DNA of 64,000 nucleotides from Chloroflexota bacterium. GTDB taxonomy: Bacteria; Chloroflexota; Dehalococcoidia; GIF9; UBA5629. This document shows, piece by piece, positions 1 to 64,000 of this stretch; positions within the stretch are counted from its first letter, which is position 1, and each line of letters begins with the position of its first letter. The notes below the pieces were generated by a model. The model did no database searches. It was given only the letters and a program-made list of their open reading frames with translations, and was not told where the DNA came from. A program made the translations under genes and the position numbers. Location: the NCBI GenBank assembly GCA_016865855.1, contig VGNX01000001.1, positions 107,711 to 171,710 on the forward strand. Direction: 5' to 3'.

Positions 1-857
1 ACCGGCACCGGCGAATTAGAAATAAAGTAGTCACGGAGGGCCTTATTGGCCGCCACGCCGCCAGCCAGCAATATCTGCTTGACGCCCAACCTTTCAGCAG
101 CTTGTATTGCCTTCGTAGCCAGGACATCAACCACCGCTTGCTGAAAGCTAGCCGCTGCCTCGGCTACCCGGGAAGAGTCCGAAAAATCGTTGTCCCTGAC
201 CAAATGGAGAAGAGCTGTTTTCAGCCCGCTGAAGCTAAAATCGTCGCTGCCCTTAAGCCAAGCCCGTGGTAAAGCAAATGATGGCACCCTGTCTTTGGCT
301 GTTGCCTCTATAGCTGGGCCGCCGGGATAACCCAGGCCCAAAATCCTAGCTGCTTTATCGAAGGCCTCACCAGCAGCATCGTCTCGTGTCCGCCCCAGCC
401 TTTGGAACTGCCCGTGTCCTTTCATCATTACCAAATCGCTATGCCCCCCGGAAACAATAAGGCAAAGACAGGGAAAAACAGGCTCATCCCCGCTTAACCA
501 GTTGGCGTAGATATGGCCTTCAAGATGATTGATGCCGATGAGGGGCAAGCCCTGGGCTAGAGCCACCGCTTTAGCTATATTCACCCCGACCAATAATGAG
601 CCGGCCAGACCAGGACCCATGGTTACGGCGATAGCGGCTATATCCTGCCAGGTGGCTTCCGTCTCAGCCATAGCGCTTTCCACCACCGGCAAAGCTGTAA
701 TCAGGTGCTGCCTTGAGGCCACCTCGGGGACAATACCGCCGTAGCGACTGTGTATATCCACCTGAGAGGCGACGACATTTGACAGGATACTAGCTCCGTC
801 TTCAACTACCGCCGCCGCCGTTTCATCGCACGAAGTTTCGATACCAAGTATTTTCAC
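1..857 (-). CDS. tsaD: tRNA N6-adenosine threonylcarbamoyltransferase (partial, truncated by window edge)
   Basis: Reverse-strand translation from GTG at 857: [21 protein letters not shown]...[11 protein letters not shown]...[12 protein letters not shown]...; TsaD/Kae1 motifs. Confidence 0.95.
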
Positions 858-1066
858 AATCGAGATTATAACACAAGTCATTCACGCATCCCGAAATTAG
901 TATCGGCCTCCTCCAACCGATGTAGTCGCGACCCTTTATGGTCGCTTGCGGGTAAGGTTTCGGCGAGGCTAAAGCCTCGCAACTACACATTGTCATTTCA
1001 CCTGCGCTAGATGCTATAATTTAATAAAGGGGATTAAAGATGTGGCATCGAAGACATCTCTAGCAT

Positions 1067-1228
1067 ATGTGCTTCGGCTTTCCTCCCTTCGGCTTCTTCT
1101 GCTACGGGCCAAGGCCTTTCCCCAGCCGTGAAGAACAATTGGAAGTGCTTCAGGAATACAAGAAAGAGCTGGAGAAAGAACTAAAGAACATCGAAAAGGA
1201 AATCCAGGAGCTGAAAAAGAGCAGCTAA
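1067..1228 (+). CDS. Small coiled-coil protein (DUF5320-like?), possibly starting at 1040 with an in-frame TAG
   Basis: MCFGFPPFGFFCYGPRPFPSREEQLEVLQEYKKELEKELKNIEKEIQELKKSS; SD-like GGGG precedes ATG 1040, which is in frame but stops at TAG 1061-1063. Confidence 0.4.
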   Translation: MCFGFPPFGFFCYGPRPFPSREEQLEVLQEYKKELEKELKNIEKEIQELKKSS

Positions 1229-1403
1229 CGGTAATGTTTATTGTCATTGCGAGGAGCATAGCGACGTGGCAATCTCTGAGATTGCTTCGCCTTCGGCTCG
1301 CAATGACGGGTTGGACTTACCAAAGGCTTTCACTAAGTGTATTTGCTACCGAGACCGAACCAGTGTAAAATATTAAAAACACTACTTATGTAAACGGGGG
1401 AAG

Positions 1404-2285
1404 ATGGACACAGGTACTTGGAAAGTTAAATCAGGGTTAGCCCAGATGCTGAAGGGCGGTGTCATCATGGATGTGGTCACACCGGAGCATGCCAAGATCG
1501 CCGAAGACGCCGGAGCCTGTGCTGTCATGGCACTGGAGCGGGTGCCAGCAGACATCCGGGCTGCCGGCGGTGTTGCCCGTATGGCTGACCCGACGATAAT
1601 TGCCGCCATAATGGAAGCGGTGAGCATCCCGGTGATGGCTAAATGCCGCATCGGGCATTTTGTCGAGGCTCAGGTTTTGGAAGCGCTGGGGGTTGACTTC
1701 ATCGACGAATCAGAGGTGCTGACGCCGGCTGACGAAAGCCATCACATCTGGAAACACGATTTCAAGGTCCCCTTCGTCTGCGGCTGCCGCGATTTAGGCG
1801 AAGCCCTGCGCCGCATCGCAGAAGGTGCCGCCATGATTCGCACCAAAGGTGAAGCCGGCAGCGGTAACATCGTTGAAGCCGTAAGACACATGCGGGCAGT
1901 TCAGGATGGCATCCGCAAACTCCAGGGTATGCCTATTGATGAGCTTACCACCGAAGCCAAAAACCTGGGTGCTCCTCTCGAGCTGGTGCTGGAAATACAT
2001 AACACAGGAAAACTACCGGTGGTCAATTTCGCCGCTGGCGGTGTAGCTACGCCGGCCGATGCTGCGCTGATGATGCAACTGGGCGCCGAGGGCGTCTTCG
2101 TCGGCTCGGGCATTTTCAAATCAAGCGACCCAGCGTCAAGGGCTAAAGCCGTCGTCAAAGCCACTACACATTACCGCGACCCGGCAATCATCGCCGAGGT
2201 ATCCAAAGCCTTGGGCACAGCCATGCCTGGGCTGGACATAAAGACCATTCCGCCGGAAGAATTATTGGCCACCAGAGGCTGGTAG
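1404..2285 (+). CDS. pdxS: Pyridoxal 5'-phosphate synthase lyase subunit PdxS
   Basis: [43 protein letters not shown] is the PdxS/SNZ signature. Confidence 0.97.
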
Positions 2286-2286
2286 A

Positions 2287-3057
2287 GTGAAAATTGGTGT
2301 CCTGGCTCTGCAAGGAGCTGTGACTGAACATATAGGAATGCTATCCGCTTTAGACGCAGAGGCTGTCCCCGTCCGCTTGCCCTCTGAGCTCGATGGCCTG
2401 GACGCACTGGTAATCCCGGGTGGGGAAAGTACCACGATCAGCAAACTGCTGTCTGACTACGGCCTGACGGAGCCGATTCGCAAACTCGCCCAACAAGGCT
2501 TCCCACTGTTTGGGACCTGTGCCGGCCTGGTACTTCTGGCCAAGAAAGTACCCAATCTAGAGATGGAGCCCATCGGGGTTATGGACATCGAGGTGAAGCG
2601 CAATGCCTTCGGCAGACAGGTGGACAGCTTTGAGGCCGACCTGCAGATACCAGCCCTGGACAATGGAACTTTCCACGGCATCTTCATCCGGGCTCCGATA
2701 ATCGAAAAGGCCGAACGCGGTGTTGAGATATTATGTCAATTAAACGGCAGGCCGGTGGCAGTCAGGCAAGGCAAGCTGCTCGCCTGCGCCTTCCACCCAG
2801 AACTGACCGATGATTTGAGATTCCACAGATATTTCCTCGACCTTCTTACAGGAGACAGGTCATCTAATAATCCCGCCAGTCACTCTGAACCCCTCGCCTT
2901 CTATCATTCTGAGCCCTCCGCTTCCTGTCATTCTGAGGAAGCGGAGCGACCGAAGAATCTCTCTCAGAATAAACCCCGCAAACAGGCTAGAGATCCTTCG
3001 CTATCGCTCAGGATGACACGCCAACACCATCCAGGAGATGATATTTGCAAAAGGTAA
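2287..3057 (+). CDS. pdxT: Pyridoxal 5'-phosphate synthase glutaminase subunit PdxT, with repeat-derived C-terminal tail
   Basis: MKIGVLALQGAVTEH...PGGESTTISKLL...GTCAGLVLLA; tail translated from intergenic repeat. Confidence 0.95.
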   Translation: MKIGVLALQGAVTEHIGMLSALDAEAVPVRLPSELDGLDALVIPGGESTTISKLLSDYGLTEPIRKLAQQGFPLFGTCAGLVLLAKKVPNLEMEPIGVMDIEVKRNAFGRQVDSFEADLQIPALDNGTFHGIFIRAPIIEKAERGVEILCQLNGRPVAVRQGKLLACAFHPELTDDLRFHRYFLDLLTGDRSSNNPASHSEPLAFYHSEPSASCHSEEAERPKNLSQNKPRKQARDPSLSLRMTRQHHPGDDICKR

Positions 3058-4541
3058 TTGCTGACGATTTAGACGCCCTGCTTGGTGTCCTGCCACCCCA
3101 CATCCGCCAGGCGCTTCTTGAGCAACCTGACAACAGTGAATTAATTGAAGTAGTCCTTGATCTCGGACGTCCCCCCGAAGCCCGCTATCCGCAAAGGGAA
3201 ATAACCCTTAGCCCCAAAGAGGCCACAGACTCAGATATCAAGCATGTGGTCTCCCGCATCGGCAGCTTCAGCGGCGATAACCGCGCCGGCATCGAGCGCA
3301 CGCTCCATCGAATCTCGGCTATGCGCAACCGGGAGGGACGGATCGTTGGCCTGACCTGCCGCGTAGGCAGAGCTGTCTTCGGCACGGTGAAAATCATCCA
3401 GGACCTTGTCGAGTCAGGCAAAAACGTGCTGCTCCTCGGCCGACCTGGCATCGGCAAAACAACAATGTTGCGCGAAGTAGCCCGTGTCCTGGCCGATGAC
3501 TTCAAAAAGCGGGTAATCGTCGTTGACACCTCCAATGAAATCGCCGGTGACGGTGATATACCCCATCCCGCCATAGGACATACGCGGCGGATGCAGGTGC
3601 CAACACCGACCATGCAGCACGCAGTGATGATTGAAGCCGTGGAAAACCACATGCCCGAGGTCATTATTGTCGATGAAATAGGCACCAGCCTGGAGGCTGA
3701 AGCGGCTCGAACCATCGCCGAACGTGGCGTCCAGCTGGTCGGCACCGCCCACGGAAACAGCCTGGAGAACCTGATGATGAACCCTACTCTGTCCGACCTC
3801 ATCGGCGGCATTCAAACGGTGACCCTGGGAGACGAGGAGGCAAGGCGGCGGCATACACAGAAATCAATTCTGGAGCGCAAGGCACCGCCCACCTTCAATA
3901 TAGTTGTCGAAATCCAGGAACGAGATAGAGTAACTGTTCACCCGGACGTAGGCCAGGCCGTAGATGCTGTTCTTCACGGCAGACCCCAGGAAACCGAAAT
4001 CCGCTGGCTTGATAAAAACGGTGAAGTGAGAAAGGATAAGGCAACAGCTTCCCACGCCTTGAACAAGAAAGAGCCAATACCAAAGAGAGAAGAGTTTCGA
4101 ATATACCTTTTCGGCCTCAACCGCGCTAAGCTGGAAGAGGCTGCCAGAGAGAAAGGGATTACCCTAGAGATTACTAATGAGCTCAAGGGAAGCAACCTAT
4201 TACTTACCACCAAGAACTATTATCGCCGCAAACCGCAGAAGATAAGGGATGCCGAGATAGCCGGCATTCCCATCTATGCCGTCAAAAGCAACAACATTCC
4301 CCAATTGAGACAATGCCTTGACACTATATACGGGCCACACAAAGACACACCCATCAATTCCGCCATTGAAGAAGCCGAAAAAGCGATTACCCAGGTAAGA
4401 GAAGGCAAGGGGCCTGTAGAACTTAGCCCGCAGAATGCCTACATCCGCCGTTTGCAGCATCTCCTGGCCGAACGCCATAGCCTGGCTTCCCATAGCCTGG
4501 GCAAAGAACCAGGAAGAAGAGTACAGATTCTAAAAGGCTAA
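3045..4541 (+). CDS. R3H domain AAA ATPase (Ycf45/SpoIIIAA-like)
   Basis: Walker A GRPGIGKTTMLREVARVLAD, DTSNEIAGDGD, HAVMIEAVENHMPEVIIVDEIG. Confidence 0.85.
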   Translation: MQKVIADDLDALLGVLPPHIRQALLEQPDNSELIEVVLDLGRPPEARYPQREITLSPKEATDSDIKHVVSRIGSFSGDNRAGIERTLHRISAMRNREGRIVGLTCRVGRAVFGTVKIIQDLVESGKNVLLLGRPGIGKTTMLREVARVLADDFKKRVIVVDTSNEIAGDGDIPHPAIGHTRRMQVPTPTMQHAVMIEAVENHMPEVIIVDEIGTSLEAEAARTIAERGVQLVGTAHGNSLENLMMNPTLSDLIGGIQTVTLGDEEARRRHTQKSILERKAPPTFNIVVEIQERDRVTVHPDVGQAVDAVLHGRPQETEIRWLDKNGEVRKDKATASHALNKKEPIPKREEFRIYLFGLNRAKLEEAAREKGITLEITNELKGSNLLLTTKNYYRRKPQKIRDAEIAGIPIYAVKSNNIPQLRQCLDTIYGPHKDTPINSAIEEAEKAITQVREGKGPVELSPQNAYIRRLQHLLAERHSLASHSLGKEPGRRVQILKG

Positions 4542-4691
4542 AACAGCCTTTATTTTGTCGTAGGAGAGGCAAATCTTAAGAGGTGGTATGAATAGCTTAT
4601 GTAGGGACAGACCTTCAGGTCTGTCCGCTTTGGACAGGTCTAAAGACCTGTCCCTACATTTACTTTGCCTTCCCCTGGCAGGAGATAATCC

Positions 4692-5330
4692 ATGAGTCTA
4701 TTCATCACCTTTGAAGGCAGTGAAGGCTGCGGCAAGAGCACACAGGCCAAAGCCCTGTGGAGGAAACTTTCCCGGTTGAGCATCCCCGCAGAGCTGACTC
4801 ACGAGCCCGGCGGCACACCTCTAGGCAACCAGCTGAGACGCGTATTGAAAAGAAGACGCCATGATGAAATCTCACCCCTAGCCGAGATATTGCTCTTTGC
4901 CGCCTGCCGCATCCAACTGGTAACCGAAGTGATTCGCCCCAGCCTGCAGCAAGGCAAGGTGGTCATCTGCGACCGCTTCACCGACTCCACCATAGCTTAC
5001 CAGGGTTATGGTCGTGGGCTGGACCTGGAGACCATAAAAAAAATCAACGAGCTAGCTACCCAAGGAATCAAGCCCAACCTCACTATATTGCTGGACATCC
5101 CCACACAAAAAGGACTGGGCCGCAAGCAATCCACGACAAACGACCGCTTCGAGGCCGAAGACATCGCCTTTCACAACAAAGTAAGAGATGGCTACCTTAA
5201 GTTAGCCGCCCGTGAGCCTGAACGCTGGCTGGTGATAGATGCTACCTTGCCCAGAGCCAGAATTGGTAAAATTATCTGGGACAGGGTCAACCAACTACTT
5301 AACAAGCACCACCTATCATTGCAACCCTGA
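4692..5330 (+). CDS. tmk: Thymidylate kinase
   Basis: MSLFITFEGSEGCGKSTQ...DRFTDSTIAYQGYGRGLD. Confidence 0.95.
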   Translation: MSLFITFEGSEGCGKSTQAKALWRKLSRLSIPAELTHEPGGTPLGNQLRRVLKRRRHDEISPLAEILLFAACRIQLVTEVIRPSLQQGKVVICDRFTDSTIAYQGYGRGLDLETIKKINELATQGIKPNLTILLDIPTQKGLGRKQSTTNDRFEAEDIAFHNKVRDGYLKLAAREPERWLVIDATLPRARIGKIIWDRVNQLLNKHHLSLQP

Positions 5331-5522
5331 TCACAGAACATGTAGTGCGAGGCTTTAGCCTCGCCCGTAACCCAGCCCCAGGCGACCTTATAAGGTCGCC
5401 GCTACATGTGGGATAAGAAAGGGCGACCCTAAAGGGTCGCAACTACATTGGCTGGACTGAAAAATGTAGCGGTTAGAATGTCATTGCAAGCGAAGTGAAG
5501 CAGTCTCATTGTGGGTTTAAAA

Positions 5523-6587
5523 ATGTCTAAAAAGCGGGTAGCTGTAGCCTTAAGCGGCGGCGTGGACTCCTCAACAGCAGCTTTCCTGCTCCAGGAAGCT
5601 GACTACGAGGTCATCGGCCTGACCATGCGTTTGTGGCCTGAGGAGGAAGCAATGCCGGAGAAGCAGCGACATCCCTGCCCATCAACATCAAACATACGTG
5701 ACGCTGAGCATTTCTGCCGGACTCTCGGCATACCTTTTCACCTCCTCAATCTGGAGAACGAGTTCAAACAACATGTAATTGACTACTTCTGCCGGGAATA
5801 CAGTAAAGGCCGAACTCCGAACCCGTGCATTGCCTGTAATCGGCACATAAAATTCGGCTTCCTCCTCGACCAGGCTTTCTCTCTAGACGCCGACTATTTA
5901 GCCACCGGTCATTACGCCAGAATCGAGTACTATAACGACACCTATCATCTGCTCAAAGGCATTGACCCGGACAAAGACCAGTCTTACATGCTCTACACTC
6001 TGGGGCAGGACAAGCTCAGCCGCATACTCTTCCCTCTAGGCAACTACCTCAAAGCCAACGTCCGAGAGCTAGCACGACAAAAGGGCTTACCCACCGCCGG
6101 CAAGCCCAGCAGCCAGGACATCTGCTTCATCGCCTCGGACTACGGCGCTTTCCTCAGCCGGCATTTCACCCCAACCCCGGGACAAATCGTCAACAGTCAT
6201 GGCGAAGTGCTGGGCAGGCACAGGGGAACCGCCCTTTACACCGTGGGACAAAGGCGTGGCCTGGGGCTTATCGCCGCTGAACCGCTCTATGTAACAAAGA
6301 TAGAACCTGATAAGAACCAGCTTATCGTCGGCTCCAAACAAGAGCTTTACAACTCCAGACTCGCTGCCGGAGAAGTGAACTGGATATCCGGAAAAGCTCC
6401 TTCCGAGCCGATGACGGTGGCTGTTAAAATACGCTATCGGTCGCCGGAGGTAGCTGCCACCCTTTACCCGGCGCCGGACTCTGCCGAAGTAAGCTTCCAC
6501 CAGCCACAGCCTGCCATCACCCCGGGGCAAGCTGTGGTTTTCTACCAAGATAACGAGGTCCTAGGCGGTGGCACTATTGAAAGCTAG
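5523..6587 (+). CDS. mnmA: tRNA-specific 2-thiouridylase MnmA
   Basis: VAVALSGGVDSSTAA...GRTPNPCIACNRHIKFG...GHYAR; ATG at 5523 downstream of track start 5511. Confidence 0.95.
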   Translation: MSKKRVAVALSGGVDSSTAAFLLQEADYEVIGLTMRLWPEEEAMPEKQRHPCPSTSNIRDAEHFCRTLGIPFHLLNLENEFKQHVIDYFCREYSKGRTPNPCIACNRHIKFGFLLDQAFSLDADYLATGHYARIEYYNDTYHLLKGIDPDKDQSYMLYTLGQDKLSRILFPLGNYLKANVRELARQKGLPTAGKPSSQDICFIASDYGAFLSRHFTPTPGQIVNSHGEVLGRHRGTALYTVGQRRGLGLIAAEPLYVTKIEPDKNQLIVGSKQELYNSRLAAGEVNWISGKAPSEPMTVAVKIRYRSPEVAATLYPAPDSAEVSFHQPQPAITPGQAVVFYQDNEVLGGGTIES

Positions 6588-7227
6588 AAGCCGCAAACCT
6601 ATATCCGAGCTGCCAAGCTTGAACGAAGAAAATGGGCTTAGCGCCCGAGGCTATCGCCTCATCGCCGGCATAGATGAAGCTGGACGTGGCGCCTTAGCCG
6701 GCCCGGTAGTCGCCGCCGCTGTAATCCTGCCCCAATCACCCGACTTCCCCTGGTTAAAATCGATTCGAGACAGCAAAGAGATCCCGCCGGCCAGACGGGA
6801 GTCCCTCTTCGACCTGATCAAACAGGAGGCCATAGCTATCGGCGTCGGCATCATTGCTCCTCAAACCATTGATGTCATCGGCATTCTCAATGCCACCAAA
6901 GTTGCCATGTGCCAGGCCGTGGAGCAGCTAGCCTGCCCGCCCGACTTCCTGCTAATAGACTACCTGCGCCTGCCTCAGCTTCGCATCTCCCAAAAACCGA
7001 TAGTCCGGGGCGACAAATTATGCCTCTCCATCTCCTGCGCCTCGATTATCGCCAAGGTCAGCCGTGACCGCATTATGGTAGAGCTTGACCAGCTTCATCC
7101 CGGTTACGGCTTAGCCCATCACAAAGGCTATGGCACCAGGGAGCATGTCAGTTGTTTGCATCAGCGGGGCCCTTCGCCCATCCACCGCCATTCCTTCGCC
7201 CCGGTAAGAGAGGCAGCCCAAATATAA
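6568..7227 (+). CDS. rnhB: Ribonuclease HII
   Basis: [23 protein letters not shown]...[14 protein letters not shown]...GYGTREH. Confidence 0.95.
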
Positions 7228-7517
7228 GAGATTGATTACTAATGTAAAAACATGTAGCCCCGAGGTTTTGACCTCGGGAACCACAACCCTAGCCATAGAG
7301 AAAGGGCCACTTGAAAGGCACCGCTGCACTGCAAACGAATAGCCCCGAGGTTTTAACCTCGGGAAACACAACCACCTGTCATTCTGAAGGAGCGAAGCGA
7401 CTGAAGAATCTCATCCACTCAACATAAACTCCGCGAAGAATCTTTCACTGAAATTATTGCTTTCCCAAGAACCAAAAAGTAGAATAGCAACCATAGATAA
7501 CTCCGATTGACTACACT

Positions 7518-7883
7518 ATGAAACGCAAAGAAGTCGGCACTACTGGCGAAAAGCTAGCCAGGGACTTTCTCAAAAAGAAAGGCTACAAGATTCGTGATAC
7601 CAATTTCCGCTGCCGCGAAGGTGAAATAGACATCATCGCTGAGAAAAAAGGCTATCTCGTCTTCGTCGAAGTCCGCACCAAGACCAGCTCCGGCTTCGGC
7701 AGCCCCGAGGAATCGGTGACCTTTGCCAAAAAGGAAAAACTCATCGCCTCAGCCCTCACCTACCTGTCCGAAGGCAAGAACCTGCCCGAGTCATGGCGCA
7801 TAGACTTCGTCGCCGTCGAACTCGACCAGAAGGGCAAACCCACCCGTATTGACCTGATTGAGAACGCCGTCAGCCAAGATTAG
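7518..7883 (+). CDS. YraN family (UPF0102) endonuclease-like protein
   Basis: GEKLARDFLKKKGYKIRDTNFRCREGEIDIIAEKKGYLVFVEVRTKTSSGFG. Confidence 0.9.
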   Translation: MKRKEVGTTGEKLARDFLKKKGYKIRDTNFRCREGEIDIIAEKKGYLVFVEVRTKTSSGFGSPEESVTFAKKEKLIASALTYLSEGKNLPESWRIDFVAVELDQKGKPTRIDLIENAVSQD

Positions 7884-7986
7884 CCCACAAACACACTAAC
7901 ATACTAAGCAGTGCTCGTTGATACCTAACATGCAGTAAAAACCGCTCCTCTACAGACTTGACTCCAAGGCAAGGCTATCTTATAAT
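7849..7986. repeat. Direct repeat copy 1: yraN 3' end, 3' UTR and promoter (matches 8784-8924)
   Basis: gagaacgccgtcagccaagattagcccacaaacacactaacatactaagcagtgctcgtt near-identical in both copies, continuing into a TTGAC..N17..TA-AT promoter. Confidence 0.9.
7958..7986 (+). promoter_or_regulatory. Sigma70-like promoter of the MNT-HEPN operon
   Basis: TTGACT-N17-TATAAT (7958-7963, 7981-7986). Confidence 0.75.
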
Positions 7987-8014
7987 TCACACGGATGAAC
8001 ATTTATTCACGTCG

Positions 8015-8545
8015 ATGAATCTTGCGGACCAAATCTCAATACGAATACTGGCTGCCATAGCCGAAGACATTGAGCGAGAATACTACCAGCGCGAGATAGC
8101 CAGGCTGGCCGGGATCAGCATCGGTGCCACGAGCCAGAAACTGCGGAAGCTCTCTGAGGGTGGTTTGGTGAACTCGAGGAAATCCGGCAAGATGATGTTC
8201 TACCGCTACAATCTAGAGGATCCTGTGGCAAAGCAGTTCAAGATACTCTTGAACGTGAATGCAGTCCATGGGATGGTTCAAGAACTGAGAGATTATGCCA
8301 GGCGGATCATACTATTTGGCAGTTGTGCCGAAGGCACGAATACAAAAAGAAGCGACATAGACCTGCTAGTGATTAGTGAAGCCGGCAAGAGGGTGAGAGA
8401 CACAGCCAGTAAATATGCTTCGAAACTGGACAGAAAAGTGTCTCCTGTGGTAATGAACGCCAATGAATTCCGCCAATTACGTTCAAAAGACAGACCTCTA
8501 TACGAAAGAATCAGCAAAGGGATCGTATTATGGGAGAGCCAGTAA
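8015..8545 (+). CDS. Winged-HTH plus MNT-type nucleotidyltransferase (antitoxin-like)
   Basis: YYQREIARLAGISIGATSQKLRKLSEGGLV (wHTH) and RRIILFGSCAEGTNTKRSDIDLLVIS (GSxAxGxxxxxSDIDLLV). Confidence 0.85.
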   Translation: MNLADQISIRILAAIAEDIEREYYQREIARLAGISIGATSQKLRKLSEGGLVNSRKSGKMMFYRYNLEDPVAKQFKILLNVNAVHGMVQELRDYARRIILFGSCAEGTNTKRSDIDLLVISEAGKRVRDTASKYASKLDRKVSPVVMNANEFRQLRSKDRPLYERISKGIVLWESQ

Positions 8546-8742
8546 GTTACGAGATCAGGAAGCTCCTGCAAGAACGAAAGTTGCTACAAATAAAACCTGA
8601 CAGGAAACTGGTGACCAAAGAGATCAAAGGGGCTGAATATGACCTAAGTCGTGCCATGGAATCCTTATCCAATTCCACCGAAGTGGTCAATGATGCCCAG
8701 AAGTTCCTCGATGCGGCTAAACAGCTCTTGCGCTTCAGGTAG
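8530..8742 (+). pseudogene. Truncated HEPN-domain protein (N-terminal part only)
   Basis: 70 aa, overlaps the MNT stop, ends before the catalytic HEPN helix; no RX4-6H motif. Confidence 0.6.
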
Positions 8743-8783
8743 GTTCATATCGCCTTCGTCATAACGGACAAACTTCGTCGCCA

Positions 8784-8924
8784 TCGACCTCATCGAGAAC
8801 GCCGTCAGCCAAGATTAGCCCACAAACACACTAACATACTAAGCAGTGCTCGTTCATACCTAACATGCAGTAAAAACCTCTCCACCAGCAACATCTTGAC
8901 ACCCGGCAAGTGCGGTCTTAATAT
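8784..8924. repeat. Direct repeat copy 2 of 7849-7986
   Basis: Same yraN tail (NFVAIDLIENAVSQD*) and spacer; ends in TTGACA-N17-TAATAT. Confidence 0.9.
8896..8924 (+). promoter_or_regulatory. Sigma70-like promoter upstream of MBL-fold gene
   Basis: TTGACA-N17-TAATAT. Confidence 0.7.
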
Positions 8925-8957
8925 AGCCATTGTAACTAGCGCAAGGAGGAGGTTGAA

Positions 8958-9638
8958 ATGCCAGAACAAGGCTCATCAGTGATTCAAATTCCCCTGGGCA
9001 GGGCCAATGCCTTTGTCATTTGGGGTAAGCGCCCGGTTATTGTTGACACTGGCTATCCGGGCAGCGCTCCAGCCATTTTAGACAAGCTCACTGAAAACGG
9101 CATCGACCCCAAGTCAGTCTCTCTCATTCTCATCACTCACGGCCATACCGACCACTTCGGCAGCGCTGCCAATTTGAAGGAGCGAACCGGTGCCAAGGTA
9201 GCCATCCATAAACTTGATGCTGAGGCTGCCAGAAAAGGGCAAGACCCTCCTCTTAACCCAACCGGAGCCATCGGCCGCTTGTTCATATCCCTACTGACAC
9301 GAAGGGGCCCGGCAAAAGCTCCGTCTTTTGAACCCGACATCCTCATCGACGGCGAAATGGACCTCAAGAAATTCGGCATCGACGGCAAGATAATACACAC
9401 GCCGGGACACACTCCCGGCTCCGTATCAGTGATATCGTCCGGCGGCGAGGTCATCGTCGGCGACCTGATTATGAGGGGAATATTCCGCTGGTGGCAGCCG
9501 AACTATCCACTGTTCGCCGACAATATGGCACAGCTAAATGAAAGCATTCAGCTAATACTGCGCAGGAAACCGTCAAAAATCTTCTCCGGCCACAGCGGTC
9601 CCTTCAACCCCAAAACCGTCCTGCGCAGGTTTTCCTAG
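8958..9638 (+). CDS. MBL-fold metallo-hydrolase
   Basis: LILITHGHTDHFGSAANL ... HTPGHTPGSVSVI; AAGGAGG RBS. Confidence 0.9.
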   Translation: MPEQGSSVIQIPLGRANAFVIWGKRPVIVDTGYPGSAPAILDKLTENGIDPKSVSLILITHGHTDHFGSAANLKERTGAKVAIHKLDAEAARKGQDPPLNPTGAIGRLFISLLTRRGPAKAPSFEPDILIDGEMDLKKFGIDGKIIHTPGHTPGSVSVISSGGEVIVGDLIMRGIFRWWQPNYPLFADNMAQLNESIQLILRRKPSKIFSGHSGPFNPKTVLRRFS

Positions 9639-9752
9639 AGAAGAGCCGTAATAGTAAAAACATGGCCAGCCTTGCAGCTAAAACTTGATTTCATACCGGC
9701 ATTACTACTAGTTATGTTTTGGCGCCTTATTGATTTTATTTTCAGGGAAGTT

Positions 9753-12491
9753 TCACGGATTTTCAGCCACATCATCCGTAAATGCCCATAGCATCCCGCA
9801 TTCTCGTGCAGCCTTAATACCCCCAAAACCTGCACTCGCATTATGATTATTGGCATAACAATTGTTGTCGATAGCATACAAGGTGATTTTCATACCGATA
9901 ATCAGGCCACCACAACACTTCAGCGAAGATGGCTCTGTGGTAAATTGAATTCCTTTACCATTCACTTGGGTGAATGTTTTTAAACATTCCCAACAAATCC
10001 CGGGTTTAGGCACGCCTTCGTAGCGGTCCCGTGTACGGCAGACTCCACTACTCTGCCCAACCATGCCGTGCGCTGAATATAGATCTTTAGTGGATAAAGC
10101 AGATTGCAAGCCATAATAACCACCGAGCCCGTATGGTGATGCAGCGCTGTAATATTTGCCGTGAGCTCCATTTACAGGATTCATAATGTCAGTGTCCACC
10201 CATCTCCTATAGACTGGAATGGTTTGACGATAAATTGACCCGTTGCTACCTATTGAGCCATCATCCGCAACGTATATAATATTGTTATTTTGAAAGTCTG
10301 GGTCGAAAGCTACATGGACATTGCCCTTGGTTGGCAGTTGGTCAGGAATTACCTCCCAGGAATTGCCGTGATTAAGTGAGAAAGCTATAGGATACGCTAT
10401 TAGATTATTAGCACGAGCTGCACCAATTAAGATTTTGCCCCCCGGGTAGGCGGCGATAGTGTGAGCATTTTGGATATGTGCATTACTGCTTGGCAAACTG
10501 GTTGCCCAAGCGGTTTCTGTATACGGCATCTTCTGCACCAACCCATCTGGTGTCAGGTTGTACAGGACAGTTCTGGACTCGAAACAGAAGTCTTGGATGA
10601 TCTCCCTGGGTACTATTATTGCCCAGTATTCACCGAAATCAGGGGACCATGCCTGTGCTTTGGTATATTGAGCTGCCCAAGCCACAATTTGACCAGTAGG
10701 GTCCATACCATATGGAACTGTCCTTAGGAGCGCCAAGTTACTTTGTATCTCATCGCATGAAACTGCAGTAACACGTGTTAATACCCTCTCCCAGTAAGTA
10801 CCAATAGGCAGTGCTGGTAATGGCGATGTCACATCTGCATTGGAGCTGGAGCGCCAAACGCTGTCGAAACCTTGAGACCCAGCATTGGTATTAACTGATG
10901 CTAGATACACAGTTTTACCATCGTCAGATAGAGCAACATCAGTTAGCTTAGCCACAAAAGTATTAATTAGACTCAATTGGTTCCAGGTTTCTCCATTGCT
11001 GCGGCTTATGCTAAAGGCTGCCTCATCGAATGGAACCACATTAACATACCCGGCCGGCCATGCGGTCGCAATATTGACTGCTCCATTGTTAACAGCAGGC
11101 ACAGCCCAAGGTCCAAGACTTGCTGCACCAGTAGCGGCATAAGCAAGTCTACCGTCGGGCGACCAAGCGACCTTAGCATTACCATAACCCAAGATATACC
11201 CTTTGGAAGAACCCACAACTTGCCCTGCAGCCCCAGTTGTAGGCTTCAGGGCTGGATACCAGCAAGGTATTGGGTAGTCAGTAGGCGAGTCAGTAAACCA
11301 AGTTGGCACGGTAGCTAAATTACCATATCCTAAGACATCGCCCACAAGGAGCTTACCAGAAGTACATGTGCCAAAATAGGCAATACTGGCAGTACGTCTT
11401 AGTAAAGTATGAGTATTATCCATCAGAGTGCGTATAAGTTTATTATCAATTCGATATACACCACGATTGGTTGTTATATTCGGTGAATTTTGGACAGCAT
11501 CAGTGCTAACATAAAAGCGCCGAAGGTTAGCATCATCTCCAGAAAAATCGGATGGAAGTTCTAAATTGGCTATTATTATCTCATCCACCCTGGGGGAACT
11601 GCCCAGATTATTATCTGCATTCCTGATCTTAACATGGTCTGCATGTTCCTGCCAGAGAGTAGCGTTCTGTTCAACATCATGAATGCCGGTAGCGAGCCAA
11701 GTGCCTGCGTGTTCCGGAGTACCATCACAGCAAATGACTACGATGGTGCGATCATTAGGAAAGTTCGGTGAAAATTTGGCAGCTACTATATCACCAGTCA
11801 ATTGACTAGTCGAAGCTGACACGGTTGAACCAGCACATTGTATCTTCCACTGACGGTGTCCATCTAGTCTCATAATTTGCAGATTGTTTGTGTCAAGTCC
11901 ACTGCCATCTCTTGTACCAACAAGTATCTCACGACTGCCAAAGTCCCTAGAGATGTCGACAACACTAATCAGATCAGTGCCTGCTGTGATACCTGACGGA
12001 GGCCATCTTGTACTTTCCCATGTGTCGCCCTTATCGGTTGAGATCCATACCCGCTGAAGTAATGGATCCACACTAATATCTGCACAAGCAACAGCAACAA
12101 TATTAGGGTCATCAGGAGCAATAGCCAAATCCCAGATAAGAGTTCCGCTTTCTATACTTGATTGTACATTGGCAAGCTTCAAGTACTCCATATCAGTCCA
12201 GCTTATACCACCGTCTATAGACCTATACAACATAACTTGGGCGCCCCCCTGATTGATACCATTGCGGTCACCACGCCTGACAACTGCCCATATTGTCATT
12301 CCATCGCAGGCAACGGCAATTTTGTTTATTGCAGCCCCTTGATTGCGAGGATTTAGAAGTTCTTTCGTTGATGAAGGTATAGAGTCTGGGGTATCGAAAA
12401 TAGTCCATTGGGGTCCAACAGTGGATACCTGTGCTGGGTAAGGCTTGACTTCCTCCGGTGTCTTCTTGACCTGGATTGCGATTTGAGGCAC
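9753..12491 (-). CDS. Asp-box (BNR/sialidase/sortilin-like) beta-propeller protein; probably the C-terminal part of a frameshifted DUF4062 fusion
   Basis: Repeated Asp-box motifs SIDGGISW, STDKGDTW, SRSNGETW, SLNHGNSW; open frame extends upstream of GTG 12491 into the T7 tract. Confidence 0.75.
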   Translation of the reverse strand: MPQIAIQVKKTPEEVKPYPAQVSTVGPQWTIFDTPDSIPSSTKELLNPRNQGAAINKIAVACDGMTIWAVVRRGDRNGINQGGAQVMLYRSIDGGISWTDMEYLKLANVQSSIESGTLIWDLAIAPDDPNIVAVACADISVDPLLQRVWISTDKGDTWESTRWPPSGITAGTDLISVVDISRDFGSREILVGTRDGSGLDTNNLQIMRLDGHRQWKIQCAGSTVSASTSQLTGDIVAAKFSPNFPNDRTIVVICCDGTPEHAGTWLATGIHDVEQNATLWQEHADHVKIRNADNNLGSSPRVDEIIIANLELPSDFSGDDANLRRFYVSTDAVQNSPNITTNRGVYRIDNKLIRTLMDNTHTLLRRTASIAYFGTCTSGKLLVGDVLGYGNLATVPTWFTDSPTDYPIPCWYPALKPTTGAAGQVVGSSKGYILGYGNAKVAWSPDGRLAYAATGAASLGPWAVPAVNNGAVNIATAWPAGYVNVVPFDEAAFSISRSNGETWNQLSLINTFVAKLTDVALSDDGKTVYLASVNTNAGSQGFDSVWRSSSNADVTSPLPALPIGTYWERVLTRVTAVSCDEIQSNLALLRTVPYGMDPTGQIVAWAAQYTKAQAWSPDFGEYWAIIVPREIIQDFCFESRTVLYNLTPDGLVQKMPYTETAWATSLPSSNAHIQNAHTIAAYPGGKILIGAARANNLIAYPIAFSLNHGNSWEVIPDQLPTKGNVHVAFDPDFQNNNIIYVADDGSIGSNGSIYRQTIPVYRRWVDTDIMNPVNGAHGKYYSAASPYGLGGYYGLQSALSTKDLYSAHGMVGQSSGVCRTRDRYEGVPKPGICWECLKTFTQVNGKGIQFTTEPSSLKCCGGLIIGMKITLYAIDNNCYANNHNASAGFGGIKAARECGMLWAFTDDVAENP

Positions 12492-12579
12492 CTCCGGCCA
12501 GCAAGCGAAGTTTTGAATGATCCATTGATAAAGGAATGGTCTAAATTTTCCCTCCCACTCTTCTGGACTCCCATATTCG

Positions 12580-13071
12580 TCATAAAAAAACTTGTTTTCG
12601 CTCTCTATTCTGTTTCTGACAGTCGCGAACCTTTGTTAGCTGTTCATCCGCACTTCCAGTTAATTCATCAGGGATATGACGCAAGTAAAGAACGATTTCA
12701 GGCCTGCCTCCATTCTTGTCATTTAGAGAGTTTGCAAGTTCAAACTCCTCCTCAAAACCCGAACTATATTTGCCTGTTGGTCTACCCCACCGTTTCCAAA
12801 GAAGCAAGACGACAAGGTCGCAGTCCCTAATATCCTCATTGATTCTGTCTTGCGGACGCACTTTTCCTCGTAATGCATCTTCCCAACCTACTGGAACTAT
12901 TTGTATTCTCATATTATCAGCTAATGACTTGTTGACTTCGGCAACAACATTGACAAAACGCCGCCGTTCTTCACTAACATCGGACGGCGAACCAATAAAT
13001 ACTTTGACTACTCCACGGTAATTTTCCATTCCAGATGCCTTTGTGTTATTGCTTGATGCAAACTTGCTCAA
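12580..13071 (-). CDS. DUF4062 (TIR-like) domain protein, N-terminal part of split gene
   Basis: VKVFIGSPSDVSEERRRFVNVVAEVNKSL...RINEDIRDCDLVVLLLWKRWGRPTGKYSSGFEEEFELA. Confidence 0.85.
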   Translation of the reverse strand: MSKFASSNNTKASGMENYRGVVKVFIGSPSDVSEERRRFVNVVAEVNKSLADNMRIQIVPVGWEDALRGKVRPQDRINEDIRDCDLVVLLLWKRWGRPTGKYSSGFEEEFELANSLNDKNGGRPEIVLYLRHIPDELTGSADEQLTKVRDCQKQNRERKQVFL

Positions 13072-13269
13072 TTAAATGTTGACCCCACATCCACATTGAT
13101 CTCTTCCTAGTATATCACACCGGAGAATCGCCTAATTAAGAGCCACAATTTCCACAGCTATCCTAACTCAGTTTGCACGAAAACGGCCCTGAGCGGGGCA
13201 AAGAGTCTCAAGAGATTCTTCGTCCGAAGGGCTCAGAATGACAGAACGCAGAGTTTCCAGATATCCTTA

Positions 13270-13540
13270 GCAAAGCTCGGTTGCCTCGTACGAGCCATGC
13301 TGCTTAAGGTTTGTGTCTCCCAAAGTTCGGAGCAGCCGACCCTACTTAACACCATACCTCTCGATGAGCCTGCGCAGTCCGTCTTTGCCAATTCCTGTCT
13401 GTTTCTCGCTGAGTATTGCTGATAATGTGCCATCCGGAAGCGAGGCACGCATTTCAGGTACAAATGTGACCCTTGTCCGCCTAGAAGGCATTCTCTTGGT
13501 CAAACACCTGCCGTGTTTTGCCTTTCTTCTTGGTATCCAA
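13270..13540. repeat. Copy A of ~235-bp duplicated unit encoding a 67-aa ORF on - (13342-13545)
   Basis: Near-identical to 14987-15230 with few substitutions. Confidence 0.9.
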
Positions 13541-13686
13541 ATCACGTTAGGCAGGTTCTAGCGAATAAAATGAATCCATCACAGGTAGCTGATATTGACT
13601 GTATTTATCTGGTAAAAGCAACAGAAAACCGGGTAAGTAAAGTATGGGAGCGGAGCAGTCTGGTGCGGAGTTAAGTAGCTACGCCG

Positions 13687-13726
13687 AAAGCCAGACTAAA
13701 AGTTCTTTATTCCGTCCACCGAGACC
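13687..13726. repeat. 40-bp direct repeat left of hicBA
   Basis: aaagccagactaaaagttctttattccgtccaccgagaccc vs 14237-14276. Confidence 0.8.
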
Positions 13727-13794
13727 CTCTTTCTAATTTCTGCTATAATTTAATTGAGCTTTTATATACGGCTACAGTCGTGGGGAGGATATTT

Positions 13795-14007
13795 ATGAAG
13801 TTTGCTATTACTTTTGAGCAAGACGAGGACGGATATATCGTGGTCAGTTGCCCGGCTTTACCTGGATGCCACTCGCAAGGGAGAACTAAGGAAGAGGCTA
13901 TTGCCAATATCAGGGAGGCTATCCAGGCATACATAGGCAGCATGCGGAAACATGGGGAGCCAATTCCCTCTATCACCGAGGTGGAAGAGGTGGAGGTAGC
14001 GGTCTAA
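13795..14007 (+). CDS. hicB: HicB family antitoxin
   Basis: MKFAITFEQDEDGYIVVSCPALPGCHSQGRTKEEAIANIREAIQAYI. Confidence 0.93.
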   Translation: MKFAITFEQDEDGYIVVSCPALPGCHSQGRTKEEAIANIREAIQAYIGSMRKHGEPIPSITEVEEVEVAV

Positions 14008-14232
14008 GTGGCTCGCCTCCCTGTGATATCAGGAGATGTTTTCGTTAACGCAATGCGTAGGATTGGATATGCCTGGGACCATACTGAAGGAAGTCACATG
14101 ATTTTGCTACACCCGTCAAGGGGCAGGCTCTCAGTGCCAAGGCATAGAGAATTAGGCCGAGGATTATTGAGAGCTTTAATTAGAGACGCTGGCCTATCGA
14201 GAGAAGAATTTATGGCATTAATGCGAGACTAG
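14008..14232 (+). CDS. hicA: HicA family toxin (mRNA interferase)
   Basis: VNAMRRIGYAWDHTEGSHMILLHPSRGRLSVPRHRELGRGLLRALIRDAGLSREEF; GTG start directly after hicB stop. Confidence 0.93.
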   Translation: MARLPVISGDVFVNAMRRIGYAWDHTEGSHMILLHPSRGRLSVPRHRELGRGLLRALIRDAGLSREEFMALMRD

Positions 14233-14236
14233 GTTA

Positions 14237-14276
14237 AAAGCCAGACTGAAGGTTCTTTGTTCCGTCCACTGAGCCC
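14237..14276. repeat. 40-bp direct repeat right of hicBA
   Basis: aaagccagactgaaggttctttgttccgtccactgagcccc. Confidence 0.8.
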
Positions 14277-14331
14277 CCCACTGTACGGGACTCGAACCTT
14301 CTAATCCCCTGAGCGCCTTAACACGACACCG

Positions 14332-14964
14332 TCAGAATGTTTGGCTGCCGTCCAAAATGGTGTTATCTATTTCCTTGATCCTCTGGATGGCCCTATCTCT
14401 CTCCTCACGCATGATACGCACCACTTCGGATGTATGTCTTTCAGCGTCACAGGCCAGTTGTTCGAAGCTGGTAACCGATCGATCGTGGCCTTTTGTTAAT
14501 GAGTTGTACCCGGACTTGACCTCTTCCACGAGTTTATTAACTTCTCCGTATGGCAGTGACGTGTCACCAGCAACGATTGCATCGCAATGTGCTAGATGTG
14601 TGTCTCGGTAGCGCTTCAACCTTGTTAGTAAACTATCGCTATCATTAATCTTCTGTTCTATGTCCTTCAATTCATTTTCCGTGGCATGGGGTGTCAGGAT
14701 TGGTCGATTTTCATTTGCCGCAGTGAGTAAGTTCCTTAAACTTATTGTCTTTGAATGCTTGTCAAAGACCTTAGCGAACTGCATAAGTGCCTGTGACTGC
14801 AGGGCAATCTGCGCAGGTAAGAACAGGCCTCTGTAGCGATTCAGTGCTTGAGCCGAATCTTCATCCGCAACCGTCAGGTTACGCCAGGCTGAGAAGTATG
14901 CGATGCCATCAGCGATGATTTTCCCTAACTCGACTAGTTGACGCTTGAACTCTTGAGGTTCCAC
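14332..14964 (-). CDS. HEPN-domain protein, AbiU2-like
   Basis: Helical protein with LKRYRDTHLAHCDA (RX4-6H HEPN motif) typical of AbiU2-type HEPN. Confidence 0.55.
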   Translation of the reverse strand: MEPQEFKRQLVELGKIIADGIAYFSAWRNLTVADEDSAQALNRYRGLFLPAQIALQSQALMQFAKVFDKHSKTISLRNLLTAANENRPILTPHATENELKDIEQKINDSDSLLTRLKRYRDTHLAHCDAIVAGDTSLPYGEVNKLVEEVKSGYNSLTKGHDRSVTSFEQLACDAERHTSEVVRIMREERDRAIQRIKEIDNTILDGSQTF

Positions 14965-14986
14965 GTCGGTTGCCTCCTACAGCGAT

Positions 14987-15235
14987 GCTGCTTAAGGTTT
15001 GTGTCTCCCAAAGTTCGGGGCAGCTGACCCTACTTAACACCATACCTCTCGATGAGCCTGCGCAGTCCGTCTTTGCCAATTCCTGTCTGTTTCTCGCTGA
15101 GTATTGCTGATAATGTGCCATCCGGAAGCGAGGCACGCATTTCAGGTACAAATGTGACCCTTGTCCGCCCAGAAGGCATTCTCTTGGTCAAACACCTGCC
15201 GTGTTTTGCCTTTCTTCCTGGTTTCCAGCCATCTT
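14987..15235. repeat. Copy B of ~235-bp duplicated unit with ORF 15030-15278 (-)
   Basis: tgctgcttaaggtttgtgtctcccaaagttcgg... shared with 13301 onward. Confidence 0.9.
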
Positions 15236-15250
15236 TTTGCAAAAGCTTAA

Positions 15251-15405
15251 CAGGCTGTCCGAAAACTCTAACTGGCAATCTGTCTCTCCCACTTTAGTGG
15301 GAAAAATTATAGCTCATTGGTGATACACATTAAACATGTAGCCCCGAGGCTTTAGCCTCGGGAGCCCGACCCTAAAGGGTCGGGACTACATTTTCGGACA
15401 GCCTG
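15251..15405. mobile_element. MITE (155 bp), perfect TIR, TSD TTAA, with hairpin repeats inside
   Basis: CAGGCTGTCCGAAAA...TTTTCGGACAGCCTG flanked by TTAA (15247-15250, 15406-15409); second copy at 21190-21343. Confidence 0.85.
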
Positions 15406-15448
15406 TTAATAAGTTGCGACCCTGTTATGGCTGGTAGGTCAGCTCCCA

Positions 15449-15802
15449 TTAACAGGTGATTCCGGTAGGAATGCGTTGAATGCGAGGCCGAATAAATTCG
15501 TCTGAATCAGCAGAGACGCGAATCTGGATTTCTTGTGTGGGTCTGGTACGATAGAATTGTATCTTGTGGTCTTTAAAGAAACGCTCCCGTTCGCCAACAT
15601 CCTCAAGCGTATTCAAGTGACACCATATTGCTTCTTGGAGCCTTTCATCAGCCTCAATCAAAGTGCGCCCGAATGTTGATGTCCCAAGTTCATCGCAAAG
15701 CGCAACCCACTTCCTGCCCTCTCTATAAAACTTATGAGTTAAAATTATGTATCCTTCCATCTGTCCTGCATTTGTACCAGACATGACCACTTCTGCTTTC
15801 AT
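15449..15802 (-). CDS. HicB-like small protein, orphan
   Basis: [68 protein letters not shown]; start placed at internal ATG. Confidence 0.45.
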
Positions 15803-15920
15803 TGTTACCTCTCCACACCAGTGTATAGCACCCGTCAATACTTTTCCACCGCACACAGAATCTAAATCAGTCAAGCTCGTTTGCCTCGTGCCGAGCCATG
15901 CTGCTATACTAACCGATGTT

Positions 15921-17405
15921 GTGGAATACGAGATTGTCATTGGGCTGGAAGTACATGCTCAACTGCTGACCAAGAGCAAGATGTTCTGCTCCTGCAGCGC
16001 TGAGTATGCCAGCACTCCACCTAATACTCACGTCTGCCCCATCTGCCTGGGCATGCCCGGCGTTTTGCCGGCAATCAACCAGAAGGCAATAGAATATACC
16101 GTGATGACCGCCTTAGCCCTTAACTGCACCATCGCCGAATATGCCAAGTTCGACCGCAAAAACTACCCTTACCCCGACCTGATGAAAGGCTACCAAATAT
16201 CCCAATACGATGCCCCCATGGGTAAACAAGGCTGGCTAATTATTGATATGGATGGAAACAAAAAGAGGGTCGGCATCACCCGAGTTCACCTCGAAGAGGA
16301 TGTTGCCAAGCTGACCCACTGCACCTCACCTGAGGGTGAAAGCTACAGCCTGGTGGACGTCAACCGCTCCGGGGTGCCATTGATGGAAATCGTCGGCGAG
16401 CCGGATATCAACTCACCGGAGGAAGCCAGGCAGTATCTGATGAAGCTGCGCTCTATTCTCCAGTATCTGGGCGTGTCAACAGGCAACATGGAGGAGGGAA
16501 GCTTCAGGTGTGATGCCAATATCAGCATTCGTCCCAGAGGTACCACTGACTATCTGCCCAAGGTAGAGGTCAAGAACATGAACAGCTTCAAAGCCGTATA
16601 CCGGGCTCTGGACTATGAAGCTAAACGCCAGCAGGAGGTGCTGGAAAAAGGCGGCAAACTTGTACAGGAGACGCGGGGCTGGGTGGAGCCAAAAGGGGTA
16701 ACCGTGAGCCAGAGGAGCAAGGAATATGCCCATGACTACCGCTACTTTCCTGAACCTGATTTGCCACCTTTGGTCTTCAGCCAGAGATGGGTGGAGGAAA
16801 TCGGGGCACGCTTGCCTGAGCTGCCTGATGTCAGACGAGACCGCTTCCTGTCTCAGTACGGTCTGCCGTTATATGACGCCAGCTTGCTCGTCGAGTCCAA
16901 AGCGATGGCCAACTACTTCGAGGACTGCGTCAAATTGATGGCAAGCTCTTCAGATGGAGCTGACCTCTCCAAGAGGGCAAAGACAGTAAGCAACTGGCTG
17001 CTGGGAGACTTCAGCCGGATGCTAAATGCCACCAATACCAGTATCGAAGATGCCAAAGTCACCCCGAAGCATCTGGCAGAACTGCTAGATTTAACAGATA
17101 AGGGAACCCTCAGCGGCCCGGCAGCTAAAGCAGTTTTTGAAGACATGTTCCTCAGCGGTAAGAAAGCCGGTGCCATCGTGGCTGAGAAGGGGCTGAGCCA
17201 GATAAGCAGCTCAGAGGAAATAGAGAAAATAGTAGCCGAGGTAATAGCCGGCAACCGCCAGGCGGTGTCTGACTTCGAGGCCGGGAAACAGCAAGCCCTG
17301 GCTTTCCTCATCGGCCAGGTGATGAAGGCGACCAAAGGGCGGGCTAATCCCGGCGTGGCAAGGGAAATCCTGTTACATAAACTTGGAGGTAAACAGAATG
17401 ACTAA
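15921..17405 (+). CDS. gatB: Aspartyl/glutamyl-tRNA(Asn/Gln) amidotransferase subunit B
   Basis: [24 protein letters not shown]...[17 protein letters not shown]; start likely GTG 15921. Confidence 0.95.
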
Positions 17406-17616
17406 CTATCTACTTATTGCCCAGATTCTGGTAGCCATAGCCTTAATTACCGTAGTTACGCTCCAGGTGCGGGGCGGCGGGCTCGGAGGCATATTCGGGC
17501 AGCCAGAGAGCGTTTACCGAACACGGCGAGGTGTGGAAAAAAGCCTCCTCCAGTTCACTATCGCCTTAGTTGTTATGTTCGTAATCCTTTCCATCTTGGT
17601 TGTTTACATCACCTAG
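17398..17616 (+). CDS. secG: Preprotein translocase subunit SecG
   Basis: [38 protein letters not shown]. Confidence 0.85.
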
Positions 17617-17876
17617 CAAGCGAGAGTTGTTTATTGTCATTGCGAGACGTCCCGAGTGGAACGAGGGAACAGCCGTGGCAATCTCGGTAACATCCTTCTG
17701 TCATTGCGAGGAGCGTCAGCGACGTGGCAATCTCGGTGAGGCACAGGATGTTGAAATTGCTTCGCGGAGTTTACCCTGAGCGAGATTTTTCGCATTGAGA
17801 TCCTTCGCTTCGCTCAGGATGACATGGTGGCAAAGGGCTCGCAATGACAGATGGGGAAGCGGTCAATAAAAGGCAG

Positions 17877-18710
17877 ATGGCTCCGGTAATAACCTTGACC
17901 ACAGACTTCGGCACTAGCGATGCCTACGTGGCCAGCATGAAGGGGGTAATACTGACCATCAACCCGAAGGCGGTCATCGTTGACATCTGTCATTCTATCG
18001 AGCCACAGAATATCCTCCAGGCAGCTTTCATTCTCAGCACCGCCTACCACTATTTCCCTGAAGGAGCAATCCATCTGGCTATAGTTGACCCTGGCGTCGG
18101 CAGCCAGCGGAAAGCCATTATCTTGAAAACACCAAAAGCTTTCTTCCTTGCCCCCGATAACGGTGCCCTGAGCTATATAATAGACGAACTTGACACAACG
18201 CCGGCTAAGCCAGCTCATCATTTCTCTCCCAGCCCCGAACAAAGGAAACTCGGGGCAGGATTTGAGGCGGTCGCCATCACCAACCCCGATTTCTGGCGAA
18301 AGTCAGTCAGCACTACCTTCCACGGGCGGGATATGTTTGCCCCGGTTGCTGCCCATCTCTCACTTGGCATAGCTATACACAAATTCGGTGAAAGCCTAAG
18401 CCATGTTTTCGCCTTCCACATACCACGGCCTTTCCGTGATAACCAAGGGAACCTTATCGGCCGCGTTCTCCACATAGACAACTTCGGCAACCTGATTACT
18501 AATATCAGGAGCGGCGATTTGCCGGGTGAAAGAATTACCGTAACTATCGGCAGCCAGCACATAGACGGTATAAGCCAGTTTTATGCCGAGAAAGAAGGCC
18601 TGGCAGTCATCGTCGGCAGCAGCAGCTATCTGGAAATATCGCTCAAGAACGGTAATGCCGCCGCATTTCTGGATGCCAAGGTGGGAGATGAAATAAGGCT
18701 GAAACAATAG
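17877..18710 (+). CDS. SAM hydroxide adenosyltransferase (DUF62/duf-62 family)
   Basis: APVITLTTDFGTSDAYVASMKGVILTINP...VDICHSIEPQNI...HLAIVDPGVGSQRKAI. Confidence 0.9.
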   Translation: MAPVITLTTDFGTSDAYVASMKGVILTINPKAVIVDICHSIEPQNILQAAFILSTAYHYFPEGAIHLAIVDPGVGSQRKAIILKTPKAFFLAPDNGALSYIIDELDTTPAKPAHHFSPSPEQRKLGAGFEAVAITNPDFWRKSVSTTFHGRDMFAPVAAHLSLGIAIHKFGESLSHVFAFHIPRPFRDNQGNLIGRVLHIDNFGNLITNIRSGDLPGERITVTIGSQHIDGISQFYAEKEGLAVIVGSSSYLEISLKNGNAAAFLDAKVGDEIRLKQ

Positions 18711-18783
18711 CGAGATTCTTCGCTTCGCACAGGATGACAGACTGCAAAAGGCTCAGAATGACGGAGAGAGAAAGGAGACTAAG

Positions 18784-20253
18784 ATGGCTTTGATGACACC
18801 AGAACAATTTGAAGCGAGCTTGAAAAAGCTGAAACCGCGGGTCTTTATGAACGGGAAAAGGGTCGAAAACGTCCTGGAAAACAGGAACACCCGGACAGTC
18901 GTTGAAGCCAATAAGGCCAGCTATGCCTGGGCTCTCGACCCAAGATACAAGGACATTATGACGTGCTACTCGCCGCTCATCAACGATGTGGTAAACCGCT
19001 ACACCCATGTGAGTGCCAGCACTGAGGACCTGGTTAAAAAAGCCGAAGCCGGAACCTTTACTGCCGAGATGCTTGGCACCTGTATATACCGCTGCGCTGG
19101 CTATGATTCCTTTCACGCCCTGGCCACTACCACCTGGGAGATAGACAAAGAACTGGGCACAGAATATCATTCCAGATTTACGGAATATCTAAAAATGGTG
19201 CAGAAGAGGGACCTCTCCGTAGCTGGTGCCCTCACCGAGCCGAGAGGAAAGCGAAGCAGGAAGACGTTGGAATGGACAGACCCGTACCTCTCCTTAAAGA
19301 TCGTCGATAAAAACAAAGATGGTATTGTGGTACGGGGAGCTAAGATCAACATCAGCGGTGCCTATGCCAGCCATGAGCTGGTGGTTTTGCCTCAGGCAGC
19401 CCATTTGGAAGGTGAGGAAGATTATGCTGTGGCCTTCGCTACACCTGTGGATGCCAAAGGCATCACCTTCGTTTGTCAGTATACCCCTTATTCGGCAGAA
19501 AGAGACCAGGCCCAAGACCTTGAGGAATTAGGCAATCCCATCTTTGGCCAGCGCGAGACATCCATGGTCGTCTTTGACAACGTCTTCGTGCCCTGGGAAC
19601 GGGTATTTCACTGCGGCGAGTACAAGTATTCCATCAGGTTTGTAACCCGCTTTGCCCGGATCCATCGCATGACCTGCGGTGGAACGTGCAAGGTGGGCTT
19701 TATGAACCAGATCATCGGAGCAACCAAACTGATCCAGGAATACAAAGGCCTGGAGAAAGCTGCCCACATCAACGATGAATTAACGGAGATGGTGGTCTTG
19801 AGGGAAACATGCCGTGCTTGCGGCTTAGTTGCCGCCCAGAAAGGTACTGAGGAGCCACCAGGGTCAGGAGTATTTTTGCCAGATGAATTGATGGGCAATG
19901 TGGCCAAGTTGAACGTTGCCAACGCCTTCTGGAGGGTGATGGCGCTGGCTGGAGATATCGGCGGCGGGCTGATCGTCACGCTGCCATCGCTCAAAGAGTT
20001 GAAAAATCCTGAGGTCAAGGATTACGTCGAGGAGTTTTACAGCTTCGGCTCCGATGAGCCTACGGAAAACATTATGAAGGTACACAAACTCCTGCAGAAC
20101 TGGACGGCCGGGCTGCATGGTGTTGGCACCTGGCACGGTGCCGGATCGATTATGGCCCAGAAGATTGCACTCCAAAGAGTTATCAACTATGAGCATGAGA
20201 AGGAACTAGTTAAGCGGACATTAAATCTTAAGGACAAGGAGAGTAAAAGCTAA
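18784..20253 (+). CDS. 4-hydroxyphenylacetate 3-hydroxylase / 4-hydroxybutyryl-CoA dehydratase family (HpaB)
   Basis: RDLSVAGALTEPRGKRS...VDKNKDGIVVRGAKINISGA...GHFE-like HpaB layout. Confidence 0.85.
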   Translation: MALMTPEQFEASLKKLKPRVFMNGKRVENVLENRNTRTVVEANKASYAWALDPRYKDIMTCYSPLINDVVNRYTHVSASTEDLVKKAEAGTFTAEMLGTCIYRCAGYDSFHALATTTWEIDKELGTEYHSRFTEYLKMVQKRDLSVAGALTEPRGKRSRKTLEWTDPYLSLKIVDKNKDGIVVRGAKINISGAYASHELVVLPQAAHLEGEEDYAVAFATPVDAKGITFVCQYTPYSAERDQAQDLEELGNPIFGQRETSMVVFDNVFVPWERVFHCGEYKYSIRFVTRFARIHRMTCGGTCKVGFMNQIIGATKLIQEYKGLEKAAHINDELTEMVVLRETCRACGLVAAQKGTEEPPGSGVFLPDELMGNVAKLNVANAFWRVMALAGDIGGGLIVTLPSLKELKNPEVKDYVEEFYSFGSDEPTENIMKVHKLLQNWTAGLHGVGTWHGAGSIMAQKIALQRVINYEHEKELVKRTLNLKDKESKS

Positions 20254-20277
20254 AGAAAACTAGGAGACTGAGGAAAA

Positions 20278-21111
20278 ATGCAGATAAAGCTTACTACATT
20301 AAGTGAAAACACCGCCGGCAGGGTTGGGCTGCTGGCTGAGTGGGGATTGAGCGTTCTGGTAGAAGTAGATAACTATAAAGTCCTCCTGGACACAGGACTG
20401 GACATGTCAGCCGCTTATAATGCTGTCATCATGGGCATAGACCTGTCTGCAGTTGACAGGATAGTCATCAGCCATGGACATCGCGACCACACCGGTGGCC
20501 TGCGCCATGTGCTCAACGCGATGAGAAAGAAAAATGAGGTAATTGCTCATCCTGACATCTGGGCAGCCAAGTACTCTCGCACCTTCAGTAAGCAAGAGCA
20601 ATACGCCGGCATACCTTTTGCCCGAGAAGCGCTGGAGAACTGGGGAGCTTCCTTCAGACTTACCAAAGAGCCAGTATGGATTACTGATAACATCGTTACC
20701 ACCGGCGAGATACCCATGCATACCGAATATGAGAAGATTGACTCTGAGCTTTTTGTAAAGGAAAGTGGCGAGCTTCGCCCTGACCCGCTAAAGGATGACC
20801 TAGCCCTCATCGTTAAAACTGAGATGGGCTTGATAGTTGTTTTAGGCTGCGGACACAGAGGCATGATAAACACCTTACATCATGCCCGAAAAATAACCGG
20901 CGTAGAACAAATACACATGGTCGTTGGCGGCACTCATCTTATCCAGGCTTCCAGGGAACAAATGGACCTTACCATAGCCGAATTGAAGAGGCTTGGTGTC
21001 CAGAGGATTGGCGTATCCCATTGCACCGGGCTGCCGGCAGCCGCTATATTATTTCAAGAATTCGGTGACAACTTCTTTTTCAACAATACCGGCAGAGTCA
21101 TCACCCTCTAA
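20278..21111 (+). CDS. MBL-fold metallohydrolase (RFA-P synthase-like)
   Basis: LTTLSENTAGRVGLLAEWGLSVLVEV...DRIVISHGHRDHTGGLRHVL. Confidence 0.85.
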   Translation: MQIKLTTLSENTAGRVGLLAEWGLSVLVEVDNYKVLLDTGLDMSAAYNAVIMGIDLSAVDRIVISHGHRDHTGGLRHVLNAMRKKNEVIAHPDIWAAKYSRTFSKQEQYAGIPFAREALENWGASFRLTKEPVWITDNIVTTGEIPMHTEYEKIDSELFVKESGELRPDPLKDDLALIVKTEMGLIVVLGCGHRGMINTLHHARKITGVEQIHMVVGGTHLIQASREQMDLTIAELKRLGVQRIGVSHCTGLPAAAILFQEFGDNFFFNNTGRVITL

Positions 21112-21189
21112 GGTGAGGATATTCGCTTGTCACCCTGAGCGACAGTGAAGGGTCTACGAATCTGAACCTTTGGCTTCTTGTCATTCTAA

Positions 21190-21343
21190 GAGGCTGTCCG
21201 AAAACTCTATGTGACAATTTTTCTCTCCACTTTGTGGGAGAAGTTATAGTTACATTGGTGATACACATTAAACATGTAGACCCGAGGCTTTAGCCTCGGG
21301 AACCCGACCCTAAAGGGTCGGGGCTACATTTTCGGACAGCCTG
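21190..21343. mobile_element. MITE (154 bp), second copy, TSD CTAA
   Basis: aggctgtccgaaaactc...ttttcggacagcctg flanked by CTAA (21186-21189, 21344-21347). Confidence 0.85.
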
Positions 21344-21702
21344 CTAAGGGAGCGGAGCAACCGAAGAATCCGCCCTCCGCTTCGCCTAGGTTATCTGTTA
21401 ATGTAGCAGCGAGGCTTTAGCCTCGCCACTGAGAAGCGACCCTAAAGGGTCGCAACTACATTTAAAAGGGACAAACCTTCAGGTTTGTCCACTGCCCCAC
21501 CATCCTCGGACAGGTCTGAAGACCTGTCCCTACACTTGAACGCTGTGAGATTCTTCGCGGAGTTTATCCTGAGCGGAGATTCTTCAGTCGCGGAGTTTAC
21601 ACTGAGCGATGTGAGATTCTTCGCTATGCTCAGAATGACAGAAAAAGCGAAGTGCTCCTCAGAATGACACAAAGCGAAGGGCTCAGAATGGCAAGTAGGA
21701 AC

Positions 21703-23064
21703 TCAGAGGGTTCGCTTCCACACTGTCCCTTTGGGCGTATCTTCGAGAGTTATGCCTAACTCGATGAGGCATTGCCGTATCATATCAGCCAGTCGCCATT
21801 GTTTGGCTTTACGCAACTCATCGCGAATCTCAATCAAGAGCTGAATAAGAGGTTCAGCATCAAGCGGTGGCCTTGCTGGCTCTTCCAGCGTAAAGCCTAA
21901 AACCTTAGCCAGTTCAGCCAGGGTATTCTGAGCATCAGCCACATCGTAATTCTCTTCTCGTGCCCGGTTAATCTCTCTGGCCAAGTCAAAAAGCACAGCC
22001 ACTGCCTGTGCGGTGTTGAAGTCATCGTCCATACTGTCAACAAACCTGCGCCTGAACGGTTCACTATCAAGGACAGCCTTCCCACCACTCCCATCACCAT
22101 CTCTGTTCGCCTGTCGCAGCCTCTCCATACCAACCTCGGCTGCTTTCAGCGATTCTTCACTATAGGTTAACGGGCTACGGTAATGGGAGCTGAGGATAAA
22201 CAGCCGAATGGCATCGGCGCTGTAGCGCTCCAGAGCCTGTTTCACCGTTATCAGGTTGCCCAGGGACTTGCTCATTTTATTTTCACCCAGTTGCAGCAGC
22301 CCATTATGCAGCCAGTACCTGACGAAGGGGGCAACCCCGGTGAAGCTTTCGGACTGGGTTATCTCGTTCTCGTGGTGAGGGAAGATAAGGTCCTGCCCGC
22401 CACCATGGATGTCAATGGTTTCACCGAGGTATTTCAACGCCATAGCGCTGCACTCTATATGCCACCCCGGCCTGCCTTGGCCCCAGGGGCTTGGCCAAAA
22501 AGGCTCGCCTGGCTTGGCTGCCTTCCATACGGCGAAGTCCAGCGGATATTCTTTCTTGCCCTCTTCAGCAGAACTTCGAGAGATCATGTCATCCAAAGCC
22601 TGGTGAGACAACTTACCATAACCAGGAAACCTCTTTACCCGAAAATAGACGCTGCCTTCGGATTCGTAGGCACAGCCCTTGGCTATCAAGCCCTGTATCA
22701 CTTCGATTATCTTGGGTGTTTCCTCGGTCGCTTTTGGATAGACGTGGGCTCGCTCGATATTCAAAGCATCCATGTCCTGGAAATATTCGTGAATATATTT
22801 CTCAGCCAGCTCCGATGACGAAATCCCCAGTTGCTGCGCCCGGTTTATTATCTTGTCATCGATATCAGTAAAGTTCTGCACATGTTTCACCTTACAGCCT
22901 TTGAACTCAAGATAGCGCCTGATAACATCGAATATCACATAGCTCATGGCATGCCCAATATGGCAATCGTCATAAACGGTAACACCACAGACATAAATGT
23001 TTACCGTTTTGCGCTTGGGGCGAAACTCCTCTTTTTGTCCCGTCAGCGTATTAAATACTTTCAT
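21703..23064 (-). CDS. cysS: Cysteinyl-tRNA synthetase
   Basis: [17 protein letters not shown]-like motif, [42 protein letters not shown]. Confidence 0.96.
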
Positions 23065-23740
23065 CCGTCTTCTCCGAAGGTGAACGTTTAGCAGTCGTCT
23101 TGGCCTTAGGCCGCATATCTCTCAAGGCTCTCTCTAGCGCAGCAACCTTTTTTTCCAGATTCTCAAGCTTCTCCCAAACCGGGTCAGGCAATTTCTCCAC
23201 AGTATCAGTATCAGGATTACGAATCTCAACCACTCGACCGGGTACACCGACAACAGTGGCGTTAGCCGGCACCGAAGTTATCACCACGGAACCAGCGCCG
23301 ACTTTAACATTGTCACCGATGGTGATGGCTCCAATAAGCTTTGCCCCGGCGCCCACAACCACGTTGTTGCCCAGAGTCGGATGTCTCTTCTTTTTCAATA
23401 AGCTCGTGCCACCCAGAGTAACTCCCTGGTACAAGGCAACATTGTCCCTTATCTCAGACGTCTCACCGATTACAACCCCCATGCCATGGTCAATGAAAAA
23501 GCCCTCCCCAATCTTAGCCCCGGGGTGAATTTCAATTCCGGTGAGAAAACGGCCGATGTGCGAAATCAAGCGAGGGAAAAACGGGATACGCCAGTTCCAG
23601 AGGGTATGGGCCAGGCGATGACACTGCCGGGCATGGAAGCCGGGGTAGACAAAAAAGACCTCCCAAGCATTCCTGGCTGCCGGATCATGCTCAAAGACCG
23701 CCTGTATATCCCTCCTGATGCTCCTGATAAGCTTCATCAA
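23051..23740 (-). CDS. cysE: Serine O-acetyltransferase
   Basis: [24 protein letters not shown]...[35 protein letters not shown] hexapeptide repeats. Confidence 0.95.
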
Positions 23741-23759
23741 CTCTTACCTTTGGAAAAGC

Positions 23760-24239
23760 TCACGTTTCTTCTTCCACCAGAGCTATGGCATAAGCAGCTA
23801 TCCCTTCTCCCCTGCCAGCAAACCCTAAGCCATCGGTGGTGGTTGCCTTAACCATCACCTGCCCTAAATCAACTCCCAGGGTCCGACCGATGCGACCACG
23901 CATGTCCTCGATAAAAGGCGATAGTTTAGGCTGCTCGGCAACAACAACTGCATCAATGTTTCCAACCTTAAAACCTTTCACTTTGAGTAGTTTATTCACC
24001 TCGCCGAGCAAAATTAAGCTGGAAATATCTTTATACTTTGGGGCGTCCGGGGGGAAATGGGTTCCAATATCTCGGAGCCCTGCGGCACCAAGCAGAGCAT
24101 CCATTATAGCATGGGTCAATACATCAGCATCACTATGGCCTGAGAGCCCCTTGTCAAACGGAATCTCCACTCCACCCAGAACCAACCTGCGCCCCGGGAC
24201 GAGCGGATGTACATCATACCCAATTCCGACTCGCATCAA
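23760..24239 (-). CDS. ispF: 2-C-methyl-D-erythritol 2,4-cyclodiphosphate synthase
   Basis: MRVGIGYDVHPLVPGRRLVLGGVEIPFDKGLSGHSDADVLTHAIMDALLGAAGLRDIGTHFP. Confidence 0.97.
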   Translation of the reverse strand: MMRVGIGYDVHPLVPGRRLVLGGVEIPFDKGLSGHSDADVLTHAIMDALLGAAGLRDIGTHFPPDAPKYKDISSLILLGEVNKLLKVKGFKVGNIDAVVVAEQPKLSPFIEDMRGRIGRTLGVDLGQVMVKATTTDGLGFAGRGEGIAAYAIALVEEET

Positions 24240-24240
24240 G

Positions 24241-25032
24241 CTACTTCTTCTTCGCTATGACTTCAGCCAAAGCCAAATCTTCAGGAGTGGTTATCTTTAT
24301 ATTGTCATAAGACCCCATGTAAAGCCTGACCTGGTATCCCAGCTGTTCCACCATGCTGGCATCATCGGTAACATTGCCTGTTATTTGCTCATGAGCTTTA
24401 GTTATTATATCAAAGCGGAAAACTTGAGGCGTCTGCACCGCCCACAATTCCTGACGATCGAGCGTTCCCCTCACCATCAGGTCACCATTACCAATTTTGA
24501 TGGTGTCCTTAACCGGAACTGCTGCCACTGCTGCTCCAGTGCTTTGGGCTGCCTTTAAGCCATGACGAATTAAGTCCAACGTCAAGAAAGGACGGGCTCC
24601 ATCATGAATAATTACCCAATCACAGCCCTTCAGCTTACCAAGTCCCTGTCTCACAGAATCCTGTCGTCGATCACCACCAAGGCAAACCTCCATCACCTTG
24701 GACCAGCCTCTTTCAGCGACTAATCTCCGCCCCAGATCCAACTTACTCTCATTTAAAACGATTACTATCTGACTTACTGGTTCACAGCTTTGACAGACAT
24801 CCACTGACCAGGCTAGCAAAGGTTTGCCAGTCAGAGGCAGAAAGACTTTATCCACCCCTATTCGCTGACTGCTGCCAGCTCCGACAATGATAACTCCTGT
24901 TTGAGAAGGGATAGCTTGATAGTTTTTTATGTCACTGCGAGGAGCGCTAGTGACAAACCAATCCCTAGAGGCAATCATGAGATTGCTTCGCTTCGCTCGC
25001 GATGACAACTTGGGATTGTTAGATACTCTCAC
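24241..25032 (-). CDS. ispD: 2-C-methyl-D-erythritol 4-phosphate cytidylyltransferase (N-terminus runs through an intergenic repeat; true start uncertain)
   Basis: GVIIVGAGSSQRIGVDKVFLPLTGKPLLAWSV...VIIHDGARPFL. Confidence 0.93.
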   Translation of the reverse strand: MRVSNNPKLSSRAKRSNLMIASRDWFVTSAPRSDIKNYQAIPSQTGVIIVGAGSSQRIGVDKVFLPLTGKPLLAWSVDVCQSCEPVSQIVIVLNESKLDLGRRLVAERGWSKVMEVCLGGDRRQDSVRQGLGKLKGCDWVIIHDGARPFLTLDLIRHGLKAAQSTGAAVAAVPVKDTIKIGNGDLMVRGTLDRQELWAVQTPQVFRFDIITKAHEQITGNVTDDASMVEQLGYQVRLYMGSYDNIKITTPEDLALAEVIAKKK

Positions 25033-26426
25033 TTCCTCGGTGGCCTGACAAGACCCAATCGCAGGGCTTCAGCTACAGTGCCTGCTTTCAGAAGTTCAAT
25101 GCCCTTCATATCGAATGAAAGTTTGGACGAGGCCTCGGGAATCAGGCAACGCTTAAAACCCAACCTGGCTGCTTCACTAAGTCGCCTCTCCAGTTGAGGC
25201 ACGGCTCTAAGCTCACCACTCAACCCTACCTCACCAAGGGCTACAAGCCCCTGGGCAACCCGAGCATCACGATGGCTCGATGCAATCGCTAAAGCAATAC
25301 CTAAGTCAGCAGCCGGCTCACCGATCTTCATACCGCCGATAACGTTAGTTATGACATCTTGATTGGAAAGGTTAACCCCAGCACGCCTGGTAAGCACAGC
25401 CGCTATTAAAAGCAACCGATTGAAATCTACACCATTAGCAATCCGCCGCGGGGGAGCAAAACTGGCCGGACTGGTTAAAGCCTGTATTTCCACCAGCAGA
25501 GGACGGCTTCCCTCAAAGGTCGGCACCACAGCCGAACCAACTGCTCCATCACAATGCGAAGCCAGGAAAGCTTCAGATGGGTTAGACACCTCTATTAAAC
25601 CACCACCGCTCATCTCAAAAATGCCCACTTCATTGCTGGAACCAAAACGATTCTTGGTGCTCCGCAATATCCGATAGCTACTAAAGGTCTCACCCTCGAG
25701 ATAAAGAACCACATCGACAATGTGCTCTAACACTCTAGGGCCGGCAATAGCCCCGTCTTTGGTTACATGTCCGGTAATGAGCACCGGGATACCGGCTCGT
25801 TTTGCCCATCTCATAAGCCTCAAGGTGCATTCTCGTATTTGGCCAACACTGCCCGGTGCTCCAGTCAGCTCCTCTATATAAACAGTCTGGACAGAATCAA
25901 CAACCACCAAATTCGGAGATAATTCTCCCAAGCGTCCAAGGATAACCTCAAGATTAGTCTCGGGAAGAATATAAAGCCTATCACCGCCTATCCCCAGGCG
26001 TTCCGACCTCAGTTTAACCTGCTGGGATGACTCCTCGCCAGAAACATATAGTACCGTACCTCCTCGCTCAGCCACCGCTGATGAGGCCTGAAGCAACAGG
26101 GTGGATTTTCCGATACCTGGGTCACCACCAACAAGAACCAAAGAACCAGTCACCAGACCCCCACCTAGAACCCGATTGAACTCAGTAAAAGGAAAACTCA
26201 GCCGGGGATATGCTTCAGTTTTCAGTTTGGAAAGCTCACGGGGTGCATTTTCCTCTGTATATAACCACGTAGTTACTTGACTGGAGGCGGTGACAACGGT
26301 TTCTACAAAGCTATTCCACTCCTGGCAGCCAGGACAACGGCCTAGCCATTTTGGACTTTCCTTACCACACTGCTGGCAAACAAAGACAGTCTTGGACTTA
26401 GGCTTATTCAAGTTACCAACCCTCAA
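25029..26426 (-). CDS. radA: DNA repair protein RadA
   Basis: CQQCGKESPKWLGRCPGCQEWNSF; GDPGIGKSTLLLQ; KNRFGSSNEVGIFEM. Confidence 0.97.
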   Translation of the reverse strand: MRVGNLNKPKSKTVFVCQQCGKESPKWLGRCPGCQEWNSFVETVVTASSQVTTWLYTEENAPRELSKLKTEAYPRLSFPFTEFNRVLGGGLVTGSLVLVGGDPGIGKSTLLLQASSAVAERGGTVLYVSGEESSQQVKLRSERLGIGGDRLYILPETNLEVILGRLGELSPNLVVVDSVQTVYIEELTGAPGSVGQIRECTLRLMRWAKRAGIPVLITGHVTKDGAIAGPRVLEHIVDVVLYLEGETFSSYRILRSTKNRFGSSNEVGIFEMSGGGLIEVSNPSEAFLASHCDGAVGSAVVPTFEGSRPLLVEIQALTSPASFAPPRRIANGVDFNRLLLIAAVLTRRAGVNLSNQDVITNVIGGMKIGEPAADLGIALAIASSHRDARVAQGLVALGEVGLSGELRAVPQLERRLSEAARLGFKRCLIPEASSKLSFDMKGIELLKAGTVAEALRLGLVRPPRK

Positions 26427-26619
26427 ACACCGGAGACTCTACACGGCCATTACCTAGTATATCAGTTACTAAAAGAGCCTTCACTGTCATTGCGAGGCAC
26501 GAAGTGCCGTGGCAATCTCGGTGGTGGGAAGTCAAATGAGATTGCTTCGCTTCGCTCGCAATGACAGACGGAGATTGCCAAATAACCCCCAAAAATCATT
26601 CATGGGCGAATTAAATACC

Positions 26620-26662
26620 AAAAAGGGCGGGGTTTTATAATCTATACTCAGTCCCGCCCTAC
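26620..26662 (-). terminator. Rho-independent terminator downstream of clpC
   Basis: Reverse strand: agggcggg...cccgccctttttgg. Confidence 0.65.
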
Positions 26663-26704
26663 GTAGAATCAGACTATCGAGAAGCTGGAATTACGAGGTT
26701 CAGT

Positions 26705-29185
26705 TCAGCTCTTGTGTTGTCCCTCCACCGATAAGGCTCCAGCGGCGGCCCGAATCACAATTTTCTCACCGTCATAGTCTACCTTCAAAGTATCGCCGGG
26801 GCTGAACTCACCACGGAGTAGAGCTTCAGAAAGCTTATCCTCAATCTCATTCTGAATCACACGGCGCAAAGGTCGTGCCCCGAAAGTCGGGTCATAGCCT
26901 TTTTCACACAGAAAGTCCCTGGCAGCGTCGGTGATCTCCAGCTTCAGATTCTTCTCGCCTAATGACTTAGCCACCTGGCTGAGCATCAAATCGACGATTT
27001 GGCGGATTTGTTCTTTACTGAGAGAATGGAAAACGACCACTTCATCAATGCGATTTAGAAACTCAGGCAGAAAGGTCGTCTTTAGCTCCGCCAGCACTTT
27101 TTCCTTCATCTTCTCGTATTCAGTTTGGCGATGCCTTTCCTCATCGGTCCGAGCAGCGAAGCCGATGCCCATAACACCTTTTATATGTTTGGCGCCGACG
27201 TTGCTCGTCATAACCACTATACTGTTACGAAAATCAACACGGCGCCCTTTGGCATCGGTCAAGTGGCCGTCATCAAAAATCTGGAGCAATATATTAAAAA
27301 CATCAGGGTGTGCCTTCTCAATCTCATCGAGTAGTATCACGCAATAGGGCTTTCGCCTCACTGCCTCAGTTAATTGCCCTCCCTCGTCATAGCCTACATA
27401 TCCTGGAGGAGCACCAACCAATCGAGCCACAGTATGTCGCTCCATGAATTCAGACATATCAAGCCGGACCATGGCATCTTCACTGCCGAACATGAACTCG
27501 GCTAAAGCCCTAACCAGCTCAGTCTTGCCCACTCCCGTCGGCCCAAGGAAAATAAAGCTACCAATCGGATGGCGAGGTTCCTTCAAGCCGGCTCGGGCAC
27601 GTCTCACCGCCTTAGACACAACATTTATAGCCTCATCTTGGCCAACAATGCGGCGGTGCAAAGCCTCTTCCATTTGCAGTAGGCGACTGGACTCATCGGT
27701 GGTCAAGCGCACTACAGGGACTCCAGTCCACATACTGACCACCTCGGCGATATCTTCCTCGGTCACAACTGGCTTCTCCTGCTGCTGCTCTGCCTGCCAC
27801 TTTTGTTCCAGGCTATTGATTTTGTCCACCAACTGAACTTCCCGATCGCGCAGCTCAGCAGCATGCTCATACTCTTTAGATGAAATGGCCGTGTCTTTAT
27901 CCTTGCGCACAGCCTCCAGAGCACGCCTGGCTTCAGTCAAACCGATAGGTACCCCACCTCGCATAATACGAACTCGAGATGCAGCCTCATCCATTAAATC
28001 GATAGCCTTATCGGGCAAGAATCGGTCTGGTATATATTTAGCGGCTAAGGAGGCCGCAGCCTGCAAAGCCTCATCACTTATAGTCAATCGGTGATGCTCT
28101 TCATAACGCGCCTTAATGCCTCGCACTATATCCAGAGTCTGCTCCACAGTCGGCTCAGTCACCATTACCGGTTGAAAACGACGCTCTAACGCAGCATCTT
28201 TCTCAATATACTTGCGGTAATCGTCCAAGGTGGTGGCGCCAATACACTGGAGTTCACCTCGGGAAAGCGACGGTTTCAAGATATTGGAGGCATCAACAGC
28301 ACCCTCAGCAGCACCCGCACCAACTATGGTATGCAGCTCATCCACAAAAATCACACAATTGCCAGCGCTTTTTATCTCGTCAATTACCTTCTTCAGCCTT
28401 TCTTCAAATTCACCGCGATATTTTGTGCCAGCTACCAACGAGCCTATATCAAGAGTCAAGAGTCGCTTACCCTGTAACGTCTCAGGAACTTCACCTGCCA
28501 CAATTCGATGTGCCAAGCCTTCAACGATCGCCGTTTTGCCAACACCCGGTTCACCTATAAGCGCCGGGTTGTTTTTCGTGCGACGGCTTAGTATTTGGAT
28601 AACCCGCTCAATCTCCTTGTTTCGGTTAATAACAGGATCGAGCTTTCCAGCTCGAGCCGCACCAGTTAGATCGATTCCAAGCTGGTCTAAGACCGGTGTC
28701 CGAGCAGTACCTCGAGCCACAGCACGGGGTTGTTGAGACGCGCCTTGGCTTAGAATACTGTTTATCTCAGCCTGAGCTTTCTCGAAGGTGACACCAAAAC
28801 TCTCCAAAACACCAACAGCTGCACCATCACGATCACGCAGAAGGCCTAACAGGAGATGCTCAGTGCCTATATAGCTATGGTTCAAGCGGCGAGCCTCATC
28901 AACCGCAAGCTCAATAACCCTTTTTGCCCTGGGAGTAAGACCAACTTCGCCGATTGCAGACCTCTCCCCCCGCCCCACCACGAACTCCACAGCAGCTCGT
29001 ATTTTATTCGGGAGCACACCCAAATGGCCTAGGACTTTACTAGCTACACTTTCCTCTTCAGCTATAAGACCCAGTAATATATGCTCAGTATCAATGTAAT
29101 TGTGTCCAAAACGTTGCGCTTCTTCTTGGGCATGGGTTAGGGCTCGACGAGCTCTCTCTGAGAATTTTTCAAACCTGCTGGCCAT
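26705..29185 (-). CDS. clpC: ATP-dependent Clp protease ATP-binding subunit ClpC
   Basis: Clp N repeats, [18 protein letters not shown]-type region, [16 protein letters not shown]. Confidence 0.97.
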
Positions 29186-29340
29186 ATTCGTCCTTGTCCT
29201 CTACACCTCTTGCTGCTCGCTCAACCGACACCGCTAACTAAAATTATAAGGCGTTTGGTTTAACATGTCAAAGCTTCTAGACATTTGGGGTTCTGTGTTA
29301 TGCATAAAGAAAAGCTGACTTCAAGGGGCTTAGAAAAAAC

Positions 29341-29460
29341 CCCCTGGCAGTGGCATATTTTCCCAAGGAGTTGCCACCCTAGTATCGTCTGCGCTGAGGC
29401 GTTTCACTTCCGTGTTCGGGATGAGAACGGGTGGTTCCACCTCGCTCTAACCACCAGAGG
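29341..29460 (-). rRNA. rrf: 5S ribosomal RNA (orphan)
   Basis: Reverse strand: ctctggtggttagagcgaggtggaaccacccgttctcatcccgaacacggaagtgaaacgcctcagcgcagacgatactagggtggcaactccttgggaaaatatgccactgccaggg. Confidence 0.9.
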
Positions 29461-29475
29461 ATAAAAGCTACTAAT

Positions 29476-29504
29476 AATATACAGCTAAAAGTCTTTTTTG
29501 TCAA
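29476..29504 (-). promoter_or_regulatory. Promoter of the orphan 5S rRNA
   Basis: Reverse strand TTGACA-N17-TATATT immediately upstream of 5S. Confidence 0.75.
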
Positions 29505-29518
29505 ATAAAGCTACCGAC

Positions 29519-29547
29519 TTGACGATAACGTCTGCCAATGCTATTCT
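29519..29547 (+). promoter_or_regulatory. Promoter of padR-like operon
   Basis: TTGACG-N17-TATTCT. Confidence 0.55.
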
Positions 29548-29583
29548 TACAACTAAGCCTGATTCTTTAAACGAGGTATAGAC

Positions 29584-29919
29584 ATGAATTACGAACGTGA
29601 ATTACTCAAAGGCAACACCGATTCTTTGCTCCTGTGCCTGATTAATCACCAGCCAATGTATGGCTACCAGATCATAAAAGAACTAGGAAAAAGAAGCAAT
29701 GGCTACTTTCAATTCAAGGAAGGCACTATCTATCCAGCGCTCCACCGCCTGGAAAAAGCCGGGCTTATTCAGGGTAAATGGCAACGATTACCAAGCGGCC
29801 AAGAAAGGCGCTACTATTACATAACGCAAAAGGGACAAAAAGCTCTGGCTGAAAGACTAACTGTCTGGCAAGACTTCGCTACAGCCGTGGCTTTAATTAT
29901 GCAACCAGCAACCGGTTGA
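29584..29919 (+). CDS. PadR family transcriptional regulator
   Basis: LLLCLINHQPMYGYQIIKELGKRSNGYFQFKEGTIYPALHRLEKAGLIQGKW. Confidence 0.92.
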   Translation: MNYERELLKGNTDSLLLCLINHQPMYGYQIIKELGKRSNGYFQFKEGTIYPALHRLEKAGLIQGKWQRLPSGQERRYYYITQKGQKALAERLTVWQDFATAVALIMQPATG

Positions 29920-30851
29920 AAGCAATGCCGACTAAGTTAAACTATACAGATAGTCTCAAAGACTATCTAAGGCTCGATCCCACAATCGAAGGCAATGTGG
30001 TGCGGGAGCTTAATACACACCTTGAGGACAAAAGCCACGAATTAATAGAATCCGGGCTCTCCGAAGAAGAAGCCACTGCAACTGCGGCAAAGCTTTTAGG
30101 TTCTCCACGAATCGTTTCTAAGCAAATGTACGAGGTATATAGCCAGGGTAGTTGGCGTCAAGCTCTTTTCGCTGCCTTGCCCCATCTTTTAGTTGCCGCA
30201 CTCTTCGCTATGCATTTCTGGCAAAATACATTTTGGCTAGTTGGAATGTTAGGTGCAATTACTGGCGCTGTAATTTATGGTTGGTGTCACGGTAAGCCAG
30301 CTTGGTTATTCCCCTGGCTGGGTTATTGCCTAATTCCGGTAATAGCTGTTGGCATCCTATTGATATATTTACCCGGCGGCTGGGTTTGGTTCGCTGCCAC
30401 TGCTTACGTTCCCTTAGCTCTACTCGTCATATTCTCCGTAACCAAGCAGACTATCAGAAAAGACTGGCTGTTTGCCTCATTAATGCTGCTTCCTATCCCT
30501 ATAGTGTTAGGTTGGATGCTAGCGCTAGAATTAGAAGATAAACTTATATGGCAAGAGCAACTTTTTGAGTTCGCCTCTCTGATTGCTTTGAGCTTTGCAG
30601 TGTTGGCACTAACCGTAGTCACTTTCATCCGCATCAGACAGCGTTGGGCCAAAGTCGGAGCTCTATTAACCCTGGAAGTGCTGACCCTGGTAATGATAGG
30701 TCTGGGTGGCAAGAGTGCTATTGGCTTCGGCGGATGGCTAATCCTCGCGTTATTAGCCTTACTACTTCTTCTTGGTCCGGCACTGCTGGAACGAAAAATA
30801 AGAGAGGCTGACCGGAAACCACTAAAGCTATCCAATAAATCAACTCGCTGA
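29916..30851 (+). CDS. Membrane protein with DUF1700/permease-prefix-like N-terminus
   Basis: HLEDKSHELIESGLSEEEATATAAKLLGSP followed by ~8 TM segments; overlaps padR stop. Confidence 0.75.
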   Translation: MKAMPTKLNYTDSLKDYLRLDPTIEGNVVRELNTHLEDKSHELIESGLSEEEATATAAKLLGSPRIVSKQMYEVYSQGSWRQALFAALPHLLVAALFAMHFWQNTFWLVGMLGAITGAVIYGWCHGKPAWLFPWLGYCLIPVIAVGILLIYLPGGWVWFAATAYVPLALLVIFSVTKQTIRKDWLFASLMLLPIPIVLGWMLALELEDKLIWQEQLFEFASLIALSFAVLALTVVTFIRIRQRWAKVGALLTLEVLTLVMIGLGGKSAIGFGGWLILALLALLLLLGPALLERKIREADRKPLKLSNKSTR

Positions 30852-30901
30852 CTTTTATCGTTCAAACCGGCAAGGCGAAATTAAAAAGAAAAGAGCTATT
30901 T

Positions 30902-31342
30902 CTACCTCCAAATTCCAAGTTTTGATTGTCTGGATTCTTTTTCCATCGCTTCCAAATAGACTTGATACTTAACATCAGGCGGATAGGCTATAGCCCAGGC
31001 ACAACCTTGCCTTACTATCTCGGCATTGATGAAGTCATCGCCAATATAAACGTAGCGCAGTAATCTTCCATAGCTATCTTTGTCTGAAATATCTCTCTCC
31101 AGCCTAACGTTCTTGCCCGCTACTAGCCCTTCATTTATCTGTTTCGCTTCCAAATAATAGAAGTCACCGCTTTCAGGGGCATCGATGCCAATATAACGCA
31201 CATGATAACCACCTTCAATAATAATAGTATCGCCATCGATAACTCTGGTCACCGTAGTCGTGCCAGATGGCTTCTGGCAAGCTAATGACAGCAATGAAAC
31301 GGTCAAGAGGAGCAGGATGACAAATCCGCTTCTAAAGCTCAT
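30902..31342 (-). CDS. Thermonuclease (SNase) family lipoprotein
   Basis: Lipobox LLSLACQ; TRVIDGDTIIIEGGYHVRYIGIDAPE. Confidence 0.88.
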   Translation of the reverse strand: MSFRSGFVILLLLTVSLLSLACQKPSGTTTVTRVIDGDTIIIEGGYHVRYIGIDAPESGDFYYLEAKQINEGLVAGKNVRLERDISDKDSYGRLLRYVYIGDDFINAEIVRQGCAWAIAYPPDVKYQVYLEAMEKESRQSKLGIWR

Positions 31343-31411
31343 TTTGCTTTAAGTCCAACGGCTCTTTTATGCTGCTGACCAGCAACAGGAAGGGAAAATA
31401 CCTAGTAACCT

Positions 31412-32452
31412 TTACCAAAGGCTTGACTGAGACGACTGCCCCTTCTTATAAGCAACTCCCAGGTGTTCGCAGGCAAGCCTGGTGGCTACTCTACCGCGAG
31501 GTTTCCTCTCTAGGAATCCTAATTGAAGAAGATATGGTTCGTAAACATCCATTATAGTATCTGCTTCCTCACTGATAGAAGCAGCAATAGTTTCCAGTCC
31601 GACTGGCCCACCATCGAATTTTTCAATTATAGTGCGCAGAACCTTGTGGTCTATCTCATCCAAACCAATATGATCTATCTCTAATTTGGAAAGTGCTTCA
31701 ATGGCAACAGATTCGGTAATCACCCCATTCGCCATTACTTGAGCATAGTCACGTACTCGTTTGAGAATCCTATTAGCTACTCGTGGTGTCCCTCGAGCTC
31801 GACAGGCAATTTCACTGACGCCAGCCTCGTCTATATCTATCTTGAGGATACTTGCTGAACGTCTTAAGATCTCCCTTATAGCCGGTTCATCATAGAAATC
31901 AAGGCGATAAACAGCACCGAATCTGTCCCTCAGAGGCGGGCTCATCAAGGCATAGCGTGTGGTAGCTCCAATCAAGGTAAAACGAGGTAGACTTAAGCGT
32001 AAACTCCTGGCACCTGGCCCCTTACCAAGAATTATATCTATGGCAAAATCTTCCATTGCTGGATAAAGTATTTCTTCCACCGGACGGCCGAGTCGGTGAA
32101 TCTCGTCAATAAAAAAACCATCGTTTTTTTGCAGATTAGTCAGGATAGCTGCCAAATCTCCGGGACGCTCTATAGCTGGCCCCGAGCTAACTCTGATATT
32201 GACTCCCATTTCAGCAGCGATAATGTAGGCTAATGTAGTCTTTCCTAAACCGGGTGGCCCGTAAAGAAGAATATGGTCTAAAGGTTCTCCGCGTTTCTGA
32301 GCAGCTGCAATAGCTATCTCGAGGTTACTCTTAACCTTCCCCTGTCCGATAAAATCACTCAGACGTCTGGGGCGAAGATTAGTGTCCAGTGAAACATCAT
32401 CAGCGCTGGGCTTACCTGATATTATCCGTGTCTTTACTTCCTTTTCTCTCAT
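31412..32452 (-). CDS. ruvB: Holliday junction branch migration helicase RuvB
   Basis: [23 protein letters not shown]...[21 protein letters not shown]. Confidence 0.97.
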
Positions 32453-32540
32453 TGCTCAGGAAGTCAACCAAAGGCTTATTTGCAATTATATCACATCAAG
32501 TATCAGCAAACTAAAGCCAATAGAAACGGGCGATTAATAG

Positions 32541-32570
32541 AAAAACCCTCGCTTGATGGCGAGGATTTTT
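32541..32570 (-). terminator. Probable rpoBC terminator, now separated from rpoC by the IS6 element
   Basis: aaaaaCCCTCGCttgatgGCGAGGattttt hairpin with T-tract. Confidence 0.6.
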
Positions 32571-32635
32571 GGGTTCTGTTATATCTTTGTTGAGAGTTTC
32601 GAGATAGAAAATATTAAGAAAGGAGGTTAAAACTA

Positions 32636-32815
32636 ATGAAAAGAAGTAGGAGAACTAACCTAATAGAGAAGATTCTTGTGAAGACAAGCAAGGCACAGCG
32701 TAAGGTTCAGAAACAGTTCATGGACAGTATTCTGCGATGTTCAACTCCAAGACTAGAACATATAGCTAAGAATGTCAAAGTCAAGAATCGTGGTAAAAGT
32801 ATCGTTGTAGAATAA
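32636..32815 (+). CDS. Small basic protein (59 aa), IS cargo
   Basis: MKRSRRTNLIEKILVKTSKAQRKVQKQFMDSILRCSTPRLEHIAKNVKVKNRGKSIVVE; perfect AGGAGG 8 nt upstream. Confidence 0.6.
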   Translation: MKRSRRTNLIEKILVKTSKAQRKVQKQFMDSILRCSTPRLEHIAKNVKVKNRGKSIVVE

Positions 32816-32824
32816 CATTACTAC

Positions 32825-33148
32825 TTATTTAGGATAAGCTTTGATGTATATAGGAAATTTCTTATATTTCCGAACGTGGTCATTTATGGCATCTCTCTCC
32901 ATCTCTCTTGGTGTCTCAAACATTCTCGCTTCTCGGTACTTAAAGTACTTGGCTTTAGGATATTTACTGTATGTAAGGTTATCTCTTAGATGTGCCATCA
33001 AGCGGCCACGAATATTTGACCTCCTACTACCTCCTATGTACACAGGAACTTTTCTTGTATCGCCCAAAAAATATATTCCTGTCATACTGTTCGATAATGC
33101 TTTGATATTGTCGAAGGTGAACTTATACCATCTTCCTTCTACTGGCAT
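32825..33148 (-). CDS. GIY-YIG nuclease domain protein, IS cargo
   Basis: TGIYFLGDTRKVPVYIGGSRRSNIRGRLMAHLRDNL; start at MPVEGRWYKF with GGAGAG RBS. Confidence 0.8.
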   Translation of the reverse strand: MPVEGRWYKFTFDNIKALSNSMTGIYFLGDTRKVPVYIGGSRRSNIRGRLMAHLRDNLTYSKYPKAKYFKYREARMFETPREMERDAINDHVRKYKKFPIYIKAYPK

Positions 33149-33226
33149 ATCACTCTCCCATATCTTTGTTGACGCTATTTTAGCAGTCTTGTACCCTTTA
33201 GTAAATATCATATCAAGAGGTACAAG

Positions 33227-34324
33227 ATGTCCCAATACACTTATTTTAGAGGTGTCGACGTGGAAACTGGCAAGTACGCAACGATTATGACAAAACACGA
33301 ACCTGAATTATTGACTTGTAAGCACTGTAGTTCCAATGATGTAGTGAGATTCGGACACTATAAGGATACGCAGTACTATTGGTGCAATAATTGCAGGCGT
33401 AAGTTTAGCATTGCCGACACTTTGCCAAAGATGAAGACACCCATTAACCAGATAGCATCAGCACTTGGTATGTACTACGATGGTCTGTCTATTAACAAGA
33501 TACGTTACCAGCTAAAACACCTATACAATACAGATGTCTCCGACTTTGCTGTTTATAACTGGATAACAAGATTTACTAGAGATGCTATTGTGATAACCAG
33601 TCAATATAAACCAAATACAGGCTATGTCTGGCTCTGTGATGAGACTGTGATAAAAATATCAGGTAAGAAGTACTGGTTGATTAGTGTTATTGATATTAAG
33701 ACAAGATTCCTTTTGGCTTCAAGATTATCACACTATCGCAGAGTCGAGGATATACAGGAAACACTAAAGGAAGCATACAATCGCTCTGGAATGATACCGA
33801 AAGTTCTGATGACAGACCGTCTTCAAGCCTATATCTATGCTATACCTATGACGTTTGGAGATAAAGCCAAACATCTACGAGTTAAGAAACTTACAGCTAA
33901 GCCAAGTAGTAGCATAATTGAGCGTATGCAAGGAACAATTAAGGACAGAATCAAGACTATGAGAGGGCTTAAGAGCTTGAGCACAGCTAGACTGATACTT
34001 AATGGCTTTCTGATAAATTACAACTATTTTAGACCACACGAAACACTTTCCCAACAAGAGCTAACTACACCAGCACAGAAAGCTGGAATTAAATTCCCAT
34101 ACAGCAACTGGGAATCACTGATTAGGCATAGCCGAGAAGCCAAAGCACAGATATTTACCAAGCCACTAATACCAGTGTTAAAGGAGTTACCATTAACAGA
34201 AGTACAAAAGAAAAGAATTGTTGCCCGCCAAAAACAGCGTGATTTGCTTGAGAGCATAAGGAAGCAGCTAGCCAAAACTAGGCAAGATAAAATCACACCA
34301 AGTTTAAGGAGTACAAGACTATGA
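33227..34324 (+). CDS. IS6 family DDE transposase with N-terminal zinc ribbon
   Basis: CKHCSSNDVVRFGHYKDTQYYWCNNCRRKFS; YVWLCDETVIKISGKKYWLISVIDIKTRFLLA; VLMTDRLQAY; SIIERMQGTIKDRIKTMRGLKS. Confidence 0.92.
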   Translation: MSQYTYFRGVDVETGKYATIMTKHEPELLTCKHCSSNDVVRFGHYKDTQYYWCNNCRRKFSIADTLPKMKTPINQIASALGMYYDGLSINKIRYQLKHLYNTDVSDFAVYNWITRFTRDAIVITSQYKPNTGYVWLCDETVIKISGKKYWLISVIDIKTRFLLASRLSHYRRVEDIQETLKEAYNRSGMIPKVLMTDRLQAYIYAIPMTFGDKAKHLRVKKLTAKPSSSIIERMQGTIKDRIKTMRGLKSLSTARLILNGFLINYNYFRPHETLSQQELTTPAQKAGIKFPYSNWESLIRHSREAKAQIFTKPLIPVLKELPLTEVQKKRIVARQKQRDLLESIRKQLAKTRQDKITPSLRSTRL

Positions 34325-34812
34325 TAAGGAATCTTTATCCCTTCATTCGTAAGTATTCTAATGAAAGAATTTTAATGAAGCCCAAAGATTTTAAGATTTG
34401 GGTGGAACAGGAATTCCGAGTTCGATACCTAGATAGGTGCATATCTTGTCGAGCAAAAGAATTGTCGCTTGATGACAGTACAACATTTGCTCAACATTAT
34501 TCTGAATTAGCTTCAGACGTTGCGTTTCAGAGAGAGGCTTGGGAGTTATTTTTACAGGCTGTGGATAAGCTAGACAGGGATAGCCAAGAATTCCTACCAA
34601 TTCGCAGATATTATAAGCAGGACACTTTGGTTCGTCATTTGGTAAATCGCTTTGTCTCATTTATAACTGCCCCTTTCCTTTCCGTAAATCAGTTGTTTCG
34701 TATCAAAAGTCGAAATATGAAAGTACCAAGACATAGCGGAACTAATAAAAATATCAGCAAACAAGCCAATGACAACAAGAGCTATAGCGAATTAAACCCA
34801 AAATCTCATTAA
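34321..34812 (+). CDS. Hypothetical protein, translationally coupled (ATGA) to transposase
   Basis: 163-aa ORF starting on the transposase stop codon; inside the TIRs. Confidence 0.45.
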   Translation: MIRNLYPFIRKYSNERILMKPKDFKIWVEQEFRVRYLDRCISCRAKELSLDDSTTFAQHYSELASDVAFQREAWELFLQAVDKLDRDSQEFLPIRRYYKQDTLVRHLVNRFVSFITAPFLSVNQLFRIKSRNMKVPRHSGTNKNISKQANDNKSYSELNPKSH

Positions 34813-34915
34813 GGTAATTTATCATGTTCAGTAGATATAATCAACAAAGATATAACAGAACCGATTTTTGAAACCACAAGTTCTAACTTAATATAAATTA
34901 TCCCTAGCCTCTAGC

Positions 34916-37900
34916 TCAGGTGAGCAGCTTTTCTTCCGGCACCACTGAAACATCGATTTGTGGAGCTACTGCTTCACCTTCCTCAGCCGTGGGTAAAGCC
35001 TGAGATGGAATAAGTTTACCAATAATTACGTTTTCCTTTAGCCCGAGAAGCCTGTCTGTTCTCCCCCAAATTGCCGCTTCAGTAAGCACTCGCGTAGTTT
35101 CCTGGAAAGACGCAGCAGCTAGCCAACTACTTGTGTTTAACGAAGCACGAGTAATCCCGAGGAGAACAGTTTGAGCGGTAGCTGGTTCACCCCCTTCAGC
35201 CAAAACCTTAGCATTTATACTCTCGTACTCAAAGCGATCGACTAGGTCTCCGGAAAGAAGCTCGGTGTCACCCGGGGATTCGACACGCACTCGTCTAAGC
35301 ATCTGGCGGATAATAATTTCGATATGTTTATCATTAATGCTTACGCCCTGCGAGCGATAGACCCTTTGCACCTCTTCACCCAAATACTGCTGCACTGCTT
35401 CCCTCCCCATAATACGTAGAATATCCTGTGGATCAACAGCACCATCAATTAACTGGTCTCCAGCTTTCACCCTATCGCCCGATTTAATGCGAATGTGGCT
35501 CCCGGAGGGAATTATATACTCTCGCTCTTCCACCTCTTCATATTTGATATAAAGGTGACCATCCTCAACAACTACATTACCAGCAACTCTAGCTATCACC
35601 GGATGCTCTTCAATAACTGCTGGTTTCTTGCTTTTGGTTGGTTTTTTAGACAACTTAGGTGCTAGAGTAGCAAGCCTTGTTCCGGCCTCGACCCGCTGCC
35701 CATTACTTACAACCACCTCCGCTCCCGATGGCAACGTATATTCATCTAAATATGATTCAGAACTGGTGACTCTGATTTTCCGCACATCTTGAGTCTCAAT
35801 TACCTCTGCAATACCATCTATTTCAGAAAGAACAGCCAATCCTTTTGGCACCCTGGCTTCAAACAGTTCCTCTACCCGTGGTAAACCACTGGTAATATCA
35901 GCCCCAACTACACCTCCCGTATGGAAGGTGCGCAATGTAAGCTGAGTGCCCGGCTCCCCAATACTCTGGGCGGTAATAATGCCTACTGCAGTGCCAGTTT
36001 CCACTAGCCCTATTCTGGCAAGATCGCGTCCGTAACAGTATTGGCAGATACCACGGCGGGAATGACAACTAAGCGGTGACCTCACACATACTTGATTAAT
36101 ACCAGCCTCGGTAATTCGTTTTGCCTTTTCCTCGTCAATTTCCTCATTCCTGCGTACAATAATCTCACCCGTACTCGAATCAGTAATATCAGCTGCAGCT
36201 AAACGCCCGACTAGCCGCTCACTGAAGGGAGCTAACAATTCTTTCTCAGTTTTCTCAAATAGCCAAATACCCTCTTCAGTACCACAATCTTCTTCGAATA
36301 TGATCAAATCTTGAGCCACATCAATAAGGCGGCGGGTAAGATAACCCGCATCTGAAGTCCTCAAAGCAGTGTCAGCCAATCCTTTGCGAGCCCCGTGAGT
36401 GGATATAAAATACTCCATCACCGAGAGCCCTTCACGAAAGCTTGACTTGATAGGGAAATCGATTATCCTTCCTGCAGGATCAGTCATTAAACCTCGCATA
36501 CCAGCCATTTGCCTGATTTGCGAAATATTTCCTTTCGCCCCTGAGGTTGCCATCATATATACACCGCCATAGCGGTCCAAGGATTGGGAGATGGTTTCTG
36601 TGATTTTGTCCGTAGCCTCTGTCCAGACTTGAATTGCACCGCTGTAGCGCTCATCCTCGGTTATCAGCCCTCGGTTAAACTGGCTTTCGATAACAGCTAT
36701 TTTCTCATCACCCTCTTCAAGAAGCTTTGCTTTATCTCGAGGCACTTCGATGTCCTTCGCAGCAATGGTGGTGCCCGATTTAGTAGCATATTCGAAGCCG
36801 AGCTGCTTAAGATTGTCAAGCATAGTAACGGTGGGGGCACTTCCCAACAAACGATAGCAGTCTAACACCAAGCGCTTCAAAGTAGCTTTGTCCATTACTT
36901 GATTATAGAATCGAAATTCAGGAGGTAAAACCTCATTGAACAAAATTCGACCAACACTGGTCTTTAATCTCTGTCCGTCTCCATCTTTGTTTCTTGCCTC
37001 TATTTCAGCATCCAAGCTGACAATTCCTAATTCATAGGCCAGCTTAGCTTCTTCAAAGTCGCAAAAAACCATCCCTTCACCCTTAGCCCCAAGTCTAGTA
37101 TTGGTGAGATAATAACAACCCAGAACCATATCCAAAGTTGGCGTCATTACCGGCTCGCCGCAACTCGGCAGCAACATGTTATAGATGCTAAGCATCTTAT
37201 CTCTAGCTTCTTTCACTGCCGCCCGAGAAAGAGGCACATGAACCGCCATCTGGTCACCATCAAAATCAGCATTAAAGGCAGTACACACTAAAGGATGGAT
37301 CTGGATAGCACTGCCATCAATAAGTACAGGCTCAAAAGCTTGGACACTCAATCTATGCAATGTTGGAGCTCGATTAAGCAACACCGGGTGCTCTTTAACC
37401 ACTTCTGCCAGAATATCCCACACCTCGGGTCTAGCTTTCTCCACCTGTCTTCGAGCACTCTTGATGTTATGAGCATAGCCTTGTTCGATCAACCGACGCA
37501 TAACAAAAGGCTTGAACAACTCCAAGGCCATGTGCTTGGGCAAACCACATTGATGGAGCTTCAATTCAGGGCCAACAACAATAACTGAACGACCACTATA
37601 GTCTACTCGTTTACCCAAAAGGTTCTGGCGAAAACGACCCTGTTTACCTCGAAGCATGTCAGACAGCGATTTTAATTTATGAGTGCCGCTCATTATCGGC
37701 ACTCGTCCCTTTCGCCCGCTGTCAATAAGTGCGTCCACGGCCTCTTGAAGCATACGCTTTTCATTGCGGATGATAATTTCTGGAGCTCCTAAATCAATCA
37801 GTCGCCTGAGACGATTATTGCGATTGATCACACGTCGGTAAAGATCATTAAGGTCGCTGGTGGCGAATCGGCCTCCGTCTAACTGAACGATGGGTCGAAG

Positions 37901-38830
37901 CTCCGGGGGTAATACTGGAAGCACAGTCAATATCATCCACTCAGGCTTATTGCCACTGCGCCAGAAAGCTTCAACTACCCGCAATCGCTTGCTGGCCTTC
38001 TTGCGCCGTTGCCCTGAACTCGACCGGACTTCTTCAATGAGTTCCCGACGCAACTTTTCAAGATCAATGCCTTTAAGAACATCAAGGATGGCTTCCGCCC
38101 CCATGCCTATTTCAAAAAAGTCGCCGAATTCCTGCTTAAGCTCTTGATATTGGCTCTCTGTAAGAAGCTTCAGCGGTTTCAGATTCTCTAGCTCTGACAT
38201 TTTGTCGTGGAACTCGCCTCCAAGTTCACCTCTTTTATCAACAAACTCGCGTCGTAGCTGATTTATCTTTTCTAAAGCTTCTTGGTCTGGATCCGACTGA
38301 ACTTTCGCTTCTATCTCCGCAACCTGATTCTCTAACAACCGCCCTCCCTCAGCAATCTGCTGTGAGAGCCTCTCTTTAAGTTCTTTAATCCTTTCATCAC
38401 GCGCCGATTCATTAACCGAGGTAACGATATATTGCGCAAAGTAAAGTACACGCTCCAGGTTTCGGGGGGAAACATCAAGAAGCAATGCCAGCCGACTGGG
38501 CACCCCTTTAGCAAACCAAATGTGAGCCAGCGGAGCAGCCAACTCGATATGGCCCATACGCGTCCGGCGTACCCTCGAATGCTCTACCGCAACTCCACAT
38601 CTATCACAGGTAATACCACGATAGCGTATCTTCTTATACTTCCCACAATAACATTCATAATTCTTAGTTGGTCCGAAAATTCTTTCACAGAAAAGTCCGT
38701 CTTTTTCCGGTTTTAGGGTTCGATAATTGATTGTTTCAGGCTCAGTTACCTCGCCGTAGGACCAGCTTTTAATTTGCTCTGGCGAAGCCAGTGAAATACG
38801 GATTGCATTAAAATCATTAACCTCAGCCAT
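34916..38830 (-). CDS. rpoC: DNA-directed RNA polymerase subunit beta'
   Basis: [16 protein letters not shown]; zinc-binding [30 protein letters not shown]. Confidence 0.98.
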
Positions 38831-38839
38831 CTGTCTCCT

Positions 38840-41800
38840 TTAGCTCAAACCTCTGAGCTTAGTACCAATTTTCTTCCTCTCTTCCAGGAAACTTACCATT
38901 TCCTCCTCTTCATTAAGTAGCTCAACGGCTAGACATAAGCTACGTAATTCCATAAAAAGAACTTTAAATGATTCAGGGACACCCGGTTGAAATATATCTT
39001 CACCTTTAACAAGGGACTCATAAGCTTTGGCTCGACCGGCTACATCGTCTGACTTAACAGTGAGCAGTTCCTGAAGCGTATGACTGGCACCATAGGCTTC
39101 CAATGCCCATACCTCCATCTCGCCAAATCGTTGCCCACCAAATTGAGCCTTTCCACCAAGAGGTTGCTGTGTGATTAGAGAATAAGGGCCAGTAGACCGA
39201 GCATGCACCTTGTCCTCAACAAGGTGAATTAGCTTCATCATGTAAATACTGCCTACAGTCACCGGTTGGTCGAACGGCTCGCCGGTTCGCCCGTCATGAA
39301 GAGTAACTTTGCCGAATATAGGCGGCGATTGTCTCTGTTCAAGGTAAACCTTTTCTACAATCCCTTCTACTTCCTCATCACTGAGTCCATAAACCTTAAC
39401 ACCCAGGGTTTCAAGCCATAAGCGAAGGCAAACTTTCCTCGCCTCCCTAGGATAGCGATCATCGAATACTTTCTCAGCGTTATAACCATTATCAGCAAGC
39501 CAAGTCTTAGCCTGATTAAGTTCAACAGTGTTAGAATCACCTTGACTTGCCCGGTTAATTACGCCTGCCTGCTGAACTATCCATGCCCTAGCTAAAGCAT
39601 CCTCAATGGCAATATCATTAGCTCCATCAAAAATCGGATTGAGCACTTTAAGACCTAGTGTTTCAGCAGCCCAGCCTAAGTGGGTCTCTAGGATTTGCCC
39701 TATATTCATGCGTGACGGGACACCAATGGGATTAAGGATTATATCCACTGGCCTACCATCAGGTAGGAAAGGCAGATCTCCCTCAGGTAAGATACAGGAT
39801 ATAACGCCTTTGTTACCATGTCTTCCAGCCATTTTGTCTCCCACAGAGATTTTCCGTTTCTGTGCAACCCACACCCGTATTAGACAATAAACACCCGCAG
39901 GTAAATCACTATGATTATCACGAGAGAAAACCCTGACATCGATCACCTTCCCACATTCGCCATGTGGCACCCTCAAAGAGCTATCCTTTACCTCACGGGC
40001 CTTCTCACCAAAGATAGCCCGTAGCAGTTTCTCCTCAGCAGTTAACTCGGTCTCTCCTTTGGGACTGATCTTGCCCACTAAGATGGACCCTGGACCGACT
40101 TCAGCACCTATCCGGATGATGCCAGATTCATCCAAATCACGCAGACTCTCCTCCCCTACATTGGGTATATCTCTAGTAATCTCCTCTGTGCCCAGTTTTG
40201 TCTCGCGAGCCTCTATTTCATACTTCTCAATGTGGATTGAGGTAAATCTATCGTTTTTCACCAGTCTATCACTAATGATAATTGCGTCTTCAAAATTGTA
40301 TCCCCGCCAGCTCATAAAGGCGCAAAGGATATTTTGCCCTAAGGCAAGTTCACCACAATCTGTCGCTGAACCATCGGCTATAACTTGCTCCTTTTTGACT
40401 TTATCGCCTTTTGACACTACAGGACGCTGATTGACACAAGTTCCTTGATTAGTTCGAACAAATTTCATTAACGGATAGACATGCTCATTCCCATTCTCTT
40501 TAGCAATCGTGACTTGAGTACTGTCAACTGAAACAACTTCACCATCCTCCCTGGCAAATACAACCTGTCCACTATACTTAGCTACTTCTTTTTCCATCCC
40601 AGTGGCTATTAATGGGGCTTCGGGGCGAAGTAGAGGCACAGCCTGGCGCTGCATGTTTGACCCCATCAGAGCCCTATTAGCATCATCATGCTCAAGAAAA
40701 GGTATAAGGGAAGTAGTGACACTAAAAACTTGCTTCGGTGAAACATCCATGAAATCTATCTTATCTGCAGGTTCCTTAAGATATTTGCCCCCTCTTATGA
40801 CACCGATTCTATCCTCAATGAATTCGTTTCTTTGGTTAAGAAGAGCATTAGCCTGAGCAATCGCATATCGCTCTTCTTCGTCGGCGGTCAGATAGACAAT
40901 TTGTTCAGAGACGAAAGGAACAACTCTTATGGTTTGAGAAGACAAAGAGGCTATCTTTTTAGCAATCTCTTTAGTAATTAGAGTCCTTTTAGAAACAATG
41001 ATATCCCCTTTCGAGTCAGTTATGTCCTCCAAGACTGACCTATTTATCAAGTTTTCAACGGTATTAGGCACCTCGTGGATGACCTTACGGTAAGGTGTCT
41101 GTATAAAGCCATAGTCATTAATTGACGCATAAGTAGCCAGAGAGCCGATAAGGCCGATATTTGGCCCTTCCGGTGTCTCTATAGGACAGATTTTTCCGTA
41201 ATGAGAATGGTGCACATCGCGAACATCAAAACCGGCACGCTCACGGGACAGCCCACCCGGCCCCATTGCTGAGAGACGACGCTTATGAGTCAGTTCAGCC
41301 AATGGGTTAGTTTGGTCCATGAATTGAGAGAGTTGTGAACCCCCGAAAAACTCCCTCACAGCAGCAACTATAGGGCGGTTATTAATTAAAGTAGCTGGGG
41401 TGGCAGCTTCAGGGCCAACAATGCTCATGCGTTCCTTAATTGCCCGCTCTAAACGTAGCAACCCGATACGAAACTGGTTCTGTATAAGGTGCCCTGCCGT
41501 CCGTACTCGCCGATTACGTAGGTGATCAATGTCATCCGGTTCCTCCTTACCGTTATTGACCTTGATAATGCGCCGTACTATTTCTATAAAATCTTCCTTG
41601 GTTAGGCAGCGGCAACGCTCATCAATATCAAGACCTAATCTATTGTTGAGCTTATATCGTCCAACTCTACCCAAGTCATAACGTCTGGGATTGAAGAAAA
41701 GATTATTCAGAAGGGTTTGAGCATTCTCATGAGTAGGCGGCTCACCAGGGCGCAAACGCTTATAGATATCAACCAGAGCTTTTTCTCTGGTACTGACAGA

Positions 41801-42511
41801 AGGCTCTCTTTCCATTGTAGATTGTATGAAGGTATGCTCTGACGAGGTTTCCACATCCCGGAAAAGCTCCAGCAGTTCGCTATCGTTGTCATAGCCGATA
41901 GCACGCAGCAAAATCGCCACGGGGATCTTCCTCTTGCCATTTACTTTTACAAAAATCACATCCCTGTTGGACGTTTCAAACTCCAGCCAGGCACCGTGCT
42001 CAGGGATCAACTTGGCAGTACATAGCTCACGCCCACTAGCTGAGTCTTGTTGTAGGCTGAAATAAATACCCGGGGAACGAAGCAACTGATTAACCACCAC
42101 CCTCTCCGCACCACTGATTATAAAGGTGCCTTTCTCTGTCATAATAGGGATGTCACCGAAGAATATTTCCTGCTCCGGAATCTCCCCCCTGGGTTCTCTA
42201 ACTATCAACCTGGCTCTAACATAGAGAGGAGCTGCATATGTAATATCCCGCTGACGACATTGGTCAACTGAGTATGGAGGCTGATGAAACTCATAGCCAA
42301 CGAAATGCAACTCTAACCGCGTACCGGTGAAGTCATGAATGGGGGAAACTTCTTGTAAAAGCTCCCTTAACCCCTCTTCTTGAAACCAACGAAAAGAATC
42401 AAGTTGAACCTTGATAAGATTAGGAATCTCTAAGACCTCGGGCAATTTAGCGAAGGATTTTCTCTTCTCCGAATCAATGCTTCGTTTTTCAGACACTAAT
42501 GAAATAGACAT
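38840..42511 (-). CDS. rpoB: DNA-directed RNA polymerase subunit beta
   Basis: [65 protein letters not shown]. Confidence 0.98.
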
Positions 42512-42645
42512 AGCTCTCCCATCAGAAATTAAGACAAATGTCTCAGAAGTGGTACTTTAACCAAGAGATAGATTGTAACTATGAATTGTAATTGGGGAAA
42601 AAGTTAATAGGAAATCGACAAGGCATTTCAACGCAACAAATGATA

Positions 42646-42674
42646 AGCCTAACACTAAATTTGTTTTTTGTCAA
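42646..42674 (-). promoter_or_regulatory. rpoB promoter
   Basis: Reverse strand TTGACA-N17-TAGGCT about 135 nt upstream of rpoB. Confidence 0.65.
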
Positions 42675-42790
42675 GGGCTTTTGAACCCTTTTTCTTAAAA
42701 ATTTCGAGTTTTTCGTACAAACCTTCGACCGTACAAAGGAAAACCCACCTTATTAGTAGTAATCATATTCTAGCTTGACACCATCGCCAA

Positions 42791-42860
42791 GCCAACTCCG
42801 GTTGGCATCAAACCCGCTTTGGTGTAAAATTTGTTGGTTTTATGCCTCGTTTGAGGCATA
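42791..42860 (+). promoter_or_regulatory. Promoter with two overlapping/adjacent palindromes upstream of acyl-CoA synthetase gene
   Basis: TTGGCA (42802)-N17-TAAAAT (42825); GCCAACtccgGTTGGC over -35; TATGCCTCgtttGAGGCATA at 42841-42860. Confidence 0.6.
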
Positions 42861-42885
42861 GATTTCAACTGAGCCCAGGTAACCA

Positions 42886-44328
42886 ATGGATAAAGTCAAG
42901 GAATTCGAGCCTATATTTCACCCGAACTCAATGGCGGTGGTGGGAGCTTCATCTGATGAGGACAAACCGGGTAATCGGTTCTTAAGAGCGATGATAGAGT
43001 TTGGATTTAAAGGTAAACTTTATCCAGTCAACCCTGAGCAGAGCGAGATATTGGGTCGCAAGACATACCCCTGTATTAGAGAAATCCCAGAGCCTGTCGA
43101 TTTCGCCTATATCAGCACACCGGCAAGCTCCGTCCCCAGAATCATAGAAGACTGCGTAGCTAAAGGTGTCCGGGCAGTGGAGATATTTACCGCCGGCTTC
43201 AGCGAGGTAGGTGAGGAAGGACACAGGCTCGAGCAAGAAATAGTGGCACTGGCTAAAGGGAACCTCCGCATCATAGGCCCCAACTGCTTTGGCGTATATT
43301 TTCCTCATGGAGGACTTACGCTCATGCCCGGACCTAAATATCCAAAAGAAAGCGGAAACATTGCCCTCATTTCACAAAGTGGCGGACTAGCCACCCACTT
43401 CATCTGGGCAGCCAGCGGATACGGACTAAGGTTCAGTAAAGTCATGAGCTACGGAAACGCCTGCGACCTCAATGAGAGCGATTTCTTAGAGTACCTGGCT
43501 TATGACCCTGAGACCAAAACCATCGCCGCCTATGTAGAAGGAGTAAAGGATGGAAAGCGCTTCTTCGACCTGGCTAAGGGCCTTTTGGGGAGGAAGCCGC
43601 TTATTATATGGAAGGGTGGGCTTACTGAAACCGGGAAAAGAGCAGTGAATAGCCATACCGGCTCTATGGGCGGAGAAAAAGCTGTATGGCAAGCGTTCTC
43701 CAGACAAACCGGAACGGTATTGGTAGACAACTTTGAAGAATTCCTTGATACCACAGCCATTTTCCCCCACTTCTCAGAAGGCGTCGGGCGAAGGGTTGCA
43801 GTGGTCGGCGGAGGAGGCTCAGTAGGAGTTGCTGCCAGCGATGCCTGTGAGCAAGTCGGACTCCAGATTCCTACATCACCGCCTGACATTCAACAACAGC
43901 TAAGGGTTCTTCTTCCTCCAGCCGGGACAAGCATCAGAAACCCGGTTGATATAGGAACCCCCACACTCCCCCCTTCGGTACTCCAAAAAGTCCTGGAAAT
44001 CCTCCTTTCCTGGGATGGAATAGATACCCTAATCATCGACCGTATTTTCCTCTACGGAACCCCGCAACTCGTAGGAATGCCTGGAGCAGACTCTGAGAAA
44101 CGTGCCGAGGTGCTGGTAGACATAAGGAAGAGGGTCAAAAAGCCGCTCTTGGCTATTCTCGGAGAGCTGGCAACCAATGTTGACAAGATAGACATGGAGA
44201 CAGACAGGAGACGAGTGCAAGACCGCTTCCTTCAAGCTGGCATCGCCGTATCGCCATCTCTCCAGAGAGCAGTAAAAGCTCTTTCCAACGTATGTTCCTA
44301 CTACGAAAAAGCCTGCACCGATAAATAG
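42886..44328 (+). CDS. CoA-binding / NDP-forming acyl-CoA synthetase alpha-like protein
   Basis: IFHPNSMAVVGASSDEDKPGNRFLRAMIEFGFKGKLYPVNP; GPNCFGVY; NSHTGSMGG. Confidence 0.9.
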   Translation: MDKVKEFEPIFHPNSMAVVGASSDEDKPGNRFLRAMIEFGFKGKLYPVNPEQSEILGRKTYPCIREIPEPVDFAYISTPASSVPRIIEDCVAKGVRAVEIFTAGFSEVGEEGHRLEQEIVALAKGNLRIIGPNCFGVYFPHGGLTLMPGPKYPKESGNIALISQSGGLATHFIWAASGYGLRFSKVMSYGNACDLNESDFLEYLAYDPETKTIAAYVEGVKDGKRFFDLAKGLLGRKPLIIWKGGLTETGKRAVNSHTGSMGGEKAVWQAFSRQTGTVLVDNFEEFLDTTAIFPHFSEGVGRRVAVVGGGGSVGVAASDACEQVGLQIPTSPPDIQQQLRVLLPPAGTSIRNPVDIGTPTLPPSVLQKVLEILLSWDGIDTLIIDRIFLYGTPQLVGMPGADSEKRAEVLVDIRKRVKKPLLAILGELATNVDKIDMETDRRRVQDRFLQAGIAVSPSLQRAVKALSNVCSYYEKACTDK

Positions 44329-44426
44329 CTTCAACTGGCTAAATTGCTTTAGGCTTCAATATGGACTACAATTAGCAACGGCATAGCAATACAAAGCACG
44401 ACCGCTAATGGAGGCAAATTTAAATA

Positions 44427-45299
44427 ATGGTTAATGACGGTTTCGATAAATTCAAAGGTTCGCATGACTATGTTACCTCCGAAGCTCTGAGAAATGCTGT
44501 CAATGTGGCCATAGCCTTAAGAAGGCCTCTGTTGGTCAGAGGCGAACCAGGAACAGGAAAGACGCTGCTGGCCCACAGTATCGCCAAAGGCCTAAATAAA
44601 AAGCTGATTGTCTGGAATATAAAATCCACTACCAAAGCCCAAGAAGGGCTATATGTATATGATGTTGTGCAGAGGCTAAACGACAGTCGCTTCGGTGATA
44701 AAGATATCTCCGACATTAGGCAATACATAAAGCTGGGCAAATTAGGAGAAGCCTTCGCCTCCAAAGAGGAGCTTGTGCTCCTCATTGACGAGATAGATAA
44801 AGCCGATCTCGAATTCCCTAACGACTTACTCAATGAGCTAGATGAGATGAGCTTCTATATCCCAGAGACGGGTGAGAGTATTGTTGCAGCTCACCGGCCT
44901 ATAGTGGTCATAACCAGCAATGCTGAGAAGGAATTGCCTGACGCTTTTCTGCGACGCTGTATATTCCATTACATTGAATTTCCTAACCCGCCGCTAATGG
45001 AGGAAATAGTCAAGGTACACTTCCCCGATATACAGGATAGTCTCCTTCGCCAGGCTTTGACAACGTTCTATTCACTACGAAAAATTGACGATTTCCGCAA
45101 GAAACCGTCAACAAGCGAACTTATAGACTGGATTCGTGTTCTCATCGCCAGCAGCACACCAGATGAGGTGATACCCAGTGAGATTCCTTTTGCCGGCACC
45201 TTATTGAAGAAAGAAACAGACTATGCCTATTTCGTAAATACCTACATGAAGAAGATACAAACCACAAAGACTATAGACGGCTACGAGACGCTACGTTAA
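44427..45299 (+). CDS. MoxR-type AAA ATPase
   Basis: LLVRGEPGTGKTLLAHSIAKGL; LVLLIDEIDKADLEFPNDLLNELDEMSFYIPETGE. Confidence 0.9.
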   Translation: MVNDGFDKFKGSHDYVTSEALRNAVNVAIALRRPLLVRGEPGTGKTLLAHSIAKGLNKKLIVWNIKSTTKAQEGLYVYDVVQRLNDSRFGDKDISDIRQYIKLGKLGEAFASKEELVLLIDEIDKADLEFPNDLLNELDEMSFYIPETGESIVAAHRPIVVITSNAEKELPDAFLRRCIFHYIEFPNPPLMEEIVKVHFPDIQDSLLRQALTTFYSLRKIDDFRKKPSTSELIDWIRVLIASSTPDEVIPSEIPFAGTLLKKETDYAYFVNTYMKKIQTTKTIDGYETLR

Positions 45300-45321
45300 T
45301 AAACGGTAGATAGGCACTCGT

Positions 45322-46491
45322 ATGTTTACCGACTTCTTTTACACCTTAAGGGAGAGAAAGGTACCCGTCTCAATCACAGAATGGATGACCCTTATGGAAG
45401 CTTTATCCAGGGGCTACATCTCCACTCTAAATGATTTCTATTATCTGGCCCGAGCCATATTGGTCAAAAGCGAAGCTTACTTCGACCATTATGACATTGC
45501 TTTCCAAGAATACTTCAAAGGCATTAAAGCCCCGGCAGAGATTTCAGAACAAATTCTGGCCTGGCTTAAAGACCCTTTCAACAGGATGCTCCTAACTGAA
45601 GAGGAAAGGGCACTGCTGGACCTTATGGATTTGGATGAATTGCTGGAGGAGCTTGAAAAAAGGTTTCGGGAGCAGACAGAGCAACATGATAGAGGCGCCT
45701 ATTGGATTGGTCGAGGAGGCACCTCACCGTTCGGACATTCTGGGCAACATCCGGCTGGCTTCAGGCTTGGGGGTGGAGGAGGCGGCAGAAGCGCCATTCA
45801 AATCGCTGAACAAAGGCAATTCCGCAACTACCGCCATGACCTGACGCTCGATATCCGTCAGATTGAAGTAGCCCTCAAAGGACTACGACAACTTAAACGC
45901 ATCGGGCCTGAGGACGAACTGGATTTGGATAAGACAATAGATGCTACCGCCAAGAACGCTGGCGAAATCGAGTTGAAGTGGAGACAAAGCAGACACAACA
46001 AGGTAAAGTTGCTTCTTCTTATGGATGTGGGTGGCTCTATGGACCCCTTTGCCCACCTCTGTAGCCTCCTCTTCTCGGCTGCACACCGCAGTGCCCACTT
46101 CAAGGACTTCCAGTATTATTATTTCCATAATTGTATATACGACTACGTTTATAAAGATATCGAGCGTCGAGATGCAGTAAGTACCGACCACCTGCTGCAC
46201 ACCATGGAACCAGATTATAAGGTCATATTAGTAGGAGATGCCTGGATGGCACCATCGGAGCTAAACAATGTCTACGGTGCCATTTATTACTACGAACGAA
46301 ACCACAAGCCGGGATTAGCCCGTCTCAAACAGATTGCTGACCATTTCAGCCACTGCACCTGGCTAAACCCCGAATCACAAAACTATTGGAACGAACCCAC
46401 AGTTTTTATGGTCCGGAAAGTCTTTTCCATGTTCGAACTCACCATCGAAGGCCTCCAGAAAGCTGTTAAAAAACTGATTGTTAAGCGCTGA
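45322..46491 (+). CDS. VWA domain, CoxE-like protein
   Basis: KVKLLLLMDVGGSMDPFAHLCSLLFSAAHR; adjacent to MoxR ATPase. Confidence 0.85.
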   Translation: MFTDFFYTLRERKVPVSITEWMTLMEALSRGYISTLNDFYYLARAILVKSEAYFDHYDIAFQEYFKGIKAPAEISEQILAWLKDPFNRMLLTEEERALLDLMDLDELLEELEKRFREQTEQHDRGAYWIGRGGTSPFGHSGQHPAGFRLGGGGGGRSAIQIAEQRQFRNYRHDLTLDIRQIEVALKGLRQLKRIGPEDELDLDKTIDATAKNAGEIELKWRQSRHNKVKLLLLMDVGGSMDPFAHLCSLLFSAAHRSAHFKDFQYYYFHNCIYDYVYKDIERRDAVSTDHLLHTMEPDYKVILVGDAWMAPSELNNVYGAIYYYERNHKPGLARLKQIADHFSHCTWLNPESQNYWNEPTVFMVRKVFSMFELTIEGLQKAVKKLIVKR

Positions 46492-46534
46492 AGCCCCTCA
46501 AGCGTACCAACCTACCACCAAGATATGACCCATC

Positions 46535-46632
46535 AATGTAGTTGCGACCCTTTAGGGTCGCCTATTCCACCCACCAATGTAGCGGCGACCTTTTAAGGTC
46601 GCCATAGCGAGGCTAAAGCCTCGCGACTACGT
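46535..46632. repeat. Intergenic hairpin repeat cluster (TGTAG...CTAC)
   Basis: tgtagttgcgaccctttagggtcgcc... gcgaggctaaagcctcgcgactac. Confidence 0.85.
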
Positions 46633-46779
46633 GTTTGATTTGATTTCGGGCTAAAGCCCTACAACTCAAACCGTCATTGCGAGCCCTTCGCTCCTGTCAT
46701 TCTGAGCACAGCGAAGAATCTATTCTATAGACAGAAACCTACAGCTACATTATAATCACCTCATCAAGGGCTAAGTAAG

Positions 46780-47085
46780 GTGACAAATCAGCCAAAATGG
46801 CAACACCCCGGCGGCAAGTTCCGCGAAGTCGGTCCCGAAGCATTGTCTGATGCCGAGCTTCTGGCAATTCTAATCTCCACCGGTACCCAAAATAAGCCAG
46901 CCGAGCAAATCGCTGAGGAGATTATTCAACGCTTTGGCTCCTTCAAAGGCATGGCAAACCAGCCGCTGAGCAAATTCCTGGAGATGAAAGGCTTGGGAGA
47001 CGTCAAGGCAATCAGAATCGCTGCTGCTTTCGAAATCGCCCGCCGCATCGTCAACGAGGTTCTAAAAGACCATGAGGAAACCTAA
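46780..47085 (+). CDS. RadC N-terminal (UPF0758 HhH) domain only, no JAB domain
   Basis: FREVGPEALSDAELLAILISTGTQNKPAEQIAEEIIQRFGSFKGMANQPLSKFLEMKGLGDVKAIRIAAAFEIARR. Confidence 0.85.
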   Translation: MTNQPKWQHPGGKFREVGPEALSDAELLAILISTGTQNKPAEQIAEEIIQRFGSFKGMANQPLSKFLEMKGLGDVKAIRIAAAFEIARRIVNEVLKDHEET

Positions 47086-50000
47086 AACTGGTTCGGTCAG
47101 AATTCCCAGTCCATTTACTACTATCCACAAAACAGAGTGGACGGGGGCCGCCAAGCTTGCCGAAGAGATGAATAACATCATCAAAAGAAAAGGCTTGCCT
47201 CTGGGCCAAGCCGAGGTAGAGACAACTCAAGAAGGCAATAGAAAACGGGTAGACATCATCCTGTTTGAAAGCCCCACCAGCCAAAATGCCATCTGTGTTA
47301 TTGAAACAAAGCAGCCTTATTATGACGCCTTCGATGAAGAGGAGCTCAAGGAGCCAGCCAGAAAGAAAGCTACCCAAAGAAGTGCCAAATACTTTGCCAC
47401 GTCCAATTTCCAACATCTCTATTGGTTCGACACCCAAAAGGTCAATAGCTTAAGACCTTTAGAGGAACAAATCCAGGACAAATACTTTCTCTCCCAGATT
47501 GAGAATTTAGACCTGATAGAGGAGCCAAGATACAAAAATAGTATCCTTTCCGGACTGGAACGCTTCCTCACCGACCTTTATGAGGTTCACTCGGGTAAGA
47601 AAGTTAAGCCAAAACTGGCCATCGACGACCTTCTTGTCTACAGAATCCACGACAAGATAATCAGGCTCGCCCGACAGTACACCAGGATAATCGAGGATAA
47701 ATGCCATAAAGATGCCGCTTTTAATTCACAGCTTGGCAAATGGTTTAATGACCAGGGCTGGAGCTTCGTTTGGCAGCCTCAGGACTTCGATAAAACGGCA
47801 CGACAGACCGCCTACCTGCTGGCCAACAAAATCCTGTTCTACGAGGCGCTTCAGGCTAAACGTCCCCAGAAGCTCGATTCTCTACAAATCTCTGAAGGCT
47901 TGACCAAGGGAGCACAACTTCAAAAGATATTACAGAGCTTCTTCGATGAAGTCCTCAAAATAGACTACGAGACGATTTATACCACTGACTTCATCGATAC
48001 CATCGCCTTCCCCGAAGTAAAAGAGGTGGTCAAAGAAATAAGAGAGCTGGTGGATATACTCAGGCAATATGACTTTTCCAAACTCGGCTACGATATTATC
48101 GGCAAAATCTTCGAAAAGCTCATCCCTCAAGAGGAACGGCATGACCTAGGCCAGTACTTCACCAATCCCGATGTTGTTGATATCATCATCGAGTTCTGCC
48201 TGCAAGGCAAAGCTGCTAAAGCTAAAGTCTTCGACCCGGCTTGCGGCGCCGGCACATTCCTGGTCCGTGCTTACCAGCACAAGAGACTGCTGAATCAGCT
48301 CTCCAAGCATGAAGACATACTTGATACCTTGTGGGGGAATGACATCGCCAAGTTCCCGGCTCACCTCTCCACCATAAACCTGGCTATCAATGATTTGGCC
48401 GCGGATAGAAATTACCCCAATATACTTCAAGAGGACTTCTTCAACCTTTTGAGCACTGAAGGCGGCTTCGAGCTGCCGCGAAAGTGGCGCCGGGCAAGAG
48501 CGTCAACCCTTGGCAAGAAGGAAAGGGAGATTGAATATCCCCGCTGGTTCGATTGCGTCGTCGGCAATCCGCCTTACACCCGCCAGGAGGAGATAAGCGA
48601 CATCGCCCCCAAAGATAAAGGCTACAAAGCGAGCCTCATAGATAACGCTCTGTTCGATAGTAAAGACAGGCAACTGGCTGAAATCTCAAAACGGGCTGGC
48701 ATCTATGCCTATTTCTTCGTCCACGGCACCAAGTTCCTGCAAAACGGCGGCAGGTTCGGCTTCGTCGTCTCCAACTCCTGGCTCGATGTTGACTACGGCA
48801 AAGGCTTGCAGGAGTTCTTTCTCAAAAACTACAAAATCATCGCCATCATTGAATCCAAGGTCGAGCGCTGGTTTGAAGATGCCGACATAAACACCTGCAT
48901 CATCATACTTGAGAAATGCTCCGGCGAGGATAAGCGCCGCGAGCGTAACGAAAACATTGTCCGCTTCGCCTACCTGAAAAAGCCTTTACGCTACTTCATA
49001 CCCTCAGCACAGGATATGTGGGAGCGACAGGTGGAAAGGCGTAACGCCATAAAAGATAAGTTTATTAAGACCATCCTCGCCCATAATGAGCTTTACGATG
49101 ACGAGGATTTTAGAATCTACCCCAAAAAGCAGAGCGAACTATGGGAAGAAGGCTTTGACCTAGAGAAGAACGAATACGTGGGCTCCAAGTGGGGCAAATA
49201 CCTCAGAGCCCCGGACATCTTCTTCAAGATTCTGGAGAAGGGCAAAGATAAGCTGGTACCGCTGAAGCAAATCGCCGACGTGAGATTTGGCATTAAGACC
49301 GGCGCCAATGAGTTCTTCTACTTAACTGAAGATGAGATAAAGAGGCACGGCATTGAGAGAGAATTCTGGATGCACCAGGACGATAATGGAAATTGGATAC
49401 CCAACTATGTCATCAAAAGCCCCAGGGAATGCAAATCCATTATCGTCAAGCCTGAGGACTTGAAATATCGCGTGCTCATGATTCACAAAGACAAAAAAGA
49501 CTTGAGAGGCACCAACGTCTTAAAATACATCAGAGAAGGCGAAACCAAAGGTTACCATAATCGAGATACATGCAGTTCGAGGCAACGATGGTATGATTTG
49601 GGCAAAAGGCAACCAGGAACACTCCTAGTTGCAATGATCCAAGCCTATCGTCACATTGTCTTTCATAATCCTTTTAAAGTTTACCCAGACCATAATTTAT
49701 TCGAGATACTACTGGATGAAGCGGAATCGACTTTATGTGCGGCTGCTCTTTCATCTGCAGTTACAATGTTGACAAAGGAATTTTATGGCCGTTCCTACGG
49801 CGGTGGCAGTGGTCCTCTAAAGCTGGAGGGGATTGATATCGAGAAGCTTCCCATTATAGCACCATCAAAGGCAACAGATGAACAGCGAAAGATTGCGATT
49901 ATAAAATTAAAGAAACTTTCTGCTAGCACACTCCACGATACTTTCAACGAGCTCGGTGCCTTTTCACCTGAGCAAGTCTCCTTAGATAAGGTCAAACCCG

Positions 50001-50569
50001 ACCGCCGCGAGCTGGATAAAATCATCATGGGCGAAATACTGGGCTTGACTGATGATGAGCAGCTTGAGGTCTACCGGGCGGTGATTGACCTAGTGAAATC
50101 GCGGCTGGAAAAGGCCAAAAGCTTCGGTAAGAGGAAAAAGACCAGGGAAGGCATTGATGTTGACTTGCTGGTGAAAACGGTGATGGAGAAAGTCGGCGAT
50201 GATACCTTGGGTAAGTTCCATCGAGAAAAGGTTCTAAGCCAGAAACAGCTTTACACTAAAGCACTGCCCAAAGCCGGCGATGAAATCGCCGTTCGTCAAA
50301 GCCTGCTCGGCTGGCGGCTGTATTCAGGCAAAGAATACATAGATTGCGCCTCAGAGTTTGAAGCCCGCTACCTTAGAGTCTGGCTTCAGGCTGGAATGGT
50401 AGAGGTCAAAGTACCCAAAGATGAGGGCTACCTGGAAACCATAGTCCCTGAATTAGAGAGCCTTAAAGCTAAAATAGATGACGCCATAGAAGCCCATCTC
50501 AGCTTCATCGCCAATCCCCGAACCAGAGACAGAATCCTCCACCGGCTATGGCAGGAAATTACCAAATAA
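47072..50569 (+). CDS. Type IIG-like restriction-modification protein (N-terminal nuclease plus N6-adenine methylase)
   Basis: KRVDIILFESPTSQNAICVIETKQP (D-ExK); VFDPACGAGTFLVRAYQHK; VVGNPPYTRQEEI. Confidence 0.85.
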   Translation: MRKPKTGSVRIPSPFTTIHKTEWTGAAKLAEEMNNIIKRKGLPLGQAEVETTQEGNRKRVDIILFESPTSQNAICVIETKQPYYDAFDEEELKEPARKKATQRSAKYFATSNFQHLYWFDTQKVNSLRPLEEQIQDKYFLSQIENLDLIEEPRYKNSILSGLERFLTDLYEVHSGKKVKPKLAIDDLLVYRIHDKIIRLARQYTRIIEDKCHKDAAFNSQLGKWFNDQGWSFVWQPQDFDKTARQTAYLLANKILFYEALQAKRPQKLDSLQISEGLTKGAQLQKILQSFFDEVLKIDYETIYTTDFIDTIAFPEVKEVVKEIRELVDILRQYDFSKLGYDIIGKIFEKLIPQEERHDLGQYFTNPDVVDIIIEFCLQGKAAKAKVFDPACGAGTFLVRAYQHKRLLNQLSKHEDILDTLWGNDIAKFPAHLSTINLAINDLAADRNYPNILQEDFFNLLSTEGGFELPRKWRRARASTLGKKEREIEYPRWFDCVVGNPPYTRQEEISDIAPKDKGYKASLIDNALFDSKDRQLAEISKRAGIYAYFFVHGTKFLQNGGRFGFVVSNSWLDVDYGKGLQEFFLKNYKIIAIIESKVERWFEDADINTCIIILEKCSGEDKRRERNENIVRFAYLKKPLRYFIPSAQDMWERQVERRNAIKDKFIKTILAHNELYDDEDFRIYPKKQSELWEEGFDLEKNEYVGSKWGKYLRAPDIFFKILEKGKDKLVPLKQIADVRFGIKTGANEFFYLTEDEIKRHGIEREFWMHQDDNGNWIPNYVIKSPRECKSIIVKPEDLKYRVLMIHKDKKDLRGTNVLKYIREGETKGYHNRDTCSSRQRWYDLGKRQPGTLLVAMIQAYRHIVFHNPFKVYPDHNLFEILLDEAESTLCAAALSSAVTMLTKEFYGRSYGGGSGPLKLEGIDIEKLPIIAPSKATDEQRKIAIIKLKKLSASTLHDTFNELGAFSPEQVSLDKVKPDRRELDKIIMGEILGLTDDEQLEVYRAVIDLVKSRLEKAKSFGKRKKTREGIDVDLLVKTVMEKVGDDTLGKFHREKVLSQKQLYTKALPKAGDEIAVRQSLLGWRLYSGKEYIDCASEFEARYLRVWLQAGMVEVKVPKDEGYLETIVPELESLKAKIDDAIEAHLSFIANPRTRDRILHRLWQEITK

Positions 50570-50584
50570 ACCAATTCTCACAAA

Positions 50585-51328
50585 ATGACAGAATTCTACG
50601 CCTACATAGATGAATCTGGAGATGAGGGCACAGGAGGCAAAGGAACAAAGTGGTTCGTCATAACTGCCTTGATCGCCAGCCAGGATGAAGCCACAGCGTT
50701 AGGCTCCACTTATCACCGCCTAAAACAGAGAATCAACTTGAGTGCTGACAAAGTTCTCCATTGGGCAGAACTCAGCCATCCCCGGAAAAAGGCAGTTACC
50801 GAAGAGCTAGCCAATAGCGATTTTACCATCTGCACAGTTCTAGTGGACACACAACACCTTGACATAGTCAATACAAATCCGAAGCTAAAAGGTAAGAGAC
50901 TATACTTCTATGCTTTCAGGAGATTGGTAGAACGCATTAGTTGGTATTGCGACGATAAGAGCGACAAAGTAAGGCTATATCCTGAGAACAAAGCTGGAAT
51001 TAAATACGAGGAGTTAAGAGGATATCTAGACTACATTCAAAGCCAACCGGAGTGCCAAATCAGGAAGGATTGTATTCTAGGTGTGCAACCGAAGGCGAAA
51101 TCTCAATCTAATTTACTGCAACTGGCAGACAGCGTCTGTGGTGCTATTTATGAGGCCGTGGAGTTTAAATACGGTGTGATTGAAGACTCGTATCTACTGG
51201 CGCTTAAAGACAAGCTATACAGACGGGGTAGTAAGGTATTCGGCTATGGTATCAAGTTCATGCCCCACAAAAGCAACCAGATTCAACAACTCTTAACTGG
51301 GACATACAAATGGCTAACTACCATATGA
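50585..51328 (+). CDS. DUF3800 domain protein
   Basis: MTEFYAYIDESGDEGTGGKGTKWFVITALIAS...LQLADSVCGAIYEAVE. Confidence 0.85.
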   Translation: MTEFYAYIDESGDEGTGGKGTKWFVITALIASQDEATALGSTYHRLKQRINLSADKVLHWAELSHPRKKAVTEELANSDFTICTVLVDTQHLDIVNTNPKLKGKRLYFYAFRRLVERISWYCDDKSDKVRLYPENKAGIKYEELRGYLDYIQSQPECQIRKDCILGVQPKAKSQSNLLQLADSVCGAIYEAVEFKYGVIEDSYLLALKDKLYRRGSKVFGYGIKFMPHKSNQIQQLLTGTYKWLTTI

Positions 51329-51456
51329 AAAAGCCCCCGGCGGTAGTTCCCCACATCTCTACAGATGCTGCCATCCTTAACAGATGACCAACCGTTCTCC
51401 AGGAGCCTCTATTAACCATACTACTTGATTGTTAAATTTTTGTCAAGCTCTAAAAG

Positions 51457-52766
51457 GCTGTATTTTATATTGCGTGGAAAAATATCTCGAAAAAAGATTA
51501 TGGTGGTAAGAACCCCAGAGCAGAAAATTAAACGAAGGGAGGTCTTACCACCATGGCCAAGGGCCAAGATAATGGTACCACAATCTTGTTGGGGCTTGAA
51601 GATTATAAAGTGGGGGAGGTCTGGGGAGGGGAGGATAGGGTGATGGTAAAGATAGAGGTTAAGGGAAGAGAGAAATGCCCTCATTGCGGCTCAAGTAGGC
51701 TCTACGGGCACGGCAAGTGCAAGTCGAGGGAAATGCTTCATACCTGGAGCAATGGCAAAAAGGTTTATCTTGAGTTCCATCGCCGGCGGTGGAAGTGCTG
51801 CAATTGTAAGCGCACCTTTACCGAAGGCAGGGAATTGGTGCGGTCGCGCTCCAGGCTTACCAGACCGGCCGAAGCAGAGGCTTTGTGGCAGCTCAAAGAC
51901 AGAAACTTCAGCCAGGTGACGAGGGAACTGGGAGTAGGCTACGGCACATTGCGCCGCCTTTTGGAGAGAGAAATAGACGAGGAAGCGATGGGCTTCATGC
52001 AGGATGAGGACGAAATATACCTGGGCATCGATGAGCATAGCTTCAGACATCAAGAGCTGGTACACACTGTTACTGAGGTGAAACAGAGAAAAGTGGTGGG
52101 AATCCTTAGAGATGACCGCATAGTCACCCTGAAGAAGTTTCTGACCAAGATCCCTGCAGGCAAGGTCAAGGAAGTGTGCATTGATATGAAAGAGAGCTTG
52201 AGGAAGGCGGCAGAGGCAGTATTTCCTTTAGCTAAGGTAGTGGTCGACCCGTTCCATGTAATAGCCGACTCCAATAGAAGGATGGACGAAGCCAGAAGAA
52301 TAGAGCAAGACGTGCATCGAAAGAGGCAGGTGCAGATACCGAAGAAGATATTCCTGGTAGGCAGAGAAAAACTCACCGAGGAGAAAAAGCAAAAGGTGGA
52401 TACACTTCTGGAGAGGTACCCTGCCCTGAAGGGATTTTATTGGGCTAAAGAAAAGATAAGGGAACTCTACCGGCAGCCAAGCCGAGGAGAGGCAACCAAG
52501 CTGCTGGAGAATTCATCTTCAACCTGAAATCAGCGGATGACGGCGAGCTAATCAGATGGGGGAACACACTAAAGCACTGGCGGGAGCCAATCCTGAATCA
52601 CTTTGATAATCATACCACGAATGGCTTCACTGAAGGCTGTAACACCAAGATTAAGATGCTGAAACGAATTTCCTATGGCCTGAGAAATGTGGAGGTCTAC
52701 TGGAGAAAGATGCTACTGGGGTTTGTACCATCTCGAAGCTATTTCCACACAATTTGACAAAGAGCC
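51457..52766. mobile_element. ISL3-family insertion sequence
   Basis: Imperfect TIR GGCT.T.T....ATTG.GTGGAAA; flanking direct repeat gctctaaaa (51448-51456 / 52767-52775). Confidence 0.88.
51553..52757 (+). pseudogene. ISL3 transposase with frameshift near 52505
   Basis: CPHCGSSRLYGHGKCK...YLGIDEHSFRHQ...; continues in another frame as IFNLKSADDGELIRWGNTLKHWREPILNHFDNHTTNGFTEGCNTKIKMLKRISYGLRNVEVYWRKMLLG. Confidence 0.88.
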
Positions 52767-52843
52767 GCTCTAAAAGTCGCATGGTTAGGTCTCCGGACTG
52801 TTAACATAGACAAGGAGAACAGGCTAAGGGTATAATCACCCCC

Positions 52844-53362
52844 ATGTCCTCGCAGCCTAAAGTTCTGATCACTCAAGACGAAATCAAGAAGGCTGTAGCC
52901 AGGCTGGCTGCTGAAATAAGGCGGCACTATCAAGGCAAACAACCTCTGCTCATCGGCATTCTTAAAGGTTCCTTTGTCTTCATGGCCGACCTGGTCCGTG
53001 AGCTTGAACTGCCGGTAGAGGTGGATTTCGTTAAGCTTTCCAGCTATGGCGCAGGCACGGAAACCTCGGGCAAGGTGAAAGTGGTGCAGGGCCTAAAGAC
53101 ACCAATAAAAGGCAGAGATGTGTTGGTGGTTGAGGACATAGTTGATACCGGGCTGACCGTTTCTTTTCTAATGGACTACCTACGGAAGAAAAAACCGGCG
53201 TCCTTAAAGCTTTGCGTCATGACCGATAAGCCGTCACGCCACGAGGTTCCGGTGACCATCGATTACCTCGGTTGCACCGTGCCCAACAAGTTTATCGTAG
53301 GCTACGGCATAGATTGGAATGAGAAATTCCGCTACTTGCGGGACATCTGCTTTATAGACTAA
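52844..53362 (+). CDS. hpt: Hypoxanthine phosphoribosyltransferase
   Basis: PLLIGILKGSFVFMADLVRELELPVEVDFVKLSSYG...VLVVEDIVDTGLT. Confidence 0.95.
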   Translation: MSSQPKVLITQDEIKKAVARLAAEIRRHYQGKQPLLIGILKGSFVFMADLVRELELPVEVDFVKLSSYGAGTETSGKVKVVQGLKTPIKGRDVLVVEDIVDTGLTVSFLMDYLRKKKPASLKLCVMTDKPSRHEVPVTIDYLGCTVPNKFIVGYGIDWNEKFRYLRDICFID

Positions 53363-53408
53363 GATTTCACCCTCACCCTGACCCTCTCCCTTCAAGGGAA
53401 AGGGGAAA

Positions 53409-53477
53409 TGTAGCTGCGACCCTTTAGGGTCGCCTTGGGGGCTGGGTACGTGCGAGGCTAAAGCCTCACACTACATA
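53409..53477. repeat. Intergenic hairpin repeat
   Basis: tgtagctgcgaccctttagggtcgcc...gtgcgaggctaaagcctcacactaca. Confidence 0.85.
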
Positions 53478-53535
53478 TATTGAAGCAACAGATGTGTGGC
53501 GCTAAGATTCGGGACAGATACAGAAGGAACAAATT

Positions 53536-55233
53536 ATGAGCCTGGCTAAATTGATTTCAGTTGCCCGTGGGGATGCCCCAGCAGACTTGCTGCTTAAGAA
53601 CGCCAAGATAATAAACACCTTCGTCGGCATCATAGAAGAAGGCAATGTAGCCATTTACGGCGACAGGATTGCTGGGCTCGGCAATTATCTCAAGGCTAAG
53701 GAAATAATCGACTTAAAAGGCAGCTACCTAGCTCCCGGGCTTATTAACGGTCACACCCACATAGAAAGCTCCATGCTACATCCCGCTCAATATGCCCAAG
53801 CCGTAGTTCCGAGAGGCACCTCTACAGTGATTACTGACCTGCACGAGATAACGAACGTTGCTGGCTTCGATGGTATAAAGTTCGTTCTGGACTGGGCACA
53901 GAAGCTGCCTTTGGACATGTTCTTTATGGCTCCCTCGTGCGTTCCAGCCACCCACATGGAAACAAGCGGTGCCGAAATCACCGCCCATGACATCAAGAGG
54001 GCTCTAAAATTGCCAAATGTCATCGGGCTTGGTGAGATGATGAACTTCCCCGGCATCATCAGCGGAAACAAAGAAGTTCTAAAAAAGATAGCCGCTGCCC
54101 AAGGCAAAGTGATTGATGGGCATGCACCGGGTGTTACCAATAAGCGGCTGAATGCTTACTTAGCCGCTGGCATTGGCTCAGACCATGAGTCGACTGCTTT
54201 AGAGGAAGGCAGAGAAAAGCTAAGGCGGGGGATGCACCTGATGATACGAGAGGGCTCTTCGGAGAAAAATCTGGCTACCCTTTTACCTCTGGTCAACGAT
54301 AGGACGTTCAGTAGATGCTTTTTTGTCGTCGATGACCGCAGTTGCTCTGATTTGCTCAGCGAGGGCGATATCGATGCTGTGGTGAGGAAGGCAATTCAGA
54401 AGGGGCTTGAGCCGGTGCGAGCGATACAAATGGCAACCATCAATACCGCCGAGTATTTCAGGCTATACGACCATGGTGGCATCGCCCCCGGTTACACAGC
54501 CAACCTCATAACCATCACTGATCTTTCGCAACTGGAAATAGATATGGTCTTTTATAAAGGTCATCTGGTAGCCACAGCAGGTAATTATCTTATGTCAACA
54601 CCGAATACCTCCGCTAAAGAGCTAACCGATACTGTCCGAATTAAGCCCTTCGGTATCGAAGCATTAAAGTTAACCACAAGCGGAGAAAGTCTCCCCGTCA
54701 TTGAAATCATCCCCGGCCAGATAGTCACCAAGCGAAGAATCGAGAGAGTCAAAACCAAAGATGGCGTAGTTATGCCTGACTTACAGGAAGATATATTAAA
54801 GCTGGCGGTAGTGGAAAGACATAAGGCTAGCGGTAACATCGGTCTGGGGCTGGTTAAAGGCTTCGGCCTGAAACGAGGCGCGCTAGCCTCATCCATAGCT
54901 CACGACTCTCACAACATAGTAGCCGTCGGCACGAATGACCCTGATATCTTCACAGCAATCAAAGAGATTGAGAGATTGCAAGGTGGATTAGTAGTATGTG
55001 TTGATGGCAAAATCCTGGCGGCTTTACTGCTACCCATCGCCGGCCTGCTCTCACCCGAACCTCTAGAAGCAGTTGTCAAAAAGTTCGAGAATGTGGAAAA
55101 AACCGCATCAGGGCTAGGAAATATCCCCCCAGCACCCTTCGCTCTTCTTTCTTTCATCGCCTTACCAGTAATACCCGAACTTAGGTTGACTGATATGGGA
55201 CTGGTGGATGTGATAGAATTCAAATTGATTTAA
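53536..55233 (+). CDS. ade: Adenine deaminase
   Basis: LAPGLINGHTHIESSMLHPAQYAQAVVPRGTSTVITDLHEITNVAG. Confidence 0.95.
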   Translation: MSLAKLISVARGDAPADLLLKNAKIINTFVGIIEEGNVAIYGDRIAGLGNYLKAKEIIDLKGSYLAPGLINGHTHIESSMLHPAQYAQAVVPRGTSTVITDLHEITNVAGFDGIKFVLDWAQKLPLDMFFMAPSCVPATHMETSGAEITAHDIKRALKLPNVIGLGEMMNFPGIISGNKEVLKKIAAAQGKVIDGHAPGVTNKRLNAYLAAGIGSDHESTALEEGREKLRRGMHLMIREGSSEKNLATLLPLVNDRTFSRCFFVVDDRSCSDLLSEGDIDAVVRKAIQKGLEPVRAIQMATINTAEYFRLYDHGGIAPGYTANLITITDLSQLEIDMVFYKGHLVATAGNYLMSTPNTSAKELTDTVRIKPFGIEALKLTTSGESLPVIEIIPGQIVTKRRIERVKTKDGVVMPDLQEDILKLAVVERHKASGNIGLGLVKGFGLKRGALASSIAHDSHNIVAVGTNDPDIFTAIKEIERLQGGLVVCVDGKILAALLLPIAGLLSPEPLEAVVKKFENVEKTASGLGNIPPAPFALLSFIALPVIPELRLTDMGLVDVIEFKLI

Positions 55234-55248
55234 AAGGAGGACCAAGCA

Positions 55249-56208
55249 ATGAAAAGGACAAGGCTTTGCGATCTACTGGGTATCGAATACCCCATAATAC
55301 AGGGGGGGATGGTATGGATTGCCAATGCTGAGTTAGCTGCTGCAGTTTCCAATGCCGGAGGTTTAGGCTTAATCAGTCCTACCTCGGGAATGAGCCGCAA
55401 TGACGACCAGGTGGAAAATCTAAAAAACCAGCTAGAAATAACCAAAAGCTTAACTTCCAAACCTTTCGGAGTTAATTTACCTATATTGAACAATCCCCAG
55501 ATTGAGGAATTGGTCACTACAGTCATTGACGCTAAGGTAAAGGTAGTGGTAACGGCTGCTGGTAACCCAGCCTTATACACAAGCCGGCTCAAAGAAGCCG
55601 GGATAAAAGTTCTCCACTTAGTAGCAGCAGTGAGACATGCCCAAAGCGCCGAAAGACGAGGTGTGGACGCAGTTATTGCCGAGGGCTATGAAGCCGGTGG
55701 CCACAATGGCCTGGATGAACTGACCACCTTTACCTTAGTACCACAGGTAGTAGATGCAGTGACAATTCCAGTGGTAGCTGCCGGTGGCATTGCCGATGTC
55801 AGAGGCGTAGTGGCTGCCCTGGCACTGGGTGCCGATGGTGTCCAGATGGGCACCCGTTTCGTAGCCACTCGCGAATGTATCGCCCATCAAAACTTCAAAG
55901 AAGCAATAGTGAAGGCCAGTGACACTGACACGGTAATCACCGGCAGAAAACTCGGACCAACCAGAATACTGAAGAATGAAGTAGCCGCCAAAATAATGGA
56001 TATGGAAGCTGCTGGGGCTTCGGTTGAAGAGCTCCTGGCCTTTCTCGGCAGCAGCCGTTCCCGAACCGGGCAGTTCGAAGGTGATATGGCTAACGGTGAA
56101 GCATATTGCGGTGCCATAGCCGGCATGATAAAGGAAATCAAGAGCGTTGGCGAGGTTATTCGAAGCATTGTTGACAACTATGAGACAGTTTTGACCAGCC
56201 TAAGGTAA
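55249..56208 (+). CDS. Nitronate monooxygenase / FabK-like flavoprotein
   Basis: RLCDLLGIEYPIIQGGMVWIANAELAAAVSNAGGLGLIS; GYEAGGHNG; AAGGIADVRG. Confidence 0.9.
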   Translation: MKRTRLCDLLGIEYPIIQGGMVWIANAELAAAVSNAGGLGLISPTSGMSRNDDQVENLKNQLEITKSLTSKPFGVNLPILNNPQIEELVTTVIDAKVKVVVTAAGNPALYTSRLKEAGIKVLHLVAAVRHAQSAERRGVDAVIAEGYEAGGHNGLDELTTFTLVPQVVDAVTIPVVAAGGIADVRGVVAALALGADGVQMGTRFVATRECIAHQNFKEAIVKASDTDTVITGRKLGPTRILKNEVAAKIMDMEAAGASVEELLAFLGSSRSRTGQFEGDMANGEAYCGAIAGMIKEIKSVGEVIRSIVDNYETVLTSLR

Positions 56209-56238
56209 TCAAGGTTTCTGCAAGTTTAGGGGAACACG

Positions 56239-57018
56239 TTGAATTTAAAAGAGGTCAACGAAGCGCTCAACTTATATGTCAGGCCCCAGACTTTTCCTGT
56301 CGCCATCAAAATGTGCCAATCCAGTGACGAACTCCCAGACAAAGTCCGCATCCCCAAGCGCGACTTGGGTATCGCAGTGACAGTATGTCAGGGGATTGCT
56401 ATGGCACGGCGCTACGGGTGGACAATAGCTATCGGCAAAGAAGATCAATGTTGCCCTCATGGCGCTTTCGTCTTGGGCTTCGTGCCAGGCAAGGGGTATC
56501 TCGATGGCAGTTACGCGGAGTCCCTTGGACTGGGCACCAAGGAACAGTTCGCAAAAACTGCTCAGAATTTAAGCAGGCTAGAATACGGTAAATATAGTCA
56601 CCTACTTGCCGCAACTCTCCACACCGCCAGTTTCGAACCACACCTGATCCTGTCCTACGGAAACCCTGCCCAAGTAGCCAGACTAGTACAAGGTGCTGTG
56701 GCAATTACAGGCGGTGTTCTCACTTCCATATCCGGTGGCGGTATAGCTTGCTCGGGACTAATCGCCCGAACAATGCTTACAGATGAATGTCAGTTCATTT
56801 TGTCCGGAGCCGGTGACCGATATTTCGCTCTGACCCAGGACCATGAGCTTGCCTTTACTATTCCTATGAGCAAGGTAGAGTCGACCATCCAAGGTTTAGA
56901 GATGGGCCACAAATCTGGTATGCACAGATATCCCACACCATCATTTCTCAGATTCGAGGGGCAACTCCCACCAGCCTACTACAAATTCCTTGAGCTTCTG
57001 AAAAAAGAAGAGCAATAG
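56239..57018 (+). CDS. DUF169 domain protein
   Basis: LYVRPQTFPVAIKMCQSSDELP...VCQGIAMARRYGWTIAIGKEDQCCPHGAFVLGF. Confidence 0.85.
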   Translation: MNLKEVNEALNLYVRPQTFPVAIKMCQSSDELPDKVRIPKRDLGIAVTVCQGIAMARRYGWTIAIGKEDQCCPHGAFVLGFVPGKGYLDGSYAESLGLGTKEQFAKTAQNLSRLEYGKYSHLLAATLHTASFEPHLILSYGNPAQVARLVQGAVAITGGVLTSISGGGIACSGLIARTMLTDECQFILSGAGDRYFALTQDHELAFTIPMSKVESTIQGLEMGHKSGMHRYPTPSFLRFEGQLPPAYYKFLELLKKEEQ

Positions 57019-57090
57019 GGGAATTGCTAGTCTAGAAACTTAAAGCTGTGATTTCAGGGCTTCAGGGGACAAAGGCAGGCTTAGCTACGG

Positions 57091-57381
57091 TCACTTCTTC
57101 TTCAGACTAGTCACGAATTGATCAATACTAACAGCAGCCATAGTCATGGTTCCAAGGGTGCCTCTGGCACCCAGTTCCACAGCTATCCTGCTGATGGCAT
57201 CATTGCTCGGAGCGTCCAGGATGTTTACAAAATCATAGGGACCAAGTAAGGCATATTGAGCCAGTACCTTAGCCCCCATAGCCTCAACTTCCTTGTTAAC
57301 CTCCTTTATCCGCTCCGGCTTCTCCTTTATGGTCTTTCTGCCCTCATCGGTCAGCGTTGTTAGCATTACATAAACAGGCAT
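57091..57381 (-). CDS. GYD domain protein
   Basis: MPVYVMLTTLTDEGRKTIKEKPERIKEVNKEVEAMGAKVLAQYALLGPYDFVNILDAP. Confidence 0.88.
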   Translation of the reverse strand: MPVYVMLTTLTDEGRKTIKEKPERIKEVNKEVEAMGAKVLAQYALLGPYDFVNILDAPSNDAISRIAVELGARGTLGTMTMAAVSIDQFVTSLKKK

Positions 57382-57716
57382 CTTTTCCACCTCCTCTTTA
57401 ATATTTGAAAACCGGCTTTGCCCCCTGAAGCTTGATTCAATTCTAACAGATTCCGAGAACAATTCAAGCCCCTATTTAGAAATGTTTAGCTATCGACATT
57501 AGCAACAATGAAAGCCTTCTAATGTCTTGCTGAGATTCTTCACTTCGCTCAGAATGACTACAGAAAGCTAGAATGATAGGGATGGCTCAATACGGACAGA
57601 ACACAGTCAGGATGATATAGAGGAAAGGCCCCAAAGATAAGAGGTACAGAGAACGATGGAGACTCGTTCAGATGATGCCTAGAACTGCTGTCTAATTTGT
57701 TTTATTATAAAAAAAT

Positions 57717-58112
57717 CTATTCAGTCGGTTTTTTTGCCTTGGCTCGGCTACTCCGCGCCAAAACCCTGATGGCTTCCATCAAGTCCTGACGCCTGCAATC
57801 TTTGGTCAGGTACCAACTGGCACCAACATCAAGCGCTGAACCGACATAATCGCCGTAGACCGTTAGAAACAGGACCTTGACATCAGGCAGGCTTCTCTTT
57901 ATGCGGCGGGTTGCCTCTGTGCCATCTATGCCAGGCATGTGGGCATCCATCAAAATGACATCAGGGTTCAGTTTTTCCGCTTTCGTCACCGCGTCCAAAC
58001 CATCCACAGCCTCCCCAATCACGTCTATGTCAACTTGGGGCTCGAGTATGCTCTTAAGTCCCTCCCTGACTACCTCATTGTCATCAACTATCAGCAACTT
58101 TATCTTTTCCAT
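57717..58112 (-). CDS. Receiver-only response regulator
   Basis: KLLIVDDNEVVREGLKSILEPQ...DVILMDAHMPGIDG; no C-terminal HTH. Confidence 0.88.
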   Translation of the reverse strand: MEKIKLLIVDDNEVVREGLKSILEPQVDIDVIGEAVDGLDAVTKAEKLNPDVILMDAHMPGIDGTEATRRIKRSLPDVKVLFLTVYGDYVGSALDVGASWYLTKDCRRQDLMEAIRVLARSSRAKAKKPTE

Positions 58113-58242
58113 ATTTCATCTCTCCCGATATCAATGCTTGCACTTTCTTCGGCGTAATTCAACTCCTTAACAATCACCTTGTTTTAAGTTTACCTTCTTA
58201 ACTCGGTTTCACAATCGGGAGAGTGGCTGGTTTCACATGCGG

Positions 58243-58272
58243 AAAAAGGTTGACTTTAAAGTCAACCTTTTC
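58243..58272. terminator. Symmetric hairpin terminator
   Basis: aaaaaggttgactttaaagtcaacctttt. Confidence 0.75.
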
Positions 58273-58300
58273 TCCGATGTCGAGTAATCCTTTAGTATGA

Positions 58301-58945
58301 TTAAAGACGGATTATACCTTTCTTAAGAGCATGGGTTACGGCTTCGGTGCGGTCGCTCACTCCCAGTTTTTGAAAAATATTAGCAATATGCGTCTTCACC
58401 GTACTCTGGGCAATGTTAAGTTGAGCACTAATCTCTTTGTTAGCCGCACCTTTAGCCATAAGTCGCAATATTTCCAGCTCTCGCTCGGAAAGCTCCTCAC
58501 CAGACGGTGTCCGGCGAGATAGCTCGGAGAAACGGTCGAGCAATTTTGACGCCACCACTGGCTGAATAAGTGACTCACCCCGATAAACAGCTCTTATTGC
58601 CTTGAATAAATCTTCCCTCGGAGCATCTTTAAGGAGATAGGCCCGAGCACCAGCCTCGATACCACTAAATATATACTCGTCATCGCTATAGGTAGTCAGG
58701 ATTATGAATTTAACATCAGGCATTGCTGAGCGAATCCGACGCATAGCTTCGACGCCGTCCATCTCAGGCATCCGAAGGTCCATAAGGACTACGTCTGGTT
58801 TCAACTCCCTGGCTTTATTCACTGCTTCCACCCCATCTCTAGCCTCTCCAACTACCTCGAAGTCATGCTCCCGACCCAGCATGGTAAACAGCCCCTCTCT
58901 AACCACCGGATGGTCATCAGCGATCAAAATCTTTATAGCTTCCAC
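58301..58945 (-). CDS. NarL/FixJ family response regulator
   Basis: Receiver plus LSERELEILRLMAKGAANKEISAQLNIAQSTVKTHIANIFQKLGVSDRTEAV. Confidence 0.94.
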   Translation of the reverse strand: MEAIKILIADDHPVVREGLFTMLGREHDFEVVGEARDGVEAVNKARELKPDVVLMDLRMPEMDGVEAMRRIRSAMPDVKFIILTTYSDDEYIFSGIEAGARAYLLKDAPREDLFKAIRAVYRGESLIQPVVASKLLDRFSELSRRTPSGEELSERELEILRLMAKGAANKEISAQLNIAQSTVKTHIANIFQKLGVSDRTEAVTHALKKGIIRL

Positions 58946-61050
58946 TACGAAACCTCCTTGCTGGTAGGAATAACTACCCTCACCAGCGTTCCTTTACCTC
59001 TCCTGCTCTGTACTTCAAACGTACCTCCTAAGCCTCGAACACGTTCTCTCATACTTATCAATCCGAAGGTATCCCGCTTTTTTTCACCACCTGATGTTCT
59101 TGGTTTGAAACCAATGCCATTGTCGCTAACACTCAGCTCCACCACTGACTCATTAAAAGTCAGATTCACCTCCACTTCAGTAGCTTTGGCATGCTTTCTC
59201 ACATTGGTCAGGGACTCCTGGCAAATGCGAAGAAGGCCTGCTTCTAGCTCAGGTGGCAGGTCACGCCGTGCACCAGAAACTCTGAACTTCGCATTTACCC
59301 CAATACTCTGACTGAATTTATCTACCTCCTGTTTAATCGCCTCAACTAAAGGCAGCTGTTCCAAAGCCTGAGGCCGAAGGTTCCACACCGACCGCCGAGC
59401 TTCAGCCAGGCTTTTTCGAGCCAAGCTTCGAGCTTGGTTCAAATGTCGCTCCGTTGCTGAAGTATCCTCACCCAATGCTTGCTCAGCTGCCTCAAGCTGT
59501 AAAATAATGCCACTGAATCCTTGAGCCAGCGTGTCATGAATCTCTCTTGCCATACGGTTCCGTTCCTCCATCACCGCCATCTGGCGTGTCTCTTCGTAGA
59601 GACGTGCATTGTCAATAGCTACAGCTAACTGGTCAGCCAGTGTCTGTGCAGTAAACAAGTCAGCTTCGCTAAAAGCATCAACTTCCGTGCTCTCAATATC
59701 CAGAACCCCGAGAACCTTACCGCCAATTCTGACCGGGACAGCGAGTTCGGACTTGGTGTCTCTCAATGCCTCGACAGAGCGATACCTGGGATCCTCACTT
59801 ACATCATTTGCTAGAATTGGCTCACCCGCCTGAGCTACCCAGCCAACTATACTCTCCTCATCGACTTCCAACGGAACTCCCACTGGTATAACCCCCTTCT
59901 GCCCGCTCAGACACAGTGCTTTAAGCGCAAGTGTACCAGAGCTGGGGTCCAATAGAAAGATATTGACATTGTAGTAGTGAAAAGTCTCGCGGAGCAGATT
60001 GCCTACATACGGCAATAATTCGTCGAGTTTCACGATGGAGCTAATCTTACGACCGACCTCGTTTATGGCACGTAACTGCTCCGCTCGCTGTCGCTCTTGC
60101 TTGGTTCGCTCCGCGACCTTTCGTTCCAAGCCAGTATAAGACTCCTTTAAGGCCTTAGCCATTTCATTGAATTGTTCAGCCAATTGCTGGATTTCATCAC
60201 CAGTGTCTGCTTTGATGCTATAGTCAAGTTCACCCTTGGCTATAACCTCAGCGCCCTTGGTCAGCGCCAGTATCGGTCTGGTGATAGCCCTTGATAGTAA
60301 AAATATCACAGCAACAGCAATGAGGAGCATCCCGCCGAAGATGGCAATGAAAATCAACTGCGCCTTCTTCACCTGGTCATCTATATTTTGAGTGGTAGCC
60401 AGAACCGTGGCAGCTATCTCGCTTTCTAACTCTCCGGCAGGCGCCGAGTATTCGTCAATGTAGGTAACTGCAGCTACCAAAAGTTCCGTACCTTCTACAG
60501 GTATACAATGCATATATTTCTGCCGGACATTCCCCTTAGCATCTTCCCAGTCATAATACCCTGAAGCTTCCCCCAAAAAGCTTCTCTCAACAATAGACGA
60601 GAAATAGACAGGTTCACCGCCTATTTTACGCAAGTTAACACCAACCATCTTAGGGTCTTCATGAAAATAGACGGTTCCAGTCTTGTCATAAACCATCGTA
60701 TAACCGGTTTGCCCCACACTCTGAACAGCTATTTCCTTCAGCTCTGGATTCTCCTTCAACTTGGACATATCTGGGTTTGGATGATAGCGCATAAAAATCT
60801 CTATCTCACTGGCAACGTTCAATGCTCGCCGTTGCACCAGCCGCCTGCCCAGATCCTCCAACGCAGCAATGCTCTGACGTACAACTTCTTCTCCCATGGT
60901 AATGCTATTCTCTCTAACCAGATAGCTAATCTCATATATACTGCGAAGCGACAGTGAGCTGATAACACCCAGCGAAATAAATGTTAAAGCTAAAAAGGGG
61001 ATAAGGATTTTAGCCCTTACGCCAAACCCTACTTTCATCTTAACCTCCAA
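58945..61050 (-). CDS. Sensor histidine kinase (cache-HAMP-GAF-HisKA_3)
   Basis: ERNRMAREIHDTLAQGFSGIILQLEAAEQ; HAMP after second TM; GAF; ATPase DNGIGF. Confidence 0.93.
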   Translation of the reverse strand: MEVKMKVGFGVRAKILIPFLALTFISLGVISSLSLRSIYEISYLVRENSITMGEEVVRQSIAALEDLGRRLVQRRALNVASEIEIFMRYHPNPDMSKLKENPELKEIAVQSVGQTGYTMVYDKTGTVYFHEDPKMVGVNLRKIGGEPVYFSSIVERSFLGEASGYYDWEDAKGNVRQKYMHCIPVEGTELLVAAVTYIDEYSAPAGELESEIAATVLATTQNIDDQVKKAQLIFIAIFGGMLLIAVAVIFLLSRAITRPILALTKGAEVIAKGELDYSIKADTGDEIQQLAEQFNEMAKALKESYTGLERKVAERTKQERQRAEQLRAINEVGRKISSIVKLDELLPYVGNLLRETFHYYNVNIFLLDPSSGTLALKALCLSGQKGVIPVGVPLEVDEESIVGWVAQAGEPILANDVSEDPRYRSVEALRDTKSELAVPVRIGGKVLGVLDIESTEVDAFSEADLFTAQTLADQLAVAIDNARLYEETRQMAVMEERNRMAREIHDTLAQGFSGIILQLEAAEQALGEDTSATERHLNQARSLARKSLAEARRSVWNLRPQALEQLPLVEAIKQEVDKFSQSIGVNAKFRVSGARRDLPPELEAGLLRICQESLTNVRKHAKATEVEVNLTFNESVVELSVSDNGIGFKPRTSGGEKKRDTFGLISMRERVRGLGGTFEVQSRRGKGTLVRVVIPTSKEVS

Positions 61051-62332
61051 ACTCCATATTTTCTCCTACCCTTTGCTCAGCCTCCCATATCAGCCTTTCT
61101 CCATACTCAAGCAGGATTTTCTGACGCTCCTCAGGCACTTTCTTAGTCTCCAGGTATTTTTTTAGCGCCTCAGTCGGTATCAACTTTTGGCTCGTCCACT
61201 CACCCAATCTAAGACGCGCCTCCTGCCTGACTTCTTTAGCAACGGTAACATAATGAGCCTCTTTGAGAGCCTTGCATATCTCCGCGTCTCGAAGCAAAGT
61301 TTCCAGAGCACTGGGCAGAGAAAGCTGAACCCTGACTACAGCATTTTTGATTTCGGCCTCGTGTTGAGCAATAGCTTTCAAAACAGTAGCTGTAGGCTCC
61401 GGATCCTCGATACCGATATCAACTTTAAGGGTCACAAAGCGACGGGCATTAACCTTTCGGAACTCATAAGTTACTTGCTTCTCTCTGCCCCTCAACTGAA
61501 TATCAACCACATAGAAACCTTTGTCTTCATCCTCATCGCCGAAGTCAAGACGTTCCAAGCTGCCAGTATAAATCACAGGCGGTTTTTGGAACAAGGCTTG
61601 ACGCCCGTGAACATGACCCAAAGCCACATAGTCAAAAACAGGCTGAGCGATATTGCCCAACATCAAAATGGGGTCCCTGCCGACTACCATGCTCCTCTCC
61701 GACCCCGGTTTAGCTGTTGACACAGATACATGAGCAGCCAGCAACGTCGGCAAGCTTGGGTCAAGGTCTGAAATAACGTCCAGCAGTCTGCGGGTCATCA
61801 TTTCCTGAAGTTGGTCATTCGCCTGGTCTATACTAAGGTTCTTCGTTTCTTCCCTGCTCAGCAACGCACTTCGCCTCAGCCAGGGCAAAGCCACCACTTG
61901 AACTTCACCCCGCTTGGTCGGGATGCGGTAGATATCCAGTCGGTTACCAACATAAATATGGTTAACAGCCAAAGTATCGAAAATCTCCACAGCAGTCGCT
62001 CGACCAATGGCATTGGGCAAGTCATGGTTACCTACCAAAAGAAAAACTGGTATTCCTTTCTCAGATAGCCGCCTGAGCCGTTTGGCAAACTCTCGTTGAT
62101 GAGTTTGAGAAGGGTCACGACTTTTATAGGCGTCACCGCAGAAGAGAACCAGGTCTACATCATTGCCTAACGCATATTCCACCACCTCGTCCAGAGCCTT
62201 GAGAACGTCAATTAGCCTCGTCGACAGTCCAGTAGCCGGGTCGACACCACCATAGGTCTCCACACCCAGATGAAGGTCAGCAAAATGAAGAATCCTCATT
62301 ATTCCGAAGCTTCGGCTGTTTTTGCCGTCCAT
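61040..62332 (-). CDS. DNA repair exonuclease (SbcD/Mre11 family)
   Basis: [18 protein letters not shown]...[28 protein letters not shown]...[10 protein letters not shown]. Confidence 0.9.
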
Positions 62333-63666
62333 AGAGGCTGAGTGGCAAAAGACTCGCCGCTCAGCTTAGCCTGCAAAGTTTTCACTAATTCTTCTATCGG
62401 CAACCTAATTTGGCCCATGCTATCTCGTTCCCGAATAGTAACCTGATTGTCCTCCAGAGACTGGAAATCAATGGTAACACAGAACGGAGTGCCGATTTCA
62501 TCCTGGCGTCGATAACGCCGACCTATACTCTGAGCATCATCATACTGCATCATAAAATAGCGGCGAAGTTTAGTATAGACTTCCCTGGCTAGAGGCACCA
62601 GCTTCTCATTTCTACTCAAAGGCAGAATAGCCACTTTTATTGGAGCTAACTCGGGATGGAAATGCAAAACCACTCTGGTTTCCCCTTCAGCCAGCTCCTC
62701 GTCATAAGCATCTATAAGTAAAGCCAGAGCTGAGCGGTCAACTCCAGCCGAAGGCTCAATAACATAGGGTGTATAGCGCTCACCGGCTTCCTCATCAAAG
62801 TAGCTCAAGGTTTTTCCGCTATGCTTAGCATGTTGTACCAGGTCATAGTCACCCCGGTTGGCAATGCCTTCCAGCTCCGCCCAACCCATGGGGAAAAGAT
62901 ACTCAATATCGTAGCAGTCTTTGGCATAATGAGCCAGTTCTTCCTTACCATGCCGGCGGAGACGCAGATTCTCCTGCTTTATACCTAGCTTCAAATACCA
63001 ATTGAAGCGCTCCTGTACCCAGTAATCAAACCATTTCTCGTCACTGCCCGGCCTGACAAAGTACTCGATCTCCATCTGCTCAAATTCCCTGGTTCTGAAG
63101 ATAAAGTTACCGGTGGTGATCTCATTGCGAAAGGACTTGCCTATTTGCGCAATACCAAAAGGCAGTTTTTTCCTAGAAGTAGCTAGCACGTTGTCGAAGT
63201 TGACAAAAATGCCCTGAGCCGTCTCCGGTCGCAGATAAACAACGCTGGCCTCATCTTCCACAGGCCCCATGAAAGTCTTGAACATCAAGTTGAATAGCTT
63301 TGGCTCAGTTAGCTCACCACCGCAATCAGGGCAACTACTGCCATTCAAATCAGTAGCCCGCCATCTCAAGTGACAAACTTTACATTCTACCAAAGGGTCA
63401 GAAAAGCCCTCCACATGCCCGCTAGCAACCCATATCTGAGGATGCATCATTATGCTGGCATCCAGACCAGCCATGTCATCCCGTTCTTGAACTACTGCTC
63501 GCCACCAGGCGTCTTTGATATTCCTCTTTAGCTCCACCCCCAACGGCCCGTAGTCCCAGCAGCTACCCAATCCACCATAGATTTCACTGCTGGGGAATAT
63601 AAAGCCTCGTCGCTTACACAACGAGACGATTTTCTCCATGTCTACCTTGCTTATTTTATCAGGCAC
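62299..63666 (-). CDS. glyS: Glycyl-tRNA synthetase
   Basis: [54 protein letters not shown]. Confidence 0.95.
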
Positions 63667-63959
63667 TCTTACCTCCTGCGAAGCTTCTCAAAGCTTACCA
63701 ACTTTGCTCATAAGTGTCAAAAGGCCATCAATCTAATTTCAGTGGAATTGAAAGCAATATAAAATGTTGCTAGACTATGAATACAGCTTAACCAGAGCTA
63801 AACCATGGTGTCACTGAAAACGTTATACTAGTCAAACGGTAGTCTCAATTACTGCACCAATATTGACAGATGAGCTAGTGTCCCGAATGTGGTGGAAAAA
63901 GGAATCGGCATATCCTACCCTATAGGAAAGCCAAATAAAAACAAAGGAGGATATACCGA

Positions 63960-64000
63960 TGGAGAAAGGATACCATAAGGGACAAGAATTGACCATGTCA
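63960..64000 (+). CDS. Start of an ORF cut by window edge (possibly a transposase)
   Basis: aaaggagg RBS then MEKGYHKGQELTMS... Confidence 0.3.

What the first reader, a model, noticed from the sequence alone, without database searches (positions are those of the whole stretch)
9753..13071. DUF4062 (TIR-like) effector domain split by a T7 tract from a large Asp-box propeller: candidate new sensor-effector protein
Seen: on the reverse strand the DUF4062 ORF ends ...QNRERKQVFL* at a T7 run (A7 at 12584-12590 on +). Deleting one T gives ...RKQVFYDEYGSPEEWEGKFRPFLYQWIIQNFACWPEVPQIAIQVKK..., which runs without a stop into the 912-aa propeller ORF. One base therefore separates two ORFs from a fusion of about 1,100 aa. 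Established: DUF4062 is a TIR-like domain found at the N-terminus of NTPase and repeat proteins in prokaryotic conflict systems. Inference: here a DUF4062 domain is joined directly to an Asp-box propeller with no NACHT/NTPase and no visible signal peptide, suggesting an intracellular sensor-effector. The homopolymer suggests phase variation, transcriptional slippage, pseudogenization or a sequencing error.
Basis: partly seen in the sequence, partly recalled or inferred. Interest (0 to 1): 0.78.

Follow-up and report, generated by a model that had tools for sequence, protein, structure and literature searches.

The report
Suicide-enzyme domain fused to surface propeller
In a group of uncultured Dehalococcoidia bacteria, a domain of a family that kills phage-infected cells by destroying NAD+ has been joined once to a copy of the bacteria's own cell-surface propeller protein; the copy in this window is split by a one-base frameshift, but a relative carries it whole.

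Summary
DUF4062 (Pfam 1.6e-10) and a large Asp-box propeller lie in adjacent frames, separated by one base at a T7 run (12584-12590). A Dehalococcoidia genome of another genus (UBA1162, DBZK01000004.1) encodes the same protein as one intact 1,083-aa ORF, 45-50% identical throughout, with six T's at that site. So the fusion is real and the window copy is a disrupted allele; the frameshift also removes the last helix of the DUF4062 module.

The propeller comes from a large family of cell-surface proteins in this order. Every family member with a complete N-terminus has a signal peptide, and nearly all those complete at the C-terminus a membrane anchor; the two fusions have neither. Both halves place the two fusions as sisters (100/100 and 88/87), so one fusion event is simplest. 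No NACHT/NTPase is present.

DUF4062 was recently shown to be a TIR-like NADase (Swarozyc, PMC13174449). Most likely this is a Swarozyc-type intracellular sensor-effector with a new sensor: a former surface propeller. NADase activity, trigger and phage defence are inferred, not shown. The window allele is probably inactive. New variant of a known kind, known from two genomes.

The parts
12580..13029 (-). DUF4062 module, part in the first frame (likely start ATG 13027-13029; ORF listed from TTG 13071); ends in TGA right after the T7 run
   Evidence: start close to that of the intact ortholog
12733..13005 (-). Pfam DUF4062 domain PF13271 (residues 23-113 of the 163-aa ORF)
   Evidence: 1.6e-10, whole profile 1-82/82
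12745..12753 (-). Glu triad of SSGFEEE (E107-E109 of the 163-aa ORF; E92-E94 in the ortholog); candidate NADase catalytic Glu at the start of a helix
   Evidence: (E92 invariant in alignment A3); a catalytic Glu of DUF4062 is known from PMC13174449, exact residue not mapped here
12584..12590 (-). T7 run; +1 frameshift site (six T's at the same site in the intact ortholog)
12507..12587 (-). C-terminal end of the DUF4062 module (FYDEYGSPEEWEGKFRPFLYQWIIQNF, mostly the last long helix), now in the propeller frame
   Evidence: helix 153-180 of the ortholog model
9756..12440 (-). Asp-box propeller region (895 aa), related to the secreted surface-propeller family; no C-terminal Ig/TM anchor
12198..12221 (-). 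Asp-box motif SIDGGISW
12018..12041 (-). Asp-box motif STDKGDTW
10983..11006 (-). Asp-box motif SRSNGETW
10623..10646 (-). Asp-box-like motif SPDFGEYW
10356..10379 (-). Asp-box motif SLNHGNSW

Best explanation
The locus is one gene for a two-part intracellular protein. The N-terminal DUF4062 domain is a TIR-like NADase effector; the C-terminal ~870 aa are a large Asp-box propeller, possibly two seven-bladed propellers as in GH74 (weak evidence). The propeller was captured, most simply once, from the lineage's own family of secreted, membrane-anchored surface propellers: DUF4062 replaced the signal peptide and the C-terminal Ig/TM anchor was lost. Proposed mechanism: the propeller is the sensor (auxiliary) domain. 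When it binds a foreign, probably phage, macromolecule it brings DUF4062 domains together through the helix that joins the two parts, NAD+ is hydrolysed and the infected cell stops growing, as in Swarozyc. Shown here: fusion, single frame in a relative, sister relation of both halves, loss of secretion features, no NTPase, a conserved candidate catalytic Glu. Inferred: NADase activity, sensing, defence. The window allele carries a one-base frameshift inside the DUF4062 module and is most likely a recently inactivated copy.
For: Intact 1,083-aa fusion in UBA1162/G014, aligned end to end, about 50% identical in DUF4062 and 45% in the propeller. The window frame after the shift starts with the missing DUF4062 end. 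Fusion propellers form one clade (100/100) and their DUF4062 domains too (88/87). All complete paralog N-termini have a strong hydrophobic signal segment and almost all complete C-termini a TM anchor; the fusions have neither. No NTPase hit, whereas several other long DUF4062 proteins of the class carry STAND/NACHT NTPases. PADLOC PDC-S60 (candidate defence) matches both fusions through DUF4062 (6.6e-19, 2.8e-25). Nearest DUF4062 domains are fused to TPR or TIR-TPR, more distant ones to HEAT. DUF4062 NADase and antiphage action shown in PMC13174449. Window neighbours: HicBA-like genes and an AbiU2 HEPN.
Against: Only two copies among 84 genomes of the order, and no more in a sample of 393 of the class. 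The intact copy stands among metabolic genes, with only a HEPN-like neighbour (below cut-off), not in a defence island. The catalytic Glu was not mapped residue by residue to KpSwz E97. Fold models of the propeller are poor (mean pLDDT 46-48). No expression or activity data.
Confidence: 0.55

Rival explanations
1. The frameshift in the window is a sequencing or assembly error at a homopolymer, and the gene is intact in the organism. (This concerns the window allele only; it leaves the fusion as described.)
For: The frame is otherwise clean over about 3.3 kb; the window propeller shows no sign of relaxed constraint: 47 window-specific against 143 ortholog-specific changes, third codon positions most divergent. 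The genome is an 84-contig draft.
Against: Seven other runs of 7-8 identical bases in the window lie within ORFs that stay open, so the assembly handles such runs.
Confidence: 0.25
2. The run is a phase-variable or slippage switch, so that cells make full-length protein only sometimes.
For: The difference lies exactly in the T run (T7 against T6 in the intact ortholog), and the downstream frame is preserved.
Against: Seven is short for efficient slippage (general knowledge); the run is not longer than others in the window; the ortholog shows no lengthened run. One assembly shows one state only.
Confidence: 0.12
3. Two working genes: a short DUF4062 protein and a separate propeller translated from an internal start.
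For: Both ORFs are long and could be transcribed together.
Against: The short DUF4062 protein lacks its last helix; the GTG start has no usable ribosome-binding spacing (sequence) and no counterpart in the ortholog; the ortholog is one ORF.
Confidence: 0.05
4. The fusion is real but not for phage defence: DUF4062 serves a regulatory or metabolic role and the propeller binds a cellular glycan or protein.
For: The intact copy sits among housekeeping genes; the propeller resembles carbohydrate-active GH74 folds (weak).
Against: Patchy, fast-evolving, NADase-family domain; close DUF4062 relatives are fused to TIR/TPR.
Confidence: 0.2

Closest known systems
Swarozyc (DUF4062 + auxiliary domain, K. 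pneumoniae KpSwz; PMC13174449)
   Same: N-terminal DUF4062 TIR-like domain followed by a helix and a C-terminal non-NTPase domain in one protein
   Different: The KpSwz auxiliary domain is a HTH/winged fold that binds phage portal; here it is a ~870-aa Asp-box propeller of surface-protein origin
TEP1 / NWD1 / NWD2 (DUF4062-NACHT, with WD40 repeats in several)
   Same: DUF4062 in one chain with propeller-type repeats
   Different: Those have a NACHT ATPase and WD40 repeats; the fusion has no NTPase and Asp-box repeats
PADLOC PDC-S60 (candidate defence, model of 906 aa) and DUF4062-HEAT / DUF4062-TPR / DUF4062-TIR-TPR proteins
   Same: Closest DUF4062 domains by sequence
   Different: Partner domains are helical repeats or TIR, not a propeller
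Secreted Asp-box propeller family of this Dehalococcoidia order (Vps10/GH74-like)
   Same: Homologous propeller, 34-48% identity
   Different: Family members have signal peptide, C-terminal TM anchor (and Ig-like domains where checked); the fusion has none of them

Membership tests
DUF4062 (PF13271) | Whole-domain profile match above curated cut-off | tested here: met
   window 41.4 bits, ortholog 30.6 bits, cut-off 24.7, profile 1-82
DUF4062 (PF13271) | Alternating beta/alpha TIR-like domain | tested here: met
   ortholog model: five beta/alpha units in residues 5-180, block pLDDT mostly 60-88; no TIR appeared among the listed PDB fold matches, which were dominated by the propeller
TIR-like NADase / Swarozyc | Conserved catalytic Glu (KpSwz E97) | tested here: inconclusive
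   Glu triad conserved, E92 invariant in alignment A3 (34 DUF4062 rows), but not mapped to E97 residue by residue
TIR-like NADase / Swarozyc | NAD+ hydrolysis | not testable with these tools
   needs a biochemical assay
TIR-like NADase / Swarozyc | C-terminal auxiliary domain like that of KpSwz (HTH/winged, portal-binding) | tested here: not met
   C-terminus is a mostly-beta propeller related to surface proteins
TIR-like NADase / Swarozyc | Phage protection by abortive infection | not testable with these tools
   needs a phage challenge
DUF4062-NACHT / STAND sensors | P-loop NTPase between effector and repeats | tested here: not met
   no NTPase hit up to E 0.1 in the ortholog
Secreted surface-propeller family | Homologous propeller | tested here: met
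   window against own-genome paralog 3.7e-182, 47% identity
Secreted surface-propeller family | Signal peptide and C-terminal TM anchor | tested here: not met
   N-terminal hydropathy maximum 0.6-0.9 against 2.1-3.3 in paralogs; no anchor
GH74-type tandem seven-bladed propellers | Same fold | tested here: inconclusive
   top Foldseek hits with probability 1.00 but TM 0.2-0.3 and low-confidence models

The most novel reading that the evidence does not exclude
An 'integrated decoy' in bacteria: an intracellular copy of the cell's own surface propeller, which phages may bind as receptor, is wired to an NADase so that newly made phage receptor-binding protein, or another phage factor that binds the surface protein, triggers cell suicide.
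Probability: 0.12. Interest if true: 0.88.

Novelty: new variant of a known kind. Interest (0 to 1): 0.52.

Why it matters
DUF4062 has only just been shown to be an NADase family used against phage, with one sensor mechanism solved (portal sensing). Here the same kind of effector is attached, without an NTPase, to a sensor with a traceable origin: a paralog of the host's own surface propellers. That gives a concrete hypothesis about what is sensed (ligands of the surface protein), and suggests that surface proteins can be recruited as sensors by losing their secretion signals. The intact ortholog makes this directly testable.

Tried and rejected
A MAFFT alignment with many short DUF4062 rows misplaced the window propeller and was discarded for A5/A7. 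No solved sequence relative of the whole fusion at E 1 and no solved DUF4062. Programmed -1 frameshifting was considered (T TTT TTA looks slippery), but the shift needed is +1. ATGA start/stop coupling was considered, but that ATG is not in the propeller frame. dS is saturated, so selection was judged from codon-position patterns and relative rates only. A phage portal (phrog_64) near secreted propellers in two IMG/VR contigs was followed, but the own genome has no match. Literature searches for a beta-propeller TIR sensor and for an integrated decoy in bacteria gave no clear precedent in the held papers (the hits themselves were not read in full).

Full report
What is in the sequence. On the minus strand a 163-aa ORF (12580-13071) carries a full DUF4062 domain (Pfam 1.6e-10, whole profile) and ends at a run of seven T's (12584-12590); the next frame is open from before 12596 to 9753. 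The propeller part has only weak Pfam hits (Sortilin-Vps10, BNR) but five Asp-box-like motifs.

Is it one gene? Yes. A search of relatives brought in a genome of another genus in the same family (G014; the same contig is DBZK01000004.1, Dehalococcoidia bacterium UBA1162) with one uninterrupted ORF of 1,083 aa that has DUF4062 at its start and the propeller after it. The two align end to end: 71/141 identical in DUF4062 and 414/917 in the rest. The first 38 residues of the window's second frame align with residues 143-180 of the ortholog, that is with the end of its DUF4062 module. In the ortholog the same site reads six T's in frame. The one-base shift in the window therefore breaks a pre-existing fusion gene inside its effector module: the model of the ortholog puts residues 145-150 in the last strand and 153-180 in a long helix, and that helix is lost from the first ORF. 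In KpSwz the last helices of the module intertwine the dimer and lead into the stalk (PMC13174449); that the two helices correspond is inference.

State of the window copy. There is no second lesion in about 3.3 kb. In a three-way comparison with a secreted paralog the window propeller has 47 private changes and the intact ortholog 143, and third codon positions are the most divergent. The propeller was therefore under constraint until recently. Seven other runs of 7-8 bases in the window lie in ORFs that stay open. I take recent inactivation as most likely, an assembly error as second, a switch as third; reads would decide.

Where the propeller comes from. The own genome has five more relatives, and 53 of 100 related genomes have matches, many with several copies. 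Of the 23 related loci examined besides the fusion, every one with a complete N-terminus has a signal-peptide-like hydrophobic segment, and nearly all that are complete at the C-terminus end in a TM anchor; L002 also has an Ig-like domain. Exceptions at the C-terminus are short or truncated ORFs (L006, L017, L025). The two fusions have neither segment. In the tree the fusion propellers form one clade (100/100). In a tree of DUF4062 domains the two are again sisters (88/87), beside DUF4062-TIR-TPR and DUF4062-TPR proteins of Myxococcota, archaea and Dehalococcoidia. Both halves thus tell the same story, a single fusion before the two lineages separated; transfer between them is not excluded. 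The branches of both halves are long.

How rare it is. Of 84 genomes of the order, nine have a DUF4062 above threshold and only these two have it on the propeller; a sample of 393 of the class adds none. In the class, several of the other long DUF4062 proteins that were scanned carry STAND/NACHT NTPases. A scan of about 85,000 genomes with the DUF4062 module found 47 relatives; the UBA1162 fusion is the only one of them with an ORF over 900 aa.

What it most likely does. DUF4062 was recently shown to hydrolyse NAD+ and to protect against phage when joined to an auxiliary sensor domain (Swarozyc, PMC13174449, a preprint); activity depends on one Glu and is triggered by the bound phage portal. 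The fusion has the same layout: effector, helix, C-terminal domain, no NTPase. The Glu triad SGFEEE is conserved, although I could not map it to KpSwz E97 residue by residue. PADLOC's candidate defence family PDC-S60 matches through the DUF4062 part. The window copy lies near HicBA-like genes and an AbiU2-type HEPN gene; the intact copy lies among metabolic genes with a HEPN-like ORF behind it, so the neighbourhood is only mild support for defence.

Sensor. Fold models of the propeller are poor (mean pLDDT 46-48) and their best matches are GH74 tandem propellers and Vps10 domains; this supports 'Asp-box propeller' and no more. Since the sensor descends from the cell's own surface proteins, a natural hypothesis is that it binds what binds those proteins, for instance phage receptor-binding proteins. 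Nothing here tests that.

Verdict. New variant of a known kind.

Noticed in passing
13293-13539 and 14981-15227: A 247-bp direct repeat (98% identical, only two copies in the genome) flanks a small cassette of HicB-HicA-like ORFs (13780-14232, +; named by eye) and an AbiU2-type HEPN gene (14332-14964, -); it may be a mobile or recombinogenic unit.
   Followed up: partly
L133:1-918 and 3878-5941; L134:298-1578 and 3827-6915: Two IMG/VR 'viral' contigs carry a secreted relative of the propeller and an Ig-domain/TM protein about 2-3 kb from a phage portal gene (phrog_64). Either host DNA beside a prophage, or a link between surface propellers and phage-like genes.
   Followed up: partly
L098:4617-6086: DUF4062 fused to a tyrosine recombinase (phage integrase, SAM-like and catalytic domains) in an Algicola sp. 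MAG: an odd effector-integrase combination.
   Followed up: no
L076:1624-3093, L082:4983-6572: Proteins with DUF4062, then a canonical TIR domain, then TPRs in one chain, in a deltaproteobacterium and a Methanophagales archaeon: two TIR-type domains in tandem.
   Followed up: no
15449-15940: A minus-strand ORF with a HicB-like look overlaps the 5' end of the ORF listed for gatB on + (15747); it has no Pfam match, and the gatB start is probably further downstream.
   Followed up: no
7958-8545: Winged-helix plus nucleotidyltransferase protein matching PADLOC candidate PDC-M05A (2.2e-27), close to the fusion.
   Followed up: no

What the first reader, a model, noticed from the sequence alone, without database searches (positions are those of the whole stretch)
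32572..34862. IS6-family element carrying a GIY-YIG nuclease and small ORFs between its own inverted repeats
Seen: perfect 22-bp TIR beginning GGTTCTGTT, exact 8-bp TSD GATTTTTG, zinc-ribbon DDE transposase, divergent GIY-YIG protein (GIYFLGDTRKVPVYIGGS), a 59-aa basic ORF with AGGAGG RBS, and a 163-aa ORF coupled to the transposase. Established: IS6/IS240 elements have GGxxCTGTTGCAAA-like ends, 8-bp TSDs and are usually about 0.8 kb with only a transposase. Inference: the nuclease may bias repair or homing at donor sites, analogous in concept to TnpB/IscB nucleases in IS200/IS605 elements but with a protein-guided nuclease.
Basis: partly seen in the sequence, partly recalled or inferred. Interest (0 to 1): 0.76.

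Follow-up and report, generated by a model that had tools for sequence, protein, structure and literature searches.

The report
Cargo-carrying IS6-like element with GIY-YIG gene
This is a real, recently inserted bacterial jumping gene from the Dehalococcoidia that carries a small nuclease-like gene as cargo; its relatives form a large family in which almost every delimited copy carries different extra genes, and this kind of nuclease gene has been picked up about five separate times.

Summary
In detail: 22-bp perfect inverted repeats, an exact 8-bp target duplication (GATTTTTG), a zinc-ribbon DDE transposase, a GIY-YIG-like gene and two small ORFs. Two same-genus genomes have the empty site, so it is a genuine insertion. 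Relatives, mostly Dehalococcoidia (104 distinct transposases, 48 elements with matched ends), are 1.28-3.77 kb long; 46 carry at least one extra ORF, mostly unrelated between elements. The published IS6 survey lists one such passenger carrier, ISDsp3 of Dehalococcoides. The GIY-YIG gene is not a one-off: five family members carry it, four bounded by exact target duplications, and the transposase tree forces five separate changes. In all five a small ORF (59-86 aa) abuts it tail to tail; the 59-aa family occurs in only four of 393 class genomes, always near a GIY-YIG gene. But the nuclease gene is absent from most copies, including the two closest relatives (which hold other cargo), and another carrier has lost the YIG tyrosine. 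It is therefore best read as an optional cargo cassette, not a TnpB-like core partner. What it does (conflict cargo, booster of transposition, homing, nothing) is untested. New variant of a known kind (passenger-carrying, ISDsp3-like, IS6-related IS).

The parts
32564..32571 (.). target-site duplication, left copy GATTTTTG (in a terminator-like hairpin between ruvB and rpoC)
   Evidence: empty site
32572..32593 (+). left terminal inverted repeat, 22 bp
32636..32815 (+). 59-aa basic ORF (AGGAGG RBS), member of a small-protein family found only near GIY-YIG genes in the genomes searched; convergent with the GIY-YIG gene
32825..33148 (-). GIY-YIG-like gene, 107 aa from the ATG at 33148 (GGGAGAG RBS); GIY Tyr, YIG Tyr, Arg and Glu present, C-terminal Asn absent
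33160..33172 (+). internal copy of the inner 13 bp of the left TIR (ATATCTTTGTTGA), possible relic of an older left end
33227..34324 (+). zinc-ribbon DDE transposase, 365 aa, IS6-related
34321..34812 (+). 163-aa ORF overlapping the transposase stop (ATGA), probably translationally coupled; no homologue found; low-confidence all-helical model
34841..34862 (-). right terminal inverted repeat, 22 bp
34863..34870 (.). target-site duplication, right copy GATTTTTG

Best explanation
A passenger-carrying, IS6-related insertion sequence (ISDsp3-like) of Dehalococcoidia. Shown: 2291 bp inserted as a unit, with 8-bp target duplication, into the ruvB-rpoC spacer; genus mates have the empty site. Inferred from the family: the zinc-ribbon DDE transposase acts on the 22-bp ends. 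The GIY-YIG gene with its tail-to-tail 59-aa ORF is an optional cargo cassette sitting between the left end and the transposase, a slot that in the two nearest relatives holds unrelated genes (a membrane protein; a proteasome-like hydrolase). The cassette is probably not needed for transposition. Its most likely role (inference, weaker) is a small DNA-cutting function that benefits copies carrying it in conflicts with other DNA, like the methylase/restriction and AbiU2-type genes carried by some sister elements.
For: Ends, TSD and empty sites. 48 delimited relatives, 1282-3768 bp, 46 with an extra ORF of 60 aa or more; 38 with one of 100 aa or more (counted from the table) against 3.6 expected from shuffled arms; only 9 similar pairs among 78 passenger ORFs. 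GIY-YIG in five family members; window, L053, L173 and L207 TSD-bounded. Tree: 5 carriers need 5 changes, forced by well-supported branches. Of 9 GIY-YIG loci in 393 class genomes, 4 lie beside this transposase. 59-aa family in 4 of 393 genomes, always near a GIY-YIG gene. Other cargo: N6/N4 methylases (one fused to Mrr_cat), HEPN AbiU2.
Against: No experiment shows activity of any part. The GIY-YIG match is weak by sequence (no Pfam GIY-YIG hit for the window copy itself; sub-threshold DUF7508 and Cho/UvrC-type matches) and by fold (UvrC and Eco29kI top hits, but E above 0.1, model pLDDT 69). Only three sisters carry clear conflict-type genes, so the conflict role is a guess. Recurrent gain could also reflect a benefit to transposition.
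Confidence: 0.72

Rival explanations
1. Accessory transposition nuclease: the GIY-YIG protein raises transposition or cointegrate resolution by cutting DNA and stimulating recombination, without being essential.
For: A GIY-YIG nuclease in the Tsy transposon lowers transposition when removed but is not essential and is absent from relatives (PMC10293859). Five separate acquisitions by the same transposase family suggest a benefit tied to the element.
Against: Position and strand differ between carriers (upstream divergent, downstream convergent, downstream co-directional); the YIG tyrosine is lost in L172, and in L175 (not shown to be in an element); most family members are mobile without it.
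Confidence: 0.22
2. Homing-like drive: the nuclease (perhaps with the 59-aa basic protein as its DNA-binding half) cuts empty target sites so that the element is copied in by recombination.
For: GIY-YIG is a classic homing nuclease domain; the paired 59-aa basic ORF family was found only near GIY-YIG genes.
Against: Family members sit at unrelated target sites with different TSDs; the 107-aa protein has no attached DNA-binding domain; the partner ORFs of the other carriers belong to unrelated families.
Confidence: 0.08
3. Neutral hitch-hiker: the cassette is decaying DNA trapped between the ends with no function.
For: C-terminal Asn missing; YIG tyrosine lost in two relatives; the 13-bp internal TIR copy is compatible with accidental capture by an end shift.
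Against: ORFs intact with good ribosome sites here; five separate acquisitions; the GIY-YIG plus convergent small-ORF layout recurs across strongly diverged elements.
Confidence: 0.15

Closest known systems
ISDsp3 (Dehalococcoides sp. BAV1), IS6 family 'tIS'
   Same: Same bacterial class; longer than core IS6 (1456 bp); 8-bp TSD; carries a passenger gene; the only passenger carrier listed for IS6 (PMC7986276, PMC6807381).
   Different: ISDsp3 lacks an intact zinc finger and its passenger is an unnamed hypothetical; its sequence was not compared here because it was not available.
IS6 clades h/i (VII/VIII) of Clostridia with zinc-finger transposases
   Same: N-terminal zinc finger, DDE core, 8-bp TSD, longer element (1.23-1.76 kb).
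   Different: No passenger genes reported; different hosts; sequences not compared directly.
Tsy transposon (TnsF/tyrosine recombinase) with GIY-YIG nuclease
   Same: Optional GIY-YIG gene in one branch of a transposon lineage; removal lowers but does not abolish movement (PMC10293859).
   Different: Tyrosine recombinases, comM target, no inverted repeats detected; unrelated transposition chemistry.
IS200/IS605 elements with TnpB/IscB
   Same: An accessory nuclease gene in a small IS.
   Different: TnpB is RNA-guided and common in its family; here the nuclease gene is rare, optional and separately acquired.

Membership tests
IS6 family (core IS6/IS26) | Transposase above the NCBIfam IS6 equivalog cut-off (125 bits) | tested here: not met
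   NF033587 116.2 bits; DDE_Tnp_IS240 PF13610 is above its own cut-off (63.6 vs 27)
IS6 family (core IS6/IS26) | Length about 700-890 bp with a single transposase ORF | tested here: not met
   2291 bp, four ORFs; relatives 1282-3768 bp
IS6 family (core IS6/IS26) | 8-bp target duplication | tested here: met
   GATTTTTG on both sides; single copy in empty site L227
IS6 family (core IS6/IS26) | Ends with GG tip, cTGTt and caaa motifs | tested here: inconclusive
   GGTTCTGTT present, then ATATCTTTG instead of GCAAA; relatives vary
IS6 family (core IS6/IS26) | Copy-in cointegrate transposition | not testable with these tools
   needs a transposition assay
Passenger-carrying IS (tIS; ISDsp3-like) | Non-transposition genes between the IS's own ends | tested here: met
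   46 of 48 delimited relatives have extra ORFs; the empty site shows that the whole 2291 bp is one insertion
Passenger-carrying IS (tIS; ISDsp3-like) | Sequence relationship to ISDsp3 itself | not tested
   ISDsp3 sequence was not obtained from the collections used
GIY-YIG superfamily | GIY and YIG tyrosines, helix Arg, Glu | tested here: met
   alignment of 12 homologues; IS-borne homologues L173 and L207 show PF01541 matches just under the cut-off
GIY-YIG superfamily | C-terminal Asn of the UvrC/homing lineage | tested here: not met
   PIYIK where most homologues have PxxN; Slx1-type GIY-YIG members also lack it (PMC1564403), so this does not exclude the superfamily
GIY-YIG superfamily | GIY-YIG fold | tested here: inconclusive
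   top PDB hits are UvrC and Eco29kI GIY-YIG domains but E above 0.1
TnpB/IscB-like accessory nuclease | Nuclease gene common to the element family | tested here: not met
   5 carriers among 98 transposases on the tree, 5 separate changes
TnpB/IscB-like accessory nuclease | RNA-guided cleavage | not testable with these tools
   no guide RNA was searched for; the protein is GIY-YIG-like, not RuvC/HNH

The most novel reading that the evidence does not exclude
The GIY-YIG domain and its convergent small protein are a two-part nuclease module (catalytic half plus separate DNA-binding or inhibitor half) that IS elements repeatedly acquire because it drives their spread, a protein-based counterpart to TnpB.
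Probability: 0.1. Interest if true: 0.8.

Novelty: new variant of a known kind. Interest (0 to 1): 0.52.

Why it matters
The IS6 survey records a single passenger-carrying member. This work shows a whole lineage, mostly in Dehalococcoidia, in which almost every delimited element carries extra, mostly unrelated genes, so small DDE elements can act as gene vehicles without being composite transposons. The repeated gain of a GIY-YIG gene with a small convergent partner gives a testable case of whether a protein nuclease helps an IS spread.

Tried and rejected
Viral origin: no relatives of the transposase in viral contigs and no phage match for the GIY-YIG protein. A search by Pfam DUF7508 across the phylum mainly found proteins of about 620 aa, the size of UvrC, so it says nothing on linkage. 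General targeting of hairpins: target sites are not more structured than background. The ends of the second L172 element and of L031 were not resolved. The structure of the 163-aa ORF was too poor to use. Chance association of GIY-YIG with the transposase: about 74 transposase hits in 393 genomes cover roughly 0.03% of the DNA, so 3 of 8 non-window GIY-YIG loci beside one is far beyond chance (my own estimate).

Full report
The element is real. The strongest proof is comparative: two genomes of the same genus have the same ruvB-rpoC spacer without the insert, one of them with an unchanged single GATTTTTG. The 2.0-Mb draft genome holds one full copy, and its only two matches to the TIR (up to three mismatches) are the two ends of this element.

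The transposase has an N-terminal zinc ribbon and an IS240-type DDE domain. It is IS6-related but below the NCBIfam IS6 cut-off (116.2 vs 125 bits). Catalytic and zinc residues are invariant in an alignment of 17. Relatives lie almost wholly in Dehalococcoidia and other Chloroflexota, with a few archaeal (Thermoplasmatota-type) and single other hits.

I delimited relatives by requiring matched GG-tipped ends with target duplications: 47 by one rule (46 exact 8 bp, one 7/8) and one more, L207, from a relaxed search. Lengths are 1282-3768 bp, median 1850. Forty-six have an extra ORF of 60 aa or more; by my count of the table 38 have one of 100 aa or more, where shuffled arms give 3.6 (the script's own figure of 40 double-counts two loci that hold two elements). 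Passengers are mostly unrelated: 9 similar pairs among 78 ORFs. Twenty-six elements have an upstream ORF with a predicted membrane segment. Named cargo includes two N6/N4 DNA methylases (one with an Mrr_cat domain), HEPN AbiU2 and a proteasome-like hydrolase. A GNAT gene lies next to the L031 transposase, whose element ends lack a matching duplication. In one locus (L172) a family element sits inside the zinc ribbon of another family transposase, and the reading frame continues across the joined flanks, a second proof of the boundaries.

GIY-YIG genes of the same family occur in five members: the window, L053 (same locus as L036), L173, L207 (all TSD-bounded) and L172 (ends unresolved). Layouts differ: divergent upstream (window, L053, L207), convergent downstream (L173), co-directional downstream (L172). 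On a 98-row transposase tree the five need five changes, forced by well-supported branches. The two nearest relatives of the window transposase, L042 (58%) and L044, carry a membrane protein and a proteasome-like protein in the same slot. So the cassette was acquired, or swapped in, separately.

New here is the partner ORF. In all five carriers a 59-86-aa ORF abuts the 3' end of the GIY-YIG gene tail to tail (gap -19 to +27 bp). The window's 59-aa ORF belongs to a family present in four of 393 class genomes (a fifth hit is marginal, E=0.007), each time near a GIY-YIG gene. L053 and L173 share a different partner family (E=1.8e-14); L207 has a third. Two of the GIY-YIG loci with the 59-aa partner (L050, L175) are not shown to lie in an element; L175 is at a contig edge.

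Is the nuclease active? The window copy keeps both tyrosines, the Arg and the Glu but not the last Asn; Slx1-type GIY-YIG proteins also lack that Asn. L172 and L175 have lost the YIG tyrosine. The fold search ranks UvrC and Eco29kI GIY-YIG domains first, though weakly.

Mechanism. Shown: insertion as a unit with 8-bp duplication; an optional, recurrent cassette. Inferred: the DDE transposase drives movement; the cassette is cargo. The internal 13-bp TIR copy upstream of the GIY-YIG start (33160-33172) is unlikely by chance (46 of 20000 simulations), no comparable 12-mer repeat was found in the 35 other elements tested, and it may mark an older left end, with the cassette captured when an outer end took over; this is a guess. 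The TnpB-type donor-repair role is unlikely because published IS6 mechanisms are copy-in (PMC7986276, PMC6807381), though none has been tested for this lineage. The best precedent for a nuclease that helps but is not needed is Tsy (PMC10293859).

Literature: one IS6 passenger carrier, ISDsp3, is listed, and I found no paper joining GIY-YIG to IS6 elements in the held library; most subscription journals are not covered.

Noticed in passing
L095:752-3647 and L072:1638-5224: Two different family elements lie in tandem, separated and flanked by the same 8-bp duplication (CTTCTTGC; GGATTGGC), as if one inserted exactly at the other's target duplication. In both cases one partner belongs to the same transposase clade.
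   Followed up: partly
L172:2946-5074: A family element sits inside the zinc-ribbon codons of another family transposase with TSD CTTGAAGG; the interrupted ORF is otherwise in frame.
   Followed up: yes
window 32540-32575, L042, L044: The three members of the window's own transposase clade are all inserted in or beside hairpins (terminator-like palindromes), although the family as a whole shows no such preference.
   Followed up: partly
L075/L047 transposase ORF (512 aa): The transposase is fused to an N-terminal membrane segment, which may be the fused form of the separate membrane ORF found upstream of the transposase in 26 of 48 elements.
   Followed up: no
L174, L176, L177: Chromosomal GIY-YIG-like domains with degenerate motifs (GVV/VFIG or similar) stand beside housekeeping-type genes or within a large ORF.
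   Followed up: no
G000 contigs C13, C38 (L034, L033): Two contigs of the window's genome end inside a related transposase, suggesting collapsed multi-copy elements of this family.
   Followed up: no
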